Source: Zunongwangia sp. ESRF-bin46 (GTDB lineage Bacteria; Bacteroidota; Bacteroidia; Flavobacteriales; Flavobacteriaceae). From it: a stretch of DNA of 64,000 nt. Numbering within the stretch: position 1 is the first letter of the stretch; every line of letters begins with the position of its first letter. The DNA lies in the NCBI GenBank assembly GCA_002631855.1, contig NTLF01000014.1:485951-549950 (forward strand), given 5' to 3'. The notes beneath the pieces were generated by a model. It ran no database searches and was not told the origin of the DNA. It worked only from the letters and a program-made list of their open reading frames with translations. Positions 1 to 64,000 of the stretch are shown in pieces. Both the position numbers and the translations under genes were made by a program.

Positions 1-684
1 AATTCGCACCGCAGTTGCCGTTACCGAAAATGTTTTATCACTTAATATTTTTTGTGGCTCGCGCGCCAATTTCATTTCTTCTTTAGTGTATCCGTTTGCT
101 TCAAAAACATCGCAATGTGGCAATGCATTTTTATGAATGGGGTATGGATACGCCATTTCACCTTTTACACCAGCCATTTCGTTTTCCATTTGCTGTACCG
201 CTTTTACACCAGTTCCTGAAACAGATTGATAGGTAGAAATAACAACACGCTTCATGGTATATTTTTTATGAAGGGGTGCCAATGCCATCACTAACTGAAT
301 GGTTGAACAGTTTGGGTTAGCAATGATTTTATCTTCTTTGGTAAGTTCGTTAGCGTTAATTTCTGGAATAATCAGTTTTTTGTCTGGATCCATTCGCCAC
401 GCCGAAGAATTATCGATAACAGTTGTTCCAACTTCAGCAAATTTTGGCGCCCAATCTAATGAGGTATTTCCTCCAGCCGAAAAAATGGCTAGTTGTGGTT
501 TGGCAGCAATAGCATCTTGTATCGAAACAATTTTATACTTTTTATCCTTAAAAGTGATTTCCTTTCCAATAGATCGTTCCGATGCTACAGGCAACAGGTT
601 ACTAATTGGAAAATTACGTTCTTCCAAGACTTTTAAAAGGACAGTGCCAACCATTCCTGTGGCACCAACAACTGCTATATTCAT
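1..684 (-). CDS. asd: aspartate-semialdehyde dehydrogenase (3' part beyond window edge)
   Basis: Minus-strand frame from ATG at 684: MNIAVVGATGMVGTVLLKVLEERNFPISNLLPVASERSIGK..., the N-terminal Rossmann GATGMVG motif of ASD; open to the window edge. Confidence 0.87.
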   Translation of the reverse strand, partial: MNIAVVGATGMVGTVLLKVLEERNFPISNLLPVASERSIGKEITFKDKKYKIVSIQDAIAAKPQLAIFSAGGNTSLDWAPKFAEVGTTVIDNSSAWRMDPDKKLIIPEINANELTKEDKIIANPNCSTIQLVMALAPLHKKYTMKRVVISTYQSVSGTGVKAVQQMENEMAGVKGEMAYPYPIHKNALPHCDVFEANGYTKEEMKLAREPQKILSDKTFSVTATAVRI

Positions 685-842
685 TACTTTAGATTTTTGC
701 TGTAAAAATACATAGTATGGTTTGATTTCTTCTGAAATAAACCCAAAAAAAGACCCTTCAATACTTTTGGTACTGAAGGGTTTTATTAATATTAAATAAT
801 TGCAGTGTAGCGGTTTCCTAACTAGTTGCTAGGAGCTAAAAT

Positions 843-1259
843 TTATTTATTTTGTCTTTTTAATTCGTCACGAATTTCGGCCAATAACTCTTCTTGTGTT
901 GGGCCTTTTGGTGCAGCAGGTGCTTCCTCTTTTGGCTTTTTTGTTTTATTGTAAGCTTTAACAATAATAAACAATACAAAGCCAACAATAACCAAGTTAA
1001 TTAAAGCATTTACCCATTTACCATACATAACAGCATTTTCGGGTTCAACAACTTCTCCATCTGCACCTACAACGGCCTCATCCAATACTACTTTAAGGTC
1101 GGCAAAATCCATTCCGCCTGCAAAGTGACCAATAATAGGCATCATAATATCATTTGTAAAGCCAGAAACGACCATCCCGATGGCCCCGGCAAGTATGACG
1201 GCAACGGCTAAATCGATAACATTGCCCGTCATAATAAAATCTTTGAATTCTTTTAACAT
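843..1259 (-). CDS. mscL: large-conductance mechanosensitive channel MscL
   Basis: MLKEFKDFIMTGNVIDLAVAVILAGAIGMVVSGFTNDIMMPIIG, MscL signature. Confidence 0.97.
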   Translation of the reverse strand: MLKEFKDFIMTGNVIDLAVAVILAGAIGMVVSGFTNDIMMPIIGHFAGGMDFADLKVVLDEAVVGADGEVVEPENAVMYGKWVNALINLVIVGFVLFIIVKAYNKTKKPKEEAPAAPKGPTQEELLAEIRDELKRQNK

Positions 1260-1319
1260 GTTGATTGGTTTTTAAGGTTAACAACGGCTAATTTATATAA
1301 AAACAAATTTACAGCCTTT

Positions 1320-2429
1320 TTATTTTCGACAAATAACCCGTTTTACACGTTGTGAAACGCCCGTAATAAGTTCATATGGAATTGTATTGATTACTTGAGA
1401 AAGTTCGTCTGCAGAAGGATTTTCGCCGAAAACAATCACTTCATCACCTTCCTCACAATCAATATTGGTAACATCGATCATAATCATATCCATACAAACA
1501 TTCCCAACTATGGGGGCTTTTACACCATGAACGGTTACCCATCCTTTTCTGTTACCAAAAATACGCTTTATTCCATCGGCGTGGCCTACAGGTAAGGTTG
1601 CCGTTTTTGTAGTTTCAGAAGCTTTAAAAACACGGTTATAACCAACTGTTTCCCCCTTTTTTACGGTATGTATTTGAGAAATTATCGTTTTTAAAGTAGC
1701 TACTGGCTTTAGGTGCTTATTCTCTTTAGGGTCGTTACCAAAACCATATAAACCTATTCCTGTACGTACCATATCATACTGTGCTTCAGGATAATTTAAA
1801 ACGCCCGAAGTGTTCAATGTATGAAGCAAAGGCTTATAACCAATTTCATTAATAATTTTTTCTGAAATATCCTTGAATTGAGCCAACTGCGATTCAGTAA
1901 ACGTTGTTTCTGCAGCATCTTCACTTGCTGCTAGATGCGTGAACATCGATTTAATTTTTACACTGGAAGTAGCATTAGTTTTTTCAGAAATAAACTCAAT
2001 ATCCTCTGCAATAAAGCCCAATCTATTGAGTCCTGTATTAAACTTTAAATGTATGGGATAATCTGTGAGTCGATTTTCTTCAGCAAAATCTATAAATTCT
2101 GTCAACATGGAACGGGAGTAAATTGCAGGTTCCATGCATGAATCGGTAATTTTTTTAAATGTTGCCGGTAAAGGGTGTAAAACCAAAATAGAAGTTTCAA
2201 TACCTGCTTTTCGTAATGAGATACCTTCATCTGGATAAGCAACTGCAAAATAGGAAACGCCTAAAGTAATTAATTCTTCTGCGACGGCAACTGAATCACT
2301 TCCATAGCCAAAAGCTTTTACAACGCCCATAACGCGGGTGTCTTTATCTATTTTTGAAGTTAAATACCGATAGTTTTGCGCCAAAGCGTTTAAATCTATT
2401 TCTAAAACTGTTTCGGTTGCTTTTTGCAT
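1320..2429 (-). CDS. alr: alanine racemase
   Basis: PLP lysine region VMGVVKAFGYGSD, plus LKFNTGLNRLGF and GNVCMDMIMIDVT motifs. Confidence 0.95.
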   Translation of the reverse strand: MQKATETVLEIDLNALAQNYRYLTSKIDKDTRVMGVVKAFGYGSDSVAVAEELITLGVSYFAVAYPDEGISLRKAGIETSILVLHPLPATFKKITDSCMEPAIYSRSMLTEFIDFAEENRLTDYPIHLKFNTGLNRLGFIAEDIEFISEKTNATSSVKIKSMFTHLAASEDAAETTFTESQLAQFKDISEKIINEIGYKPLLHTLNTSGVLNYPEAQYDMVRTGIGLYGFGNDPKENKHLKPVATLKTIISQIHTVKKGETVGYNRVFKASETTKTATLPVGHADGIKRIFGNRKGWVTVHGVKAPIVGNVCMDMIMIDVTNIDCEEGDEVIVFGENPSADELSQVINTIPYELITGVSQRVKRVICRK

Positions 2430-2432
2430 AAA

Positions 2433-3071
2433 TTATGCTTGCTTTTTAGGCGGTATTTGTTGCGGATCTTTCACTTCCATTTTTTTTACTTTATCCCGTA
2501 AAACGGCTTTGTAATAAGCTGCTCTGCTTAGTGGTTCGTATTCTTCGGTTTCGCCAAGAAGCACCAAATCGTCACTTTGAGACTTTCTAAAACTATAATT
2601 TGCCAAGTTTCCGGTACGGGTACAAACAGCATGTACTTTGGTTACATATTCGGCCGTAGCCATTAAATTGGGCATCGGTCCAAACGGATTGCCTTTAAAA
2701 TCCATATCGAGTCCGGCGACGATGACACGAATTCCTCGATTAGCAAGATCGTTACAAACCTGTACAATTTCGTCATCAAAGAACTGGGCTTCATCAATAC
2801 CAATAACATCACAATTATCTGCGAGCATAGGGATATTTGCGGCTGCCGGAACAGGTGTTGATCGAATTTCATTGCTATCGTGAGAAATCACCTTTTCTTC
2901 ATCGTAGCGAATATCGATAGTTGGTTTAAAAATCTCTACGCGTTGGCGCGCAAATTTGGCACGTTTTAGCCTTCGGATGAGCTCTTCCGTTTTTCCCGAA
3001 AACATAGAGCCGCAGATAACTTCAATCCAGCCAAATTGTTCTTTTTGATTAACGGTATTTTCAAGAAACAT
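2433..3071 (-). CDS. tdk: thymidine kinase (type II)
   Basis: [23 protein letters not shown]-loop, [10 protein letters not shown], and [15 protein letters not shown]. Confidence 0.96.
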
Positions 3072-3172
3072 ACTTCAATTTTAGAATAAAACGCAAATCC
3101 TTGACGTTTACATATAGGATGCGTAAATTTAACAAAACAAAATACAGTAGAAACACATCATTTTAAAAAGTT

Positions 3173-3952
3173 ATGAAGAAGAAGCTTAGGGAGCAGATAC
3201 AGGAATTGATTGAAAAACTTTCAGAAGAAGAAAAGCAATTTAACACCACTTCTGTAAAAAATATTGTGGGACAATTATATGAAAAATTAGCGATTCTAGA
3301 GTATATGGAACGTCAGATCGATTCAGATTCTGAAGAGACGGCTTTCGATTCAAAAACCTTTAGAGAACAAAACTGGTTTAAAGAACCAGAACCAGTTCCA
3401 CAACCTGAACATGAAGAAGATCTGGTGGAGCCTTTAATGGAAAAAATAAAAGATATTGTGGCCCAGATGCCTCAAGAAGCCAATCGTGTAGATCAATTAT
3501 TGGAAGATATTCTTCCGAAGAAAAACTATCAAAAAGACGATAAAAATGAGTTGGAAGACTTTGCTGCGGAATACCAGCAAATGCCAACGTTTGAGCGTAA
3601 ACCGAATGGTGAAAAAGAACAAAAAAACAAACCGGAAACTCAAAAACCGAATGACACCGTAAAAGTAGCCGAGCTCGCCAATACAAAAGAAGCAAAGCAA
3701 CGGTCTTTAAACGAATCGGTAAACAACGGTATGCAAATAGGCCTGAACGATCGTTTGGCTTTCATCAAACACTTATTTGATGGCAATGCAAACGATTATA
3801 CCCGAGTACTCTCACAAATTAATACAATGAAAACCTATGATGAAGCCGAAGCGTTTATTAAAGGAAAAATAAAACCTGATTATAATTATTGGCTGAATAA
3901 AGATGAATATGCCGAACGTTTTATGACGGTGGTAGAGAAAAACTTTAATTAA
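3173..3952 (+). CDS. conserved hypothetical protein, charged/coiled-coil, between tdk and rsmI
   Basis: Long ORF with coding-like composition; no recognisable catalytic motif. Confidence 0.8.
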   Translation: MKKKLREQIQELIEKLSEEEKQFNTTSVKNIVGQLYEKLAILEYMERQIDSDSEETAFDSKTFREQNWFKEPEPVPQPEHEEDLVEPLMEKIKDIVAQMPQEANRVDQLLEDILPKKNYQKDDKNELEDFAAEYQQMPTFERKPNGEKEQKNKPETQKPNDTVKVAELANTKEAKQRSLNESVNNGMQIGLNDRLAFIKHLFDGNANDYTRVLSQINTMKTYDEAEAFIKGKIKPDYNYWLNKDEYAERFMTVVEKNFN

Positions 3953-3969
3953 GCCTTTTTTCAAATTTT

Positions 3970-4641
3970 ATGGGAAAACTCTATCTCGTTCCAACACCAA
4001 TAGGGAACTTAAAGGATATTACCTTCCGCGCGATTGAAGTATTAAAAGAAGCCGACCTTATTCTCGCTGAAGATACTCGAACTAGCGGAAAACTTCTGAA
4101 ACATTACGAAATAGATACACATATGCACTCACACCATATGCACAACGAGCATAAAACGGTGGAAGGTATTGTGAATAGGATACAAAGCGGCGAAACCATT
4201 GCGTTGATTAGCGATGCCGGAACACCCGCAATAAGCGACCCTGGTTTTTTATTAACTCGAGCGTGTGTAGAAGCCGGACTTGAAGTAGATTGCCTGCCTG
4301 GCGCTACAGCTTTTGTCCCAGCTTTGGTTAATAGTGGATTGCCCAATGATAAATTTGTGTTTGAAGGCTTTCTACCCGTTAAAAAAGGGCGTCAAACAAG
4401 GTTAACTCTTTTAGCTGAAGAAACGCGGACAATGATTTTTTACGAATCACCACACAAACTAGTTAAAACCTTAACCCATTTTTCTGAATATTTTGGTCCT
4501 GAAAGAAAAGTTTCTGTTTCTCGTGAGATAACCAAACTGCATGAAGAAACTGTTCGAGGTACAGCGGAAGAAGTACTAAAACATTTTACCACTAAACCAC
4601 CTAAAGGGGAGTTGGTTGTTGTTGTGGAAGGGAAGAAATAA
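3970..4641 (+). CDS. rsmI: 16S rRNA (cytidine(1402)-2'-O)-methyltransferase
   Basis: MGKLYLVPTPIGNLKDITFRAIEVLKEADLILAEDTRTSGKLL, tetrapyrrole methylase-fold RsmI signature. Confidence 0.96.
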   Translation: MGKLYLVPTPIGNLKDITFRAIEVLKEADLILAEDTRTSGKLLKHYEIDTHMHSHHMHNEHKTVEGIVNRIQSGETIALISDAGTPAISDPGFLLTRACVEAGLEVDCLPGATAFVPALVNSGLPNDKFVFEGFLPVKKGRQTRLTLLAEETRTMIFYESPHKLVKTLTHFSEYFGPERKVSVSREITKLHEETVRGTAEEVLKHFTTKPPKGELVVVVEGKK

Positions 4642-5367
4642 TTATAAATCACTTAATTTACTTAGATAATACCTAGCTCTTTGAGGGTTTTCTGTAGCAT
4701 TTATAACTTCTGTAATATTATAATTAGAGTCAAAAACAAACAATATGGGTTGATCATCATTTAACTTTCTACCTAAAATAGTGGATATGTTTTCAAAATG
4801 ATCATATTTTACAATAATATCATACTTTTCATTTTCAATATCTTTATTAAATTCGGTGCTTGTTAACTTTCCTTGTTTATAAAAATATTTATAAGAAATA
4901 CCATTAACGATTGTGGTTTTGTTAAGAATGTTTCCAAATTCATCATAATCTATCTTATCAGAATTTAACTTTCCATTTTTATAAGAAGATTCGCTTTTTA
5001 TAGTACCGTTTTTATAGAACGTAATATTAGGACCATTCAGATAACTGTTTTTGTAAGTTTCTTTCTGTTCCATCATTCCATCCTCATCAAAAAGAATTCT
5101 GAATCCGTGGAGAAATCCATTTTTAAGTTGAAACTCCTCGGCTTTTGTTCCATTTCTCATTACCAAGAAATGACCATCCATAACTTCATTATCTGAGCTT
5201 ACATAACCTCGTCTTTTCTTTTTGTTAATTACATATCGATAATCATTATAAGTAATTGTTTCTATTTTTTCATTTTGCAATCCATAAACCGCTTCGTAAA
5301 CGTGATTACAAGAGGTTATTGTTATTACTATAAAAAAGAGTAAAAATATTTTCATAAGCTTAAACAT
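4642..5367 (-). CDS. MORN/YwqK-like repeat lipoprotein
   Basis: Lipobox-like ITSCNH; repeated NGTIKSESSYKNGKLNSDKIDYDEFGN units. Confidence 0.7.
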   Translation of the reverse strand: MFKLMKIFLLFFIVITITSCNHVYEAVYGLQNEKIETITYNDYRYVINKKKRRGYVSSDNEVMDGHFLVMRNGTKAEEFQLKNGFLHGFRILFDEDGMMEQKETYKNSYLNGPNITFYKNGTIKSESSYKNGKLNSDKIDYDEFGNILNKTTIVNGISYKYFYKQGKLTSTEFNKDIENEKYDIIVKYDHFENISTILGRKLNDDQPILFVFDSNYNITEVINATENPQRARYYLSKLSDL

Positions 5368-5950
5368 GTTTGCCTTTATTCCATCCGAGCTTACCTAAAT
5401 ACTGCTCACCACTTTCTATAGCGCCCTCTTCAATAGAAGTTCCCATAGAATCGTTCCAACGGTTTAAGTAACCAAATAGGGAGATAACACCTAACATTTC
5501 TACAATTTCGCCATCATCCCAATGTTCGTGTAAGCGTTTTTCAATTTCTTGAGTTACTGCATTCGGTACTTGTGAGGCGGCTAATGAAAAATCCAAAGCA
5601 GCTCGTTCTGCCTCAGAAAAAGCTGGGTGGGTACGATATTCCCAAATATTATCCAATTGTTCTTGCTCGGCACCGTAGCGTTCTGCTGCCCGAATGGCAT
5701 GTGCTTGGCAATAGCGGCATCCGGTTGCATTACTGCTTACCCAAGCAATCATTCGTTTTAAAGCTGAGGTTACACGGCCTTCATTGGCCATTACGGCTTT
5801 GTTCAGGTTGATAAACGCTTTGCTAATAGCCGGTCTACGTTGCATGGTCAAAACACTGTTGGGGCAAAACCCGAGCGTTTCATTAAAGAATTCAGCTAAT
5901 TCTTGCGTTTCTTGGTCGTGATCTGAAGATAAAGGGGTTACTAATGGCAT
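5360..5950 (-). CDS. carboxymuconolactone decarboxylase / AhpD-like peroxidase-related protein
   Basis: AWVSSNATGCRYCQAHAIRAAERYG contains the CxxC AhpD-like motif. Confidence 0.85.
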   Translation of the reverse strand: MPLVTPLSSDHDQETQELAEFFNETLGFCPNSVLTMQRRPAISKAFINLNKAVMANEGRVTSALKRMIAWVSSNATGCRYCQAHAIRAAERYGAEQEQLDNIWEYRTHPAFSEAERAALDFSLAASQVPNAVTQEIEKRLHEHWDDGEIVEMLGVISLFGYLNRWNDSMGTSIEEGAIESGEQYLGKLGWNKGKHV

Positions 5951-6076
5951 GTTTCAGTTTTAAAATAATCAGGCTATGAAATTACAAAATTGAAATACAA
6001 TTATCAGAAATATTTTAATTTGAAATGTTTAATTTTACGTTTCTCCCCTTTTAGTTTTTAGAATAGAATCATACCT

Positions 6077-7768
6077 ATGCGCTGGACCTTACAACCAAAA
6101 CCTCCTGAAGAGATCGTCAATCGGCTTTCAAAAGAATTAGGTGTCGATACAATAATTGCTGCATTATTAGTTCAACGCGGAATTGAAACCTTCGATGAAG
6201 CAAAACATTTTTTTCGTCCGCAATTGAGCGATCTTCACGATCCATTTTTGATGAAAGATATGGACAAAGCGGTAGCAAGAATTAAACAAGCCATTGCTAA
6301 TGAAGAAAATATTTTAGTATATGGCGATTACGATGTGGATGGAACCACTAGCGTTGCATTATTATCTTCCTATTTAAAAAGCTACTACCCCAATGTCGCT
6401 ACCTATATTCCAGACCGCTATGACGAAGGCTATGGAGTTTCGTATAAAGGAATTGATTTTGCCGAAGACAATGGTTTTTCGCTTATTATCGCTTTAGATT
6501 GCGGTATAAAAGCCATCGATAAAGTTGTGTATGCTTCAGAAAAAAACATTGATTTTGTTATTTGTGACCATCACCGTCCCGGAGCAGAAATTCCAAAAGC
6601 GGTTGCCGTACTCGACCCCAAACGGGAAGATTGTGAATATCCATATAAAGAATTATGCGGTTGCGGCGTGGGTTTTAAATTAATTCAAGCGCTTTCAGAA
6701 AAAAGAGGTTTGCAAATCGACGATTTATTGCTGTATTTAGATTTAGTGGCTACAGCTATTGGTGCAGATATTGTTCCTATTACTGGGGAAAATCGAGTGT
6801 TGGCCTATTATGGATTAAAAGTAATTAACAGTAATCCTAGAGTAGGGTTTAAGGCGATTTTAAAGCAAATAAAAAAAGAAACACTCACGATTACCGATGT
6901 GGTTTTTATCATTGCCCCAAGGATCAACGCTGCAGGTCGCATGAAACACGGCAATCATGCGGTTACTTTATTAACTGAAACTGATATAAACCGTGCTGCT
7001 GAATATGCTTCGGAAATTGAACAATTCAATACCGATAGGAGAGATGCAGATAAAACCATTACAGAAGAAGCACTGCTTCAAATTATAGAAAACAAGGAGG
7101 AAAATCGCACGACTACAGTGGTGTACCAAGAAGATTGGCATAAAGGTGTAATTGGCATTGTAGCTTCACGATTAACCGAAACGTATTATCGGCCAACACT
7201 TGTGTTTACTAAAAGTGGCGAAAAGTTAGTGGCTTCGGCGCGATCGGTAAAAGGTTTTGATGTATATAATGCGTTGGAAAGTTGTTCTGAATATATTGAG
7301 CAATTTGGTGGTCATAAATACGCTGCGGGATTAACATTGCATGAAAAAGACTTTGAAGCATTTAAAAATGAATTTGAAAAAGTAGTTTCAGAAACCATCG
7401 ACACTAAATTATTACAACCGGAATTAAAAATTGCTGCTAAAATTAATTTAACTGAAATAACCTCAAAATTTTACCGTCTTTTAAAGCAGTTTGCACCTTT
7501 TGGCCCCGGTAATATGACGCCTGTATTTATGACGCAAGGATTAAAAGATACCGGTTGGGGAAAATGTGTAGGCGAAGATAAAACGCATTTGCGCATTACC
7601 GTTCAACAAGGCAATTCACCTCAGTTTGTAGGGATTGGTTTTGGGATGGCAGATAAGAAAGATATCGCGTGCGGAGATGTCCCGTTTAAGGCTGCTTACG
7701 TAATAGATGAAAATGAATGGCAAGGCAATGTAAGCTTGCAGCTTCGGTTAAAGGATATTAAAGGGTAA
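6077..7768 (+). CDS. recJ: single-stranded-DNA-specific exonuclease RecJ
   Basis: DHH motifs: ILVYGDYDVDGTTSVALL, DFVICDHHRPG, FGGHKYAAGLTL. Confidence 0.97.
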   Translation: MRWTLQPKPPEEIVNRLSKELGVDTIIAALLVQRGIETFDEAKHFFRPQLSDLHDPFLMKDMDKAVARIKQAIANEENILVYGDYDVDGTTSVALLSSYLKSYYPNVATYIPDRYDEGYGVSYKGIDFAEDNGFSLIIALDCGIKAIDKVVYASEKNIDFVICDHHRPGAEIPKAVAVLDPKREDCEYPYKELCGCGVGFKLIQALSEKRGLQIDDLLLYLDLVATAIGADIVPITGENRVLAYYGLKVINSNPRVGFKAILKQIKKETLTITDVVFIIAPRINAAGRMKHGNHAVTLLTETDINRAAEYASEIEQFNTDRRDADKTITEEALLQIIENKEENRTTTVVYQEDWHKGVIGIVASRLTETYYRPTLVFTKSGEKLVASARSVKGFDVYNALESCSEYIEQFGGHKYAAGLTLHEKDFEAFKNEFEKVVSETIDTKLLQPELKIAAKINLTEITSKFYRLLKQFAPFGPGNMTPVFMTQGLKDTGWGKCVGEDKTHLRITVQQGNSPQFVGIGFGMADKKDIACGDVPFKAAYVIDENEWQGNVSLQLRLKDIKG

Positions 7769-8516
7769 ACTCTTTCAACTCAAATTTCTCTCCATCAAAA
7801 ACCCCGTAAGTATAATGGTTAATCCAATCTCCGAGGTTAAAATAAGTTGAGTTTTCACCTACTTTTATCTCCATAGGTAAATGACGGTGGCCAAACACAA
7901 AATAATCGTAATGCTTGCTTTCTAGCTTTCGTTTAGCATATTGTGCTAACCATTCGTTTTCCTCACCTAAAAACTGTTGGTCTTCGTCCCCAGAAATTAA
8001 TTTGTTTTTCACCGAAAGATGTTGTGCCAAGCGCACACCAATATCGGGGTGTAACCAACGGAACAACCATTTTGAAAATGGGTTCACAAACACTTTCTTC
8101 ATTCGTTTGTAGCCTTTGTCGCCCGGTCCTTTACCATCGCCATGACCAATAAAGAATCGGGTTTCGTTAAAAACAAATTCTTTAGGTGTGTGATATACTG
8201 GAATGTTAAGCTCTTCTTCAAAATAACCGTGCATCCACAAATCGTGATTCCCTACAAAAAAATGAATAGGAATGCCGCTATCTCGAATTTCGGCCAGTTT
8301 GCCCAAAACGCGTACAAATCCTTTAGGAACAACGGTTTTATATTCAAACCAAAAATCGAATAAATCACCTAATAAAAAAATGGCGGCTGCATCTTCTTTT
8401 ACTTCATCTAACCAGGCTATAAATTTCTGTTCACGAGGTTTGCTGGCTTCAGCCGTTGGCGCGCCCAGGTGGTTATCGCTCGAAAAATAGATTTTTTTGC
8501 CTTCCGGTAGTTGCAT
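7758..8516 (-). CDS. lpxH: UDP-2,3-diacylglucosamine diphosphatase
   Basis: Metallophosphoesterase motifs SDNHLG, GDLFDFWFEY, GNHDLW, GHRHLP. Confidence 0.88.
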   Translation of the reverse strand: MQLPEGKKIYFSSDNHLGAPTAEASKPREQKFIAWLDEVKEDAAAIFLLGDLFDFWFEYKTVVPKGFVRVLGKLAEIRDSGIPIHFFVGNHDLWMHGYFEEELNIPVYHTPKEFVFNETRFFIGHGDGKGPGDKGYKRMKKVFVNPFSKWLFRWLHPDIGVRLAQHLSVKNKLISGDEDQQFLGEENEWLAQYAKRKLESKHYDYFVFGHRHLPMEIKVGENSTYFNLGDWINHYTYGVFDGEKFELKEFTL

Positions 8517-8566
8517 AGGGTAAAGATAGAAAAAAGACTGTAGCGGTAACTTGGGTGCTTGTAAAA

Positions 8567-9016
8567 TTAATTGTCAGCAGCATACCATTCTGCATAGCTG
8601 GTAGCAGTTTCTTGTAGTTTTAATGAATGAAGTTGAATGTTATTGGGCAATCTTTTTTTGATTTTTTCAGCAAAGTCGATCACCATCATTTCGCTGGTAG
8701 GCTGATAATCTACCAAAAGAACATTATGGTCTCTGTTCTGTAATTCTTTTGCCAACTCTACGTGTGGTGTGTTTTTATTGAAAACGGTGGCGTGGTCAAA
8801 CACATCGACAATATCTTCTTTTACAATCTTTTTAAGATCGCCAAAATCGATCACCATTCCGTATTTTACATGGTTGTTATCATTAATGGGGGTTCCAATT
8901 ACCGTTACGGAAAGCTTGTAACTATGCCCGTGCACATTACGGCATTTACCATCGTAACCATATAGTGCGTGGCCGGTTTCAAAAGAAAATTGTTTCGTAA
9001 TTCGAATCTTGCTCAT
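8567..9016 (-). CDS. queD: 6-pyruvoyl-tetrahydropterin synthase / 6-carboxytetrahydropterin synthase family
   Basis: FETGHALYGYDGKCRNVHGHSYKLSVTV zinc-binding motif; GMVIDFGDLKKIV. Confidence 0.88.
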   Translation of the reverse strand: MSKIRITKQFSFETGHALYGYDGKCRNVHGHSYKLSVTVIGTPINDNNHVKYGMVIDFGDLKKIVKEDIVDVFDHATVFNKNTPHVELAKELQNRDHNVLLVDYQPTSEMMVIDFAEKIKKRLPNNIQLHSLKLQETATSYAEWYAADN

Positions 9017-9033
9017 GTTTTTACTTTATGTTG

Positions 9034-9041
9034 CAAAGGTA
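9034..9041 (-). promoter_or_regulatory. -7 box of Bacteroidota type upstream of the queD-like gene
   Basis: Minus strand TACCTTTG, matching TAnnTTTG, 18 nt before the ATG. Confidence 0.55.
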
Positions 9042-9088
9042 GGGGATTTAAGACAACTATTTTTCTTCGGAAGAAGTTATACCGCCGA

Positions 9089-9187
9089 TTACCTATTTTT
9101 ATATTTTTGGTAAATAACTACGATTACTACAAGAATAGCAAGGATTAGAAACAATCCGGGGCCACCTATAAATTCTAAAATTTCCAT
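9089..9187 (-). CDS. small single-pass membrane protein (32 aa)
   Basis: ATG at 9187 to TAA at 9089: MEILEFIGGPGLFLILAILVVIVVIYQKYKNR; below the ORF-track size cut-off. Confidence 0.45.
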   Translation of the reverse strand: MEILEFIGGPGLFLILAILVVIVVIYQKYKNR

Positions 9188-9229
9188 TGAACTTTTTTTA
9201 AATAATTATTTATCGTTTGTAAAGATTAT

Positions 9230-9745
9230 CTATCCTTCAAATGTATCGATAAATTCTTTATAGAAATCGATAAAAGGTTGCAATACCTGTATCCAATCTG
9301 AAAACTGTAATGAATATTCGGTTATCAGTTTATATACATCGTCTTCGTATTTACCTGTTATTTGCGGTTCAAACGTATCTTTTTTTGCAATTTCATTTAA
9401 AAGAGCAATGGAATTAGAGTTTTTAAGAAAGTTATTGATATTTATATTCCCGCTTTCAATTTTAAACCTTTGATTGTTTTTAGAAAATAAAGTTGTCAAA
9501 TGGCTCCGTGTGGTTAGCTGAAAGGTCAATGATTTTTTTTGTGTTTGTATAACACATGTTATTAACCCATTAAAAGACGTACCAGTTTCATTTTTAATAG
9601 TAATTAAACACCCTTTATATTTTAGCTTTAAGAGATGTATAATATAGGGGCTTCTTGCGCCGCCTCCAAGATCGACCTTTTTTTCTTGAAAAGAATATTC
9701 TGCATTTTCAGTTTCAGCTATTCGTAAAAATTCAAATTCTTTCAT
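9230..9745 (-). CDS. hypothetical protein (171 aa)
   Basis: ORF in a minus-strand gene run; no motif recognised. Confidence 0.65.
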   Translation of the reverse strand: MKEFEFLRIAETENAEYSFQEKKVDLGGGARSPYIIHLLKLKYKGCLITIKNETGTSFNGLITCVIQTQKKSLTFQLTTRSHLTTLFSKNNQRFKIESGNININNFLKNSNSIALLNEIAKKDTFEPQITGKYEDDVYKLITEYSLQFSDWIQVLQPFIDFYKEFIDTFEG

Positions 9746-9763
9746 TCAGTATTAAAACTACGA

Positions 9764-11092
9764 TTATACTTCTTTATCTAAATATTTTCTTCGGAATTTT
9801 ATCACCAATCCTCCAGCACGTATTAACATCCACACAAAAAAGGCAATCCAAATAGCATGTAATTTCAGTCCAAAATAATCTGAAATAAGCAAAGCAGGGG
9901 TAAAGCCTAAGAAGGTAGCAACCAACAATAAATTACGTAAGTATTTTGCTTCGCCCAGGCCTTTAAAAATTCCGTCGAACATAAACGCGATGGCATTTAT
10001 AGGTTGCATTAATAAAACAATCCAAAACACCGAACTGAACAACACCAAAACGGTGGCTTCTTTATTAAAAAGCAGTCCAATTTCATCGTATGCTAAGGCA
10101 CAGCCTGCCATCAAGATAAGCGCTATTAAAATGGCGTATTTGCTTATTTTCTTGCTCAACACCCATAGCGATTTATAGTCTTTTGCTCCCAATAGGCGTC
10201 CGCCAATGGCATTTCCGGCATTTGCATAGCCATCGATAAAGAAACTGAAAAACAACCAAATATTCATTAAAATACTCTGGGCGGCGATGTAATTTTTACC
10301 GTAATCGGTTGCGTAGGCGTTCGCCAAATAAATAGCAAAGTTTAACGCTGCCGTTCGCACAAAAAGGTTGGCCGCCATTAATAGCAAAGGCTTTAATTGT
10401 GGATTTATATTGAAACTCAATTTTAGATGAAACGGTGTTTTTTTCCAGAAAAACCATAAGGCCATCAAAAGCATCACACTTTGGGCTGCTAAACTAGCGT
10501 ATGCTGCACCTTTTAAATGAAGCGGTGGAATAAGCCCTTCTACACCATAAACTAAAAGATAATCTAAAACCACATTCACCAACGCTCCGGTAAGGCTACA
10601 TTTCATCGCCCAATAGGTGTTTTGTAGCCCTCGGAAAATCCCGAAGATGGCAAAAGTGATCAACGTCAACGGATAACCGATGGCACGAATGCGGTAGTAA
10701 TCGGCAGCATAACTTAAAATAAGTCCTTCGGCATTGTATAAACTGAAAATAGCTTCAGCAAAAAAAGCGGTAATGCTATAAATAAAAAGACTCAAAATAA
10801 AATTAAATCCAATGGCCTGCGGAATCAAGGTTTTAACTGCGTGCAATCTATTTGCGCCCAAATGCTGCGAAACAATAGCAGAAATGGCCGTTTTAGTTTG
10901 TGCCACAATCCAAATAATGGCCGAAAGAAATGAACCCACCAAACCTGCAGCCGCTAACGCTTCAATCGAATGCTCTTCCACATTACCAATTATGGCAATA
11001 TCGGTTAGCGATATCAAAGGCTCGGCAATACCGGCAATGATAGCTGGAATTGCAATTTTATTGATGCTCTTAAAACTGACTGTCGTATTCAA
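9764..11092 (-). CDS. MATE family efflux transporter (DinF-like)
   Basis: 12-TM MATE pattern: IAIPAIIAGIAEPLISLTDIAIIG... and GIFRGLQNT. Confidence 0.93.
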   Translation of the reverse strand: MNTTVSFKSINKIAIPAIIAGIAEPLISLTDIAIIGNVEEHSIEALAAAGLVGSFLSAIIWIVAQTKTAISAIVSQHLGANRLHAVKTLIPQAIGFNFILSLFIYSITAFFAEAIFSLYNAEGLILSYAADYYRIRAIGYPLTLITFAIFGIFRGLQNTYWAMKCSLTGALVNVVLDYLLVYGVEGLIPPLHLKGAAYASLAAQSVMLLMALWFFWKKTPFHLKLSFNINPQLKPLLLMAANLFVRTAALNFAIYLANAYATDYGKNYIAAQSILMNIWLFFSFFIDGYANAGNAIGGRLLGAKDYKSLWVLSKKISKYAILIALILMAGCALAYDEIGLLFNKEATVLVLFSSVFWIVLLMQPINAIAFMFDGIFKGLGEAKYLRNLLLVATFLGFTPALLISDYFGLKLHAIWIAFFVWMLIRAGGLVIKFRRKYLDKEV

Positions 11093-11131
11093 AGCGAGTT
11101 GATTAAGTGAGCAAAAGTAGTAGTCTAAACT

Positions 11132-11632
11132 TTAAAAGACCAACTCGTAACAATAAAAAGGATGTTCGCTTTGCTTCGGGAAATAAATAGATTCTAATTT
11201 TTGATAGCCGCGAGCTTCGTAAAATTTTTGGTTTCGGTGGTTTTGGCTAAAGGTATCTAAACGTACTGATGTTGCATTGTTTTCTTTCGCAGTAGCTTCA
11301 GCAAAATCCATTAATTTTTTGGCATATCCTTTACGTTGATGCTCAGGATGAATGGCCAATCGATGAATATAATAGTTATTTGCATCTTCAGTAAGCCAGC
11401 TTACATCGTTATACTCTTCGTCTTTTAAGGTTGAAATAACAAGGCTGCCAATTATTTCTTCAGAAAAAGTAAGCACATACAGTTCATTTCTTTTACTATC
11501 GTTTTCAAACGCTTCGAGTGTAGGATACTGCTCATTCCATTGAAAGATGTTTTGTTCTATCATGTTGGCGGCACACGCTCGGGTTATTGTTATAATTTGC
11601 TCAATTTCTGAAACGTTTGCTTTTCGAATCAT
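11132..11632 (-). CDS. GNAT family N-acetyltransferase
   Basis: YIHRLAIHPEHQRKGYAKKLMDFAE acetyl-CoA binding motif. Confidence 0.93.
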   Translation of the reverse strand: MIRKANVSEIEQIITITRACAANMIEQNIFQWNEQYPTLEAFENDSKRNELYVLTFSEEIIGSLVISTLKDEEYNDVSWLTEDANNYYIHRLAIHPEHQRKGYAKKLMDFAEATAKENNATSVRLDTFSQNHRNQKFYEARGYQKLESIYFPKQSEHPFYCYELVF

Positions 11633-11710
11633 TTAATAAAATAATTTAATTGTTTATTAGTTTTAAAGGTTCAAGGTTAATAAAAATTATTATTTTAGCG
11701 ATATAATTAT

Positions 11711-11784
11711 GGGGGATTAGCTCAGTTGGCTAGAGCGTTTGGCTGGCAGCCAAAAGGTCATCGGTTCGACTCCGATATTCTCCA
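11711..11784 (+). tRNA. tRNA-Ala (anticodon GGC)
   Basis: GGGGGAT TA GCTC AGTTGGCTA GAGC G TTTGG CTGGCAG CCAAA AGGTC ATCGG TTCGACT CCGAT ATTCTCC A. Full cloverleaf of 74 nt with the G3:U70 alanine identity pair; CCA not encoded. Confidence 0.95.
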
Positions 11785-11786
11785 CA

Positions 11787-11813
11787 AACCACCGTTAACG
11801 CGGTGGTTTTTTT
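11787..11813 (+). terminator. Rho-independent terminator of tRNA-Ala
   Basis: AACCACCG-TTAACG-CGGTGGTT followed by a T tract. Confidence 0.8.
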
Positions 11814-12657
11814 ATTTTATAAAATCTATTGTTGCTTTTACAACCTGCTTAAGTGAATTGGGCATTTTATCATCATTCCATGGATGTTTTGCCTCAAAAA
11901 CGTGGTTGGTACCTTCTATAATTTTTAGTGCACTTTTTGGGTTCCATTGGTGCATTGCTTTTGCTTCTTCAACAGAAACCGTTGGGTCATCACTTCCGTG
12001 AATAATAAGGTGAGGGATTTCTATTTGTTCAACAGCTCGTTGGATGGTGAGTCTGCTTTCATTTTCCTTAAAATCAATATAAAACTGAAAGTGATGTGGC
12101 ATTTGCTGTTTGGTGCGTCCATTTTGGACGTGTTTAACGCCGCTTTCTTCCCATTCCTTGAAATCTGCTGTGCCTTCCTTAAAACGGACCTTATAATCGC
12201 TTACGCCAGCCCAAGTGATGACTTTTTTTACTTTATCGTTTTCCTGAGCTTTTATTAAGGCAATACCGCCACCGCGACTGTGACCAATTAAGGAAATGTT
12301 TTTTACATCTGCTTCTAACATATAGTGCTTAGTGGTTGCAAAAAATTCAATAACCGTTTCTAGATCATCTAGCTCTTTGGTGTAATTGTTTTCGGCAAAA
12401 GCTTCAAGGTCCGGGAAATCGATAGGCTCATCAACGGTGCCGCCGTTGTGGGAAAAATTGAATTTAATGAAGAAAAATCCTGCTTTGGCAAATGCTTCTG
12501 CAACTAAATGCCAAGCGCCCCAATCTTTAAATCCTTTGTAACCGTGACAAAAAATGACTACCGGTTTTGGTTTTTGGTTTTCATTGTAATATACATCGTA
12601 TACAATGGGTTTCTTGTTTTCTCTATGTAGTATTTTGTTTTGTTCAATCATCATCAT
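11812..12657 (-). CDS. alpha/beta hydrolase
   Basis: VVIFCHGYKGFKDWG, SLIGHSRGGG nucleophile elbow, GTNHVF. Confidence 0.9.
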   Translation of the reverse strand: MMMIEQNKILHRENKKPIVYDVYYNENQKPKPVVIFCHGYKGFKDWGAWHLVAEAFAKAGFFFIKFNFSHNGGTVDEPIDFPDLEAFAENNYTKELDDLETVIEFFATTKHYMLEADVKNISLIGHSRGGGIALIKAQENDKVKKVITWAGVSDYKVRFKEGTADFKEWEESGVKHVQNGRTKQQMPHHFQFYIDFKENESRLTIQRAVEQIEIPHLIIHGSDDPTVSVEEAKAMHQWNPKSALKIIEGTNHVFEAKHPWNDDKMPNSLKQVVKATIDFIK

Positions 12658-15404
12658 GCTATCTCTTTTTCGGTAAACGGTTCATTTGGGTTACAAATTT
12701 CAAGAATTAACCTTTTTAGTTCATCAGTGAAAGTATCTAATGTTTCTTGCGTAATAATTTGATCTTTTGATCCGCCGCGTGCTTTTTCTCTTTTCCCGAA
12801 TTTTAAAAATCCGCTGCTGAGGTTTTTAAACGAAATAATACCTGCTTCCGCATTATTAATAGGAATTTCTTTATTCATCATTAACGCATACGCTAATACC
12901 TGAAATGCTTTACTGTATTTATAATCTAACGTTATTTCCTCCCAATCCACTAATTCTACATCACCTTGAGCTACTTTTCCAGTTTTATAATCGACAATGC
13001 GTAATAGGCCGTTGTATTCATCCACGCGATCTACTTTTCCTTTAATTTTTACTGGGAACGATAGTTCTGAAACTGCTACTTCAACCTCTAGATTATTTTC
13101 AATAGAAATGATTTTAATTTCATTTCCCGCTTCTATTTCTGAAATTTCTTGGTTGATGAAGTTCTCAATGTAGCGTTTGGCTACTTCAAAAATGATGAGG
13201 CTTTTCCCTTTATTGAAGGTTCCTCCTTTAAACGTTTTTTTAAATTGAGTGGTAACTTCTTCTTCAGTCTTCAATTTTAAAGTCTTTAAAATTTCTGAAG
13301 TTAATAATGTACCCTGAAGTGGTTTATAAAACTCTTCTAGTGTATCATGAACAATAGTACCAAGCGTGTTAGCAGCGACGGTTTCTTCCACTTCTTCGGT
13401 TTCATTGAGTCTTAATATTTTCTGAAAATAAAAGTCAATCGGATTCCGAATGTAGCTCGTAAGTGCTGAAGGGGAAAAGCCTTTTGCAGCAATTTCTTGC
13501 AAACGTTGCATTACTGCATCTGTTTTTTCTATGGTTTTTAATGTTTGTACAGTCGGTGTAATTTTAGGCGATAAAATGGTTTTAGAAAGCGTATGGTTCG
13601 CTTGCTTTTCAATTTCCAATTGTAATAAAAAACGACTTTTTTCTCCCGTGTTTATGCCTTCAGAATGGTTATTGTATAGTAAAGTAACATCCTTTGCACG
13701 TTGTAACATGTGGTAAAAGTGGTACGTGTAGATTGCATCTTTTTCAGTATAAAGCGGCAGGCTGAATTCCTTTTTTAAGTCGTAGGTAATAAACGATGCG
13801 TTCGACTTTCCAGTAGGCAACACCCCTTCATTAACCGAAGTAACAATTATCGTTTCAAAATCGAGTACCCTAGTTTCTAAGACTCCCATAATCTGAAGAC
13901 CTTCATACGCATCGCCTTCAAAATCCAGTGACGTGGTTGCAATGAGTTCGGTAAACAATCCTTGTACCGTTTTTACTGAATCCAAATGTGAGTATGAGTC
14001 GTTCAGGGCATCAATCTTGCTAAAAACTTGATACAACTGATATAAGACAACACGTTCCACAGGGTTTTCTTGAAACTCGCTTTTCAGCTTATTTAATACT
14101 TTTAAACAGTTGGTAATGGCTGTTTTACTATTGTTGTTCCAATCTTTAAATAAAAGTGACACAATATCAGTGTCTTCTTTATCTGAAAACTGCAGGATAT
14201 CGTCAATAGTGAGGTGTGTTTTATTTTCGACATTAATTTTTGACGCTATTACTGAAGCGTTATTCAGCAACGAATTTCCTAACGGATGCTTAATAAGCGA
14301 CAGCACATCTTTATAATAAATTGTTTTAATTTTTTCTGAAACACCTTCAGAAGAAACGGAATGAAGTGATAATGCAAGTTCAAAAAACAAGGTGGCTGGA
14401 AAATTTTTAAGCACGGTTCCCATCGTGACATTTACAGAGTCTAAATTGTCTGGTAGTGAATGCAGCACTGGGATTAACAAGTTTTCATCGGCCAATACAA
14501 TAGCGGTTGAATTGAGCTTTTCCTTTGAATAGGTTGCTAACAATTCACCTACATATTTTGCCTGTCCTATATTTTTCTGCACTTCGACAAAGCGGATATC
14601 TTTCTGCTCTTTAAAATGATTCGAAGTACCAAGAGGTGCGTTGTTTTCAAAATGCGACCAGTTCTTAAAATAGCGTCGTATAAAAAGAGAGGCGCTGTGT
14701 TTTGTGTCCTTTGAAAATGTCTCATCAGCATCCCAATATACTTCTGTATTATCTGTGTTTAGTAATTGCTGTATTATATTTTGTTCAGCCGAGTTCAGCG
14801 CATTAAAGCCTATAAAAGCGTGTTTTTTACTAGGATTCTCACGTATATAAGTATCAATTTTTTCTGAAGCGATTCGGTATACCAGTCCTTGATATGCTAT
14901 CGATTCTTGAAGAAGCATTTCTTTTAAGTTGGTATACAGTTCTAAAAGGCTATTCCAGAATTGTAAGTATTTTTCTATAAGTTCGGTTTTCTCTTCTTTC
15001 AAATTCCACCGCTCCATTGTTTTTATACTTCCTAAGTAATTGAAGAAGTCTTTTGGATTTACTAAATAGCGATCAATTTCATTAAAATCATTTAGTAAGG
15101 TAATTGCCCAAGTGTTGTAGTTTTCAAAACTTTCTTTTTCAGAAAATGAATCGGTATTTAAATAAACCTGATAGCTCTTAAAAAGAAGTTCTGTGCTATC
15201 TAATATAGAAAGACCTGAAACGGTTTCTATAAATTCTTCGATACTTATTATATGGGGTAAAAAAGTAGTTGTTTGCGAATGCTTACTCAAGTAATTTTTA
15301 AGAAAGCCACCGGCACGCTTGCTGGGAAGGATGAGGGTAAGGCTGGAAAGGTCTTCGTGTTTGTTTTTTAAACTGAATAGAGTTTCTTCCAAAAATGTTT
15401 GCAT
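12654..15404 (-). CDS. AddB/RexB-like PD-(D/E)XK nuclease-helicase
   Basis: N-terminal LTLILPSKRAGGFLKNYL; C-terminal VKIKGKVDRVDEYNGLLRIVDYKTGK (PD-(D/E)XK) and AFQVLAYALMM. Confidence 0.88.
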   Translation of the reverse strand: MQTFLEETLFSLKNKHEDLSSLTLILPSKRAGGFLKNYLSKHSQTTTFLPHIISIEEFIETVSGLSILDSTELLFKSYQVYLNTDSFSEKESFENYNTWAITLLNDFNEIDRYLVNPKDFFNYLGSIKTMERWNLKEEKTELIEKYLQFWNSLLELYTNLKEMLLQESIAYQGLVYRIASEKIDTYIRENPSKKHAFIGFNALNSAEQNIIQQLLNTDNTEVYWDADETFSKDTKHSASLFIRRYFKNWSHFENNAPLGTSNHFKEQKDIRFVEVQKNIGQAKYVGELLATYSKEKLNSTAIVLADENLLIPVLHSLPDNLDSVNVTMGTVLKNFPATLFFELALSLHSVSSEGVSEKIKTIYYKDVLSLIKHPLGNSLLNNASVIASKINVENKTHLTIDDILQFSDKEDTDIVSLLFKDWNNNSKTAITNCLKVLNKLKSEFQENPVERVVLYQLYQVFSKIDALNDSYSHLDSVKTVQGLFTELIATTSLDFEGDAYEGLQIMGVLETRVLDFETIIVTSVNEGVLPTGKSNASFITYDLKKEFSLPLYTEKDAIYTYHFYHMLQRAKDVTLLYNNHSEGINTGEKSRFLLQLEIEKQANHTLSKTILSPKITPTVQTLKTIEKTDAVMQRLQEIAAKGFSPSALTSYIRNPIDFYFQKILRLNETEEVEETVAANTLGTIVHDTLEEFYKPLQGTLLTSEILKTLKLKTEEEVTTQFKKTFKGGTFNKGKSLIIFEVAKRYIENFINQEISEIEAGNEIKIISIENNLEVEVAVSELSFPVKIKGKVDRVDEYNGLLRIVDYKTGKVAQGDVELVDWEEITLDYKYSKAFQVLAYALMMNKEIPINNAEAGIISFKNLSSGFLKFGKREKARGGSKDQIITQETLDTFTDELKRLILEICNPNEPFTEKEIA

Positions 15405-15416
15405 ACCCTAAAAATA

Positions 15417-15447
15417 AGAAACGCCCCCGATTTTTGGAGGCGTTTCT
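15417..15447 (-). terminator. terminator-like hairpin between the OmpA and AddB-like genes
   Basis: AGAAACGCCCCC-gatttt-tGGAGGCGTTTCT inverted repeat. Confidence 0.6.
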
Positions 15448-15472
15448 GATATTTATTTAAGCGTGTTGCTTT

Positions 15473-16873
15473 TTAGTTATCTCTGTTTTTGTTAAGAGAG
15501 ATTTCAACACGTCTGTTTTGTTGTCTTCCAGCAGCTGTATTGTTAGTAGCAACTGGTCTTTCTTCACCGTAACCTTCAGAAGTTAATCTGTTACCAGGCA
15601 TTCCGATTGTAGTTAAGTAATCCATTACAGAAGCTGCTCTTTCTTTAGAAAGCTTCATGTTATAAGAATCACTACCTCTACTATCTGTGTGTCCTTCAAT
15701 GTGGAATACAGTGTTTGGATATTCTTTCATAATATCTGCAATACTCTGTAGTGCACTGTAAGACTCTTGACGGATAGAAGCTTTATCGTAGTCGAACAAG
15801 ATTGTTTTAGAATACTCGTTGATTTCTTTGATAACTTCTACAGTTACTTCTGGACAACCGTTGTTAGCAACAGTACCAGCAACATCTGGACATTGGTCAT
15901 CTTTGTCTAATACACCGTCACCGTCTCTATCTTCGTAAGGGCAACCGTTGTTAGCAGCAGGACCAGCTTCGTTTGGACATTCATCATCTCCATCAGCAAT
16001 TCCGTCACCGTCAGCATCTGGACAACCGTTTAATTCAGCTAAACCAGCTACAGTTGGACAAGCATCTTGTGGATCAGCGATTCCATCACCATCAGTATCA
16101 GGACAACCGTTGAACTCAGCTAAACCAGCAGTTTCTGGACAAGCATCGTTTCTGTCTTCGATTCCGTCACCGTCAGTATCAGGACAACCGTTAAATTCTG
16201 GAAGACCAGGAGTTTCTGGACATTCATCGTTTTGGTCGTAGATTCCGTCACCGTCAGTGTCTTTTCCACCAAATTTAAATAAGATACCAGCAGAGTGTTG
16301 GAAATGTTTTACTCCGTAGTCATCTTCAAATGCGTGTTTATAAGTTGATTGTAGGTTTAATGCTACATTTTCAGCAAACCAGATTTTTACACTTGCTAAA
16401 CCGTTAGCAGTACCAAAACCTATGTCGTCTACCCAAGTGTAACCACCACCAACACCTAGAGAAGGATCAAACCATCCACCAGGACCATTGATTAAGTCTC
16501 TAAAGCTATATCTAATCTCACCATCTGCACCGTAGTAACTTAAGTCATCTACTTTTACATCACCTACTTTGTCAATTCTGTTAATAGTACCAACAGCAGA
16601 AAAAGTAAAACCGCTACCAACATATCTGCTGATTGCAAGTTTAGATACTGAAGGTAAAATATTCCAGTGATCTTCTACATTAAAGTATTCGTCAAAAAGT
16701 TCACCTCTCATTGGTGAAGCTACGGATTGGCCATCCTCTAGACCTACTGGAAAGACGTCAACAGCATTGACACCAATCTCAATAGCCCAAGGGTTGTTTT
16801 CGTCTTGTGCGTTCGCTACGCCAACTCCTAAAAATAAGATGGCAGCAACTAATAAACTGTTAAGATGTTTCAT
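15473..16873 (-). CDS. OmpA family outer-membrane protein with thrombospondin type-3 repeats
   Basis: Signal peptide; DTDGDGI..D..CP repeats; C-terminal [31 protein letters not shown] (OmpA peptidoglycan-binding domain). Confidence 0.96.
15860..16265 (-). repeat. five tandem TSP3 repeats (about 81 nt / 27 aa units)
   Basis: [27 protein letters not shown] / [27 protein letters not shown] / [27 protein letters not shown] / [27 protein letters not shown] / [29 protein letters not shown]. Confidence 0.9.
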
Positions 16874-16907
16874 ATTCGATTGTTTAATTTTTAAGTGTTA
16901 ATTAGAG

Positions 16908-16938
16908 CAAAAGTAAGTTGTTATAACTTATAAACAAA
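16908..16938 (-). promoter_or_regulatory. Bacteroidota-type promoter of the OmpA gene
   Basis: Minus strand TTTG-N19-TACTTTTG, full match to the TTTG/TAnnTTTG architecture. Confidence 0.75.
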
Positions 16939-16992
16939 GTCAAATCTATTAAAATTTTCACAAATACAAAGCCTTTTACTCGCAAAATTATT

Positions 16993-18195
16993 TTATTCAG
17001 TCTTAATAATATTTAATTTTTTACCTACCTTAATAAAGGCGTTTATGGCTTTGTCCAGTTGCTCATTTGTATGTGCAGCAGACAATTGCACTCTTATTCT
17101 TGCTTTCTCTTTAGGGACTACTGGATAGAAAAAGCCAATAACATAGATGCCCTCTTCCAATAACATGTCGGCCATATCTTGTGATAGCTTTGCGTCATAT
17201 AACATAACAGGTACAATAGCAGAATCTCCATCAATTATATCAAAACCTGCTTCTTTTATACCTTTTTTAAAGTATGCGGTGTTTTCCTGTAAACGATCCC
17301 GTAATGTGGTGTCGGTATCAAGCATATCAAACACCTTAATAGAGGCTCCAACAATTGCCGGTGCCAATGAGTTTGAAAATAGATATGGACGCGATCGCTG
17401 GCGAAGCATTTCGATAATCTCTTTTTTACCAGTAGTGTAACCGCCCATAGCGCCACCTAAAGCTTTACCTAATGTACCCGTTATTATATCTACACGATCC
17501 ATAACTCCTTTTTCTTCTAAGGTTCCACGGCCTGTTTCACCTATAAAGCCTGTAGCGTGACATTCATCGATCATAACCAAAGCATCATATTTATCGGCTA
17601 GATCACAGATTTTATCAAGTGGAGCTACTAATCCATCCATAGAAAATACACCGTCGGTAACGATAATCTTAAAACGAGCTCCATTTTCATTAGCTTTAAT
17701 TAATTGCTCTTCAAGCTCATCCATATTGCTATTTTGGTAGCGATACCGAGCAGCTTTACATAAACGAACGCCGTCGATAATAGAAGCGTGGTTTAAGGAA
17801 TCTGAAATAATTGCGTCTTCCTTCGTCAATAAAGGTTCAAAAACACCACCGTTTGCATCAAAGCAAGCTGCGTATAATATAGTGTCTTCCGTTTGGTAAA
17901 AATCGGCTATTTTTTGTTCCAGCTCTTTATGGATGTCTTGCGTTCCGCAAATAAACCGAACAGACGACATACCAAAACCGTGCGTATCCATCGCGTCCTT
18001 GGCTGCTTGTATAACGTCTGGGTGCGAAGAAAGCCCCAAATAGTTGTTAGCACAAAAGTTGATCACTTCTTGTCCTGTCGAAATTTTAATAGCGGCATCT
18101 TGTGGAGAGGTGATAATGCGCTCTTTTTTAAATAATCCGTCGTTTTTTATTTCCTGAAGTTCTTCTTGCAGGTGTTCTTTAATTTTTCCGTACAT
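16993..18195 (-). CDS. kbl: glycine C-acetyltransferase (2-amino-3-ketobutyrate CoA ligase)
   Basis: [49 protein letters not shown] (PLP lysine). Confidence 0.96.
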
Positions 18196-18218
18196 AATGT
18201 CTGTTTTTTTTCAAGTAA

Positions 18219-18226
18219 CAAAGTTA
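18219..18226 (-). promoter_or_regulatory. -7 box upstream of kbl
   Basis: Minus strand TAACTTTG; overlaps the 3' end of the upstream helicase ORF. Confidence 0.45.
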
Positions 18227-21200
18227 GGCTTTATTTATAAGTATGCCATTTTCTGAAGTATAAACCAAGATTTTTTCAGCAATCTTAAAATTCATTTCTG
18301 AAAGCGCTGCTGCATATTGGTTTATTTGAATGCTGTGTTTTTTAGATTGACTTCCTGTTTTATAATCTATAATACTTACGCTACCGTCGGGATGAAAATT
18401 TAAACGGTCCGGACGTAATATTTTTCCTTCTGAAGTAATTAAATCTCGTTCGTTTTCTACTTTTTCGGAAGGTTGAAATAAGTGGTTTAACTTCTCGTCA
18501 TGTATTAAAGCTTCAACCGCTTCTTTTAAAATTTTAAAATCGCTTTCTGAAACAATCGCTCGCTTTTTTATATTCTCTAATATTTCCGAAGCATCGTTTT
18601 CATATTTAATTTCAGCCATTGTATCGTGAAAAAGATTTCCACTTAAAATAGCAGCTTCGGTTTCGGTGTCCCAAAGCAATGCTTCTTTGGTTACAATATT
18701 CAAGTTACGGCTTGTTGGTGAAGTGTTGATGTATGTAGGCGCAACCGTTTCAGTAACATTTTCTTCCTCTTTTAGTTCTTTCCGTGTTTTTTCACCAAAT
18801 TGATATAACAATTGGTCATCGTTCCATTTCTGTTCATGTTTAAGGTATTCCACAAACAACTGACTAAAATCCTTAGGTTGATCTTTTACACTGCTTGGTT
18901 TTTCAGAAAAAATATAAAGCTGTTCAACAGGCCTTGTCAGGGTAACATAGAGTAGGTTTAAACTGTCGAGTTCTAAGGTGTTTCTGCGGTCTGCGTAAAT
19001 TTTAGCACCTTCTTCGCCAAATTCTGCTACACTACTATTAAAATTAATTAACGCCTCTTCAAAACCAAAATCATTTTCAGGGGCTTTAAACCACGTTTTT
19101 GGTTCTATTTCTTTGTATAAACCGGTTTCAGCAAAGGGGAATAGTACAATAGGAAATTCTAATCCTTTTGCTTTATGGATGGTCATTAATCGCACTGCTC
19201 CGGTAGTTTCGGCAGCGGCAACCGAAGCTTTTTCTTTTTTGGTTTCCCAATATTCTAGAAAGGCCATTTTTGACGCTAATGGTTGTTGTTCAAACTCATA
19301 AACCAAATCCATAAACCCGAAGAGATAGGCGTCGGCACTCGGTTCTAATTTAAATTGACGAATGCAATACTCAAAAGCTTCGTATAAAGAAACGGAATGT
19401 ATAAAATTGGAATTAAAATTGATTTCGTATTGCTGTAAGAGTTGCGTTACTTCTTCCGCAGGTTGGTTTAAAAATTGAGTGAAAAATGTATGTTTTTCTT
19501 CTGAAATAGAAAGGTGTTCGTGAATAAAATCGAGCATATTGATTTTTGCCTCTTCATTTTCAGGTTGTAAGGAATAAATAAGCGTCTGAATTAATCCTTG
19601 AACCAACGGCGAGGATTGAAGCAATAATGTTTCAGAAGAAACAATTGAAATCCCGTTTTCCATAAGCCAAGAACCTAATGCAATTCCCTCTTTTTTGCGA
19701 CGTGTTAAAATACAAATATCTTGTTCTTGGTAACCGCTGGCTTTTACTTCAAGTATGGTTTGTAACACCAATTTGGCATAGCTTTCTTCTTTTTCTGCAG
19801 CCGATTGTTTTTCAATAAACTCAATCTGTATGTAGCCTCCGTCTTTTTTATTGGGCTTTTGCTGGTTTCCTATTTCATATAAATGTGTGTGCCCGGCATC
19901 GCCGAAGTATTTTGAAACAAACGTAAAAAATGAATTATTAAACGTGATAATTTCTTCACAACTCCTATAATTAGTCTCTAGATTTTCTACTTCGGCTGTT
20001 GAAACAGCAAAAGGTGTTTTGCCGCCGTATAAATCCATAAACTGTTCAGGTTTACCACCTCGCCAACGATAAATAGATTGTTTGGCATCGCCTACCAATA
20101 ACAGCGAGCCTGCTTCTTCACTTGCTACTTGTTGCGATAATGCGTTTTCAATTAAAGGAATTAAATTTTCCCATTGCAATTCGGAAGTATCTTGAAATTC
20201 ATCAATAAAATAATGACGGTATTTTTCTCCCAACCGTTCATAAATAAAAGGCGCAGGCTGGTTTTTTATTTCTTTATTGATAATGGAATTAAATTCTGAA
20301 ATAGGCAAGATGTTTTTCTCTTCCTTAATAGTTTCAATTTCCTGCTGCACCAAATTGATAACCGAAAGCGGCGTAAGGTTTTTTACTATGGAATTAATTA
20401 ACTGTAGCTGAAATACCAACTTTTTACTCGTTGAAAAAGCGGAAACCAATTCTGGTGCTAATCCGTCCATAATATTGCTTTCCGGGGGTTTTACACGTCC
20501 TGGGTACAAGGGTTTTTCGCCTAAGGTTTCTTGCCATTTGGCGCCGTACGGAACATCAAAATTGCCTTCAGAAAGCTTTACAAAATAGTTGTATAAATAT
20601 TTCCCGCTGAAGTGGCTTTCATCCAATCCGTTGTCAGCTATTGTTTTAAGGGTAATGGAAGCAACTTGTATTATGTTTTCTGAAAGTTGTTTTTGTTGTT
20701 TCAGCAAATGCTTTTTAAACGAAAGAAAATTGTCGAGGGATTGTAGCTTTAGTTTTTTAATGTGTTTGGCTTCATTTTCAGAAAAAAGCAAAGAAGAAGC
20801 TTTGGTAATATCTAGGGCAATATCCCACGATTTATCATCATCTGTTTTTTCAAGTGCAAAGTCCAATAAGACGTTGGTGATTTTTTTATCGTCGCCCGCT
20901 TTGCTAATTAATTGATCCACGGCTTCAGTCAATAATTGATCTGTATCTAGACTCACTTCAAAATTTGAAGAAAGTTTTAAGTCACGAGCAAAAGTTCGAA
21001 GTAATTGGTGGTTAAAGCGATCAATGGTTTCTACGCTAAAAGCAGAATAATGATGCAATAAATGCTTTATAATTGCTTTTGAAGTAATTTGAATTTCCTC
21101 AAGACTCATTCCTGTTTCAGAAGCAAGAAGCGTCATCATATCCGATGGACTTGAAAGAGATGTTTCCGAGGAAAAAGAAACTAAATTTGAAATAATCCGC

Positions 21201-21370
21201 TGTTTCATTTCGGCAACCGCTTTGTTGGTAAAGGTTATCGCCAATAGGTTTTTATAGCTTCCTTCATTTTTTGAAAGTAGTAAACGGCTTAGATATTCTT
21301 TTACTAGGGTGAAAGTTTTACCGCTTCCTGCGGCAGCGTTGTAAATAGTGAAGGGCGAAGTTGTTTTCAA
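18224..21370 (-). CDS. AddA/RecB-like UvrD-family helicase-nuclease
   Basis: NAAAGSGKTFTLVKEYL Walker A, FIDEFQDTSELQW, LVGDAKQSIYRWRGG, VRLMTIHKAKGLEFPIV, C-terminal RPDRLNFHPDGSVSIIDYKTG. Confidence 0.93.
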   Translation of the reverse strand: MKTTSPFTIYNAAAGSGKTFTLVKEYLSRLLLSKNEGSYKNLLAITFTNKAVAEMKQRIISNLVSFSSETSLSSPSDMMTLLASETGMSLEEIQITSKAIIKHLLHHYSAFSVETIDRFNHQLLRTFARDLKLSSNFEVSLDTDQLLTEAVDQLISKAGDDKKITNVLLDFALEKTDDDKSWDIALDITKASSLLFSENEAKHIKKLKLQSLDNFLSFKKHLLKQQKQLSENIIQVASITLKTIADNGLDESHFSGKYLYNYFVKLSEGNFDVPYGAKWQETLGEKPLYPGRVKPPESNIMDGLAPELVSAFSTSKKLVFQLQLINSIVKNLTPLSVINLVQQEIETIKEEKNILPISEFNSIINKEIKNQPAPFIYERLGEKYRHYFIDEFQDTSELQWENLIPLIENALSQQVASEEAGSLLLVGDAKQSIYRWRGGKPEQFMDLYGGKTPFAVSTAEVENLETNYRSCEEIITFNNSFFTFVSKYFGDAGHTHLYEIGNQQKPNKKDGGYIQIEFIEKQSAAEKEESYAKLVLQTILEVKASGYQEQDICILTRRKKEGIALGSWLMENGISIVSSETLLLQSSPLVQGLIQTLIYSLQPENEEAKINMLDFIHEHLSISEEKHTFFTQFLNQPAEEVTQLLQQYEINFNSNFIHSVSLYEAFEYCIRQFKLEPSADAYLFGFMDLVYEFEQQPLASKMAFLEYWETKKEKASVAAAETTGAVRLMTIHKAKGLEFPIVLFPFAETGLYKEIEPKTWFKAPENDFGFEEALINFNSSVAEFGEEGAKIYADRRNTLELDSLNLLYVTLTRPVEQLYIFSEKPSSVKDQPKDFSQLFVEYLKHEQKWNDDQLLYQFGEKTRKELKEEENVTETVAPTYINTSPTSRNLNIVTKEALLWDTETEAAILSGNLFHDTMAEIKYENDASEILENIKKRAIVSESDFKILKEAVEALIHDEKLNHLFQPSEKVENERDLITSEGKILRPDRLNFHPDGSVSIIDYKTGSQSKKHSIQINQYAAALSEMNFKIAEKILVYTSENGILINKA

Positions 21371-21486
21371 GCTGTTTTTTATTTAAAAGTAGCGAATCGT
21401 GTGTGTATTTACACAAATAATCAATATAATCTATATGGTTATAAAATCTTATAAATTTTATAACATTTTTTATATCTTCTTCTGCG

Positions 21487-21494
21487 TACCTTTG
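21487..21494 (+). promoter_or_regulatory. -7 box upstream of sod
   Basis: TACCTTTG, matching TAnnTTTG. Confidence 0.5.
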
Positions 21495-21541
21495 GTAAAG
21501 AACATAACAAAAAAATATAAATAACTAAAAACGATATAATT

Positions 21542-22150
21542 ATGGCTTTCGAATTACCGAAATTACAATACTCATTTGATGCATTAGAACCACATATTGA
21601 TGCTAAGACTATGGAAATCCATCATGATAAACACCATAATGGATATACCAATAAATTAAATGCGGCGATTGAAGGAACCGACCAAGAAGGAAAAACAATC
21701 GAAAATATCTTGAACAATCTTGATATGGACGATAAAGCTGTTCGTAACAATGGTGGAGGTTTTTATAACCATAAACTATTTTGGGAAATAATGTCTCCAA
21801 ACGGGGGTGGAAAACCTTCAGGTGCATTAGCCGAAGCAATTAACAGTGCGTACGGAAGCTTTGAAGATTTTAAAGAAAAGTTTTCTACAGCTGCTAAAGG
21901 TCAATTTGGATCTGGATGGGCTTGGCTTTGTGTTCACGAAGGTGGTAAAGTAGAAGTTTGTTCTACACCAAACCAAGACAATCCACTAATGCCTGGAGTT
22001 GGCTGTGGTGGAACACCAATACTTGGTCTTGATGTTTGGGAACACGCATATTACTTAAATTACCAAAATCGCAGACCTGATTACGTAAATGCATTCTTTA
22101 ATGTTATTAATTGGGATGAAGTATCAAAACGATACGAGCAGAATAAATAA
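21542..22150 (+). CDS. sodB: superoxide dismutase (Fe/Mn)
   Basis: [40 protein letters not shown]..., [24 protein letters not shown]. Confidence 0.96.
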
Positions 22151-22173
22151 GTAGTACTTATTAAGTAAAAAGT

Positions 22174-22199
22174 AAAACCCACCACTTGGTGGGTTTTTT
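22174..22199 (+). terminator. sod terminator
   Basis: AAAACCCACCA-CT-TGGTGGGTTTTTT. Confidence 0.85.
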
Positions 22200-22236
22200 A
22201 TGTGGTATTGTGATGATTTATAACGTAAAGCATATA

Positions 22237-22350
22237 TGCTCGCCACCCCAAATTTAGCGCATAAAAAAAGGTGGAAAGATCCACCTTTTTTTGCCCCAAA
22301 TCTACCATGAACTTAACCTACTTATGCTATGGTATGGGTCAAATATATAC
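22237..22350 (-). repeat. copy 1 of duplicated sRNA-like element
   Basis: Shares with 23213-23329: tgctcgc..., CCCAAATTTrGCGCATAAAAAAAGG, a CACCTTTTTTTGCCCCAAATC block, ACTTAACCTACTTATGCTATGGTATGG and TCAAATATATA. Confidence 0.9.
22258..22347 (-). ncRNA. predicted small RNA, copy 1 (promoter TATATTTG, TACCAT/ATGGTA hairpin, intrinsic terminator)
   Basis: Minus strand TATATTTG at 22347-22340, stem arms at 22334-22329 and 22308-22303, then AAAAAAAGGTGGATCTTTCCACCTTTTTTT terminator at 22292-22263. Confidence 0.6.
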
Positions 22351-22509
22351 TATAAAGTTTTTTATACTTGAATTTTTAGATTAAAGGCTTTTATTTTCGA
22401 TAAAAAGATGTTTTTACGAAGGTTTTTCCTTCATAAAAGAAAAAACATGTGAATGGTTTATTAAAAATTCAATATATTTTGCTTTTTGCATGATAAATAG
22501 TGCACTAAT

Positions 22510-22547
22510 GTTATTTTAACGTTACGCCAATGTAAATTTAACGTTAA
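22510..22547 (+). promoter_or_regulatory. four-copy GTTAA-like direct repeat array (11 bp period)
   Basis: GTTAT(22510), GTTAC(22521), GTAAA(22532), GTTAA(22543); TATATTTG -7 box at 22564-22571. Confidence 0.55.
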
Positions 22548-22595
22548 CTAATTAAATTTTTCATATATTTGGGTCTGACAAAAAATGAATGAGTT

Positions 22596-22877
22596 ATGAG
22601 TAATGATGAAAACAAATATTATATATTGAAGGTAAAATATTCGGTTCAGGAAATATCTGGAAAGAAAAAGAATGGCAAAAAATCAATTCATAAAAGAAAG
22701 AAACGGTATTTGGTTAAAAATCTTGATACGTTAGACAGCAAATTTCAAGATATTGAACACGCATTGACCGAAGTGGATACATCTACTTCTAAAAATATCT
22801 TTACTATTTTTAAAGATTATATAGTTCGGTTTGGTTCTAACTGCAATTCTACATATCATAGAATGTTACGAACTTAA
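22596..22877 (+). CDS. small basic hypothetical protein (93 aa)
   Basis: ORF with TATATTTG promoter upstream and terminator downstream; Lys-rich GKKKNGKKSIHKRKKRYLVK. Confidence 0.7.
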   Translation: MSNDENKYYILKVKYSVQEISGKKKNGKKSIHKRKKRYLVKNLDTLDSKFQDIEHALTEVDTSTSKNIFTIFKDYIVRFGSNCNSTYHRMLRT

Positions 22878-22900
22878 ACCTTTCTAATACATTATTTATA

Positions 22901-22936
22901 AAAAGCAAGCGATGTATATGTCGCTTGCTTTTTTTG
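22901..22936 (+). terminator. terminator of the 93-aa ORF
   Basis: AAAAGCAAGCGA-tgtatatg-TCGCTTGCTTTTTTT. Confidence 0.85.
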
Positions 22937-23212
22937 CTTTATATAAACTCTGTTTGCTGAAGAAGTATTTAGTAGATGGCTGCTTAACCATACCGTGAAA
23001 ATAATTTGTCATCATTATTTAAATCAGGCTTAAAAAAAGCAAATATGTGCTCAAGTGAAATTGTAAGCAGCTCGTTTTAAATTTTCTTCCTGTGATTTAA
23101 ATTTAGCTTATAGCTCGCCATCCTTCAGATTTTGGAAAAAAACCGAACGAGTTGTGGAGGGAGGGGAACGGCTCGCAACTATGTTTGTTCAAAGAAATAA
23201 AGTTTTGGTAAT

Positions 23213-23329
23213 TGCTCGCTAGCCCAAATTTGGCGCATAAAAAAAGGCGAACAAGTGTTCACCTTTTTTTGCCCCAAATCTTACCATAAACTTAACCTAC
23301 TTATGCTATGGTATGGTTCAAATATATAT
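23213..23329 (-). repeat. copy 2 of duplicated sRNA-like element
   Basis: Homologous to 22237-22350 along its length, including sequence past the terminator. Confidence 0.9.
23237..23326 (-). ncRNA. predicted small RNA, copy 2
   Basis: Minus strand TATATTTG at 23326-23319; TACCATA/TATGGTA stem (23313-23307, 23288-23282); AAAAAAAGGTGAACACTTGTTCGCCTTTTTTT terminator at 23270-23239. Confidence 0.6.
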
Positions 23330-23433
23330 CAATTTTTTAGTTTTACCATAAGGCTTTTCCTACTTTTGGATGAACTGTTTTATAAACTCGATTAACGGTT
23401 TGATTATAGCTAATTATGCTGTTTTTTAACCGT

Positions 23434-25332
23434 TTAGTAGGCTCTTTCTGGGTTTCCTTCGTAAAAATGAACATATGCTTTGTTTACCACTCGCTTTCCG
23501 CCATCGGTTGGATAATTACCTGTAAAATACCAATCGCCTAAATTTTTAGGACAAGCTTTATGTAAGTCATCCACCGATTGAAAAATCAATTTTATATCTG
23601 CGTTTATGTTTTCATCACTTATAATTTCAGCAATTTTATCTGAAACTTCTTGATCGCTAAAAGGAGCATATAGTTCTTTTACATAATTCACCACATCTTT
23701 GTCTTCGGTCTCTAATTGTTCTTTACATTTATGGTAAATCTCTTCAACAACATCATAAGTGCCTTGTTCTTTATGCAGTGCCAATGCTGCTTGAAAAGCC
23801 ACTAAATCTTCCAAGCGAGCCATATCGATACCGTAACAGTCTGGATATCGAATTTGCGGTGCCGATGAAACCACAACAATTTGTTTAGGGTTTAATCGAT
23901 CAAGCATTTTTAAAATACTCTTTTTTAAAGTTGTCCCTCGTACAATACTATCATCAATGATTACCAGATTGTCTGTAGGTTTAACAACACCGTAGGTTAC
24001 ATCATACACATGAGCTACAAGATCGTCACGGCTACTGTCTTCAGTAATAAAGGTTCGTAGTTTTACGTCTTTAATAGCAATTTTTTCGGTGCGAATTTTA
24101 TGTTGCTGTATCTGCTGAAGCCTTTCAGTAGTTAAATTTCCTTCTTCTTCAAGAATAGCTTCATTTTTCTGTTTGTTCAGTTCGTTTTGAGCAGCGTCTA
24201 GCATTCCGTAGAAAGATGTTTCAGCTGTATTTGGGATAAATGAAAACACGGTATTTTCGGTATCGTGATTGATTTCCTTTAAAACTCTTGGCATTACCAA
24301 ACGTCCTAACTCTTTTCGTTCTTCATAAATTTCTGCATCACTTCCGCGAGAAAAATAAATACGTTCAAACGAACAGGATTTACGTTCCAAAGGCTCTAAA
24401 ATTTGTTTTTCTGAAAAACTACCGTCTTTTTTCAAGATAATTGCGTGTCCAGGCTCTACTTCTTTAATATCCTCAAACGAAACATTAAATACCGTTTGAA
24501 TTGCCGGTCTTTCTGAAGCCACCACAATCACCTCGTCATCTTTGTAATAATATGCTGGACGAATTCCGGCCGGATCGCGTAAGACAAAAGCATCGCCGTG
24601 ACCCAACATTCCTGCCATGGCATATCCGCCATCCCAATCCCTAGCCGATTTTTTGAGTATTTTTTCAATTTTTAGCTTGTCGGCAATAAAAGGTGAAGCT
24701 TCCATTTTATTCAAGCCATCTTTTTTGGCCTTTTTATAAAGTTTACGCACGCCTTCATCTAGAAAATGCCCAATTTTTTCCATTACGGTAATGGTGTCGG
24801 CTTTTTCTTTTGGGTGCATCCCAAGCTTGATTAAGTTGTTGAATTGCTCAGTTGTATTCGTCATATTAAAATTACCGGCAATAATTAAATTACGGTGCAT
24901 CCAATTGTTTTGACGAAGAAAAGGGTGTACGTTTTCTACACTGTTAATGCCAAACGTTCCGTAGCGAACGTGGCCCAAAAGCAACTCACCAATGTAGGGA
25001 ATGTTTTTCTTTTGAGCGGCCACATCATTTTTGTATTCTGGGTGGCTTTGAAACTCTTCGTTAATGCGCCCATTAATCTGAGCAAAAATATCCTGTATGG
25101 GTTGCGATTTGTTAGAGCGAACTCGGCTTATGTAGCGTTCTCCAGGATCTACATCGAGCTTAATACTAGCAAAACCGGCACCGTCTTGGCCACGGTTGTG
25201 CTGTTTTTCCATCATCAAGTACATTTTATTTACTCCATAAAATGCAGTTCCATACTTTTCTTTATAATATTCAAGAGGTTTCAGCAATCGTACCATTGCT
25301 ATTCCGCATTCGTGTTTTAAAGCGTCGCTCAT
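23434..25332 (-). CDS. amidophosphoribosyltransferase-like (class II glutamine amidotransferase + PRTase), long variant
   Basis: HECGIAMVRL, QHNRGQDGAGFASI, GHVRYGTFG, and PRPP loop LVIIDDSIVRGTTLKKSI. Confidence 0.88.
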   Translation of the reverse strand: MSDALKHECGIAMVRLLKPLEYYKEKYGTAFYGVNKMYLMMEKQHNRGQDGAGFASIKLDVDPGERYISRVRSNKSQPIQDIFAQINGRINEEFQSHPEYKNDVAAQKKNIPYIGELLLGHVRYGTFGINSVENVHPFLRQNNWMHRNLIIAGNFNMTNTTEQFNNLIKLGMHPKEKADTITVMEKIGHFLDEGVRKLYKKAKKDGLNKMEASPFIADKLKIEKILKKSARDWDGGYAMAGMLGHGDAFVLRDPAGIRPAYYYKDDEVIVVASERPAIQTVFNVSFEDIKEVEPGHAIILKKDGSFSEKQILEPLERKSCSFERIYFSRGSDAEIYEERKELGRLVMPRVLKEINHDTENTVFSFIPNTAETSFYGMLDAAQNELNKQKNEAILEEEGNLTTERLQQIQQHKIRTEKIAIKDVKLRTFITEDSSRDDLVAHVYDVTYGVVKPTDNLVIIDDSIVRGTTLKKSILKMLDRLNPKQIVVVSSAPQIRYPDCYGIDMARLEDLVAFQAALALHKEQGTYDVVEEIYHKCKEQLETEDKDVVNYVKELYAPFSDQEVSDKIAEIISDENINADIKLIFQSVDDLHKACPKNLGDWYFTGNYPTDGGKRVVNKAYVHFYEGNPERAY

Positions 25333-25386
25333 TTTTTCTGAAATATTAATTCAATTAAAAACGCCCCGAAAATTCAGGGCGCGTTG

Positions 25387-26310
25387 TTATGTTAATTCTA
25401 TATCAAATTGTGTTAGGTTTTGAAATTGCTTCAAACGCCTGTGTACTTCTTTTTTTGTGAGACTTTCCAGTCGTTCCGTGCCAAATTTTTCGACACAGAA
25501 GGAAGCTAAAGCCGAACCATAAATAATGGCGTTTTTCATATTCTCAAAACTATAATCTGCTGTTTTTGCTAAATAGCCTGTAAATCCACCTGCAAAAGTA
25601 TCGCCTGCTCCTGTAGGATCAAAAACTTCTTCTAATGGTAATGCTGGTGCAAAAAAGACATCTTCTTCATGAAACAATAAGGCTCCATGCTCTCCCTTTT
25701 TTATCACCACATATTTTGGCCCCATCTCTCTAATTTTTTGAGCTGCCACAACTAATGAATATTCCCCTGTTAATTGTCTGGCTTCTTCATCATTAATGGT
25801 AATCACGTCTACTTTGGCAATCACTTGTTTTAATTCGGCTAATGCGTTATCCATCCAAAAGTTCATAGTATCAAGTACAATTAATTTTGGTGAATCCATT
25901 TGCTCAATTACACTCAATTGGACGAGCGGATGCAAGTTTCCTAACATCACTACTTCAGCGTCTTTGTAGTCTTTTGGTACTTTAGGCTGGAAGTTTTCTA
26001 GCACATTCAGTTCTGTTGCTAGCGTATCACGAGAATTCATATCGTTATGGTACTTACCGCTCCAAAAGAATGTTTTACCTTCTTTTATAATTTCAAGTCC
26101 TGAAACATCTAAATTATTGTTTTTTAGCATCGCGATATATTTCTCTGGGAAATCACCACCTACGACTGAAACAATAGCGCCATCGGCATTAAATTGACTG
26201 GCTGCCAGTCCTATATATGTAGCGGCGCCACCTAATATTTTATCGGTTTTACCAAATGGAGTTTCAATAGCGTCGAAGGCAACAGTACCAACAATAACGA
26301 GTTTGCTCAT
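25387..26310 (-). CDS. PfkB family carbohydrate/nucleoside kinase
   Basis: GGAATYIGLAASQF and FDPTGAGDTFAGGFTGYLA. Confidence 0.92.
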   Translation of the reverse strand: MSKLVIVGTVAFDAIETPFGKTDKILGGAATYIGLAASQFNADGAIVSVVGGDFPEKYIAMLKNNNLDVSGLEIIKEGKTFFWSGKYHNDMNSRDTLATELNVLENFQPKVPKDYKDAEVVMLGNLHPLVQLSVIEQMDSPKLIVLDTMNFWMDNALAELKQVIAKVDVITINDEEARQLTGEYSLVVAAQKIREMGPKYVVIKKGEHGALLFHEEDVFFAPALPLEEVFDPTGAGDTFAGGFTGYLAKTADYSFENMKNAIIYGSALASFCVEKFGTERLESLTKKEVHRRLKQFQNLTQFDIELT

Positions 26311-26404
26311 AAAAGGGTTTTAAATTGAGGGTGCAAATTTAGCGAAATATTTTAGAAAAATGAGGATTTTAACGAAGACTAAACAAAGTGTAAGGTACTG
26401 ATTA

Positions 26405-27043
26405 TTACTTTCTTCCAAAATCTGCCGGAATTTCTCCCCAGGCTTTGGTTTCCCATTTAACCACTTTGGTTGAATAAGTGTTGTTTTTCAGCCAAGTTTC
26501 GGCTCGGGCAATTAATTCAAATAATGATTTATTTTTTGAAGACTTCTTTAATTTAGTATTGCACTTTTTTCGCTTTACCCACCCCATTGCAATTTTGCTG
26601 TCACTATAAATAATACGGTCGCTATTGTTTTTCTTTAGATAGGCGAGGCCATGGACCAACGCTAAAAACTCGCCTACGTTATTGGTGCCTTGCTGAAATG
26701 GTCCTTGGTGAAACAATTGTTTATGCGTTTGGGTATCCACACCTCGGTATTCCATTTTACCTGGATTACCGCTAGAAGCTGCATCAACCGCAATAGAATA
26801 TAAATTGGGTTGTCCTATTTTCTCAAGTTGTTCTTTGGTGAGCGTTTTTTTCTTTTTAGTGTTTTTTCCTCTATAGTCTGCGTATTCTTTATTGTAGGCT
26901 ATTTTGGCTTCTTTTAAACTTTCAAAACTCTTGTATTGAGCGCCGGTCACCCCTGTAATGGCTTTTTTACATTCCTTCCAGCTATGGAAGATACCTGTGG
27001 GATTCCCGAACCAGACTACATAATATTTTTTAGGTTTTGCCAT
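26405..27043 (-). CDS. rnhA: ribonuclease H1 with N-terminal viroplasmin domain
   Basis: N-terminal KKYYVVWFGNPTGIFHSWKECKKAITGVTGAQYKSF (caulimovirus viroplasmin fold); C-terminal RNase H SIAVDAASSGNPGKMEYRG, GEFLALVHGL, IYSDSKIAMGW. Confidence 0.92.
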   Translation of the reverse strand: MAKPKKYYVVWFGNPTGIFHSWKECKKAITGVTGAQYKSFESLKEAKIAYNKEYADYRGKNTKKKKTLTKEQLEKIGQPNLYSIAVDAASSGNPGKMEYRGVDTQTHKQLFHQGPFQQGTNNVGEFLALVHGLAYLKKNNSDRIIYSDSKIAMGWVKRKKCNTKLKKSSKNKSLFELIARAETWLKNNTYSTKVVKWETKAWGEIPADFGRK

Positions 27044-27624
27044 TAATTAGTTTCTTCTGCAATTAATAATTCTTCAATCACTTTCGGAAAATGCTCATAT
27101 TCTAGCTTATGTACTTTTTCAGCAACTGTTTCTGGGGTTTCATTTTCTGAAAGAGGTGTGTTTTCTTGAAATATAACCGCACCTTCATCATAATTTGCGT
27201 TCACATAATGAATTGTAATACCAGTTTCTGTCTCTTTATTTGCAATAACTGCTTCATGAACATAATTTCCATACATGCCTTTTCCGCCATATTTTGGAAG
27301 CAAAGCTGGATGGATGTTTATTACTTTGTTGGGGTATTCTTTCAGTATTATTTCAGGGAATTTCCATAGAAAACCTGCTAAAACAATAAGGTCTGGCTTG
27401 GTTTCTTGAAGTGTTTTTAAAATGCCCTTTTCCGAAAATAAATTTTCCTTATTAAAGTATAATGATTTGATATTGTGATTTTTAGCCTTTTCTAGCACCT
27501 TGGCACTTTTCTTGTTTGACAATACAAGAACAACTTCACCAATTTTAGATTGTTTAAAATATTTAATTATATTTTCGGTATTGGTACCGCTACCGGAAGC
27601 GAATATAACAATGCGTTTTTTCAT
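27043..27624 (-). CDS. purN: phosphoribosylglycinamide formyltransferase
   Basis: MKKRIVIFASGSGTNTENIIKYF, INIHPALLPKYGGKGMYG; the track start at 27702 looks over-extended. Confidence 0.95.
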   Translation of the reverse strand: MKKRIVIFASGSGTNTENIIKYFKQSKIGEVVLVLSNKKSAKVLEKAKNHNIKSLYFNKENLFSEKGILKTLQETKPDLIVLAGFLWKFPEIILKEYPNKVINIHPALLPKYGGKGMYGNYVHEAVIANKETETGITIHYVNANYDEGAVIFQENTPLSENETPETVAEKVHKLEYEHFPKVIEELLIAEETN

Positions 27625-27762
27625 CAAAATAACAATGAGGTTTTCAAGAAGTAATATAAAATAAATAACAAAAGTACGGTAATAGGGTTTTACTTCTCCC
27701 AAAAATGTTTAAATTGGTATTCACATTTTATGTTTAAAATGGTGTATTAAATTAAAAAATTT

Positions 27763-27770
27763 TATTTTTG
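27763..27770 (+). promoter_or_regulatory. -7 box upstream of acpP
   Basis: TATTTTTG, matching TAnnTTTG. Confidence 0.45.
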
Positions 27771-27800
27771 CCACTTAATTAAATTTTAAAAACAAAGATT

Positions 27801-28034
27801 ATGTCAGACATTGCATCAAGAGTAAAAGCAATTATAGTAGACAAACTAGGAGTTGACGAAAACGAAGTTGTTAACGAAGCAAGCTTTACAAACGACTTAG
27901 GAGCTGATTCCTTGGATACAGTTGAACTTATTATGGAGTTCGAAAAAGAATTTGATATTCAAATTCCAGATGACCAAGCTGAAAACATTGCAACAGTAGG
28001 TCAAGCAGTTTCGTATATAGAAGAAGCTAAATAA
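27801..28034 (+). CDS. acpP: acyl carrier protein
   Basis: [27 protein letters not shown], phosphopantetheine DSL motif. Confidence 0.98.
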
Positions 28035-28046
28035 ATTTAGTCCTTT

Positions 28047-29300
28047 ATGGAACTTAAGCGAGTTGTAGTTACAGGTCTTGGAGCACTTACGCCCATTGGT
28101 AATACTATTCCTGAATATTGGGAAGGATTAATCAATGGTAAAAGCGGGTGTGCCCCTATTACGTATTTTGATGCTGAAAAGTTCAAAACAAAATTCGCTT
28201 GCGAGCTAAAAGATTTTAAACCAGAAGATTTTTTTGATAGGAAAGAAGCCAGAAAACTGGATCGCTTTGCCCAATATGCTTTAGTGTCTTCAGATGAAGC
28301 CATTAAAGATGCGGGAATAAACCTAGACGAAGTTGATAAATTTCGCGTAGGTGTTATTTGGGGCGCTGGTATTGGTGGTCTTGAAACCTTTCAAAATGAG
28401 GTAATAAATTTTGCAGAAGGGGATGGAACGCCACGTTTCAACCCCTTCTTTATCCCTAAAATGATAGCGGATATTGCCCCTGGTAATATTTCTATTAAAC
28501 ACGGCTTTATGGGGCCTAACTATACAACGGTCTCTGCCTGTGCTTCTTCTGCCAACGCGATGATTGATGCTTTAAACTACATTCGATTAGGTCATTGCGA
28601 CGTGATTGTTACTGGAGGTAGTGAAGCAGCAGTTACAAAAGCAGGTATGGGAGGATTTAATGCTATGCATGCACTTTCAACCCGAAACGACAGTCCTGAA
28701 ACGGCATCAAGACCATTTGATGCGACACGTGACGGATTTGTGTTAGGAGAAGGAGCTGGAGCATTAATTCTTGAAGAATACGAACACGCAAAAAAACGTG
28801 GTGCAAGAATCTATGCTGAGGTTGTCGGTGGCGGAATGTCCAGTGATGCCCATCATATGACAGCTCCACATCCAGATGGCATTGGTGTAGAACGTGTAAT
28901 GCTTAACTGTCTGCGTGATGCAGGGATGAGCCCTAATCAGGTTGATGCCATTAACACACACGGAACTTCAACGCCACTAGGTGATGTCGCCGAATTAAAA
29001 GCCATTACTAGTGTTTTTGGTGAACATGCTAAAGACATTAATATAAATTCCACCAAATCCATGACAGGGCATTTATTGGGTGCTGCTGGAGCGATTGAGG
29101 CAATTGCTTCAATATTAGCCATGGAAAATAGTGTAGTGCCACCTACTATTAACCATACTACGGTCGATGAAAATATAAATTCATCCCTTAACCTTACCCT
29201 CAATAAAGCTCAAGAGCGCGAAATTAAAGTAGCAATGAGCAATACCTTTGGGTTTGGAGGGCATAATGCCTGCGTACTTTTTAAAAAATTGGACGCATAA
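28047..29300 (+). CDS. fabF: beta-ketoacyl-ACP synthase II
   Basis: RVVVTGLGALTPIGN, VSACASSANAMIDA, THGTSTPLGD, SMTGHLLGAAGAIEA. Confidence 0.98.
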   Translation: MELKRVVVTGLGALTPIGNTIPEYWEGLINGKSGCAPITYFDAEKFKTKFACELKDFKPEDFFDRKEARKLDRFAQYALVSSDEAIKDAGINLDEVDKFRVGVIWGAGIGGLETFQNEVINFAEGDGTPRFNPFFIPKMIADIAPGNISIKHGFMGPNYTTVSACASSANAMIDALNYIRLGHCDVIVTGGSEAAVTKAGMGGFNAMHALSTRNDSPETASRPFDATRDGFVLGEGAGALILEEYEHAKKRGARIYAEVVGGGMSSDAHHMTAPHPDGIGVERVMLNCLRDAGMSPNQVDAINTHGTSTPLGDVAELKAITSVFGEHAKDININSTKSMTGHLLGAAGAIEAIASILAMENSVVPPTINHTTVDENINSSLNLTLNKAQEREIKVAMSNTFGFGGHNACVLFKKLDA

Positions 29301-29307
29301 ACACTAG

Positions 29308-30051
29308 ATGACATCTATAAAGCACATATTTAATTCCCGCACTACAAATGACGGGGATTTTTTTTATGCCATGAAAAAAATCCTAGGCTTTAAACCCAAG
29401 GATATCTCTATATACAATGAAGCCTTTACCCATAGGTCTTTACACGAAAAAAATAATAAAGGGCAACCTCAAAATTATGAACGCTTAGAGTTTTTGGGGG
29501 ATGCCATGTTGGGCTCGGTAATAGCAGCCCATCTTTTTAATCAAGTGCCTTCAGGTGATGAAGGCTACCTTACCAAAATGCGTTCAAAAGTAGTGAGCCG
29601 CGAACATTTAAATGAGCTAGGAAGAGATTTAAACCTTATTAAATTTTTAAAATCTTCTGTTACAACAGATCAATTTGGAGGAAATATTCACGGAAACATT
29701 TTCGAAGCATTGGTTGGTGCCATTTATTTGGACCGTGGGTATAAATACTGCGAAAAATTCATTTATAAACGAGTTATTAAACCATATGTAGATATTGAAC
29801 GATTGGAAGGTAAAATAATAAGTTACAAAAGCCTTTTTATTGAATGGTGCCAAAAAAGTAAAAAGCATTTTAAGTTTCACGTATATGAAGATACTGGCAT
29901 GGATGAATTAAAACACTTTGCTGTAAAACTTCAATTAGAGAATGAAACAATAGCCAAGGCACGTGCTACTTCAAAAAAGAAAGCTGAAGAAAGGGCAGCA
30001 AAAAGAGCTTACTATAAGTTTCAGTCAAAAATTGACAAAGAATTAAACTAA
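29308..30051 (+). CDS. rnc: ribonuclease III
   Basis: YERLEFLGDAMLGSVIA; C-terminal dsRBD KARATSKKKAEERAAKRAY. Confidence 0.96.
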   Translation: MTSIKHIFNSRTTNDGDFFYAMKKILGFKPKDISIYNEAFTHRSLHEKNNKGQPQNYERLEFLGDAMLGSVIAAHLFNQVPSGDEGYLTKMRSKVVSREHLNELGRDLNLIKFLKSSVTTDQFGGNIHGNIFEALVGAIYLDRGYKYCEKFIYKRVIKPYVDIERLEGKIISYKSLFIEWCQKSKKHFKFHVYEDTGMDELKHFAVKLQLENETIAKARATSKKKAEERAAKRAYYKFQSKIDKELN

Positions 30052-30101
30052 GCCCTTCGGTAGTTACCTAAAGTATCCTTATTTTTATACTAAAATCCGT
30101 T

Positions 30102-30593
30102 ATGGGTAAACACCGATTAGTGCTTGAAGACGATTTTAAAGAAGATTTTCAAATACTGGCCATTCACTGTGGAGTAGAACCTTATAAAATGGCGTTCTAT
30201 CTAAACAAACACTTACAGTTACGATTAAAACGGAGAAGGACCGATCTTGAATTTTCCAAAGATGGGTTGGAAGTACAGTTTCCAATGTTTGAATTTAAGG
30301 ATACTATAAACTACACAGTCTATGACCTTGTTTCGAATGCCTGTAAATCTGCCACAGCAAATACAACAGCAAGCGGGGGATTGTTTGGATCAAATGCTTC
30401 AGAAGAATATATAATTACCTATTTAATTCCTGAATATAAAAAAGTAGACTACTTTTTAAAAATCACTTCAGAAGATGAACAAGTTTCAACAGCAAACCTA
30501 CTTTCCGAAGTAAATAAAATGAAGCCCATTATATCTTCATATTTTATTGATAACGAGCATATAAAATCTAAAAATAATCTAATTTTCAATTAA
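30102..30593 (+). CDS. IPExxxVDY family protein
   Basis: YLIPEYKKVDYFLKI contains the IPExxxVDY family motif; position between rnc and pyk. Confidence 0.85.
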   Translation: MGKHRLVLEDDFKEDFQILAIHCGVEPYKMAFYLNKHLQLRLKRRRTDLEFSKDGLEVQFPMFEFKDTINYTVYDLVSNACKSATANTTASGGLFGSNASEEYIITYLIPEYKKVDYFLKITSEDEQVSTANLLSEVNKMKPIISSYFIDNEHIKSKNNLIFN

Positions 30594-32023
30594 TGCTGAA
30601 ACAAAAACGAACAAAAATAGTTGCCACCTTAGGCCCATCGACCACCAAAAAAGAAATCATAAAAAAGATGATTTTAGAAGGGGTGGATGTGTTTCGCATC
30701 AACTTTTCACACGCTAAATACGAAGATGTAAAAAAGCGTATCGCAACGATAAGACAGTTAGGGGAGCAATTGGGGATTACCCCGGCAATCCTGGCCGATC
30801 TGCAAGGGCCAAAACTACGCGTGGGTATAATGAAAGAAGAAGTGGTCTTAAAACCTGGAGATGAGCTTTATTTCTGTACTGGAAAAGAATTTGAAGGCAC
30901 CAGAAAAAAGGTGTACATGAATTATGACAGTTTTCCCAAGGATGTAAAAGCAGGCGAACGGATTTTATTAGACGATGGAAAATTGATTTTTGAAGTGCTT
31001 GAAACCAATGGCAAAGATGAAGTGAAAGCAAAAGTAATTCAAGGTGGTCCGTTACGGTCTCGAAAAGGGGTAAATTTGCCGAGTACTAATATTTCCCTAC
31101 CAGCTTTAACTCCTAAAGATAAAAAGGACGCCATTTTTGCCGTTCAACAAGAAGTGGATTGGATTGCGCTATCGTTTGTACGTCATGCAGATGATTTAAA
31201 AGAATTACAAGCCATTATTGAAGCACATTGCGAATATAAAATTCCCATTATTGCTAAAATAGAAAAGCCTGAGGCTGTACAAAACATCGATAAAATTGTA
31301 GCGTACTGTGACGGTTTAATGGTTGCGAGAGGCGACCTGGGAGTAGAAGTTCCTGCTGAAGAAGTACCACTTATTCAAAAAGAGTTGGTATTAACTGCAA
31401 AAAGAGCTCGGATTCCAGTGATTATCGCCACGCAAATGATGGAAACCATGATAACATCATTAACACCCACTCGTGCCGAAGTGAATGACGTAGCGAATTC
31501 TGTAATGGACGGTGCCGATGCGGTTATGCTAAGTGGTGAAACGTCGGTAGGTAAATACCCAGTAGAGGTAATCCAAACCATGGCTAATATTTGTAGAAGT
31601 GTGGAAAATTCAAATTTAATAGCCGTGCCCCATGAACCACCAAAAATTAGAACCAACCGGTATATTACCAAATCGGTATGTTATCATGCAGCAACCATGG
31701 CCAATGAAATTGATGCCACAGCAATATGTACGTTGACCAACAGTGGTTATACTGCTTTCCAAATTTCAGCCTGGCGGCCCGATGCAAACATTTTAGCGTT
31801 TACTTCAAACAAACGTATTTTGTCACGATTAAATTTATTGTGGGGCGTAAAAGCCTTTTACTACGACAAATTTGTAAGCACAGACGAAACAGTAGATGAT
31901 GTAAATAAAATTGCCCAAGATCACGGCTATGTAGCTAAAGGTGATTATTTAATCAACCTTGCCGCTATGCCCATTGCGGATAAGGGTATGGTGAACACAC
32001 TTCGGGTTTCGTTGGTAAAATAA
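30593..32023 (+). CDS. pyk: pyruvate kinase
   Basis: RTKIVATLGPSTTKKEIIKKM, IIAKIEKPEAVQNID, VARGDLGVEVP, TQMMETMITSLTPTRAEVNDVANSVMDGADAVMLSGET. Confidence 0.98.
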   Translation: MLKQKRTKIVATLGPSTTKKEIIKKMILEGVDVFRINFSHAKYEDVKKRIATIRQLGEQLGITPAILADLQGPKLRVGIMKEEVVLKPGDELYFCTGKEFEGTRKKVYMNYDSFPKDVKAGERILLDDGKLIFEVLETNGKDEVKAKVIQGGPLRSRKGVNLPSTNISLPALTPKDKKDAIFAVQQEVDWIALSFVRHADDLKELQAIIEAHCEYKIPIIAKIEKPEAVQNIDKIVAYCDGLMVARGDLGVEVPAEEVPLIQKELVLTAKRARIPVIIATQMMETMITSLTPTRAEVNDVANSVMDGADAVMLSGETSVGKYPVEVIQTMANICRSVENSNLIAVPHEPPKIRTNRYITKSVCYHAATMANEIDATAICTLTNSGYTAFQISAWRPDANILAFTSNKRILSRLNLLWGVKAFYYDKFVSTDETVDDVNKIAQDHGYVAKGDYLINLAAMPIADKGMVNTLRVSLVK

Positions 32024-32056
32024 AAAAAAGCCGAGTTTTAAAACTCGGCTTTTTAA
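32024..32056. terminator. bidirectional terminator between convergent pyk and SH3 lipoprotein genes
   Basis: AAAAAAAGCCGAGTTTTAAAACTCGGCTTTTT. Confidence 0.85.
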
Positions 32057-32069
32057 TTTCTAGAAAACT

Positions 32070-32849
32070 TTAGTCTATGACCTCAGTGCGTTCTAATTTC
32101 ATTTTATTTCCATCTTTTGTAATGGTCACTCCATAGCCAAACCCTTCGGTACTGTATGCGTAGTTTATTTTTTCTAAGGAGTTATCTTTTCTATTTACGG
32201 TTAGCTGGCTTGTCCAAGTGCCGCTTTTTGGGTCTTTTTCTTTAATGGTTTCTTCGTTGCTTCCTTTCGGGTTGGGAAAGGCAAAACTCTTTGGGATATC
32301 AAACAATTGTGCCGCAATATAAAAAGCTTCATGCCAATTTTTAGTAGGCAACAATAAGGTTTGTGTGTTTGAAGGGTTACTAGCTGTTCCACCGGTAGTT
32401 TCGGTAAAAGAAACTTCAGGAAATTGACCTTTTAAATCTTCAGCATAGATTTTAGCTTTTATATCTTCTTCCGGAGGGAAAAACTTGGAGAGATAGCCAT
32501 TAAAGGCATACCCTGTTTTCTGGTTATATTCTATTTGGTGCATGCCGCCTTTAATTCCGCCAATATTCATGGTTTCTTCATCTTCAGAAGCAATGACTTT
32601 AACTTTGGTCCCGTAGGGCATTACGCCTAACTTTTCACTGTTCAGGTTGTTGTGTTCGCGAAGGGTAAGGCCGCTTGAAGCGGTTACGTAGAGAAAATCT
32701 GGTGTGGTTTCGGTTTCTTTTTCAGCTAAGGCAAGTTCGTTTGTTTCTTCTGAAATTTCTGAAGGTTCATTTGATTTTGTTTCGTTTTTACAAGATAATA
32801 CCGTGATGGTTACGGCTAAAACGAATAGAGAATAAGCTACTTTTTTCAT
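32070..32849 (-). CDS. SH3-domain lipoprotein
   Basis: Lipobox ITVLSCKN; SSGLTLREHNNLNSEKLGVMPYGTKVKVI (SH3_3-like). Confidence 0.8.
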   Translation of the reverse strand: MKKVAYSLFVLAVTITVLSCKNETKSNEPSEISEETNELALAEKETETTPDFLYVTASSGLTLREHNNLNSEKLGVMPYGTKVKVIASEDEETMNIGGIKGGMHQIEYNQKTGYAFNGYLSKFFPPEEDIKAKIYAEDLKGQFPEVSFTETTGGTASNPSNTQTLLLPTKNWHEAFYIAAQLFDIPKSFAFPNPKGSNEETIKEKDPKSGTWTSQLTVNRKDNSLEKINYAYSTEGFGYGVTITKDGNKMKLERTEVID

Positions 32850-32902
32850 AATAGATGGGTTTTGAAATTACTAATTAGATTCAAGTAGTCTTATTGCATA
32901 TT

Positions 32903-34006
32903 TTAAAAATCAAATTTTAGTTGAACGTCTATACTTTCCTCAGGTTCGGGCTGTTGCTCTTTTTTTTCGTTGTTGAGGTTCGATAAAGAAATCCCCAATA
33001 ATCGCACCGAATTTTTCATTTTCTCTTGAAATAACAAATCTTTAACAGCCTCTATCATCAGCGACTTGCTCGAAATATAAAACGGCAACGTCTTGCTTCT
33101 AGTTTGTAACGTAAAATCGCTGTACTTAATTTTAAGCGTAATGGTTTTTCCCGCCACATTGCTTTTAGTGAGGCGTCGCTCTACTTCCTCGGCAATGGTT
33201 TCAAGGCGTTCTAGCATATACACTTCCGAAGAAATATTTTCTGAAAACGTCCGCTCGGCAGCCAGTGATTTTCGGGTTCTAGTAGGTTTTACGGCGCTGT
33301 TATGAATTCCCCGAACCACGTGGTAATAATACGAACCACTTTTCCCGAAGTGTTCGGTTAAATATTCAACCGATTTAGATTTTAAATCTTCCCCGGTATA
33401 AATTCCGTGTCGGTACATTTTTTCCTTGGTCACTTTCCCAACACCGTAAAACTTTTTAATATCAAGTTTTTCTAAAAAGTCAAGTACTTCTTCTGGCGGG
33501 ACGGTTTTTTGTCCGTTAGGCTTGTTAATGTCACTCGCAACCTTAGCAATAAACTTATTAATAGAAATCCCTGCGGAAGCATTCAACCCGGTCTTATCTT
33601 TAATTTTTTTCCTGATTTCCTTAGCAATTAACGTAGCACTAGGATTCCCTTTTTTATTTTCTGAAACATCTAAATAGGCTTCGTCTAACGATAAAGGCTC
33701 GACTAGATCTGTATATTCATGAAAGATTTTTCGGATTTGCTGCGAAACTTCCCGATACCGATCAAAATTACTTTTTACAAAAATTAAATGGGGGCAAAGT
33801 CGTTTTGCCGTTACACTGCTCATAGCCGACCGCACCCCAAATTTTCGGGCTTCATAGCTTGCAGCACTTACTACACCACGCTTGCTGCTTCCGCCAACGA
33901 CAATGGCTTTTCCTCGTAATTCGGGATTGTCCAACTGTTCTACTGAAGCATAAAACGCATCCATATCTACGTGGATAATTTTACGGATAGGTAGCGGTTC
34001 GTTCAT
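32903..34006 (-). CDS. dinB: DNA polymerase IV (Y family)
   Basis: IIHVDMDAFYASVEQLDNPELRGKAIVVGG, PLSLDEAYLDVSE. Confidence 0.96.
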   Translation of the reverse strand: MNEPLPIRKIIHVDMDAFYASVEQLDNPELRGKAIVVGGSSKRGVVSAASYEARKFGVRSAMSSVTAKRLCPHLIFVKSNFDRYREVSQQIRKIFHEYTDLVEPLSLDEAYLDVSENKKGNPSATLIAKEIRKKIKDKTGLNASAGISINKFIAKVASDINKPNGQKTVPPEEVLDFLEKLDIKKFYGVGKVTKEKMYRHGIYTGEDLKSKSVEYLTEHFGKSGSYYYHVVRGIHNSAVKPTRTRKSLAAERTFSENISSEVYMLERLETIAEEVERRLTKSNVAGKTITLKIKYSDFTLQTRSKTLPFYISSKSLMIEAVKDLLFQEKMKNSVRLLGISLSNLNNEKKEQQPEPEESIDVQLKFDF

Positions 34007-34048
34007 TTTATAAAATTATAATATCTTAGTAGTAAAGTACACAAGAAA

Positions 34049-34699
34049 ATGACCAAAACAGCAATTATTTTAGGGGCAACCGGTTTAACGGGTAGTATAT
34101 TGCTTCAACGTTTACTTGATGACGATTCAATTTCAACTATAAAATTGTTTTCACGTAGTTCAAGTAACGTAAAAAACCCAAAAGTAGAAGAACATCTAGT
34201 CGATATGTTTGAGTTAGAAAGCCAAACAGAACACTTTACAGGCGATCTTGTTTTTTGTTGCATTGGAACGACAAAATCGAAAACACCTGATAAAGAAACG
34301 TATAAAAAGATAGATTATGGTATTCCCATCACAGCAGCGAAATTGGCTAAACAGAATTCAATTCCTAAGTTTATTGTAATTTCAGCCTTAGGGTCAAACC
34401 CAGAAAGTAGTGTGTTTTATAACAAGGTGAAAGGTGAAATGGAACGCGATGTTTTGCAGCAGAATATTTCAGAAACTTATATCTTGCAGCCTTCATTAAT
34501 TGGTGGTGACCGAAGTGAAAACAGAACTGGAGAGTCTATTGCGCAGTTTTTTGCGAAGGTATTTGGGTTTTTAATTCCGAAGAAATATAAAATGATTGAA
34601 CCGGAAACCATCGCAAAAGCAATGGAAAACCTAATGAATAAAACCTATTCTGAACAACGAATCACTTCAGAAAAAATTAAAGAAATAGCAGCAATATGA
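34049..34699 (+). CDS. NAD(P)H-binding protein, HTATIP2-like
   Basis: AIILGATGLTGSILLQRLL, DLVFCCIGTTKSK, FIVISALGSNPES. Confidence 0.88.
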   Translation: MTKTAIILGATGLTGSILLQRLLDDDSISTIKLFSRSSSNVKNPKVEEHLVDMFELESQTEHFTGDLVFCCIGTTKSKTPDKETYKKIDYGIPITAAKLAKQNSIPKFIVISALGSNPESSVFYNKVKGEMERDVLQQNISETYILQPSLIGGDRSENRTGESIAQFFAKVFGFLIPKKYKMIEPETIAKAMENLMNKTYSEQRITSEKIKEIAAI

Positions 34700-35175
34700 C
34701 TGAAATAGAACGAAAATTTTTAGTGACATCCAAAGACTTTAAAGAACTTGCGTTTAAAACTACTAGAATAGTACAAGGGTTTTTAAGCACACATCCTGAA
34801 CGAACAGTACGTGTGAGAATAAAAGGCACCGAAGGCTTTATTACGGTAAAAGGTATAGGAAATGAAACCGGAACCAGCCGTTTTGAATGGGAAAAACAAA
34901 TTACTGTCGAGGAAGCTGAAGCGTTGCTGGAAATTTGCGAACCGGGAAGTATTGATAAAGTAAGGCACGAAGTAAAAAGCGGAAAGCATATTTTTGAAGT
35001 GGACGAATTTTTTGGTGATAATGAAGGTTTAATAGTTGCTGAAGTAGAGCTCTCAGAAGAAAAAGAAACGGTTACTATTCCCAATTGGATAGGAAAAGAA
35101 GTGACTGGAGAAACCAAGTATTACAATTCGCAATTAAGCAAGAACCCTTTTAAAAACTGGAATAATGAAAATTAA
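34696..35175 (+). CDS. CYTH domain protein (triphosphate tunnel metalloenzyme)
   Basis: MTEIERKFLV ExExK motif, TVRVRIKGTEGFITVKG; 4-nt overlap with the upstream ORF. Confidence 0.93.
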   Translation: MTEIERKFLVTSKDFKELAFKTTRIVQGFLSTHPERTVRVRIKGTEGFITVKGIGNETGTSRFEWEKQITVEEAEALLEICEPGSIDKVRHEVKSGKHIFEVDEFFGDNEGLIVAEVELSEEKETVTIPNWIGKEVTGETKYYNSQLSKNPFKNWNNEN

Positions 35176-35677
35176 AATTACACTAGTAACAATAGTATTA
35201 GCTTTTTGTAGCTGCGACAACCCAAAGGAAAAAGTAGAAGAAAATACTTTTGTAGAGAAGGAAGAACAAACACTAGAAGTTGAAAAGGAATCAGTTGCAG
35301 AACTCAAAGAAAAATTGACAAACGATGGTTACCAGATATTTGATTATGTAGATGAAAAAACCGGCGATACTGTACTAATGCAACAATATTTCATAGCCTT
35401 TTTAAAACGAGGTGCCAATAGATCGCAAAATAAAAAGGAAGCCGATAGTCTTCAAAAATTGCATTTAGCGCACTTAGGGAGTATGTACGAAAAAGGTTTT
35501 GCAGATATTTCGGGACCTTTTGGTGATGATGGCGATATTCGCGGTATTACTATTTATAATGTGCCAACTCAAAAAATGGCAGATAGTTTGGCTAATATGG
35601 ATCCTATGGTGAAAGCAGGTCGTTTAGCCATTGAAATTCATCCGTGGTGGGCAGCAAAAGGGTTTTCGTTACGGTAA
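35165..35677 (+). CDS. YCII-like lipoprotein
   Basis: AFCSCDNPKEK lipobox; VLMQQYFIAFLKRGANRSQ...AHLGSMYEKGFADISGPFGDDGDIRGI, YCII-type pattern. Confidence 0.75.
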   Translation: MKIKITLVTIVLAFCSCDNPKEKVEENTFVEKEEQTLEVEKESVAELKEKLTNDGYQIFDYVDEKTGDTVLMQQYFIAFLKRGANRSQNKKEADSLQKLHLAHLGSMYEKGFADISGPFGDDGDIRGITIYNVPTQKMADSLANMDPMVKAGRLAIEIHPWWAAKGFSLR

Positions 35678-36259
35678 GTAAGAGATTAACGAAGGATCGA
35701 CGACAATTCCTCTTAAATTATAAATGACCAAATGGTTTAGCATTTGCTGAGTTGAATATTGAGTGTTGAAGTCTGGATCGGCTAAAATTTCATCAATTTT
35801 ATAGAGATGAATTTCACAAAAAAGATTCAGGTTTACATCTTGCCTGATTTCGTTCAGCTCTTGTGCTTCTTTTAATAAGCCTAAAATTGTTTTAAAAATA
35901 ATATCATTTTTATGGCCTTCATAGTGTTTATGAGCCGAAATATGATACTTTTTTAATTCGAAGTAAAAAGCAGGATCATACGAGATCATTTGATTGATTC
36001 CGTAGCGATAAATAAGGATAATTTTTTGAAGAGGCGATAGATCTTTTTCGAGTATACGATCTATTTTTTTGAAATGTTCCGTAAAAATATAAAAGATAGT
36101 CTTTTCAATAAGCAGGTCTTTGCTGTCAAAATGTGTGTACAGCGTTTTCTTAGATACGGCTAATGCTGAAGCAATATCATCCATAGACACACTTTTAACA
36201 CCATACTTTTTAAAAAGATCTAGTGTTTTAACTATTATTTTTTCATCGTCATTTTGCAT
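35669..36259 (-). CDS. TetR/AcrR family transcriptional regulator
   Basis: YGVKSVSMDDIASALAVSKKTLYTHFDSKDLLIEK HTH. Confidence 0.94.
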   Translation of the reverse strand: MQNDDEKIIVKTLDLFKKYGVKSVSMDDIASALAVSKKTLYTHFDSKDLLIEKTIFYIFTEHFKKIDRILEKDLSPLQKIILIYRYGINQMISYDPAFYFELKKYHISAHKHYEGHKNDIIFKTILGLLKEAQELNEIRQDVNLNLFCEIHLYKIDEILADPDFNTQYSTQQMLNHLVIYNLRGIVVDPSLISYLP

Positions 36260-36268
36260 ACTTTCTTA

Positions 36269-36308
36269 TAAAAAAAATTCCCGCCCTGCATTGCTACAGA
36301 GCAGGAAT
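36269..36308 (-). terminator. strong intrinsic terminator between the outer-membrane factor gene and the TetR gene
   Basis: Minus strand ATTCCTGCTCTG-tagcaatg-CAGGGCGGGAAT TTTTTTT: 12-bp stem with two G-U pairs plus T tract. Confidence 0.75.
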
Positions 36309-36338
36309 CAACAATCAACCAATCATGAAAACTATGAT

Positions 36339-37739
36339 CTATTGCCAACCGCCACCTAAGGCTTCATACAAGTTAACAATGGCTTGTAACTGGCTATTTT
36401 TTGCATTTACTAAATCTAAACTTGAGTTTAACGCATTTTCACGAGCTGTTAAAACTTCTAAGTAGTTTGCCAACCCATTATCCAGTAATTCTTGGGAATA
36501 ATCAGTTGCTAAAGAGTAGGCTTCATTTTCTTTTTCTTTTACCTCAATTTTATCGGTAGCTGCTTCATACGAATACATCGCATCTGAAACTTCTTTGCCA
36601 GCATTTAAAATTGCGAACTTAAAGTTCAAACGAGCCTGTTCTTGTTGCGCTTGCGATACTTCGTATTGAGTTCGTATTTTTCGGCCGTTAATAATAGGCT
36701 GCATTAACCCTCCTGTAATCGTTGCAAATAAAGAACTAGCACTGAATAAATCGTCTACATCCAAGCTTTGCAATCCTCCTGTTGCTGTTAAGGTAAGCGA
36801 AGGATAAAAACTGCTTCTTGCTACATTGGTTAGCTCAAAAGCATTCACAAGATTGTATTCTGCGGCAATTACATCGGGACGATTGCTTAGCAATTGAGCA
36901 GGAACGCCTGTTTTTAGTTCGGTATTTATTTGTTGCTTATCCAATTCACCCCGAGTGATTTCTTTCACTGGGCTTCCCAATAAAATAGACATGGTATTTT
37001 CTAATAATCTCGCTTCATTTTTTAAGTCGATTAGTATGGCTTGAGCAGTGTATAATTGTGCTTCGGTTTGTTTAACACCTACTTCGGTTACATTACCGGC
37101 TTCTTTTAAAGCTTCGGTTGTTTCCAAACTATTGGATCGGGTTTCGATGGTTTCTTCTGTAATTTGTATTTGCTCATCCAATGCCAATAATTGATAATAG
37201 GTCGATGCAATATTCGCTACCAATCTACTTTTAACAGCTTTATGAGCCGCAACGGTTTGTAAATAAGAAGCTTGAAAAGCACGTTTGTTACTGCGTATTT
37301 TTCCCCAGATATCGGCTTCCCACGAAAGTCCTCCGCTCAATTGATATTGATCTAAGGTAGAAAATTGGCCTCCAAACTGACTGTTTTCTGAAAGTTCTTG
37401 GCGGGTATAGGTCGCATTTCCATTTAACGTAGGAAAATAACCTGCTTTACCTTGTTTTAAGTAAGCTTCAGCCGCTAAAACTTGTTGTATGGCAATACGG
37501 ATGTCGATGTTATTTTGTAACCCTTCTTCAATATAATTTTGAAGTTGCGCATCAGTAAACAACGTTTTCCAAGAAACTGAAGCCATAGATAGACTGTCTT
37601 GAGGCAATTTATCCGTTCGGTAATATTCAGCTTCTACAACAGTTTCTGGTCTGTTATATTCTTTTGCTACAAAACATGATTGTAGTGTTAAGAAAACCAA
37701 TCCTACCGTAACTATTTTATATATTTTAAATCGTTTCAT
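36339..37739 (-). CDS. TolC/NodT-family efflux outer-membrane lipoprotein
   Basis: LQSCFVAKEYNRPE lipobox; LLSNRPDVIAAEYNLVNAFELTNVARSSFYPSLTLTATGG. Confidence 0.94.
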   Translation of the reverse strand: MKRFKIYKIVTVGLVFLTLQSCFVAKEYNRPETVVEAEYYRTDKLPQDSLSMASVSWKTLFTDAQLQNYIEEGLQNNIDIRIAIQQVLAAEAYLKQGKAGYFPTLNGNATYTRQELSENSQFGGQFSTLDQYQLSGGLSWEADIWGKIRSNKRAFQASYLQTVAAHKAVKSRLVANIASTYYQLLALDEQIQITEETIETRSNSLETTEALKEAGNVTEVGVKQTEAQLYTAQAILIDLKNEARLLENTMSILLGSPVKEITRGELDKQQINTELKTGVPAQLLSNRPDVIAAEYNLVNAFELTNVARSSFYPSLTLTATGGLQSLDVDDLFSASSLFATITGGLMQPIINGRKIRTQYEVSQAQQEQARLNFKFAILNAGKEVSDAMYSYEAATDKIEVKEKENEAYSLATDYSQELLDNGLANYLEVLTARENALNSSLDLVNAKNSQLQAIVNLYEALGGGWQ

Positions 37740-37756
37740 TTTTTATTTTTTCAGAA

Positions 37757-40700
37757 TTAGTTAGCTTCAACAGCTTCTGGTTTTTTACCGATTTTTTCTT
37801 GTAACCATTGGAACATTATGAACAGGATAGGTATAATAAACACACCTATAACCGTTCCTATTAATAGTCCTCCAGCGGCTCCAGTACCAATAGATCGGTT
37901 TCCTTCGGCTCCAACACCGCTTGCCAACACTAATGGCATTAATCCTAAAATAAAGGCGAAAGAGGTCATTAAAATAGGACGTAAACGCACTCTTGCCCCA
38001 TCAATGGCCGCATCGGTCAAGGACATTCCTTCCTTACGTCGCTGTATGGCAAACTCCACAATTAAAATTGCATTTTTAGCTAACAGTCCGATTAACATAA
38101 TTAAAGCAATCTGAAAGTAAATGTTGTTTTCCAGTCCTGCCATCCAAGTTGTAAAATAGGCTCCTGCTACACCAATAGGTAATGAGAGGATTACTGAAAA
38201 TGGCAGCAAATAACTTTCATATTGTGCGGCTATAAAAAGTACACAAAAACAATACTCAATAAAAATATAACCCCTGCTTGGCCAGAAGAAGCAATTTCTT
38301 CCCTTGTAAGCCCAGAGAAGGCAACATCATACTCATTAGGCAGGTTCTGTTCAGCAACTTCTTCAATAGCAGCAATTGCATCTCCTGAACTATAGCCAGA
38401 GGCAGCCGATCCGTTTATCGCAACAGAGTTGAACAAATTAAAACGGGTTACTGTTTGTGGGCCATATATTCTGTTTAAGGTTACAAACTGTGAAACAGGT
38501 GCCATTTCGCCACTAGGGGTTTTCAAAAACATACTGTTCAGGCTTTGTTGGTCAACACGATCTTCAGGTAAGGCTTGAACAAATACTCTAAATTGTTTTC
38601 CAAAACGGCTAAAGTTGGCAGTATAAATTCCTCCTACATAGCCTTGTAACGTCCCCAATATATCACTAATGCTAACGCCAGCTTCTTTCGCTTTTGGAAC
38701 ATTGATGTCCATTTGCAATTGTGGATAATTGGTGCTGAAAGGATTGGAAGCAAATGCAATTTCCGGTCTTTGAAAAAGACCACCCACAAATTGATTTGCC
38801 GTTTCATCTAAGTCTTTTAATTCACCAGAAGTACGATCTATTAATTGCATTTCAAACCCATCTGCACTACCAAATCCGGGAACACTAGGGGGCGTAAAAT
38901 AAATAATATTGGCGTCGCTAATGGCAGCCGCTTTTTGGTTTAATTGAGCAATTATTCCTTCTACCGAAGTTTCATCTGTTTCTCGATCTTCCCAATCATC
39001 AAGAATAATAAAGCCCATTGCATTCGAGCTACCTGCGCCTGAGAAGAAGTTTCGACCTGCAATTACAGTTGCGGTTCTAATTCCTTCCACACTTTGCATT
39101 TGCCCATAAAGTGTTTCTGAAACTTCATACGAGCGGTCTAGAGAAGAACCAGGTGGCAATTCGGCATTTACGAAAATTACACCTCTGTCTTCTGTAGGTA
39201 CAAATCCTGTTGGGATAGTACTGTCTGCCCAGAAAATAGCTGTTCCAGCAAGTACCAAAACCAAAAAGGTAATCCATTTATGCTTTATCAAAAACCCTAA
39301 GGAATTAGTGTATTTCTGGGTGGTCGTTTTAAACGCAGTATTAAATGCTGTATAAAAGCGTTGTAATAAATTTTTCTTCTTGCCTTCTTCAGTATGAGGT
39401 TTTAAAAACACGGCACACAAGGCAGGACTTAAGGTTAATGCATTCAATGCTGAAATTAATATGGCTACAATCAAGGTAACACCAAATTGCTCATAAAATA
39501 CTCCAGAGGGTCCTTGAATAAAGGTGATAGGAACGAAAACTGCCGCCATTACCAAAGTAATTGAAATAATAGCTCCTGAGATTTCACTCATGGCAGAAAC
39601 CGAGGCTTTTTTAGCACTTTCAGCGCCGTCTTCCAGTTTGGCATGGACAGCTTCCACCACCACAATCGCATCATCTACCACAATACCAATGGCTAATACA
39701 AGGGCGAATAATGTAAGTAGGTTAATTGAGTACCCTAAAACTCCTAAGAAGAAAAACGTACCAATAATAGATACCGGTACTGCAATAGCAGGTATTAGGG
39801 TAGATTTTAAATCTTGAAGGAAAATAAATACCACCAAGAACACTAGTAAAAAGGCTTCAATTAACGTGGTTTTTACTTTTCCAATAGATGCGGTTAAGAA
39901 TTTATTGGTATCATAATTAACAATATAATCTATACCTTCGGGGAAGTCTTCTTTTAATTCATCTAGCTTGTTATAGATTTCTTCAATGATTTCCTGTGCG
40001 TTCGATCCAGGCGTTTGGAAAATACCAAAACTAATCGCAGGATTCCCTTTAGATCGTGATAATGAAGAGTATGAAAAGGCATCTAGCTCTACCGTTCCTA
40101 CATCTTTTACTCGTAAAAATTGACCGTTACCTTGCGATTTTATTATGATATTTTCATATTCTTCGGCTGTTTTGTAACGTCCTTTATATTTCAGAACATA
40201 CTCAAAAGACTCTCCAGCATTTTGTCCTAACGACCCCGCTGCAGCTTCTAAACTTTGCTCGCCAATGGCATTGGTAACATCTGTTGGCACTAATCCGTAG
40301 CTTGCCATTTTAGCAGGGTCTAGCCAGACACGCATGGCGTAATCTTTTCCACCAAAGACATTCACTTCACCAACACCGTTAATACGTTGTAGTTCGGGCT
40401 TTACATTGATGTTTAGATAGTTTTGTATAAACGTATCGTCATAATCAGGATTGGTAGAGTATAACCCAGCATATAACAGTGCTGAGTTTTGCTTTTTCGT
40501 AGTGGTTACCCCAGCACGAATTACTTCATCAGGTAACACAGCATTTGCTCTAGATACTCGGTTTTGAACGTTTACGGCGGCGATATCTGCGTCGTAACCT
40601 TGTTCAAAAAATACTGAAATACTTGCACCACCATCGTTACTCGCACTGGAAGTTATATAGGTCATTCCTTCCACCCCGTTAATTTGTTCTTCAATAGGAA

Positions 40701-40887
40701 CAATGACACTTTCTAGTATCGTTTCGGCATTTGCACCAGGATACGAAGCATTTACCTGCACGGTAGGCGGCGCAATATCTGGATATTGGGTTACGGGTAA
40801 TTGTGTGAGCCCCAATATACCCAAAATCACAATGATGATGGATATAACGGTAGATAGTACCGGGCGTTCTATAAATGTTTTTAGCAT
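37757..40887 (-). pseudogene. AcrB/HAE1-family RND efflux permease, interrupted by a -1 frameshift at about 38230-38233
   Basis: ORF 38230-40887 (885 aa) ends ...FLLSIVFVYFL*; the next frame continues IAAQYESYLLPFSVILSLPIGVAG... to 37757. Together they make a full-length pump. Confidence 0.85.
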
Positions 40888-40893
40888 AGCTTT

Positions 40894-42015
40894 TTATTTA
40901 AAAACTGTGTTGAATGAGTTTACGATACTGTCCATGGAAGTGGTTTGTGGCTTGATTTTAGCTCCAGGCTTTACTTTATTAGCCCCTTTAGCCAAAATAA
41001 TAGTTCCTTTTTCCACCCCGTCTTTTACAACATATACTTTATTTACTTCGGCAAGAACAGTAAGAGAAGAAGCTACTAACGAGTCGCTCACTACTTTGTA
41101 CACAAATGTTTTTCCTTGCTGCTCGTATGTGGAAAGTGCTGGGACAATTAATGCGTCTTCATAAATTTCAGGTACTTTAATCGTACCACTGCTTCCGTTA
41201 CGTAGTAAACCAGAAGTATTGTCAAACTTTGCACGAAAGGTCACTGTTCCGGTTTGTTGGTCTATTTCTCCAGAAATGGTTTCAATAGTTCCTTCCTTTT
41301 CATATTCCTGCCCGTTGGCCAAAACTAATTTTACCTTTGGAAGGTTTTTAATTTTATCTTCCATAGAAGCTCCTTCGGCGTTATTTATAAAACTTAAAAA
41401 GTCCTTTTCGTTCATAGAAAAATAAGCGTACACATTATCTATAGATGAAACGCGCGTCAATGGCATTTGATCTTGCCCACTAACCAACGCTCCTTTTCTA
41501 AAGTTTATAGAACCCACAACACCATCAACAGGACTCTTAACATTGGCGTAGCCAATATTAGCAGCAATGCTGTTGTAGCCACTTTTCGCTTGGGCCAATT
41601 TTGCTTTAGCGGTCTCTAGCTGTACATTACTAATGATGTTTTTTTCCACCAATGGTTTTAGTTTATCAACTTCAACTTGAGCTGCATTCACGTTTGCTTT
41701 TGCAGCTGCCGCATCTTGATTTAAAGATTGCGTTTCCAATTTGAACAATAGTTGACCCCTTTTAACAGCTTCTCCTTCATCGACTAAAACATCGGTGATA
41801 TACCCTGAAACTTTAGGACGCACTTCACTGTTTACAACCCCTTCAATACTGGTAGGGTAGGCCTTATAAGCAGTAACGGTTTTGGTAGGAACTTCTACTA
41901 CAGGAAAAGGCTCAGGTCCTTGTGCTGCCTGGGCTTGTTGTTTGCTGTCATTTCCGCAGGAAGTTAGAGCAAGAGCTGATATAAAGAACAAGATTAATAA
42001 TTGCGTTTTTTTCAT
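40894..42015 (-). CDS. efflux RND transporter periplasmic adaptor (HlyD/AcrA type)
   Basis: ALTSCGNDSK lipobox; VRPKVSGYITDVLVDEGEAVKRGQLLFKLE; VDGVVGSINFRKGALV. Confidence 0.94.
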   Translation of the reverse strand: MKKTQLLILFFISALALTSCGNDSKQQAQAAQGPEPFPVVEVPTKTVTAYKAYPTSIEGVVNSEVRPKVSGYITDVLVDEGEAVKRGQLLFKLETQSLNQDAAAAKANVNAAQVEVDKLKPLVEKNIISNVQLETAKAKLAQAKSGYNSIAANIGYANVKSPVDGVVGSINFRKGALVSGQDQMPLTRVSSIDNVYAYFSMNEKDFLSFINNAEGASMEDKIKNLPKVKLVLANGQEYEKEGTIETISGEIDQQTGTVTFRAKFDNTSGLLRNGSSGTIKVPEIYEDALIVPALSTYEQQGKTFVYKVVSDSLVASSLTVLAEVNKVYVVKDGVEKGTIILAKGANKVKPGAKIKPQTTSMDSIVNSFNTVFK

Positions 42016-42027
42016 AGCTAGTTAAAT

Positions 42028-42522
42028 TTACAGTTGATCAAATTCGTTTTTAAACGCGATCATCTTTTGAATGGTAGTTTCTAAATTTTCTTTTTGAGAG
42101 GTCAAATAATCTTGAAATATGATTCCGAGATTTTTATTTTTTTTGAATTTTTCAGGATTGTGTTCTTTGTTGAAAGAATTCACTTTTTTGACCAAATTCA
42201 ATTCTTTTTCAATAGACTCGAGATATTCTTCCAAGGTAATCCGCAGATAGTTTTTAGTCGTTCTGAAATACCGTTTGCGATCTCCAGTTTTTGTGAAATA
42301 TTCAATAAACTTTAATTGCACCAACAAATTAAGGTTGGTTGAAACAGAGCTTTTACTGGCACATGTTATTTCTATAATGTCTTCAAAACTGTGACCTTCA
42401 ACATTAGAAAGTATCATAAACGCATAAATTCTACCGGCAAGAGGGGGTAGGTTGTGCTTTTCTTCAAAGTTTAAACCTAGCTCTTCTACGAGTTTGCATT
42501 TTTCTTCTGAAATATTCTGCAT
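42028..42522 (-). CDS. GbsR/MarR-type transcriptional regulator
   Basis: LPPLAGRIYAFMILSNVEGHSFEDIIEITCASKSSVSTNLNLLVQLKFIEYF. Start moved to 42522 (MQNISEEK) because the track start at 42573 runs through promoter and operator-like DNA. Confidence 0.88.
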   Translation of the reverse strand: MQNISEEKCKLVEELGLNFEEKHNLPPLAGRIYAFMILSNVEGHSFEDIIEITCASKSSVSTNLNLLVQLKFIEYFTKTGDRKRYFRTTKNYLRITLEEYLESIEKELNLVKKVNSFNKEHNPEKFKKNKNLGIIFQDYLTSQKENLETTIQKMIAFKNEFDQL

Positions 42523-42538
42523 TAAAATAAATTTTAAG

Positions 42539-42546
42539 CAAAGATA
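42539..42546 (-). promoter_or_regulatory. -7 box of the efflux operon
   Basis: Minus strand TATCTTTG. Confidence 0.5.
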
Positions 42547-42548
42547 GT

Positions 42549-42574
42549 ATTGGTTCGGAAACCACCGAACCAAT
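42549..42574. promoter_or_regulatory. perfect inverted repeat, candidate operator of the GbsR/MarR regulator
   Basis: ATTGGTTCGG-aaacca-CCGAACCAAT, directly upstream of the -7 box. Confidence 0.65.
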
Positions 42575-42624
42575 TACATGCTAAACTTTTGTTAAATGAA
42601 ATTCAAAAGAAATACATACATTTT

Positions 42625-44994
42625 TTAGTTAGTTGCTAAGGCAATTTTTATGTGTTGCTTCACTTCATTTCCTTGGGCATCGGTGGCAGTCAATAGATAA
42701 GCTCCCGGTTTTATTAAAACGGAAATCTCGTGAAAAGTTTCGGTTGACCCTATATACTCTGAATCCAAATACCAATACACGGTTCGTTCTGGGTCGCGGT
42801 GTGCGAGTTTGAAGATTAATTCTTGTGTGGTTTCGTTAAAATCTTTTGCCAATAAAATGGTTTCGTTTTTCTTCGGAACTATAAACTCCATCAAATTTTC
42901 TCCTTCTTGCAAACAATCATTTTTAAAAGCAGGCAATGGTTTGTATTCAGGGTGTAAGGGCGCGTAGTAGTATTCCATGATAGGCGGAAGGGCAAACCAG
43001 CTTTTCTGCTTCATTTCAGATAATTCATAACAAGATGAGTTTACGCGCGCAGTTTCCGAAGCATTTAAAAACACTTTTTGATGATACTGACAAGGTTCTG
43101 TTTTCAATCCGTTTTTCGGAATAAATTCTGAAACCGTTTCCGTACAAAAAACATTGGCCAAATGGCCACTTTTTTGGCATATTTCAGCTTCAGTCAGTTC
43201 GTCGTATGGTGTCGCAAACCATTTTGAAGTAGATGGCAAAACCTCTAAGACATCAAACAAAACAGGTGCCGCGGCTTCAATTCCAGTTAAACCTGGACGG
43301 CCTTCTCCATCGGCATTACCTACCCAAACTCCAATAGCATATTTTGGGGTAACGCCCACAGCCCACGCATCTTTAAAACCGAAACTCGTTCCCGTTTTCC
43401 ATGCAATAGGATGTGAATTACTGAAAAAACTCCAATTCTCTTCCCCTTGCGGACGATTCACCTCCTTCATAGCGGTAAAAGCTTCGTAAATAGCGCCTGC
43501 ATTAAAAACAGAAGGATTTGGCTGTTTTTTTCCGAAGTTAGCTTTTTTGTTTTTTACATAAATGGGTTCAGTAAATTCGTGCGGACGGTATTCACTAGAA
43601 GACGAATTGAAATAATTTAAAGTCGAAGCCAGTCCCGCATAGGCATTGGTAACTTGCCATAATGAACTTTCCGCTCCGCCAAGAATCAAGGATAAGCCGT
43701 AATAATCGGCAGGATGACCGATGCTGCTTAATTTAACGTCGTGCAGCCGATTGTAAAACCGTTGCAGCCCATATTCCCGAAGCATTCTAACGGCGGGCAC
43801 ATTCAATGAACGGGATAAAGCCACACTCGCCGGAACAGCTCCGTTAAAGGTGTTGTCAAAATTTTCAGGGCTGTAGCCATTTACAGTTGTTGGAATATCG
43901 GCAACCAACATATTGGGTAATAATTCGCCGGCATCCAACAAAGCAGAATACAGAAAGGGTTTCAATACGCTTCCGGTACTTCGGTTTTTATCGATTATGT
44001 CAACATAATTACTGTGCTCTTTTGTAGTAGGTGCGTTGCCTACATAGGCTATAACTTCTTTGGTGTTAACGTCTAAAACTAAAACCGAAAGGTTATGAAT
44101 CTGATTTTGTTTTAGTTGAAAATGATGCCCTTTTACAATACGATTGGTTTTTTGTTGCAAGGAAAGGTCTATTGTGGTTTGTATGCGTTTACCAGGATGC
44201 TCAATCCGGGATTTTTCGGTTAAATGAGGGGCGATTTCAGGAAGTGGCATCGGTTTGCCAGGTAATCGTTCGGCAATTGCCAATTCATATGTTGTTTTAT
44301 CGATTACATTTTTCTGAAATAACTTTAATAACAACCTATCTCGTTTTTGTTTTAAAATAGTTTCATTTTTACCCGGAAAGATTAAAGCCGGTGCATTAGG
44401 TAAAACCGCCAACGCAGCCGATTGTCCCCAACTCAATTCACTGGCCGGAATACCGAAATAACGCCACGCAGCAGTTTCCAATCCTACCACATTCCCACCA
44501 AAAGGCGCATGCGAAGCATATAAGTTTAAAATTTTATCTTTTGAATTTCCCGCTTCTAATCTGGTAGCTTGGAATATTTCAATCAATTTTTCAAAATAGG
44601 TTCGTTTTTGGTTTTTACGGGAAAGCCTGATTACTTGTTGGGTGAGTGTACTTCCACCTCTGCGAGAATCGGTAGTGATGTTTTGCCAAAGAGCTTTTGC
44701 AATCGAAACCGGATTAAAACCTGGATGACTGTAAAAATACTCGTCTTCAAAATATAAAATAGATTGCTCAAATCTATGAGGCACCGAATCGATCTTTGGA
44801 AATCGCCATTGTCCATCATCGGCGATACGAGCGCCCATCATAATTCCTTCCCGACTTTCAACCACGGTTGAGGTGGGTGTTTTAAACAATTGGGAAGGAA
44901 GACAAAGCAACCAAACAAGGAAAACCACGGACACGACACTAAGTTTGAACTTGTGTTTTTTAATGAAGGCTTCTACGTTCGTTTTCCTTTTCAA
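42625..44994 (-). CDS. pbpC: penicillin-binding protein 1C
   Basis: RRGGSTLTQQVIRLSRKN (glycosyltransferase), RSTGSVLKPFLYSALLDAGELLPN (SxxK), WKTGTSFGFKDAWAVG (KTG), C-terminal BiPBP_C. Confidence 0.96.
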   Translation of the reverse strand: MKRKTNVEAFIKKHKFKLSVVSVVFLVWLLCLPSQLFKTPTSTVVESREGIMMGARIADDGQWRFPKIDSVPHRFEQSILYFEDEYFYSHPGFNPVSIAKALWQNITTDSRRGGSTLTQQVIRLSRKNQKRTYFEKLIEIFQATRLEAGNSKDKILNLYASHAPFGGNVVGLETAAWRYFGIPASELSWGQSAALAVLPNAPALIFPGKNETILKQKRDRLLLKLFQKNVIDKTTYELAIAERLPGKPMPLPEIAPHLTEKSRIEHPGKRIQTTIDLSLQQKTNRIVKGHHFQLKQNQIHNLSVLVLDVNTKEVIAYVGNAPTTKEHSNYVDIIDKNRSTGSVLKPFLYSALLDAGELLPNMLVADIPTTVNGYSPENFDNTFNGAVPASVALSRSLNVPAVRMLREYGLQRFYNRLHDVKLSSIGHPADYYGLSLILGGAESSLWQVTNAYAGLASTLNYFNSSSSEYRPHEFTEPIYVKNKKANFGKKQPNPSVFNAGAIYEAFTAMKEVNRPQGEENWSFFSNSHPIAWKTGTSFGFKDAWAVGVTPKYAIGVWVGNADGEGRPGLTGIEAAAPVLFDVLEVLPSTSKWFATPYDELTEAEICQKSGHLANVFCTETVSEFIPKNGLKTEPCQYHQKVFLNASETARVNSSCYELSEMKQKSWFALPPIMEYYYAPLHPEYKPLPAFKNDCLQEGENLMEFIVPKKNETILLAKDFNETTQELIFKLAHRDPERTVYWYLDSEYIGSTETFHEISVLIKPGAYLLTATDAQGNEVKQHIKIALATN

Positions 44995-45027
44995 AATTTA
45001 ATTTCAACATTTTATATAAGTGATATT

Positions 45028-48000
45028 TTACTTTTCAACCTCAACCCACATCCCCTTATTACGCGCATAATAATTACGGTCATACATTGCTTCAACTTGT
45101 GTTCCGGGTAAATAATAAGTACCTAAATAGGAAGCATTCAATTTCACTGTAAACGTTTTCGACTTCTTCGCTCGTAAATCGAAGTAAAAATTGACTCGGT
45201 CATCACGAATATCGGTATAACGAGCCTCGCCATTCGCGCCGCCACCAAGCTCAGTAAAACTAGTGTTGACAATTTCCCACCCACTTGGAAAAATTTTAGT
45301 GAGCGCCACGTTGTTGATATTGTCGTTTGAAGTGTTGGTAACTGTAACGGTTGCAGAAATTTCTGTTCCTTGACGTAATTTAGAAACGTCAATTTTTTCC
45401 CCAGTACCATCTAAATATTGCGCTTGAATGGTAAGGTTTTTTCGCTCTGCTAACTCTTTTCCTAACGGAAGTTTTCCTTGCTGAATTAAAGTAACATAGA
45501 CTACATTTCCTTTTTTATTGGAAACGGAGACTGAGTTACCACCCATAGAAAACCCAAGTTCTCGTTGCGCTACGGCACGTTCGGTTTTGATCGTTTTGGT
45601 TTTTCCATTATCCGTGTAAGTGAGTTCCATCGCTTTCCCACCATTTTTATTGATCATTTTTGCCATAGCTAACAAAGCATAGGAAGTTTCTTGTGTACTG
45701 TACCAACGTTGTGATGATAATTCTTTCGCTACGGAAATTGCCATGTCCCGTTGTTTTGAATCTCCCAAAGCCACCATCGTTTCTAAAGCCATTGCTTTGT
45801 TTCTGAAAGGTGATCCATAGGTGTAATAATCATATCGTTTAGGTTCAAAACTGATGTTTGCCGTTTGCGAAATTTGTTCAGCTACGTTCTTTTTCCCAGC
45901 TAAAGAATAAGCCGCTGCCAATCTCCATTTGGCATTATTACTCAGGTTTTTAGACTCTCTAAGTCGATTCATTGCTGCTAATTCGGGTTGACCAGCCAAT
46001 GCTAATGTGTATAGTCGGTAGGCTTGCGTTAAACTGGAATTGTAACTCGTACTGCTATTACGCCATTGCCGTGCTGCATTTTTCTGAAACTGCAACCAAC
46101 TACTTAAAAACGAAATGGGCAAGGCATATCCTTTTTGCTTCGCCTCTAGCATAAAGTGGCCAACGTAATTGGTACTCCACTCATCTGCCTCCCGTTCGCC
46201 AGGCCAATAACTGAGACCGCCAGAGGTGTTTTGATACGTCCCCAACTTTCTGATGGCGGATTCTACATTTTTCTGAATGTCTTGTTTCTTTTCGTACGTA
46301 ATATCAAACACGTCGGCTAAAAATAATTGTGGAAAGGCTGCTGAGGTAGTTTGCTCTACACAACCGTGTGGATACCGAATTAAATATTCCATCCGTTTGC
46401 CAAAATTCATTGGTGGGACGGTAGAAAATTCGAGCATGGCTCCGTTACTTCCCGACACGCCGAAGGTTTCAAAATTGATGGTTTCATTTCCGTTTTCAGT
46501 TACCGTGTATTGAGTAGTTTTTTGTGAAATAGGATTCGGGTTTTCTACATCAATCTCTACTTTATAACTCGCTTTTTCTCCGCTACCAGAAGCAAGTACT
46601 TCAATGGTTTGTATTTCGGAAGTTGGTAGTACTTCAAATTCAAAATTTACAATTTGGTCGCCTACCGATGGAAATGATATGTTTTTTGAAGTTCCATTGA
46701 CTGGTTTTAAGCCATCACCAGTTTTTACTGTAATCGTTGCATTTTTCACTTTTTCTTCCATCGCAAAAACGGTTACTGGAAGCGTTACTTTTTCACCTGG
46801 GGACAATTTCCGAGGAAGCGAGGCTAGCACCATTAATGGCTTTCGTACCGGTGTGGTTTCGTCTGTTTTTCCATAGGCACTTTTTGAGTTGTCACCAGCA
46901 ATAACCATGGTACGAACCGAACCGACATAATTAGGCATAGTGAGCGTATGCGATGCTTTTTCGCCGGCTTTCAAACTAAACGGACCTATATATTTTACCA
47001 CGGGTTTAAATCGGTCAGCTTTTCTATTTTTGGCACCGGCAGCCACATCGCCACCACCAATAGCATAGATATTATCCACACTTCCAGAATACGCACCAAT
47101 TACATCATCGTACATATCAAATGTTTTAACGCCCAAGGCTTCACGAGTGTAAAAAGCTTTGTGAATTTCGGGGGTGTTAAAGCGAGTAAGATCCAATAGA
47201 CCTTCATCGACCATGGCTAATGTATAGGTCATCGGTTTGTTATTTGCTTCGGAAACATTCACAGTGAAATCTTCTTCTGGCTTCAATACACTTGGCATAT
47301 TGATTTCAGGTTTTAAGATGGTTGAAGCATCTTCCACCAACAATGGAATCACGCCATACAAACGAATGGGCAAATCGTTTTTAGTTTGTGCATGCGGTTG
47401 CAACAAGGAAATATTCACATATATATTAGGCGTCATTTCCTTGGTAAGCTTGATTGCAGCTTTGGTTTCCCCTTTTTTGGTTTCAATCCAATGCGTTGCT
47501 AAAACCTCAGTGCCGTTTTCAACACTAATTAACGCTCGACCTTCACTCCCCGAAGGAAAAGTAATAAAGGCTTCTTCGCCAACATTATACTTTTCTTTAT
47601 CTGCGGAAAAAACCAACATCTTAGCACTTTCGGCATCGCCATCAACAGGGGCTTTCCACCAGTTACGATAAAAATAAGCTACGCGACCTGTGGCGTGACC
47701 AGACTCTTTATCAATCACCCGAATTAAATACCGACCGCCTTCATCTTCGGGAATGTTAACAGTAAAATTGGCTTTTCCTTTGCTGTTGGCCGTAACTGTA
47801 AATTCTTTAACGGGTTTGTGAACGGTTGCATTTTCATAGCGGGATAAATTATCGTTTCCGCGGTTCCACCACCAGCGCCATTCAATTCTAAATACTTTTA
47901 CTTCTACTTCGCGGTTTGCACTTGCATTCCCTTGGGCATCGACAGTTGCTACATCAAAAACTGTGTTTTCATCTGTAAAATACGAACCGTATTTATGGGC

Positions 48001-50592
48001 TTCAGGCGATTGCAGTCCTACAAAATGTGAATACGGTGCAAGGTTTTTGCTAAACACATCGATTGAAAAATCACCACCACCTTCAAAAACCTTGGTTAAA
48101 AAAGTGGCTTGCAGCATGCCGGGAGCTTTCCCGCTGATTTCAAAATCCTTTGAGAAAGCCGTACTGCCTTCCGAAGAAAGTTTGGTATCCAACACTGGGA
48201 TTTCCACTTCATTAAAAGTACGTACGGGATCGTTAAACTGATAATTAGGATATTTTTTAAAAGCTGTAGCAGTTGTTCTAAGCGTGGCGTCCATTTCTAC
48301 TTTCAAGTTCCGGGCAGGAGCACCGTGTAACCAAGCGGCTGTAGCGGTTCCTTTTACCGATTTGCTGGCATCGAGGATTTCATCGTCAAAATTCAGTTTA
48401 ATCTTTAGACGATTGGGTTTTACCGTGGCAACTTTTAATGTTTTATTGAATTTTACTCCACCAACAGTTACGGTAGCATTCCAATTACCTGTTGGGGCGG
48501 TTTGTTGGGTAGTGATGGGGAAGTGGTAGAAACCATTTTTGCTTAAGGATACTCCCCTGTCACCTTCAAGGGGGGAATTAGCGCGTAAAACCGAACGTTG
48601 TACAAGTTTTCCTCGGGCATCGGTAACCTCAATCTTTACAGGATGGTTTTTTGGTAAAGGGTTGGCAACATCGTTCAATACAAAAGTTAAATGAATGCTA
48701 TCGCCCGGTCGGTGCACACCGCGTTCGGTATACAAAAACCCTTTAATTCCTTTTTGTAATTGTTTTCCGGAAACATCAAACTTACTTAATGATAAGGCAT
48801 TTCCATCTTCCAGTTTTGCGTAGGCGTAGTCATTTCCTTTTTGGGCAATGGCAAACGCGATGTTTTTTTCACTGTCATATAAGGTCATCCCTTCAGAATC
48901 TGTTGTAACAGTTTCAACCAATTGCTGCTGATAGTTATAGAGTTTAATCTTTACGCTACTTTCAGGTTTGGTCGTAAGCAAGTTGTTAGTAATAAAATGA
49001 TAGGAACGATTGCTACTTTCTTTAACAATTAAGCCTAGATCACTGCCCAACACATTGCTGCTGATTATGCGATCTTGATTATAGTAGGCAGGATGACAGG
49101 GGTTATCATTTTCACGCCAGTTATAGGTGTAATCCCGCCAGCGGTAAATTTCGTTGTCCCAATACTGCTCTTCTAGTTCATCTTCGTATGTTTCGTCTGT
49201 GCTGGCATAATAATTTTCGTTTTCTGTTTCTTCGGAAGTATTTTCCCCACAATCATAAGTAGTATATTCTTTTTTAAAACTAAGCTCTACACGATAGATA
49301 GCACCTGGGTCTGCCTTAAAAAATTCAGAAAGATTTAAAGCATGGGCTTTCCAAGTACCCTTGCTGCCAATCGAATTTTCAGTGAGATTAATAGTCTTTT
49401 TTGCGATGCGTCTTCCTACGCGTTTTATATCGTACACATTGTTGCTGTTCAGGTTTGCCGTTTGTAAATATTGAAGGATGTTGTCCTGATAAATTTTTAT
49501 AATGCGTACATCAACTGCTGAAAGGTTAACCGTTTCAAAGTAATATGGAGTTGAGTTGGCATTAGGCAAAATTGTCCCTTTTGAAATAAGCCGGACAGCG
49601 GGTTTTAGTTCTTCAAAAGAAACCAGTTCAGAAAATTCTTTTTTTAAACCAAAGTTTTCTGTGTTTTTAATTCCGTTGAAAATAGTTACTCTGGCATCGC
49701 CGGTAATTCGTGTGTTTGGGTAAATATTTAAAACGTTGCCGTTTACTTCAAAACGAAGGCTTTGAATGCTATCAATTGTAACCAGCCCAGCAAAATCCTG
49801 ATTTTCTTTCAACGGATCAGAAAAATTAATAGAAAGCGAGGTTTGTGGTGAAAGGGTGCTTTCTACATCAACGACTGTAAAATTGTTCTGACCAGGAATT
49901 TTGAAGGTGTTTTCACCTTTTGTTTTAGAATCTATCGCATCGCCATTCCAACTTATTTCAATTTCAGAATCGTCTATCTTCCGTTGAATACTATCAATAG
50001 TAAAGCTGAAATATTTTGCATACTTCCCTTCCGAAGGCCATTGAAGCTTCAAGTTTTTATTGCCTTGTTGTACCGAAACCAGCTTTTTAGCTTTTTCCAA
50101 CGTAATAACATCTGATGTTTCTATGCTTCCATTTACATATTGCCATTTTTTGCTGTACGATTGCAGGTTTCCTAAATCGACTTTAAAATTGGGCGTAATG
50201 GTTTTAAAACTAAAAGTGTACTCTTTAAAATCTTTTCCTACTTCGTCATAGAGTTTGTTCAGCTTTACGGTGACTGTATATTCGGTATCTGGTTTTAGGT
50301 ATTTGGTAGGCGTAAAAACCATCGTTCTTCCGTTTTCAACGACGAGTTTTCCTTTGGTTGAAGGTGAAATTTTTAGGTAATCTGTATCAATTTCTTGTGT
50401 GAGTTCAAATTGCTCTAAAGGTTGTTGAAGTTCGATACGAATGGGCTCTGCAATGCTTTTATTTCCGTAGGTATTGTATGAAATATAATCTTTAAACTTA
50501 AAAAGATTATCGGTTTCTGAATGCTCTTTATCCCCGCAAGCAAGAAGAAAAATGATAGCGAATAGAGCGAACAAACAATGCAGCTTTTTCAT
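45028..50592 (-). CDS. bacterial alpha-2-macroglobulin (MG2 domain, lipoprotein)
   Basis: Lipobox LLACGDKEHS; GFLYTERGVHRPGDSIHLTFVL; thioester motif YPHGCVEQTTSAAFPQ; adjacent to pbpC. Confidence 0.95.
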   Translation of the reverse strand: MKKLHCLFALFAIIFLLACGDKEHSETDNLFKFKDYISYNTYGNKSIAEPIRIELQQPLEQFELTQEIDTDYLKISPSTKGKLVVENGRTMVFTPTKYLKPDTEYTVTVKLNKLYDEVGKDFKEYTFSFKTITPNFKVDLGNLQSYSKKWQYVNGSIETSDVITLEKAKKLVSVQQGNKNLKLQWPSEGKYAKYFSFTIDSIQRKIDDSEIEISWNGDAIDSKTKGENTFKIPGQNNFTVVDVESTLSPQTSLSINFSDPLKENQDFAGLVTIDSIQSLRFEVNGNVLNIYPNTRITGDARVTIFNGIKNTENFGLKKEFSELVSFEELKPAVRLISKGTILPNANSTPYYFETVNLSAVDVRIIKIYQDNILQYLQTANLNSNNVYDIKRVGRRIAKKTINLTENSIGSKGTWKAHALNLSEFFKADPGAIYRVELSFKKEYTTYDCGENTSEETENENYYASTDETYEDELEEQYWDNEIYRWRDYTYNWRENDNPCHPAYYNQDRIISSNVLGSDLGLIVKESSNRSYHFITNNLLTTKPESSVKIKLYNYQQQLVETVTTDSEGMTLYDSEKNIAFAIAQKGNDYAYAKLEDGNALSLSKFDVSGKQLQKGIKGFLYTERGVHRPGDSIHLTFVLNDVANPLPKNHPVKIEVTDARGKLVQRSVLRANSPLEGDRGVSLSKNGFYHFPITTQQTAPTGNWNATVTVGGVKFNKTLKVATVKPNRLKIKLNFDDEILDASKSVKGTATAAWLHGAPARNLKVEMDATLRTTATAFKKYPNYQFNDPVRTFNEVEIPVLDTKLSSEGSTAFSKDFEISGKAPGMLQATFLTKVFEGGGDFSIDVFSKNLAPYSHFVGLQSPEAHKYGSYFTDENTVFDVATVDAQGNASANREVEVKVFRIEWRWWWNRGNDNLSRYENATVHKPVKEFTVTANSKGKANFTVNIPEDEGGRYLIRVIDKESGHATGRVAYFYRNWWKAPVDGDAESAKMLVFSADKEKYNVGEEAFITFPSGSEGRALISVENGTEVLATHWIETKKGETKAAIKLTKEMTPNIYVNISLLQPHAQTKNDLPIRLYGVIPLLVEDASTILKPEINMPSVLKPEEDFTVNVSEANNKPMTYTLAMVDEGLLDLTRFNTPEIHKAFYTREALGVKTFDMYDDVIGAYSGSVDNIYAIGGGDVAAGAKNRKADRFKPVVKYIGPFSLKAGEKASHTLTMPNYVGSVRTMVIAGDNSKSAYGKTDETTPVRKPLMVLASLPRKLSPGEKVTLPVTVFAMEEKVKNATITVKTGDGLKPVNGTSKNISFPSVGDQIVNFEFEVLPTSEIQTIEVLASGSGEKASYKVEIDVENPNPISQKTTQYTVTENGNETINFETFGVSGSNGAMLEFSTVPPMNFGKRMEYLIRYPHGCVEQTTSAAFPQLFLADVFDITYEKKQDIQKNVESAIRKLGTYQNTSGGLSYWPGEREADEWSTNYVGHFMLEAKQKGYALPISFLSSWLQFQKNAARQWRNSSTSYNSSLTQAYRLYTLALAGQPELAAMNRLRESKNLSNNAKWRLAAAYSLAGKKNVAEQISQTANISFEPKRYDYYTYGSPFRNKAMALETMVALGDSKQRDMAISVAKELSSQRWYSTQETSYALLAMAKMINKNGGKAMELTYTDNGKTKTIKTERAVAQRELGFSMGGNSVSVSNKKGNVVYVTLIQQGKLPLGKELAERKNLTIQAQYLDGTGEKIDVSKLRQGTEISATVTVTNTSNDNINNVALTKIFPSGWEIVNTSFTELGGGANGEARYTDIRDDRVNFYFDLRAKKSKTFTVKLNASYLGTYYLPGTQVEAMYDRNYYARNKGMWVEVEK

Positions 50593-50846
50593 AATTGATG
50601 GTTTTAGTGTTCTTAAAATTAAAAAGAATGCGAGCTAACAACAAACAAATGTTGCTATTTTAAAGGCATAAAAACCCTTGTTTTCAGGGGATTTCATTTT
50701 TTATAAAATGTTGGAAGGGAGCTTTTAATGAAACGGGGAAACGTTTTAGCTTCGTATTTTTAATTTTAACATTTAGCAAGAGTTTAACAATACTTTGCTT
50801 AGGACACAAGATAAGGGGATAGCCGGATTATAATTTTATTTAAAGG

Positions 50847-51158
50847 CTACATATTAAATTCATATTCCCGCTCTACTTTACAAATTCGTACTTTGTACCA
50901 AGCATACCATTGTTTTCTACCTAGTTTTTGAGCCATTTGGTGATCTAGGTTTGCTTTCCAGTTTTTAATGGCTTCAATATTTTTCCAATAACTTACGGTT
51001 ATCCCTATTTCGGATCGAGCACTTTCAATGCCTATATATCCCGGTTGTTGTTTTGCAAGGTTTTCCATGGTTTGAGCCATATCATCATAGCCTTCTATTG
51101 TTTCCGTTTGCTGACTGGTAAAGATAACTGCGTAGTAAGATGAACCTTTATTACTCAT
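50847..51158 (-). CDS. antibiotic biosynthesis monooxygenase (ABM) domain protein
   Basis: YAVIFTSQQTETIEGYDDMAQTMENLAKQQPGYIGIESARSEIGITVSYWKNIEAIKNWK. Confidence 0.85.
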   Translation of the reverse strand: MSNKGSSYYAVIFTSQQTETIEGYDDMAQTMENLAKQQPGYIGIESARSEIGITVSYWKNIEAIKNWKANLDHQMAQKLGRKQWYAWYKVRICKVEREYEFNM

Positions 51159-52221
51159 TGTAAATACCTATTTTTAAATCGCCTTCTGCATTCATATGAG
51201 CACGATACATACCAGCGGTATTGAATTCCATAGAAACGTTTCCGTTTTTATCTATGGCAATAATACCTCCGTCGCCACCTAAGTTTGGCAGCTTTTTCTG
51301 AATAACCTCTTCCGCAGCTTCCTGTAATGTAATTTCTTTGTATTCCATCATAGCTGAAATATCATGAGCAACCATTCCACGAATAAAATATTCACCCCAA
51401 CCGGTAGAAGAAACCGCGCACGTAGCATTGTTGGCATAGGTTCCGGCACCAATGATTGGGGCATCTCCAATACGATTCCAGCGTTTGTTGGTCATTCCTC
51501 CGGTTGAAGTTCCAGCAGCCAAGTTTCCGTTTTTGTCTAGAGCAGCACAACCTACAGTGCCAAATTTTGAATCTTTAATGAAAGGGTCTTCAGCAAATGA
51601 AACTTTAGAGTCGTGATCTAATTCAGCTTTTTCTTTGTCCTTGATTCGCTGTAACGATTGAAACCTTTTTTCGGTGTAGAAATATGAGGGGTCTACAAGC
51701 TCAAACCCTTGCTCTTCGGCAAAGCGTTCGGCTCCTTTTCCGCTAAGCATTACGTGTGGTGAATTATTCATAACTGCTAACGCTAAATCTATTGGGTTTT
51801 TAATATGGGTTACTCCTGCAACGGCTCCAGCATTTAAGGTAGCGCCATCCATTACCGAAGCATCTAGTTCATTTGTTTCTTCGTGGGTAAATACAGCTCC
51901 TTTTCCAGCATTGAATAAAGGAGAGTTTTCCATAACATTGATGGTTTTGGTAACGGCTTCCATAGCAGAGCCACCATTTTTTAAAACTGTATGTCCTACT
52001 GTAATAGCTTCTTCTAATTTTTCTTTATATGCGTTTTCAAGCGAATCGCTCATGTTTTTCTTGAGGATGGTTCCGGCTCCTCCATGTATTACAATTCCGA
52101 AAGTGGGCGTTTCGTTTTGTTCATTTTTCGTTAATTTATCAGAATTTTCTGACTTTATTTTTTCATTTTTACAGCTGAAAAGCACAAAAAATACGATTAA
52201 AAGTGTTAAAGTTTTTTTCAT
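51151..52221 (-). CDS. isoaspartyl peptidase / L-asparaginase (Ntn hydrolase), lipoprotein
   Basis: VIHGGAGTILKK, SPLFNAGKGAVFTHEETNELDASVMDG, catalytic Thr at KFGTVGCAALDKNGNLAAGTSTGG; N-terminal LFSCKNEK lipobox. Confidence 0.95.
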   Translation of the reverse strand: MKKTLTLLIVFFVLFSCKNEKIKSENSDKLTKNEQNETPTFGIVIHGGAGTILKKNMSDSLENAYKEKLEEAITVGHTVLKNGGSAMEAVTKTINVMENSPLFNAGKGAVFTHEETNELDASVMDGATLNAGAVAGVTHIKNPIDLALAVMNNSPHVMLSGKGAERFAEEQGFELVDPSYFYTEKRFQSLQRIKDKEKAELDHDSKVSFAEDPFIKDSKFGTVGCAALDKNGNLAAGTSTGGMTNKRWNRIGDAPIIGAGTYANNATCAVSSTGWGEYFIRGMVAHDISAMMEYKEITLQEAAEEVIQKKLPNLGGDGGIIAIDKNGNVSMEFNTAGMYRAHMNAEGDLKIGIYNE

Positions 52222-52319
52222 AAGACATTCAGTTTTAAGATATACGAATATAATGGAAATTCTAATGTTTATAGAAGTTGACAGCTTTTTTAACGAAGTT
52301 TCAGAATCGTAAAAATAAT

Positions 52320-52356
52320 GTTAATAATCGATTAACCGCACATTAAAATCGATTAA
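52320..52356 (+). promoter_or_regulatory. four-copy RTTAA direct repeat array (11/11/10 bp)
   Basis: GTTAA(52320), ATTAA(52331), ATTAA(52342), ATTAA(52352). Confidence 0.55.
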
Positions 52357-52381
52357 GTGTATTTTTTTGTAAGTTTTTTTC

Positions 52382-52389
52382 TATATTTG
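52382..52389 (+). promoter_or_regulatory. -7 box of the CAP-domain gene
   Basis: TATATTTG. Confidence 0.6.
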
Positions 52390-52426
52390 ACTCAGCATCA
52401 TGCCCCAAATTTGATGCCCCCGACTT

Positions 52427-52936
52427 ATGAATCTACTAAAAACTAGCCTACTGGTCATGGTACTATTTTGTACCGTGAGTTCTTGTAGCAAAGACGACAC
52501 AGCAGTTATTGAAGAGGAAACTGCAGATTATTCAATTGATGTGAACCTTGCCAACGAAACTGATTGGCAAATGGCAAATGAGATTTTAGATCTTGTAAAC
52601 CAGCACAGGACTTCCCAAGGACTTTCCACACTTAAACGCGATCAACAATATGCTTCTGCTTATGCGGTAGACCATACTTTTTATATGATCGACTTAGAGG
52701 AAATCAACCACGATCATTTTGATGTTAGAAAAAAAGGATTAAAAGACAGAGGCGCCAAAATTGTTGGTGAAAATGTAGCTTTTGGATATCCTACAGCCGA
52801 GGAAGTTGTTAATGCTTGGTTAAACAGCCCTGGTCACCGTGCGAACATTGAAGGTAATTATACGCACTCTGGGTTTGGTGTAATACAAGCACCTGACGGA
52901 AGATATTATTTTACACAACTTTTTTATAAAAAATAG
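52427..52936 (+). CDS. CAP (SCP/PR1) domain lipoprotein
   Basis: TVSSCSKDD lipobox; ILDLVNQHRTSQGLSTL, INHDHFDVRKK, GENVAFGYPTAEEVVNAWLNSPGHRANIEGNYTHSGFG. Confidence 0.94.
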   Translation: MNLLKTSLLVMVLFCTVSSCSKDDTAVIEEETADYSIDVNLANETDWQMANEILDLVNQHRTSQGLSTLKRDQQYASAYAVDHTFYMIDLEEINHDHFDVRKKGLKDRGAKIVGENVAFGYPTAEEVVNAWLNSPGHRANIEGNYTHSGFGVIQAPDGRYYFTQLFYKK

Positions 52937-52996
52937 TTCCCACTTTTTTCTTTACAGCTTTTGCCGTATTTTTATGAAAACACTAAAAATACGGCT

Positions 52997-53533
52997 ATGG
53001 CTATTAAAAAACCTTTCAATCTTACTAAATGGGTAGAAGAAAACAGGGAACAACTTAAACCACCTGTTGGAAATAAAAACCTTTATAAAGATGCTGGCGA
53101 TTATATTGTCATGATTGTAGCCGGTCCCAATGCACGTAAAGACTATCACTATAACGAAACAGAAGAGCTTTTTTATCAATTAGAAGGCGAAATTGAAGTT
53201 CATGTTCAAGAAGAAGGGAAAAAGAAAACCATGAAACTGGGCCCTGGTGATATGTACTTACATCCTGCAAAAGTACCTCATTCACCAGTTAGACACGAAA
53301 ATTCTATTGGGTTGGTTGTAGAACGTAAACGTAAAGATCTAGAAGGAAAAGATGGCCTTCTATGGTTTTGTGACAACTGCAACAATAAATTATATGAAGT
53401 GTATTTTGAACTGGATGATATAGAGAAAGATTTTCTGAAACACTTCAAGCATTTTTATAACTCAAAAGAACTTCGCACTTGTAATAACTGTGGAACTGTG
53501 ATGGAAGCAGATGAACGGTTTACAGCAGATTAA
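52997..53533 (+). CDS. 3-hydroxyanthranilate 3,4-dioxygenase
   Basis: MAIKKPFNLTKWVEENREQLKPPVGNKNLYKDAGDYIVMIVAGPNARKDYHYNETEELFYQLEGE; C-terminal CDNC...CNNCG metal site. Track start 52961 is probably 12 codons too early. Confidence 0.93.
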   Translation: MAIKKPFNLTKWVEENREQLKPPVGNKNLYKDAGDYIVMIVAGPNARKDYHYNETEELFYQLEGEIEVHVQEEGKKKTMKLGPGDMYLHPAKVPHSPVRHENSIGLVVERKRKDLEGKDGLLWFCDNCNNKLYEVYFELDDIEKDFLKHFKHFYNSKELRTCNNCGTVMEADERFTAD

Positions 53534-53628
53534 TAGCTTTTTTTAAAGAGACCCTTATAATTTCAGATTCTAACTACGATTGTGTACCTTCGCGTTCAAT
53601 TATTTAGCGAACAAAATCTTATTGAAAT

Positions 53629-55182
53629 ATGTCAACAGTAGCCACAAGCTTCGGGATAGAAGAAGCATTGAAAGAATTAGGGTTAAACGAAACAAATAAC
53701 GGAACTTCAACCGGTGCAAGCTGGTTTTCCAGCGGAGAAGAAATAGCTTCTTATTCTCCGGTAGATGGAAAACTGATCGGAAAAGTTTCTGCTACCACAA
53801 AAGAAGATTACGAAAAAGTAATTTCTACAGCAACTGAAGGCTTTAAAGAGTGGAGAACCCTTCCTGCGCCTCAACGCGGAGAAATTGTAAGAAAATTTAA
53901 TGACGAACTTCGTCGCTTAAAAGAACCATTAGGAAAGCTAGTTTCTTATGAAATGGGAAAAAGCTACCAAGAAGGTTTGGGAGAGGTACAGGAAATGATC
54001 GATATCTGTGATTTTGCAGTTGGATTGTCTCGCCAGTTACACGGTTTAACCATGCACAGTGAGCGTCCAGGACACAGAATGTATGAGCAATACCATCCTC
54101 TTGGAGTAGTTGGTATTATTTCAGCGTTCAACTTCCCTGTAGCTGTTTGGAGCTGGAATACAGCTTTAGCGTGGGTTTGTGGAGATGCTTGTATTTGGAA
54201 AGGTTCAGAAAAAACCCCATTAACATCTGTTGCTTGTCAAAATATTGCTGCGCGCGTATTTTCTGAAAACGGCGTACCTGAAGGAATTTCTTGTTTAATT
54301 ACAGGAGATTATACTGTAGGTGAAATGATGACAAAAGACGAAAGAGTTCCTTTAATTTCTGCTACTGGTTCTACCCGAATGGGGAAAATTGTAGCTAAAG
54401 AAGTTGCTGGCCGCTTAGGCAAAACTTTATTAGAGCTTGGTGGAAACAATGCAATCATTGTAACGCCAGATGCAAATATTAAAAATACAGTAATTGGTGC
54501 CGTGTTTGGTGCTGTAGGAACATGTGGACAACGTTGTACTTCTACCCGTCGTTTAATTGTGCACGAAGATGTGTATGATAAAGTAAAAAGTGCTGTTGTA
54601 GATGCCTACAAGCAAATTAAAATAGGAAACCCATTAGACGAAAACAATCATGTAGGACCTCTTATCGATAAAGATGCTGTGAAAAACTATCAAAGAGCAC
54701 TTGATAAAGTGGTCGAAGAAGGCGGTACTGTTTTAGTTGAAGGTGGCGTTTTAGAAGGTGAAGGTTACGAAAGCGGATGCTACGTAAAACCAGCCATTGC
54801 TGAAGCGGAAAACCACTTTGAGATTGTGCAACACGAAACATTTGCACCCGTACTTTATATTATGAAGTATAAAGGTGATGTATCAAACGCACTTGAATTG
54901 CAAAATGGTGTTCGTCAAGGACTTTCTTCAGCTATTATGACCAATAACCTTCGAGAAGCAGAGCGTTTTCTTTCTGTAGAAGGATCAGATTGCGGAATTG
55001 CCAACGTAAACATCGGTACTTCTGGTGCAGAAATTGGCGGTGCTTTTGGTGGTGAAAAAGAAACCGGAGGCGGTCGTGAAAGTGGTAGTGATGCATGGAA
55101 AGTGTATATGAGAAGACAAACCAACACAATCAACTACACAACTGAATTGCCATTAGCGCAAGGAATCAAGTTTGATTTGTAG
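53629..55182 (+). CDS. aldehyde dehydrogenase, ALDH7/aminoadipate-semialdehyde dehydrogenase type
   Basis: LGVVGIISAFNFPVAVWSWNTALAWVCGDACIWKGSEKTPL, LLELGGNNAIIV, GAVGTCGQRCTSTRRL. Confidence 0.94.
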   Translation: MSTVATSFGIEEALKELGLNETNNGTSTGASWFSSGEEIASYSPVDGKLIGKVSATTKEDYEKVISTATEGFKEWRTLPAPQRGEIVRKFNDELRRLKEPLGKLVSYEMGKSYQEGLGEVQEMIDICDFAVGLSRQLHGLTMHSERPGHRMYEQYHPLGVVGIISAFNFPVAVWSWNTALAWVCGDACIWKGSEKTPLTSVACQNIAARVFSENGVPEGISCLITGDYTVGEMMTKDERVPLISATGSTRMGKIVAKEVAGRLGKTLLELGGNNAIIVTPDANIKNTVIGAVFGAVGTCGQRCTSTRRLIVHEDVYDKVKSAVVDAYKQIKIGNPLDENNHVGPLIDKDAVKNYQRALDKVVEEGGTVLVEGGVLEGEGYESGCYVKPAIAEAENHFEIVQHETFAPVLYIMKYKGDVSNALELQNGVRQGLSSAIMTNNLREAERFLSVEGSDCGIANVNIGTSGAEIGGAFGGEKETGGGRESGSDAWKVYMRRQTNTINYTTELPLAQGIKFDL

Positions 55183-55249
55183 TATATAGATTTTAGACCG
55201 TTTAGCTGCTTGACCAGCAGCAAAACTGTTAGAACGTAGAGTATAAACT

Positions 55250-55284
55250 AAAAAACCCGCTGCAATTTGCAACGGGTTTTTTTT
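55250..55284 (+). terminator. terminator of the ALDH gene
   Basis: AAAAAACCCG-ctgcaatttgcaa-CGGGTTTTTTTT. Confidence 0.8.
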
Positions 55285-55345
55285 AATTTTGATAATAATA
55301 AAATCTATACTCTATGCCCTTTCGGCGAAGTAGCTTTTCTTCTTT

Positions 55346-56305
55346 TTAAACAATTCCATTGTTCTCCACCCACTTAAACTGTGTTTGATCTTGTGGTATG
55401 GCAATTCTATTGGCAATACGTTTCATTCTATCTGGAAGCTTCATTAAATAATCTCGGGCTTTTGCAGCTTCATCGGTCAAAGAGTTCAGCTTATCAATTT
55501 CCCAATAGCTATTTAATTTTTCCATAATGTCAATATAATCGAAGGTGGTGTAGACACCCAATCGCTGTGCAGCATTTGAAAAGTTTTCAAAAGCGGAAGC
55601 AATCCCTTCGCCAGATTCACGTAGAAACTGTGCCGGCATAACGATTTTCTTTTTCATCATATCTTCATAAGCAAGAATCATTTCACTAGCATCATATTCT
55701 AAAATGGTCTTTACAAATTCACGATACGCTAAATGGTGGCGCATTTCATCTCCTGAAATAAGCTTACACATTTTAGCCAGCATTTTATTGTCTTTCTTTC
55801 TAGCCAATTGTCCTACACGCTTGTGCGAAATATTAGTAGCCAATTCTTGAAAACTAGTGTAAACAAAATTACGGTAGGGATCGCGCCCCGTACCAATGTC
55901 AAAACCATCGTTGATAAGGTGGTGGGTAGTGATTTCAATTTCACGCATGTTCACTCTTCCGCAGAGGTATAAATACTTGTTCAGCGTATCTCCGTGTCGG
56001 TTTTCTTCCCCGGTCCATTGTCTAATCCATTTAGACCAACCGTCCCTTCCGTGTTGGTCAACGCCTTCCATATCCATTAGCCAGGATTCGTAGGTCGGCA
56101 AAGCCTCTTCCGTAACCATATCGCCTACTAAAACCACCCAAAAATCGTATGGTAGTTCTTTAGCTTCTTCCCGCATTTGGGTAAGCTCTTCCATGTAATT
56201 CTCACTTTGAAGATTAGGCAATAAATCGGTTGGCTGCCAAATTTCTTCAACCGGAATTAAATAATTTTTTACATAGTCATCTACCGATTTTTCAACCGTT
56301 TTCAT
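55346..56305 (-). CDS. acyl-ACP desaturase (ferritin-like di-iron)
   Basis: WTGEENRHGDTLNKYLYL and SGDEMRHHLAYREFV (EENRHG / DEMRHH iron ligands). Confidence 0.95.
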   Translation of the reverse strand: MKTVEKSVDDYVKNYLIPVEEIWQPTDLLPNLQSENYMEELTQMREEAKELPYDFWVVLVGDMVTEEALPTYESWLMDMEGVDQHGRDGWSKWIRQWTGEENRHGDTLNKYLYLCGRVNMREIEITTHHLINDGFDIGTGRDPYRNFVYTSFQELATNISHKRVGQLARKKDNKMLAKMCKLISGDEMRHHLAYREFVKTILEYDASEMILAYEDMMKKKIVMPAQFLRESGEGIASAFENFSNAAQRLGVYTTFDYIDIMEKLNSYWEIDKLNSLTDEAAKARDYLMKLPDRMKRIANRIAIPQDQTQFKWVENNGIV

Positions 56306-56437
56306 GACTTCAAGACGTTTATTTTTAAGAATCATTCTTTTTCAATTTTGGATGTTGTGTTTTTTCTGAAGAAAATATCACTTCAACTCTACTTGTAAAG
56401 ATACAAAGCCATATACTGAAACTATCCCAAAACAGTC

Positions 56438-57163
56438 TTAATTTCTGCCACTTTCATTTGGGTAGAGTTGCCATACTGGGTCGCTTTGCCAGATTTCTTT
56501 TTTGTCTGCGTCTATTACTGAAACAGCACCTTTAAATGCCGCACCAGTATCTACGTTCCAGACATTGGCAAAATTAACGGGTTTTGTGAAACCAACCCGA
56601 GTAACTGGTGTGTGGCCAATGTAGATTTCTTTGAATAATTTTAAGCGTTTTGGGTAGTTATCATCTTCTTCTGAAATAGAATTATCGAGCGCACAAACCA
56701 TCTCCCATAATGTTCTATCCCAATACACCATATTGGGATAATATTCATATTCTGGGCCGTGAAGATTGGTAAATCCGGCGTGTAGATAAAGTCGGTTTTC
56801 TTCGTCAACAAAATAGTTTCGTAAGTTTTCGAGGAAGTTAATATGGGCTTCAATTTCCCCTTCGGAAAGGTTCTCGTAATTTTTTTTACTGGACTCGCCA
56901 CCGTGTTGCAGCCAAGTGGGATTGTTGTCGCCTTTCTTTAGAAAATTATAGAGCAACGCATCGTGATTACCGCGAATAAAAACACATTCATATTTTTCAG
57001 AAAAATTGATTAGATATGAAATGGTTTCAGCACTTTCACTCCAACCATCCACATAGTCACCTACAAAAATAAAACGGTCGTCAGGCTTAAACTCCATACT
57101 ATCAAATACCTGTTTTAATCCTTTAAATCCGCCGTGTATATCGCCTATAACTAATGTTCTCAT
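56438..57163 (-). CDS. metallophosphoesterase (Ser/Thr phosphatase-like)
   Basis: VIGDIHGGFKGL, FVGDYVDGWS, IRGNHDALLYNF, YIGHTPVT. Confidence 0.93.
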   Translation of the reverse strand: MRTLVIGDIHGGFKGLKQVFDSMEFKPDDRFIFVGDYVDGWSESAETISYLINFSEKYECVFIRGNHDALLYNFLKKGDNNPTWLQHGGESSKKNYENLSEGEIEAHINFLENLRNYFVDEENRLYLHAGFTNLHGPEYEYYPNMVYWDRTLWEMVCALDNSISEEDDNYPKRLKLFKEIYIGHTPVTRVGFTKPVNFANVWNVDTGAAFKGAVSVIDADKKEIWQSDPVWQLYPNESGRN

Positions 57164-58251
57164 AAGTTAGAAATATATATAATTACAGCGATTATCAAAA
57201 GGATACCAAGTACAAAAAAGAAGATTTTCCAAAATGAATATGGTCTTTTTCCAGATAAGACTCCGGTCTGGCCATTTATAAAAAAGTTGTATCGCTTGCC
57301 TTTAAACTTATAAGCACTTACATAAACGGGAAGCAGAATGTGCTTAAAGGTTTCATCGCTTAACTTCATATCGATGGAATGTACTCGTTGCGTATCCCCA
57401 CCAATATCTCGTCTTGCCCAATTGTCGGCTATATTTCGGGCTTCTTTAGTGGCTCCTAAATGACCGTCTTGCAATGGAATCGTATATTTTTCGGTTACAA
57501 ATCCTGCTAAAAAACTACTGTTAAAAGGCTGTAGGTCTTTTAAATTCCAATGAGCAACCTTAGAAGGAATAACTCCAGAGCGTTGTTTTGAAGCTTTAAT
57601 TAGCGTATCATCTACAAACCCTGAAACATTTCCAGAAGCCGGATACCAACGGGTACGCCTTTCTCGTACGGTACGTTTATTTTTTCCACTGCCCACTGTT
57701 TTAGTTACATAATAATATTCCCCTCGTTGCCCTGAATAATCAGCATACAATTGAGCATCGAAGGTCCAATATGGAGCGTAAAGCCCTTTGGTAAATTGCG
57801 GGTCGATGGCCGCTTTTTTTAAATCGTTAGGGGCAAACCACAGTCCTTTCACCCATTTTTTGAAGATTTGATGTGCTTTTCCTTGGTTTATCTGAAACGG
57901 TAGTACTGCTCCTGGTAAAATCCAGGATTCTTTTTTGGCATCTTCAATAATGAGTGGCGAGCCACAATAGACGCAATGTAATGACTTGTAATTTTCCTCA
58001 ATATGTTGCTCGGCTCCACAGCTTTTGCATTGCAACATGGTAATTTCTTCGCTATGCGATTGACTACCTAGCTTTTCTAAATATGGTTTTAGTTCAAGTT
58101 CTTCAAAAGTGGTTTCGGCAGGTTCTATTTCTTGTGCATAACCACAATAGTCACACTTTAAACTTGTCGTGCCTGGCGCATACCGAAGTTCTGCCCCACA
58201 ATTAACACAGGATTTTTTGAGTTCGGATTTTTGTTGCTTGGGTTGTTGCAT
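57160..58251 (-). CDS. double zinc-ribbon protein with C-terminal membrane segment
   Basis: CVNCGAELRYAPGTTSLKCDYCG, CKSCGAEQHIEENYKSLHCVYCG; C-terminal IFFFVLGILLIIAVIIYISNL. Confidence 0.85.
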   Translation of the reverse strand: MQQPKQQKSELKKSCVNCGAELRYAPGTTSLKCDYCGYAQEIEPAETTFEELELKPYLEKLGSQSHSEEITMLQCKSCGAEQHIEENYKSLHCVYCGSPLIIEDAKKESWILPGAVLPFQINQGKAHQIFKKWVKGLWFAPNDLKKAAIDPQFTKGLYAPYWTFDAQLYADYSGQRGEYYYVTKTVGSGKNKRTVRERRTRWYPASGNVSGFVDDTLIKASKQRSGVIPSKVAHWNLKDLQPFNSSFLAGFVTEKYTIPLQDGHLGATKEARNIADNWARRDIGGDTQRVHSIDMKLSDETFKHILLPVYVSAYKFKGKRYNFFINGQTGVLSGKRPYSFWKIFFFVLGILLIIAVIIYISNL

Positions 58252-58287
58252 TTTCTATTCTGAAAGGGCCGAAGCCCCGAAAACTAA

Positions 58288-59427
58288 TTATTCCGGAATT
58301 GGTGGTGGTGTATTTCCACCTAAAAAGGCTTTTAATTCTTCCACCTCTTGAAGTGCAACCCAATTTTGCATGCCTTGTTTCCAAACTAAAGTGTCTTTGT
58401 TTACGGTTCGATTAGCAAATAAGGCACGTAATTGCTCAAAACCTACAGGGCCATTTTGTTGTCCGTTGCTTGCGTAAAAATATTGAACCGCTTGTGGCAT
58501 AGGCGGTGGCATACTCCCTGCTTGTTGTTGCGGTTGTTGCATTTGTTGTTGTCCGCCCATCTGTGGGGCCATCATACCGCCCATTTGTTGTGCGAGTACA
58601 AAGCCCATACCCATTCCCATACCGGCACCGGCCGTTCCACCTTCGTTAGCAGCGGCTGCTTCAATGGCTTTAGCAGTTTTGAATTTGGTCAGTTTATCTA
58701 AATCCAGTTTATCGATACGGCTGTACTCGAAAATCTCTTTTTTCAAGTCTTCTGGCATGGACACGTTTTCGATAAAGAATTTTTCCAGACCAATCCCCAC
58801 GCTATCAAATTCAGGCTCCATTACTTCTTTACACGTTTCAGAAAGTTCGGTGGTGTTGGCAGCGTATAATTCGATAGGCAAATTGGCCTCGCCCACAGTA
58901 TCGGTAAAACGAGTGGCGATGAGGCTTTTAAGGTGTTCGTTTATTTCAAAATTGGTGAAGTTATTATCGGTACCTACTATATCAACTATAAATTTTCCGG
59001 GATCGTTAATTCTAAAAGCGTATGTTCCAAAGGCACGAATTTCAACCAAACCAAATCGATCATCATTTAATGTAATTGGGTTTTTGGTTCCCCATTTTTC
59101 ATCGGTAAATAAATGAGTGTTTACAAAATACACTTCGGCTTTAAAGGGGCTGTCAAAACCATACTTCCATCCTTTTAGAGTAGTTAAAATGGGCAGGTTC
59201 TTGGTGTTTAGCGTGTAGGTTCCGGGTTCAAAAACATCGGCCAGTTGTCCTTCGTTTATAAAAACAGCAGTTTGCCCTTCACGTACAATGAGCTTGGCAT
59301 TATTCTTTATTTCGTTTTGGTAGCGTTCAAAACGATGACAGATAGTGTCATCTGTATAGTCTAACCATTCAATTATATCTATAAATTCGTGGCTCAGTTT
59401 TTCCTTGATTTTGTCGAATATGCCCAT
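58288..59427 (-). CDS. SPFH-domain (virion core protein-like) protein with C-terminal GYF_2-like domain
   Basis: VREGQTAVFINEGQLADVFEPGTYTL; low-complexity Q/M/G linker; YASNGQQNGPVGFEQLRALFANRTVNKDTLVWKQGMQNWVAL. Confidence 0.85.
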   Translation of the reverse strand: MGIFDKIKEKLSHEFIDIIEWLDYTDDTICHRFERYQNEIKNNAKLIVREGQTAVFINEGQLADVFEPGTYTLNTKNLPILTTLKGWKYGFDSPFKAEVYFVNTHLFTDEKWGTKNPITLNDDRFGLVEIRAFGTYAFRINDPGKFIVDIVGTDNNFTNFEINEHLKSLIATRFTDTVGEANLPIELYAANTTELSETCKEVMEPEFDSVGIGLEKFFIENVSMPEDLKKEIFEYSRIDKLDLDKLTKFKTAKAIEAAAANEGGTAGAGMGMGMGFVLAQQMGGMMAPQMGGQQQMQQPQQQAGSMPPPMPQAVQYFYASNGQQNGPVGFEQLRALFANRTVNKDTLVWKQGMQNWVALQEVEELKAFLGGNTPPPIPE

Positions 59428-59484
59428 TTTTATTTGGTTTTAATGATTGAACATTAAAGATATAAAATTTAGTTTAATGCAATG

Positions 59485-60621
59485 TTAATTATACCGCACC
59501 TTCCTTAATATTCGAACCGTTTCCTTGTACGCTTCATATACCTTCCCGTTTGTTTCTTTTAAATATGGTTTAGCTTCCAACAGCTTTTCTTTAGCTTCCG
59601 AAAAATCGTTTAAATAACAGATTAAATATGTTTCTGGAAGGTTTTGTAGGTCTTTTTCTTCGGAAGGGGTAAGGCGGGCATTCTTTTTCAGTTTTTTTAC
59701 CAATGCATTATTGGCATTGTAAATATGGTGCAACGTTTTTTTGTTAAAACGTGGCGGCTCAAATATCATTTTGGAGTCGATTTTGTAGGATCCATTTTCT
59801 TGAAAAGTAATCACCACTTCTTCTAGCGGGTAATGTTCTTGGCGGTTGTTCAGCCCTAAACTTACATATTCTATTGTTTTAAAATGATTATCGGTTACTT
59901 CGATGGTAACCTCGTCTAAAGCAGAATAAAATAATCGTACTTGTTCGTTAATTAATTCAATATCTACCCGAGAATAATAGGTGTCTTTTTTAACTTGTTT
60001 GGTATTTCCGGCCCAGCAAACCACAAATTGTTCTTTAAAAACTTTGTAGTGTGATTCGAGCTCATCGTGACGGTTGTTCATAAAATCGATTACGCCATCC
60101 AAAGTGTGCTCAATGTTATTTTTCGCTTTGTTTTCAATGGACTTTACAATTTCAGAATTCACATCTTTTATTTCGATATCAAAATCCTTAGGCATGGAAA
60201 TACTTCCGTCTCGAAGAAAAATGCTGCCGCCCCAATATTTCCAAATGTTTTTACGAAGCGAAGTGATTTCCCCTGTTGGGCGAATGGTTACTAATCCCAC
60301 TACTTTATCCGGCGGTAAATGTGGAAACATCACATTTTCATAACTGATTAACGGCGCATTGGTCAAATAGGCGTTTACTAAATTTTGAAGCTTGCTATCG
60401 TCGAAAAAATCAACGCCTCGTATTTCGTTTGCTTCATCTTCCACACCTACTACGATAAACGAGTTGTTTTTTGGGTTGCTGTTGCTCAGCGCACAAATGT
60501 GTTTTAAAAACTTGGCTTTTCCTTCTTTACTGCCCAGATCAATCTTTCGCTTTTTATCATAGAAACTGCTCTCGTCGTTATGGGCGAGTAAGTTTTTGAT
60601 AAGAAGTCGTTTGTTAATCAT
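59485..60621 (-). CDS. AlbA_2/Schlafen-type putative ATP-binding domain protein
   Basis: GSKEGKAKFLKHICALSNSNPKNNSFIVVGVEDEANEIRGVDFFDDSKLQNLVNAYL. Confidence 0.75.
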   Translation of the reverse strand: MINKRLLIKNLLAHNDESSFYDKKRKIDLGSKEGKAKFLKHICALSNSNPKNNSFIVVGVEDEANEIRGVDFFDDSKLQNLVNAYLTNAPLISYENVMFPHLPPDKVVGLVTIRPTGEITSLRKNIWKYWGGSIFLRDGSISMPKDFDIEIKDVNSEIVKSIENKAKNNIEHTLDGVIDFMNNRHDELESHYKVFKEQFVVCWAGNTKQVKKDTYYSRVDIELINEQVRLFYSALDEVTIEVTDNHFKTIEYVSLGLNNRQEHYPLEEVVITFQENGSYKIDSKMIFEPPRFNKKTLHHIYNANNALVKKLKKNARLTPSEEKDLQNLPETYLICYLNDFSEAKEKLLEAKPYLKETNGKVYEAYKETVRILRKVRYN

Positions 60622-60647
60622 TTCAATTTTCCGCAGTAGCGAAGATT

Positions 60648-61400
60648 TTATTTTTTATTGAGAACGGTACTCGACGATTGGTCTAAGCACATCACGGTTA
60701 AATCGGCTATATTTACATGTGGCGGTCGGGTTACAGCAAACCAAATTATGTCTGCAATATCTTCCGGTTGCAAAGGCGTGTAACCTTGATAGACTTTATC
60801 GGCTTTCTCGGTGTCACCTTTATAACGCACTTCGCTAAACTCGGTTTCGACCAACCCGGGATTAATAGCACCAATTTTTATGCCTTTTCCGTTTAGGTCT
60901 AATCGCATACCTTCATTAATAGCATCGACAGCATGTTTGCTAGCACAATATACATTTCCAGTTGGATAAACTTCTTTTCCTGCGGTAGAGCCAATATTGA
61001 TAATATGTCCAGATTTTCGCTCAATCATCTGCGGAAGGATGGCTTTGGTAACGTATAGCAATCCTTTTACATTAATATCAATCATTGCATCCCAATCGTC
61101 TGTGTTTCCTTCATCAATTGGGTCTTTTCCGTGGGCATTTCCGGCATTGTTTATTAAAATATCGATTTTTGAAAATGCTTCAGGTAGGTTTTGAAGTTGT
61201 TCAAAAACACTTTTTTTATCACGTACATCAAAGTTTAAGGTGTGTACTTTCGTGATTTCTGAAAGCTCTTTTTGAAGTGCATCGAGTCGTTCTTGCCTTC
61301 TTCCGCAGAGAATGACATGCAATCCGTTATTAGCAAAATTTTTAGCGATAGCGCGTCCAATCCCTGAAGTAGCACCAGTTATTAAAGCAGTTTTATTCAT
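60648..61400 (-). CDS. SDR family NAD(P)-dependent oxidoreductase
   Basis: ALITGATSGIGRAIAKNFANNG, NNAGNAHG, YCASKHAVDA. Confidence 0.95.
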   Translation of the reverse strand: MNKTALITGATSGIGRAIAKNFANNGLHVILCGRRQERLDALQKELSEITKVHTLNFDVRDKKSVFEQLQNLPEAFSKIDILINNAGNAHGKDPIDEGNTDDWDAMIDINVKGLLYVTKAILPQMIERKSGHIINIGSTAGKEVYPTGNVYCASKHAVDAINEGMRLDLNGKGIKIGAINPGLVETEFSEVRYKGDTEKADKVYQGYTPLQPEDIADIIWFAVTRPPHVNIADLTVMCLDQSSSTVLNKK

Positions 61401-61445
61401 AAAATATAAAGTTTTCTAAAGATAGTAGGTGTTACCGTTTTTACC

Positions 61446-61482
61446 GTTAAATAGAGTTAAAGGGAAAGTTAATCAATGTTAA
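61446..61482 (+). promoter_or_regulatory. four-copy GTTAA direct repeat array (10/12/10 bp)
   Basis: GTTAA at 61446, 61456, 61468, 61478; TATATTG at 61511. Confidence 0.65.
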
Positions 61483-61547
61483 GTACATTTTACTTTTTTT
61501 AATTCATAAATATATTGTGTGCACACAAACCTAAAATTAATAATAAC

Positions 61548-62345
61548 ATGAAAACTTTTTTAAAATTTATATGCATAGCCATTCTTACTGTGGGATTTGT
61601 ATCCTGTAGTGATGATGATTCTTCAGGGACAAATTCTGATGAAACAGCGAGAGTCTCTATTGAATTGACAGATGCTCCCGGGGATTATGAAGCAGTATTT
61701 ATAGATGTGGAAGATGTAGTAATAAAATACAATGGTGAAGAAGACGAAGTATTTATTAATGATGTAGATGCAGGGATTTACAATTTATTGGAACTTACTG
61801 GCGGTGTTTCAGTTGTATTGGTAGATGATGAATTACCGACAGGTTCTATTAGTCAAATTCGATTAGTCCTTGGTGATGATAATACAGTAGTAGTTGATGG
61901 CGAAACGTTTCCGCTTCAAACACCAAGTGCTCAACAATCTGGGTTAAAAATTCAGGTGAATGAGACCCTTGAAGGAGGAATTTTTTATGAATTTATGTTA
62001 GACTTTAATGTTGAAGAGTCTATTGTAGAACAGGGTAACGGAGATTATTTGCTAAAACCGGTTATTAGGGCTACAACAGTAGCCGAAACAGGTGCTATTT
62101 CTGGCTCTGTAATTCCAGTTACCGATACTCCTTTTTTAGTTACAACAACAACCGGTGATGGGGAAGAAATTTCGGCTTATACAGATGCGCAAGGTAAGTT
62201 TGTGCTTCAAGGTGTTCCAGAAGGTAACTATAACTTAAAGTTTGAAGCAGATCCTGATTTAAACTTTCCCCCTGTTATAATTGATAATGTCATTGTTGAA
62301 GTAGGTGAAATTACAACTGTGGGAGAAATAAATTTAGAATTATAA
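61548..62345 (+). CDS. DUF4382-type lipoprotein with C-terminal carboxypeptidase-regulatory-like domain
   Basis: MKTFLKFICIAILTVGFVSCSDDDSS lipobox; RVSIELTDAPGDYEAVFIDVEDVVIKYNG. Start moved from 61515 to 61548 to fit the signal peptide. Confidence 0.85.
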   Translation: MKTFLKFICIAILTVGFVSCSDDDSSGTNSDETARVSIELTDAPGDYEAVFIDVEDVVIKYNGEEDEVFINDVDAGIYNLLELTGGVSVVLVDDELPTGSISQIRLVLGDDNTVVVDGETFPLQTPSAQQSGLKIQVNETLEGGIFYEFMLDFNVEESIVEQGNGDYLLKPVIRATTVAETGAISGSVIPVTDTPFLVTTTTGDGEEISAYTDAQGKFVLQGVPEGNYNLKFEADPDLNFPPVIIDNVIVEVGEITTVGEINLEL

Positions 62346-62364
62346 TCTAATTTTAATAGAAAGG

Positions 62365-62395
62365 AAAAAGGAGGTTTAAAAATCCTCCTTTTTTT
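62365..62395 (+). terminator. terminator of the DUF4382 gene
   Basis: AAAAAGGAGG-tttaaaaat-CCTCCTTTTTTT. Confidence 0.85.
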
Positions 62396-62396
62396 C

Positions 62397-62434
62397 GTTA
62401 ACCACACGTTAAAGCGCCCGTTAATCAATGTTAA
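62397..62434 (+). promoter_or_regulatory. four-copy GTTAA direct repeat array (11/12/10 bp)
   Basis: GTTAA at 62397, 62408, 62420, 62430; TATATTAG at 62463. Confidence 0.65.
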
Positions 62435-62493
62435 TTCTTCCGAAAGAGCTGTTATAACTAGCTATATTAGTAGTACGCAAAAACCAATTGACT

Positions 62494-62907
62494 ATGAAAT
62501 CTTACATAAAAACAAGTCTACTAATTACTGTTACAGCCTTATTTATTAGCTGTAGTAGTAACAACAATATATTTGGCGGAAATAATAATACTTCAAATGA
62601 AGGTTCTGCCAATAAAACTGAAGTTGCTAACGAAGAAACCGAAACTACAAAAACAGATGGTGCTATTATGGGAAGTGTAATTGCCCCCAATTCTGACGTA
62701 TCAATTGTGGCGACAAATTCTGAAGAAAAAATTACAGGAACCACAAACGACGTTGGCGAATTTTTCATAACCGGTTTCTCAGAAGGAACATATACAGTAA
62801 AAATTGAAACAGATGAAGCTGAAACACCCGAACAAACTTTTGAAAACGTTAAGGTGAAAATTGGTGAAGTAACCGCTTTGGGTACTGTCACAGTTGCTTC
62901 CAACTAA
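62494..62907 (+). CDS. carboxypeptidase-regulatory-like lipoprotein, short paralogue of the preceding gene
   Basis: MKSYIKTSLLITVTALFISCSSNNN lipobox; GAIMGSVIAPNSDVSI...EGTYTVKIETDEAETPEQTFENVKVKIGEVTALGTVTV. Confidence 0.8.
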   Translation: MKSYIKTSLLITVTALFISCSSNNNIFGGNNNTSNEGSANKTEVANEETETTKTDGAIMGSVIAPNSDVSIVATNSEEKITGTTNDVGEFFITGFSEGTYTVKIETDEAETPEQTFENVKVKIGEVTALGTVTVASN

Positions 62908-62933
62908 TTATAGCTATAAAAGAAAAGTTTAAC

Positions 62934-62971
62934 AGCACTGTAACTTTACTTTAAGAAACAGTGCTTTTTTT
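62934..62971 (+). terminator. terminator of the short lipoprotein gene
   Basis: AGCACTGT-N16-ACAGTGCTTTTTTT. Confidence 0.75.
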
Positions 62972-63083
62972 GTATCGTCTATTAAGATAATTTTTTTAAC
63001 CCTTTATTAACAGCCTTTTTAGCAATAAATATACAATTTGCGAGACTGTATATAGAAACGTTTACTATTTGAAATTTTAAAGT

Positions 63084-64000
63084 ATGGATCAAACAGATAC
63101 TGCCTTGGATATTGGCGCATTAAACGAAAAAATTGAAAAGGAAAGTGCATTTGTAAACATCCTTTCCATGGAAATGAACAAAGTGATTGTAGGCCAAAAA
63201 CATATGGTCGAACGGTTGCTTATTGGTCTTTTAGGCCAAGGACACATTCTTCTTGAAGGTGTACCGGGTTTAGCAAAAACATTGGCCATTAATACGCTTT
63301 CAAAAGCGGTTCACGGTACCTTTAGCCGAATACAATTTACACCAGATTTACTTCCTGCCGATGTTGTTGGTACGATGATCTACAACATGAAGGTGAATGA
63401 TTTTAGCATTAAAAAGGGTCCAATTTTTGCCAACTTTGTATTGGCAGATGAAATTAACAGGGCACCGGCTAAAGTACAATCTGCTCTTTTAGAAGCGATG
63501 CAAGAAAAGCAGGTGACCATTGGAGAAGAAACTTTTATCTTAGATAAACCATTTTTGGTAATGGCGACCCAAAACCCAATTGAGCAGGAAGGAACATATC
63601 CGTTACCTGAAGCGCAGGTTGACCGTTTTATGCTGAAAACAGTTATAAATTACCCTAAGATTGCTGAAGAGCAACTCATTATCCGTCAAAACTTAAAAGG
63701 CGCTTTTGAGAAAGTAAACCCGGTTGTTTCTATCGAACAAATTTTACGTGCACAGCAAGCCGTTCGTGAAGTTTATATGGACGAAAAAATAGAACAATAT
63801 ATTCTAGATATCATCTTTGCTACCCGTAATCCTGAAAATTATAAGCTGGACGATTTAAAACATCTTATTGGCTTCGGTGCTTCCCCGCGTGGAAGTATCA
63901 ACTTGGCGATCGCTTCAAAATGTTATGCGTTTATCAAGCAGAGAGGTTACGTAATTCCAGAAGATGTTCGCGCAGTGGTTCACGATGTGTTGCGTCACCG
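63084..64000 (+). CDS. MoxR-family AAA ATPase (3' truncated by window)
   Basis: VIVGQKHMVERLLIGLLGQGHILLEGVPGLAKTLAI, FVLADEINRAPAKVQSALLEAMQEKQVTIG, ATQNPIEQEGTYPLPEAQVDRFM. Confidence 0.97.
   Translation, partial: MDQTDTALDIGALNEKIEKESAFVNILSMEMNKVIVGQKHMVERLLIGLLGQGHILLEGVPGLAKTLAINTLSKAVHGTFSRIQFTPDLLPADVVGTMIYNMKVNDFSIKKGPIFANFVLADEINRAPAKVQSALLEAMQEKQVTIGEETFILDKPFLVMATQNPIEQEGTYPLPEAQVDRFMLKTVINYPKIAEEQLIIRQNLKGAFEKVNPVVSIEQILRAQQAVREVYMDEKIEQYILDIIFATRNPENYKLDDLKHLIGFGASPRGSINLAIASKCYAFIKQRGYVIPEDVRAVVHDVLRH

Follow-up and report, generated by a model that had tools for sequence, protein, structure and literature searches.

sRNA-A, a putative bipartite-seed small RNA family lying in tandem between purF-like and sod genes of Flavobacteriaceae

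Introduction

FopS (RF04319) of Bacteroides is a small RNA (sRNA) that occurs in 12–15 copies per genome, has its seed at an unpaired 5' end and is bound by RbpB, a protein of the RRM type (PMC11697453). The RNA described in this work, named sRNA-A, resembles FopS in being a multicopy sRNA of Bacteroidota of about 65–75 nt with an intrinsic terminator (PMC11697453) and in its predicted contact with targets near the start codon; the Rfam alignment of FopS also shares a local AGGUUAA-like stretch with sRNA-A. GGUUAA and AAGAUU-like stretches common to FopS were seen on the minus strand at 23236-23310 of the 64,000-nucleotide stretch of DNA analyzed (hereafter, the window), this likeness being too weak for a claim of homology. 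Identity of sRNA-A with FopS was rejected because the FopS model scored only 18.0 bits, its gathering score being 56. Unlike FopS, sRNA-A would hold its seed in the loop of an ACCAU/AUGGU hairpin plus a linker and forms one array and, in contrast with the FopS/RbpB system, the genome to which the window belongs gave no match to an RbpB-like RRM protein (PF00076). Since sRNA-A fails the FopS model and differs from FopS in seed placement and genome arrangement, we therefore propose it as a new family of sibling sRNAs.

OmrA and OmrB are adjacent paralogues with a common seed. These enterobacterial RNAs have been named as sibling sRNAs (PMC12559287); they differ from sRNA-A in phylum, seed placement and neighboring genes, and sRNA-A reaches up to six copies. 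The Hfq-dependent RNAs SisA-D and CrfA of Caulobacter, which have been shown experimentally, parallel the present set in being homologous sRNAs whose common core pairs with 5' UTRs and which are sequestered by another RNA (PMC12559287); no sequence relation of these RNAs to sRNA-A is claimed, and the case for sRNA-A is inferred only. Within the Flavobacteriaceae, Rfp18 of Flavobacterium psychrophilum is an sRNA with a predicted regulon that is described as using its third stem-loop as pairing region and as having metalloprotease targets (PMC9723704), in contrast with the one hairpin plus terminator of sRNA-A. An RNA of the sRNA-A type may already carry an Rfp number in that transcriptome study of F. 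psychrophilum (PMC9723704).

Results

Structure of the sRNA-A units

Two units of the same layout were located on the minus strand of the window, copy 1 (about 75 nt; 23239..23315), whose 5' end was inferred from the -7 box, and copy 2 (about 74 nt; 22263..22336). Copy 1 is preceded by a -7-type box of the Bacteroidota, TATATTTG (23319..23326), the promoter being assigned by consensus only. The stem arms TACCATA (23313-23307) and TATGGTA (23288-23282) enclose the 18-nt core GCATAAGTAGGTTAAGTT (23306-23289), and the linker GATTTGGGGC (23280-23271) leads to A7 (23270-23264), the terminator stem GGTGAACA/TGTTCGCC and T7 (23245-23239). The corresponding RNA would present an ACCAU/AUGGU hairpin with loop GCAUAAGUAGGUUAAGUU and the linker GAUUUGGGGC, followed by an A7-stem-T7 intrinsic terminator. 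In copy 2 the box TATATTTG (22340..22347) and the core (22327-22310) are followed by a linker whose last position is 22293, then by A7, the terminator stem GGTGGA/TCCACC and T7 (22269-22263). The box-stem-core-linker-terminator arrangement reported in an initial annotation of this DNA was therefore present as described, at 23315-23239 and 22336-22263.

The linkers of both copies differ by 1 nt (GGTAAGATTT vs. GGTAGATTT); an indel of this length shifts any reading frame and therefore no conserved peptide is expected. In the search of the own genome a 116-nt unit matched its sibling along the full length with 90% identity (E 8.7e-36), a likeness beyond chance. Only these two full-length copies were found there, three other matches being just 19–25 nt long.

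Some features around the copies deserve mention. Downstream of the terminators (23238-23215 and 22262-22236, minus strand) the two window copies stay alike, with ATGCGC(C/T)AAATTTGGG...GCGAGCA; such likeness was otherwise seen only in close relatives, for instance L016, L022, L116, and L120 (GGGGTGGCGAGC or similar), and the stretch could lengthen the hairpin by pairing with GATTTGGGGC. An ORF of 93 codons without Pfam match lies between both copies on the plus strand (22596-22877), and the distance of about 1 kb between them is unusual when compared with around 200 bp in most arrays.

Conservation of the family

A scan of a genome collection placed the exact 18-nt core at no fewer than 120 loci belonging to other species and, among the matches listed, the records bearing it corresponded to Flavobacteriaceae (Maribacter, Zobellia, Flagellimonas, Aquimarina, Robiginitalea, and others), in arrays of one to six copies. 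The layout of the family consists of the box, ACCAUA-loop-YAUGGU, the linker GAUUUGGG and the terminator. A TAnnTTNR box was found 13–15 nt upstream of the stem (CCA) in all 379 distinct copies, and an intrinsic terminator (A-run/stem/T-run) in 353 of the 379, with 125 different paired 5' stem arms, while loop and linker were nearly invariant. Two observations previously made on the window copies alone, namely that the terminator stems differ yet pair and that their arms drift around a nearly fixed loop and linker, thus hold across the family. The accompanying idea of selection on structure needs one refinement: the terminator arms vary and still pair, but the ACCAU/AUGGU stem shows hardly any variation (a single A-U to G-U change) and for this reason gives no covariation evidence. 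Loss of stem pairing in homologues, which would have refuted the initial reading, did not occur.

The loop reads GCATAAGTAGGTTAAGTT in the first group of loci and, in a large genus of this family taken to be Flavobacterium, mostly ACATTAGTAGGTTAAGTT. Three recurring types of paralogues were distinguished by promoter and linker, T1 (GGGGC), T2 (GGGGAAAA), and T3 (GGGACG), the linker of T3 copies being changed to GATTTGGGACG. T3 is the sod-proximal copy and is preceded by a long, conserved promoter of its own, TTATTTC.CACAATACCAGTAATTTAG (for instance at L008:3341 and L013:5166), pointing to a second regulator. With a promoter of its own (box by consensus only), an intrinsic terminator and no coding capacity, the unit has features expected of a trans-acting sRNA, and the window units are probably tandem paralogues of one such non-coding family of Flavobacteriaceae.

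A covariance model (R1), whose building and use beyond the window had been suggested from the start, matched 41 of the 51 genomes sampled from the own family and none in other families of the order; in the rest of the class three genomes gave marginal matches only (E 0.06–0.1), which were treated as chance. As anticipated in the initial annotation, no named family was recognized: for the window locus and ten related loci no Rfam family reached its threshold, the best sub-threshold hits being generic terminators. A literature search with part of the core sequence retrieved only an unrelated Candida paper.

Candidate targets

The complement of the loop, AACUUAACCUACUUAUG, ends in AUG, and that of the linker is GCCCCAAAUC. 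Complementarity to both was evaluated at a small ORF downstream of scoB, which encodes about 29–57 codons in two length types and ends in KK(V/L/I)F(M/L)(L/M)-like residues. Loci were chosen by scoB synteny in 30 genomes, the ORF being present at 16 of them. In 14 of these 16 loci the leader was predicted to pair with loop and linker at p ≤ 0.02 as compared with dinucleotide shuffles. Taking one locus per genus (13 genera), the mean duplex energy was −12.9 kcal/mol for the loop seed and −12.8 kcal/mol for the linker seed vs. −7.9 and −7.5 kcal/mol, respectively, for shuffled seeds (0/500 in both cases), and the leaders also differed from 32 gene starts of the window (P 1.7e-5 and 6e-6). Within the window's genus, the start codon of the small ORF itself lies under the complement. 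A trans-acting sRNA is expected to have a conserved seed able to pair with the leaders of mRNAs from unlinked genes, and such complementarity is found here at a synteny-selected gene; these leaders constitute the strongest pairing evidence because the loci were not picked by complementarity; the idea of this target itself, nevertheless, arose from complementary matches in other genomes. The small-ORF loci comprise L326 (own genome, G000:C14, around 361.5 kb), L308-L330, L249, and L254-L265. No Pfam match was obtained for two of these ORFs tested, and no small ORF was detected downstream of scoB in Flavobacterium. A multi-site sponge was also considered for the region downstream of scoB and dropped, the region being the leader and start of the conserved small ORF.

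The second candidate lies in the window itself and is a gene for a CAP-domain (PF00188) lipoprotein (52427..52936, plus strand). Its leader (52382..52429, plus strand) contains a TATATTTG box and the hairpin GCATCA-TGCCCCAAATT-TGATGC followed by CTTATG, which includes the start codon. The loop of this hairpin, GCCCCAAAU, displays the linker complement, CUUAUG lies at the start codon, and the start codon is not buried in the hairpin. The leader is the same in five genomes and ranked first for pairing among 56 gene starts of the window, a rank that is not independent because the gene was found through the motif. Another possible target is the mRNA of a secreted protein (L248, G676), in whose leader GCCCCAAAT lies in a potential hairpin loop and ACTTATG plus AACCTACTTATTATG at the start codon.

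Searches at a wider scale gave no support. In the own genome, near-matches to the loop complement showed no enrichment (42 vs. 97 for the reversed control), and VAACCTACTTATG coincided with a start codon at 5 of 29 places (4 in ORFs of ≥90 aa) against a baseline of about 7%, which was not significant. The sRNA loop of Flavobacterium reads CATTAGTAGG, with one base changed, and a co-variation test in this genus revealed no targets in which the start-codon context had changed correspondingly, the matches being mostly coding. An excess of GCCCCAAAT was discarded as a target signal, as most of it fell within coding sequence or on the strand opposite to it.

Shared promoter repeat

Direct repeats were observed on the minus strand upstream of copy 1 (TTAATCGA-N13-TTCATC; 23369..23395) and copy 2 (TTTATCGA-N12-TTAATC; 22379..22404), and the same motif appeared upstream of the CAP gene (52330..52356, minus strand). 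A fourth repeat (9248-9274), located where an ORF ends, may be due to chance. In total, TTnATCGA-N11-14-TTnATC gave 4 matches in the window vs. 0.05 expected, and a relaxed tandem form was present upstream of 217 of 370 sRNA-A copies as compared to 1.5% of random stretches. Since the motif was defined on sRNA-A promoters, only the CAP and small-ORF sites test it: the strict form was found at 4 of 5 CAP loci and at five small-ORF loci in or near the window's genus (L322, L324, L326, L328, and L330), and was absent from most small-ORF loci of other genera. Its presence at several promoters suggests, as the simplest reading, a common transcription factor, which would act on several of these promoters through the upstream repeat; co-regulation is thereby inferred.

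Proposed mode of action

Each sRNA-A copy would be transcribed from its own promoter and ended at its intrinsic terminator, expression being inferred. The RNA would offer two contact segments, the hairpin loop CAUAAGUAGGUUAAGUU and the single-stranded linker GAUUUGGGGC. The loop is predicted to pair with an AAC(C/U)UACUUAUG-like sequence at or over the start codon and the linker with (G)CCCCAAAU in the leader of the target mRNA, the putative targets being the CAP lipoprotein gene of the window and the small ORF downstream of scoB. Complementarity at the targets exceeds that of controls; pairing inside the cell is inferred from it. With the loop covering the start codon and the linker clamping the leader, translation initiation would be repressed, and because pairing is placed over the start codon a block at this step is the most likely outcome, although repression is also inferred.

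The same pairing might instead activate or stabilize the mRNA, for example by opening the CAP leader hairpin. The folding of this leader with GCCCCAAAU in its loop is compatible with such an effect, and promoter motifs common to sRNA and target would suit co-activation equally; we consider it unlikely, however, given that the CAP start codon is outside the hairpin and that a complement lying over the start codon, both in CAP and in the leaders of the small ORF within the window's genus, suits a block of initiation better.

sRNA-C and sRNA-B

Two further RNA candidates carry sequences related to the contact segments. sRNA-C was found in the own genome, at a separate locus (L222), and in six further genomes (L342, L349, L351, L353, L363, and L366). 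It has a promoter-like box and a terminator, and displays CAUAAGUAGGUUG and CGAUCAAAUUUGGGGCG (with one G to A change in one) flanking a variable hairpin. Its two helices showed 95.8% of paired cells and 7 doubly changed pairs, with a covariation score reached by 0/500 shuffles. As sRNA-C is structurally different and still bears the sRNA-A segments, both segments are therefore kept on two scaffolds, and sRNA-C would offer the same two contacts as sRNA-A.

sRNA-B is conserved in the window's genus and comprises a TATATTTG box, a single-stranded AAC(C/U)UACUUA, a hairpin and a terminator. All stem cells of the hairpin (100%) are paired, with 6 doubly changed pairs, and both its loop CCCCAAAU and the 5' AAC(C/U)UACUUA remain unchanged. 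sRNA-B carries complements of both sRNA-A segments; conserved complementary segments are what a sponge is expected to have, and it may act as a sponge for sRNA-A, sequestration being inferred. The order of its segments forbids one continuous duplex, so that a sponge of this kind would use one segment at a time or two molecules.

Extreme conservation of two unpaired segments could also reflect binding sites for an RNA-binding protein, which sRNA-A would titrate in a CsrB-like manner or which would recognize both sRNA and mRNA, and the display of the complement in hairpin loops of sRNA-B and the CAP leader is frequent for protein sites. Against this, sRNA-B and the target leaders bear the complement and not the same sequence, as pairing predicts, and the own genome is devoid of matches to an RbpB-type RRM protein (PF00076), which makes a protein site quite improbable.

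Genomic context

At nearly all of the at least 120 loci the array is flanked by a purF-like gene of the same orientation and by a convergent sod, with acpP-purN-rnhA-pfkB farther out on one side and an addA-like gene plus kbl on the other. In the window the two immediate neighbors are a PurF-like gene with a class II glutamine amidotransferase domain (23434..25332, minus strand), co-oriented with sRNA-A, and a convergent Fe/Mn superoxide dismutase gene (21542..22150, plus strand). One syntenic locus, one orientation and one to six copies across Flavobacteriaceae support the proposal in the initial annotation of a sibling sRNA pair.

Among the matches listed, the arrays always follow the purF-like gene immediately and in the same orientation, a position compatible with cis elements, such as an attenuator or parts of the 3' UTR belonging to the purF-like mRNA, or elements that buffer transcription where two genes converge. 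Every copy, however, has its own promoter box at a fixed distance, copy 2 of the window lies about 1.1 kb past the purF-like gene, termination does not require an invariant internal loop and linker, and sRNA-C repeats both segments elsewhere, so that very little room is left for a cis role. A repeat at the DNA level or a mobile element (REP, MITE or degenerate insertion), to which the inverted-repeat character and the multiple copies might point and which the annotation had named as a refuting outcome, was rejected by synteny and copy number as scarcely tenable, with just two full-length copies in the own genome, a single locus in a single orientation throughout the family, 0 matches to the core in viral contigs, and a conserved promoter and terminator.

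Discussion

A trans-acting, base-pairing sRNA with a bipartite seed, accompanied by candidate targets, by sRNA-C and by a possible sponge, is in our opinion the likely explanation of the locus, in the absence of transcript data. The units, their conservation and synteny, the promoter box, the terminator and the segments shared with sRNA-C are observed in the sequences, and so are the covariation in sRNA-B and sRNA-C and the complementarity of the targets above controls. How these pieces would work together is a more tentative matter. One to six siblings, sRNA-C, the sponge sRNA-B and the CAP and small-protein targets might form, under the shared repeat, a feed-forward loop in which sRNA-B copies the hairpin-loop display of the target; no RNA chaperone was identified for these bacteria in the present analysis, and we regard this circuit only as a possibility that falls short of a favored one.

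In marine and freshwater habitats the Flavobacteriaceae are major degraders of polysaccharides, and some of them are pathogens of fish. To our knowledge, little is known about regulation by sRNAs in this family. If the present reading is true, the family would possess an sRNA of deep conservation whose contact segments and locus are defined, together with candidate targets, a candidate sponge and a candidate regulator site; RNAs detected in 41 of the 51 family genomes sampled would gain an Rfam entry, and a whole unstudied control network would become testable.
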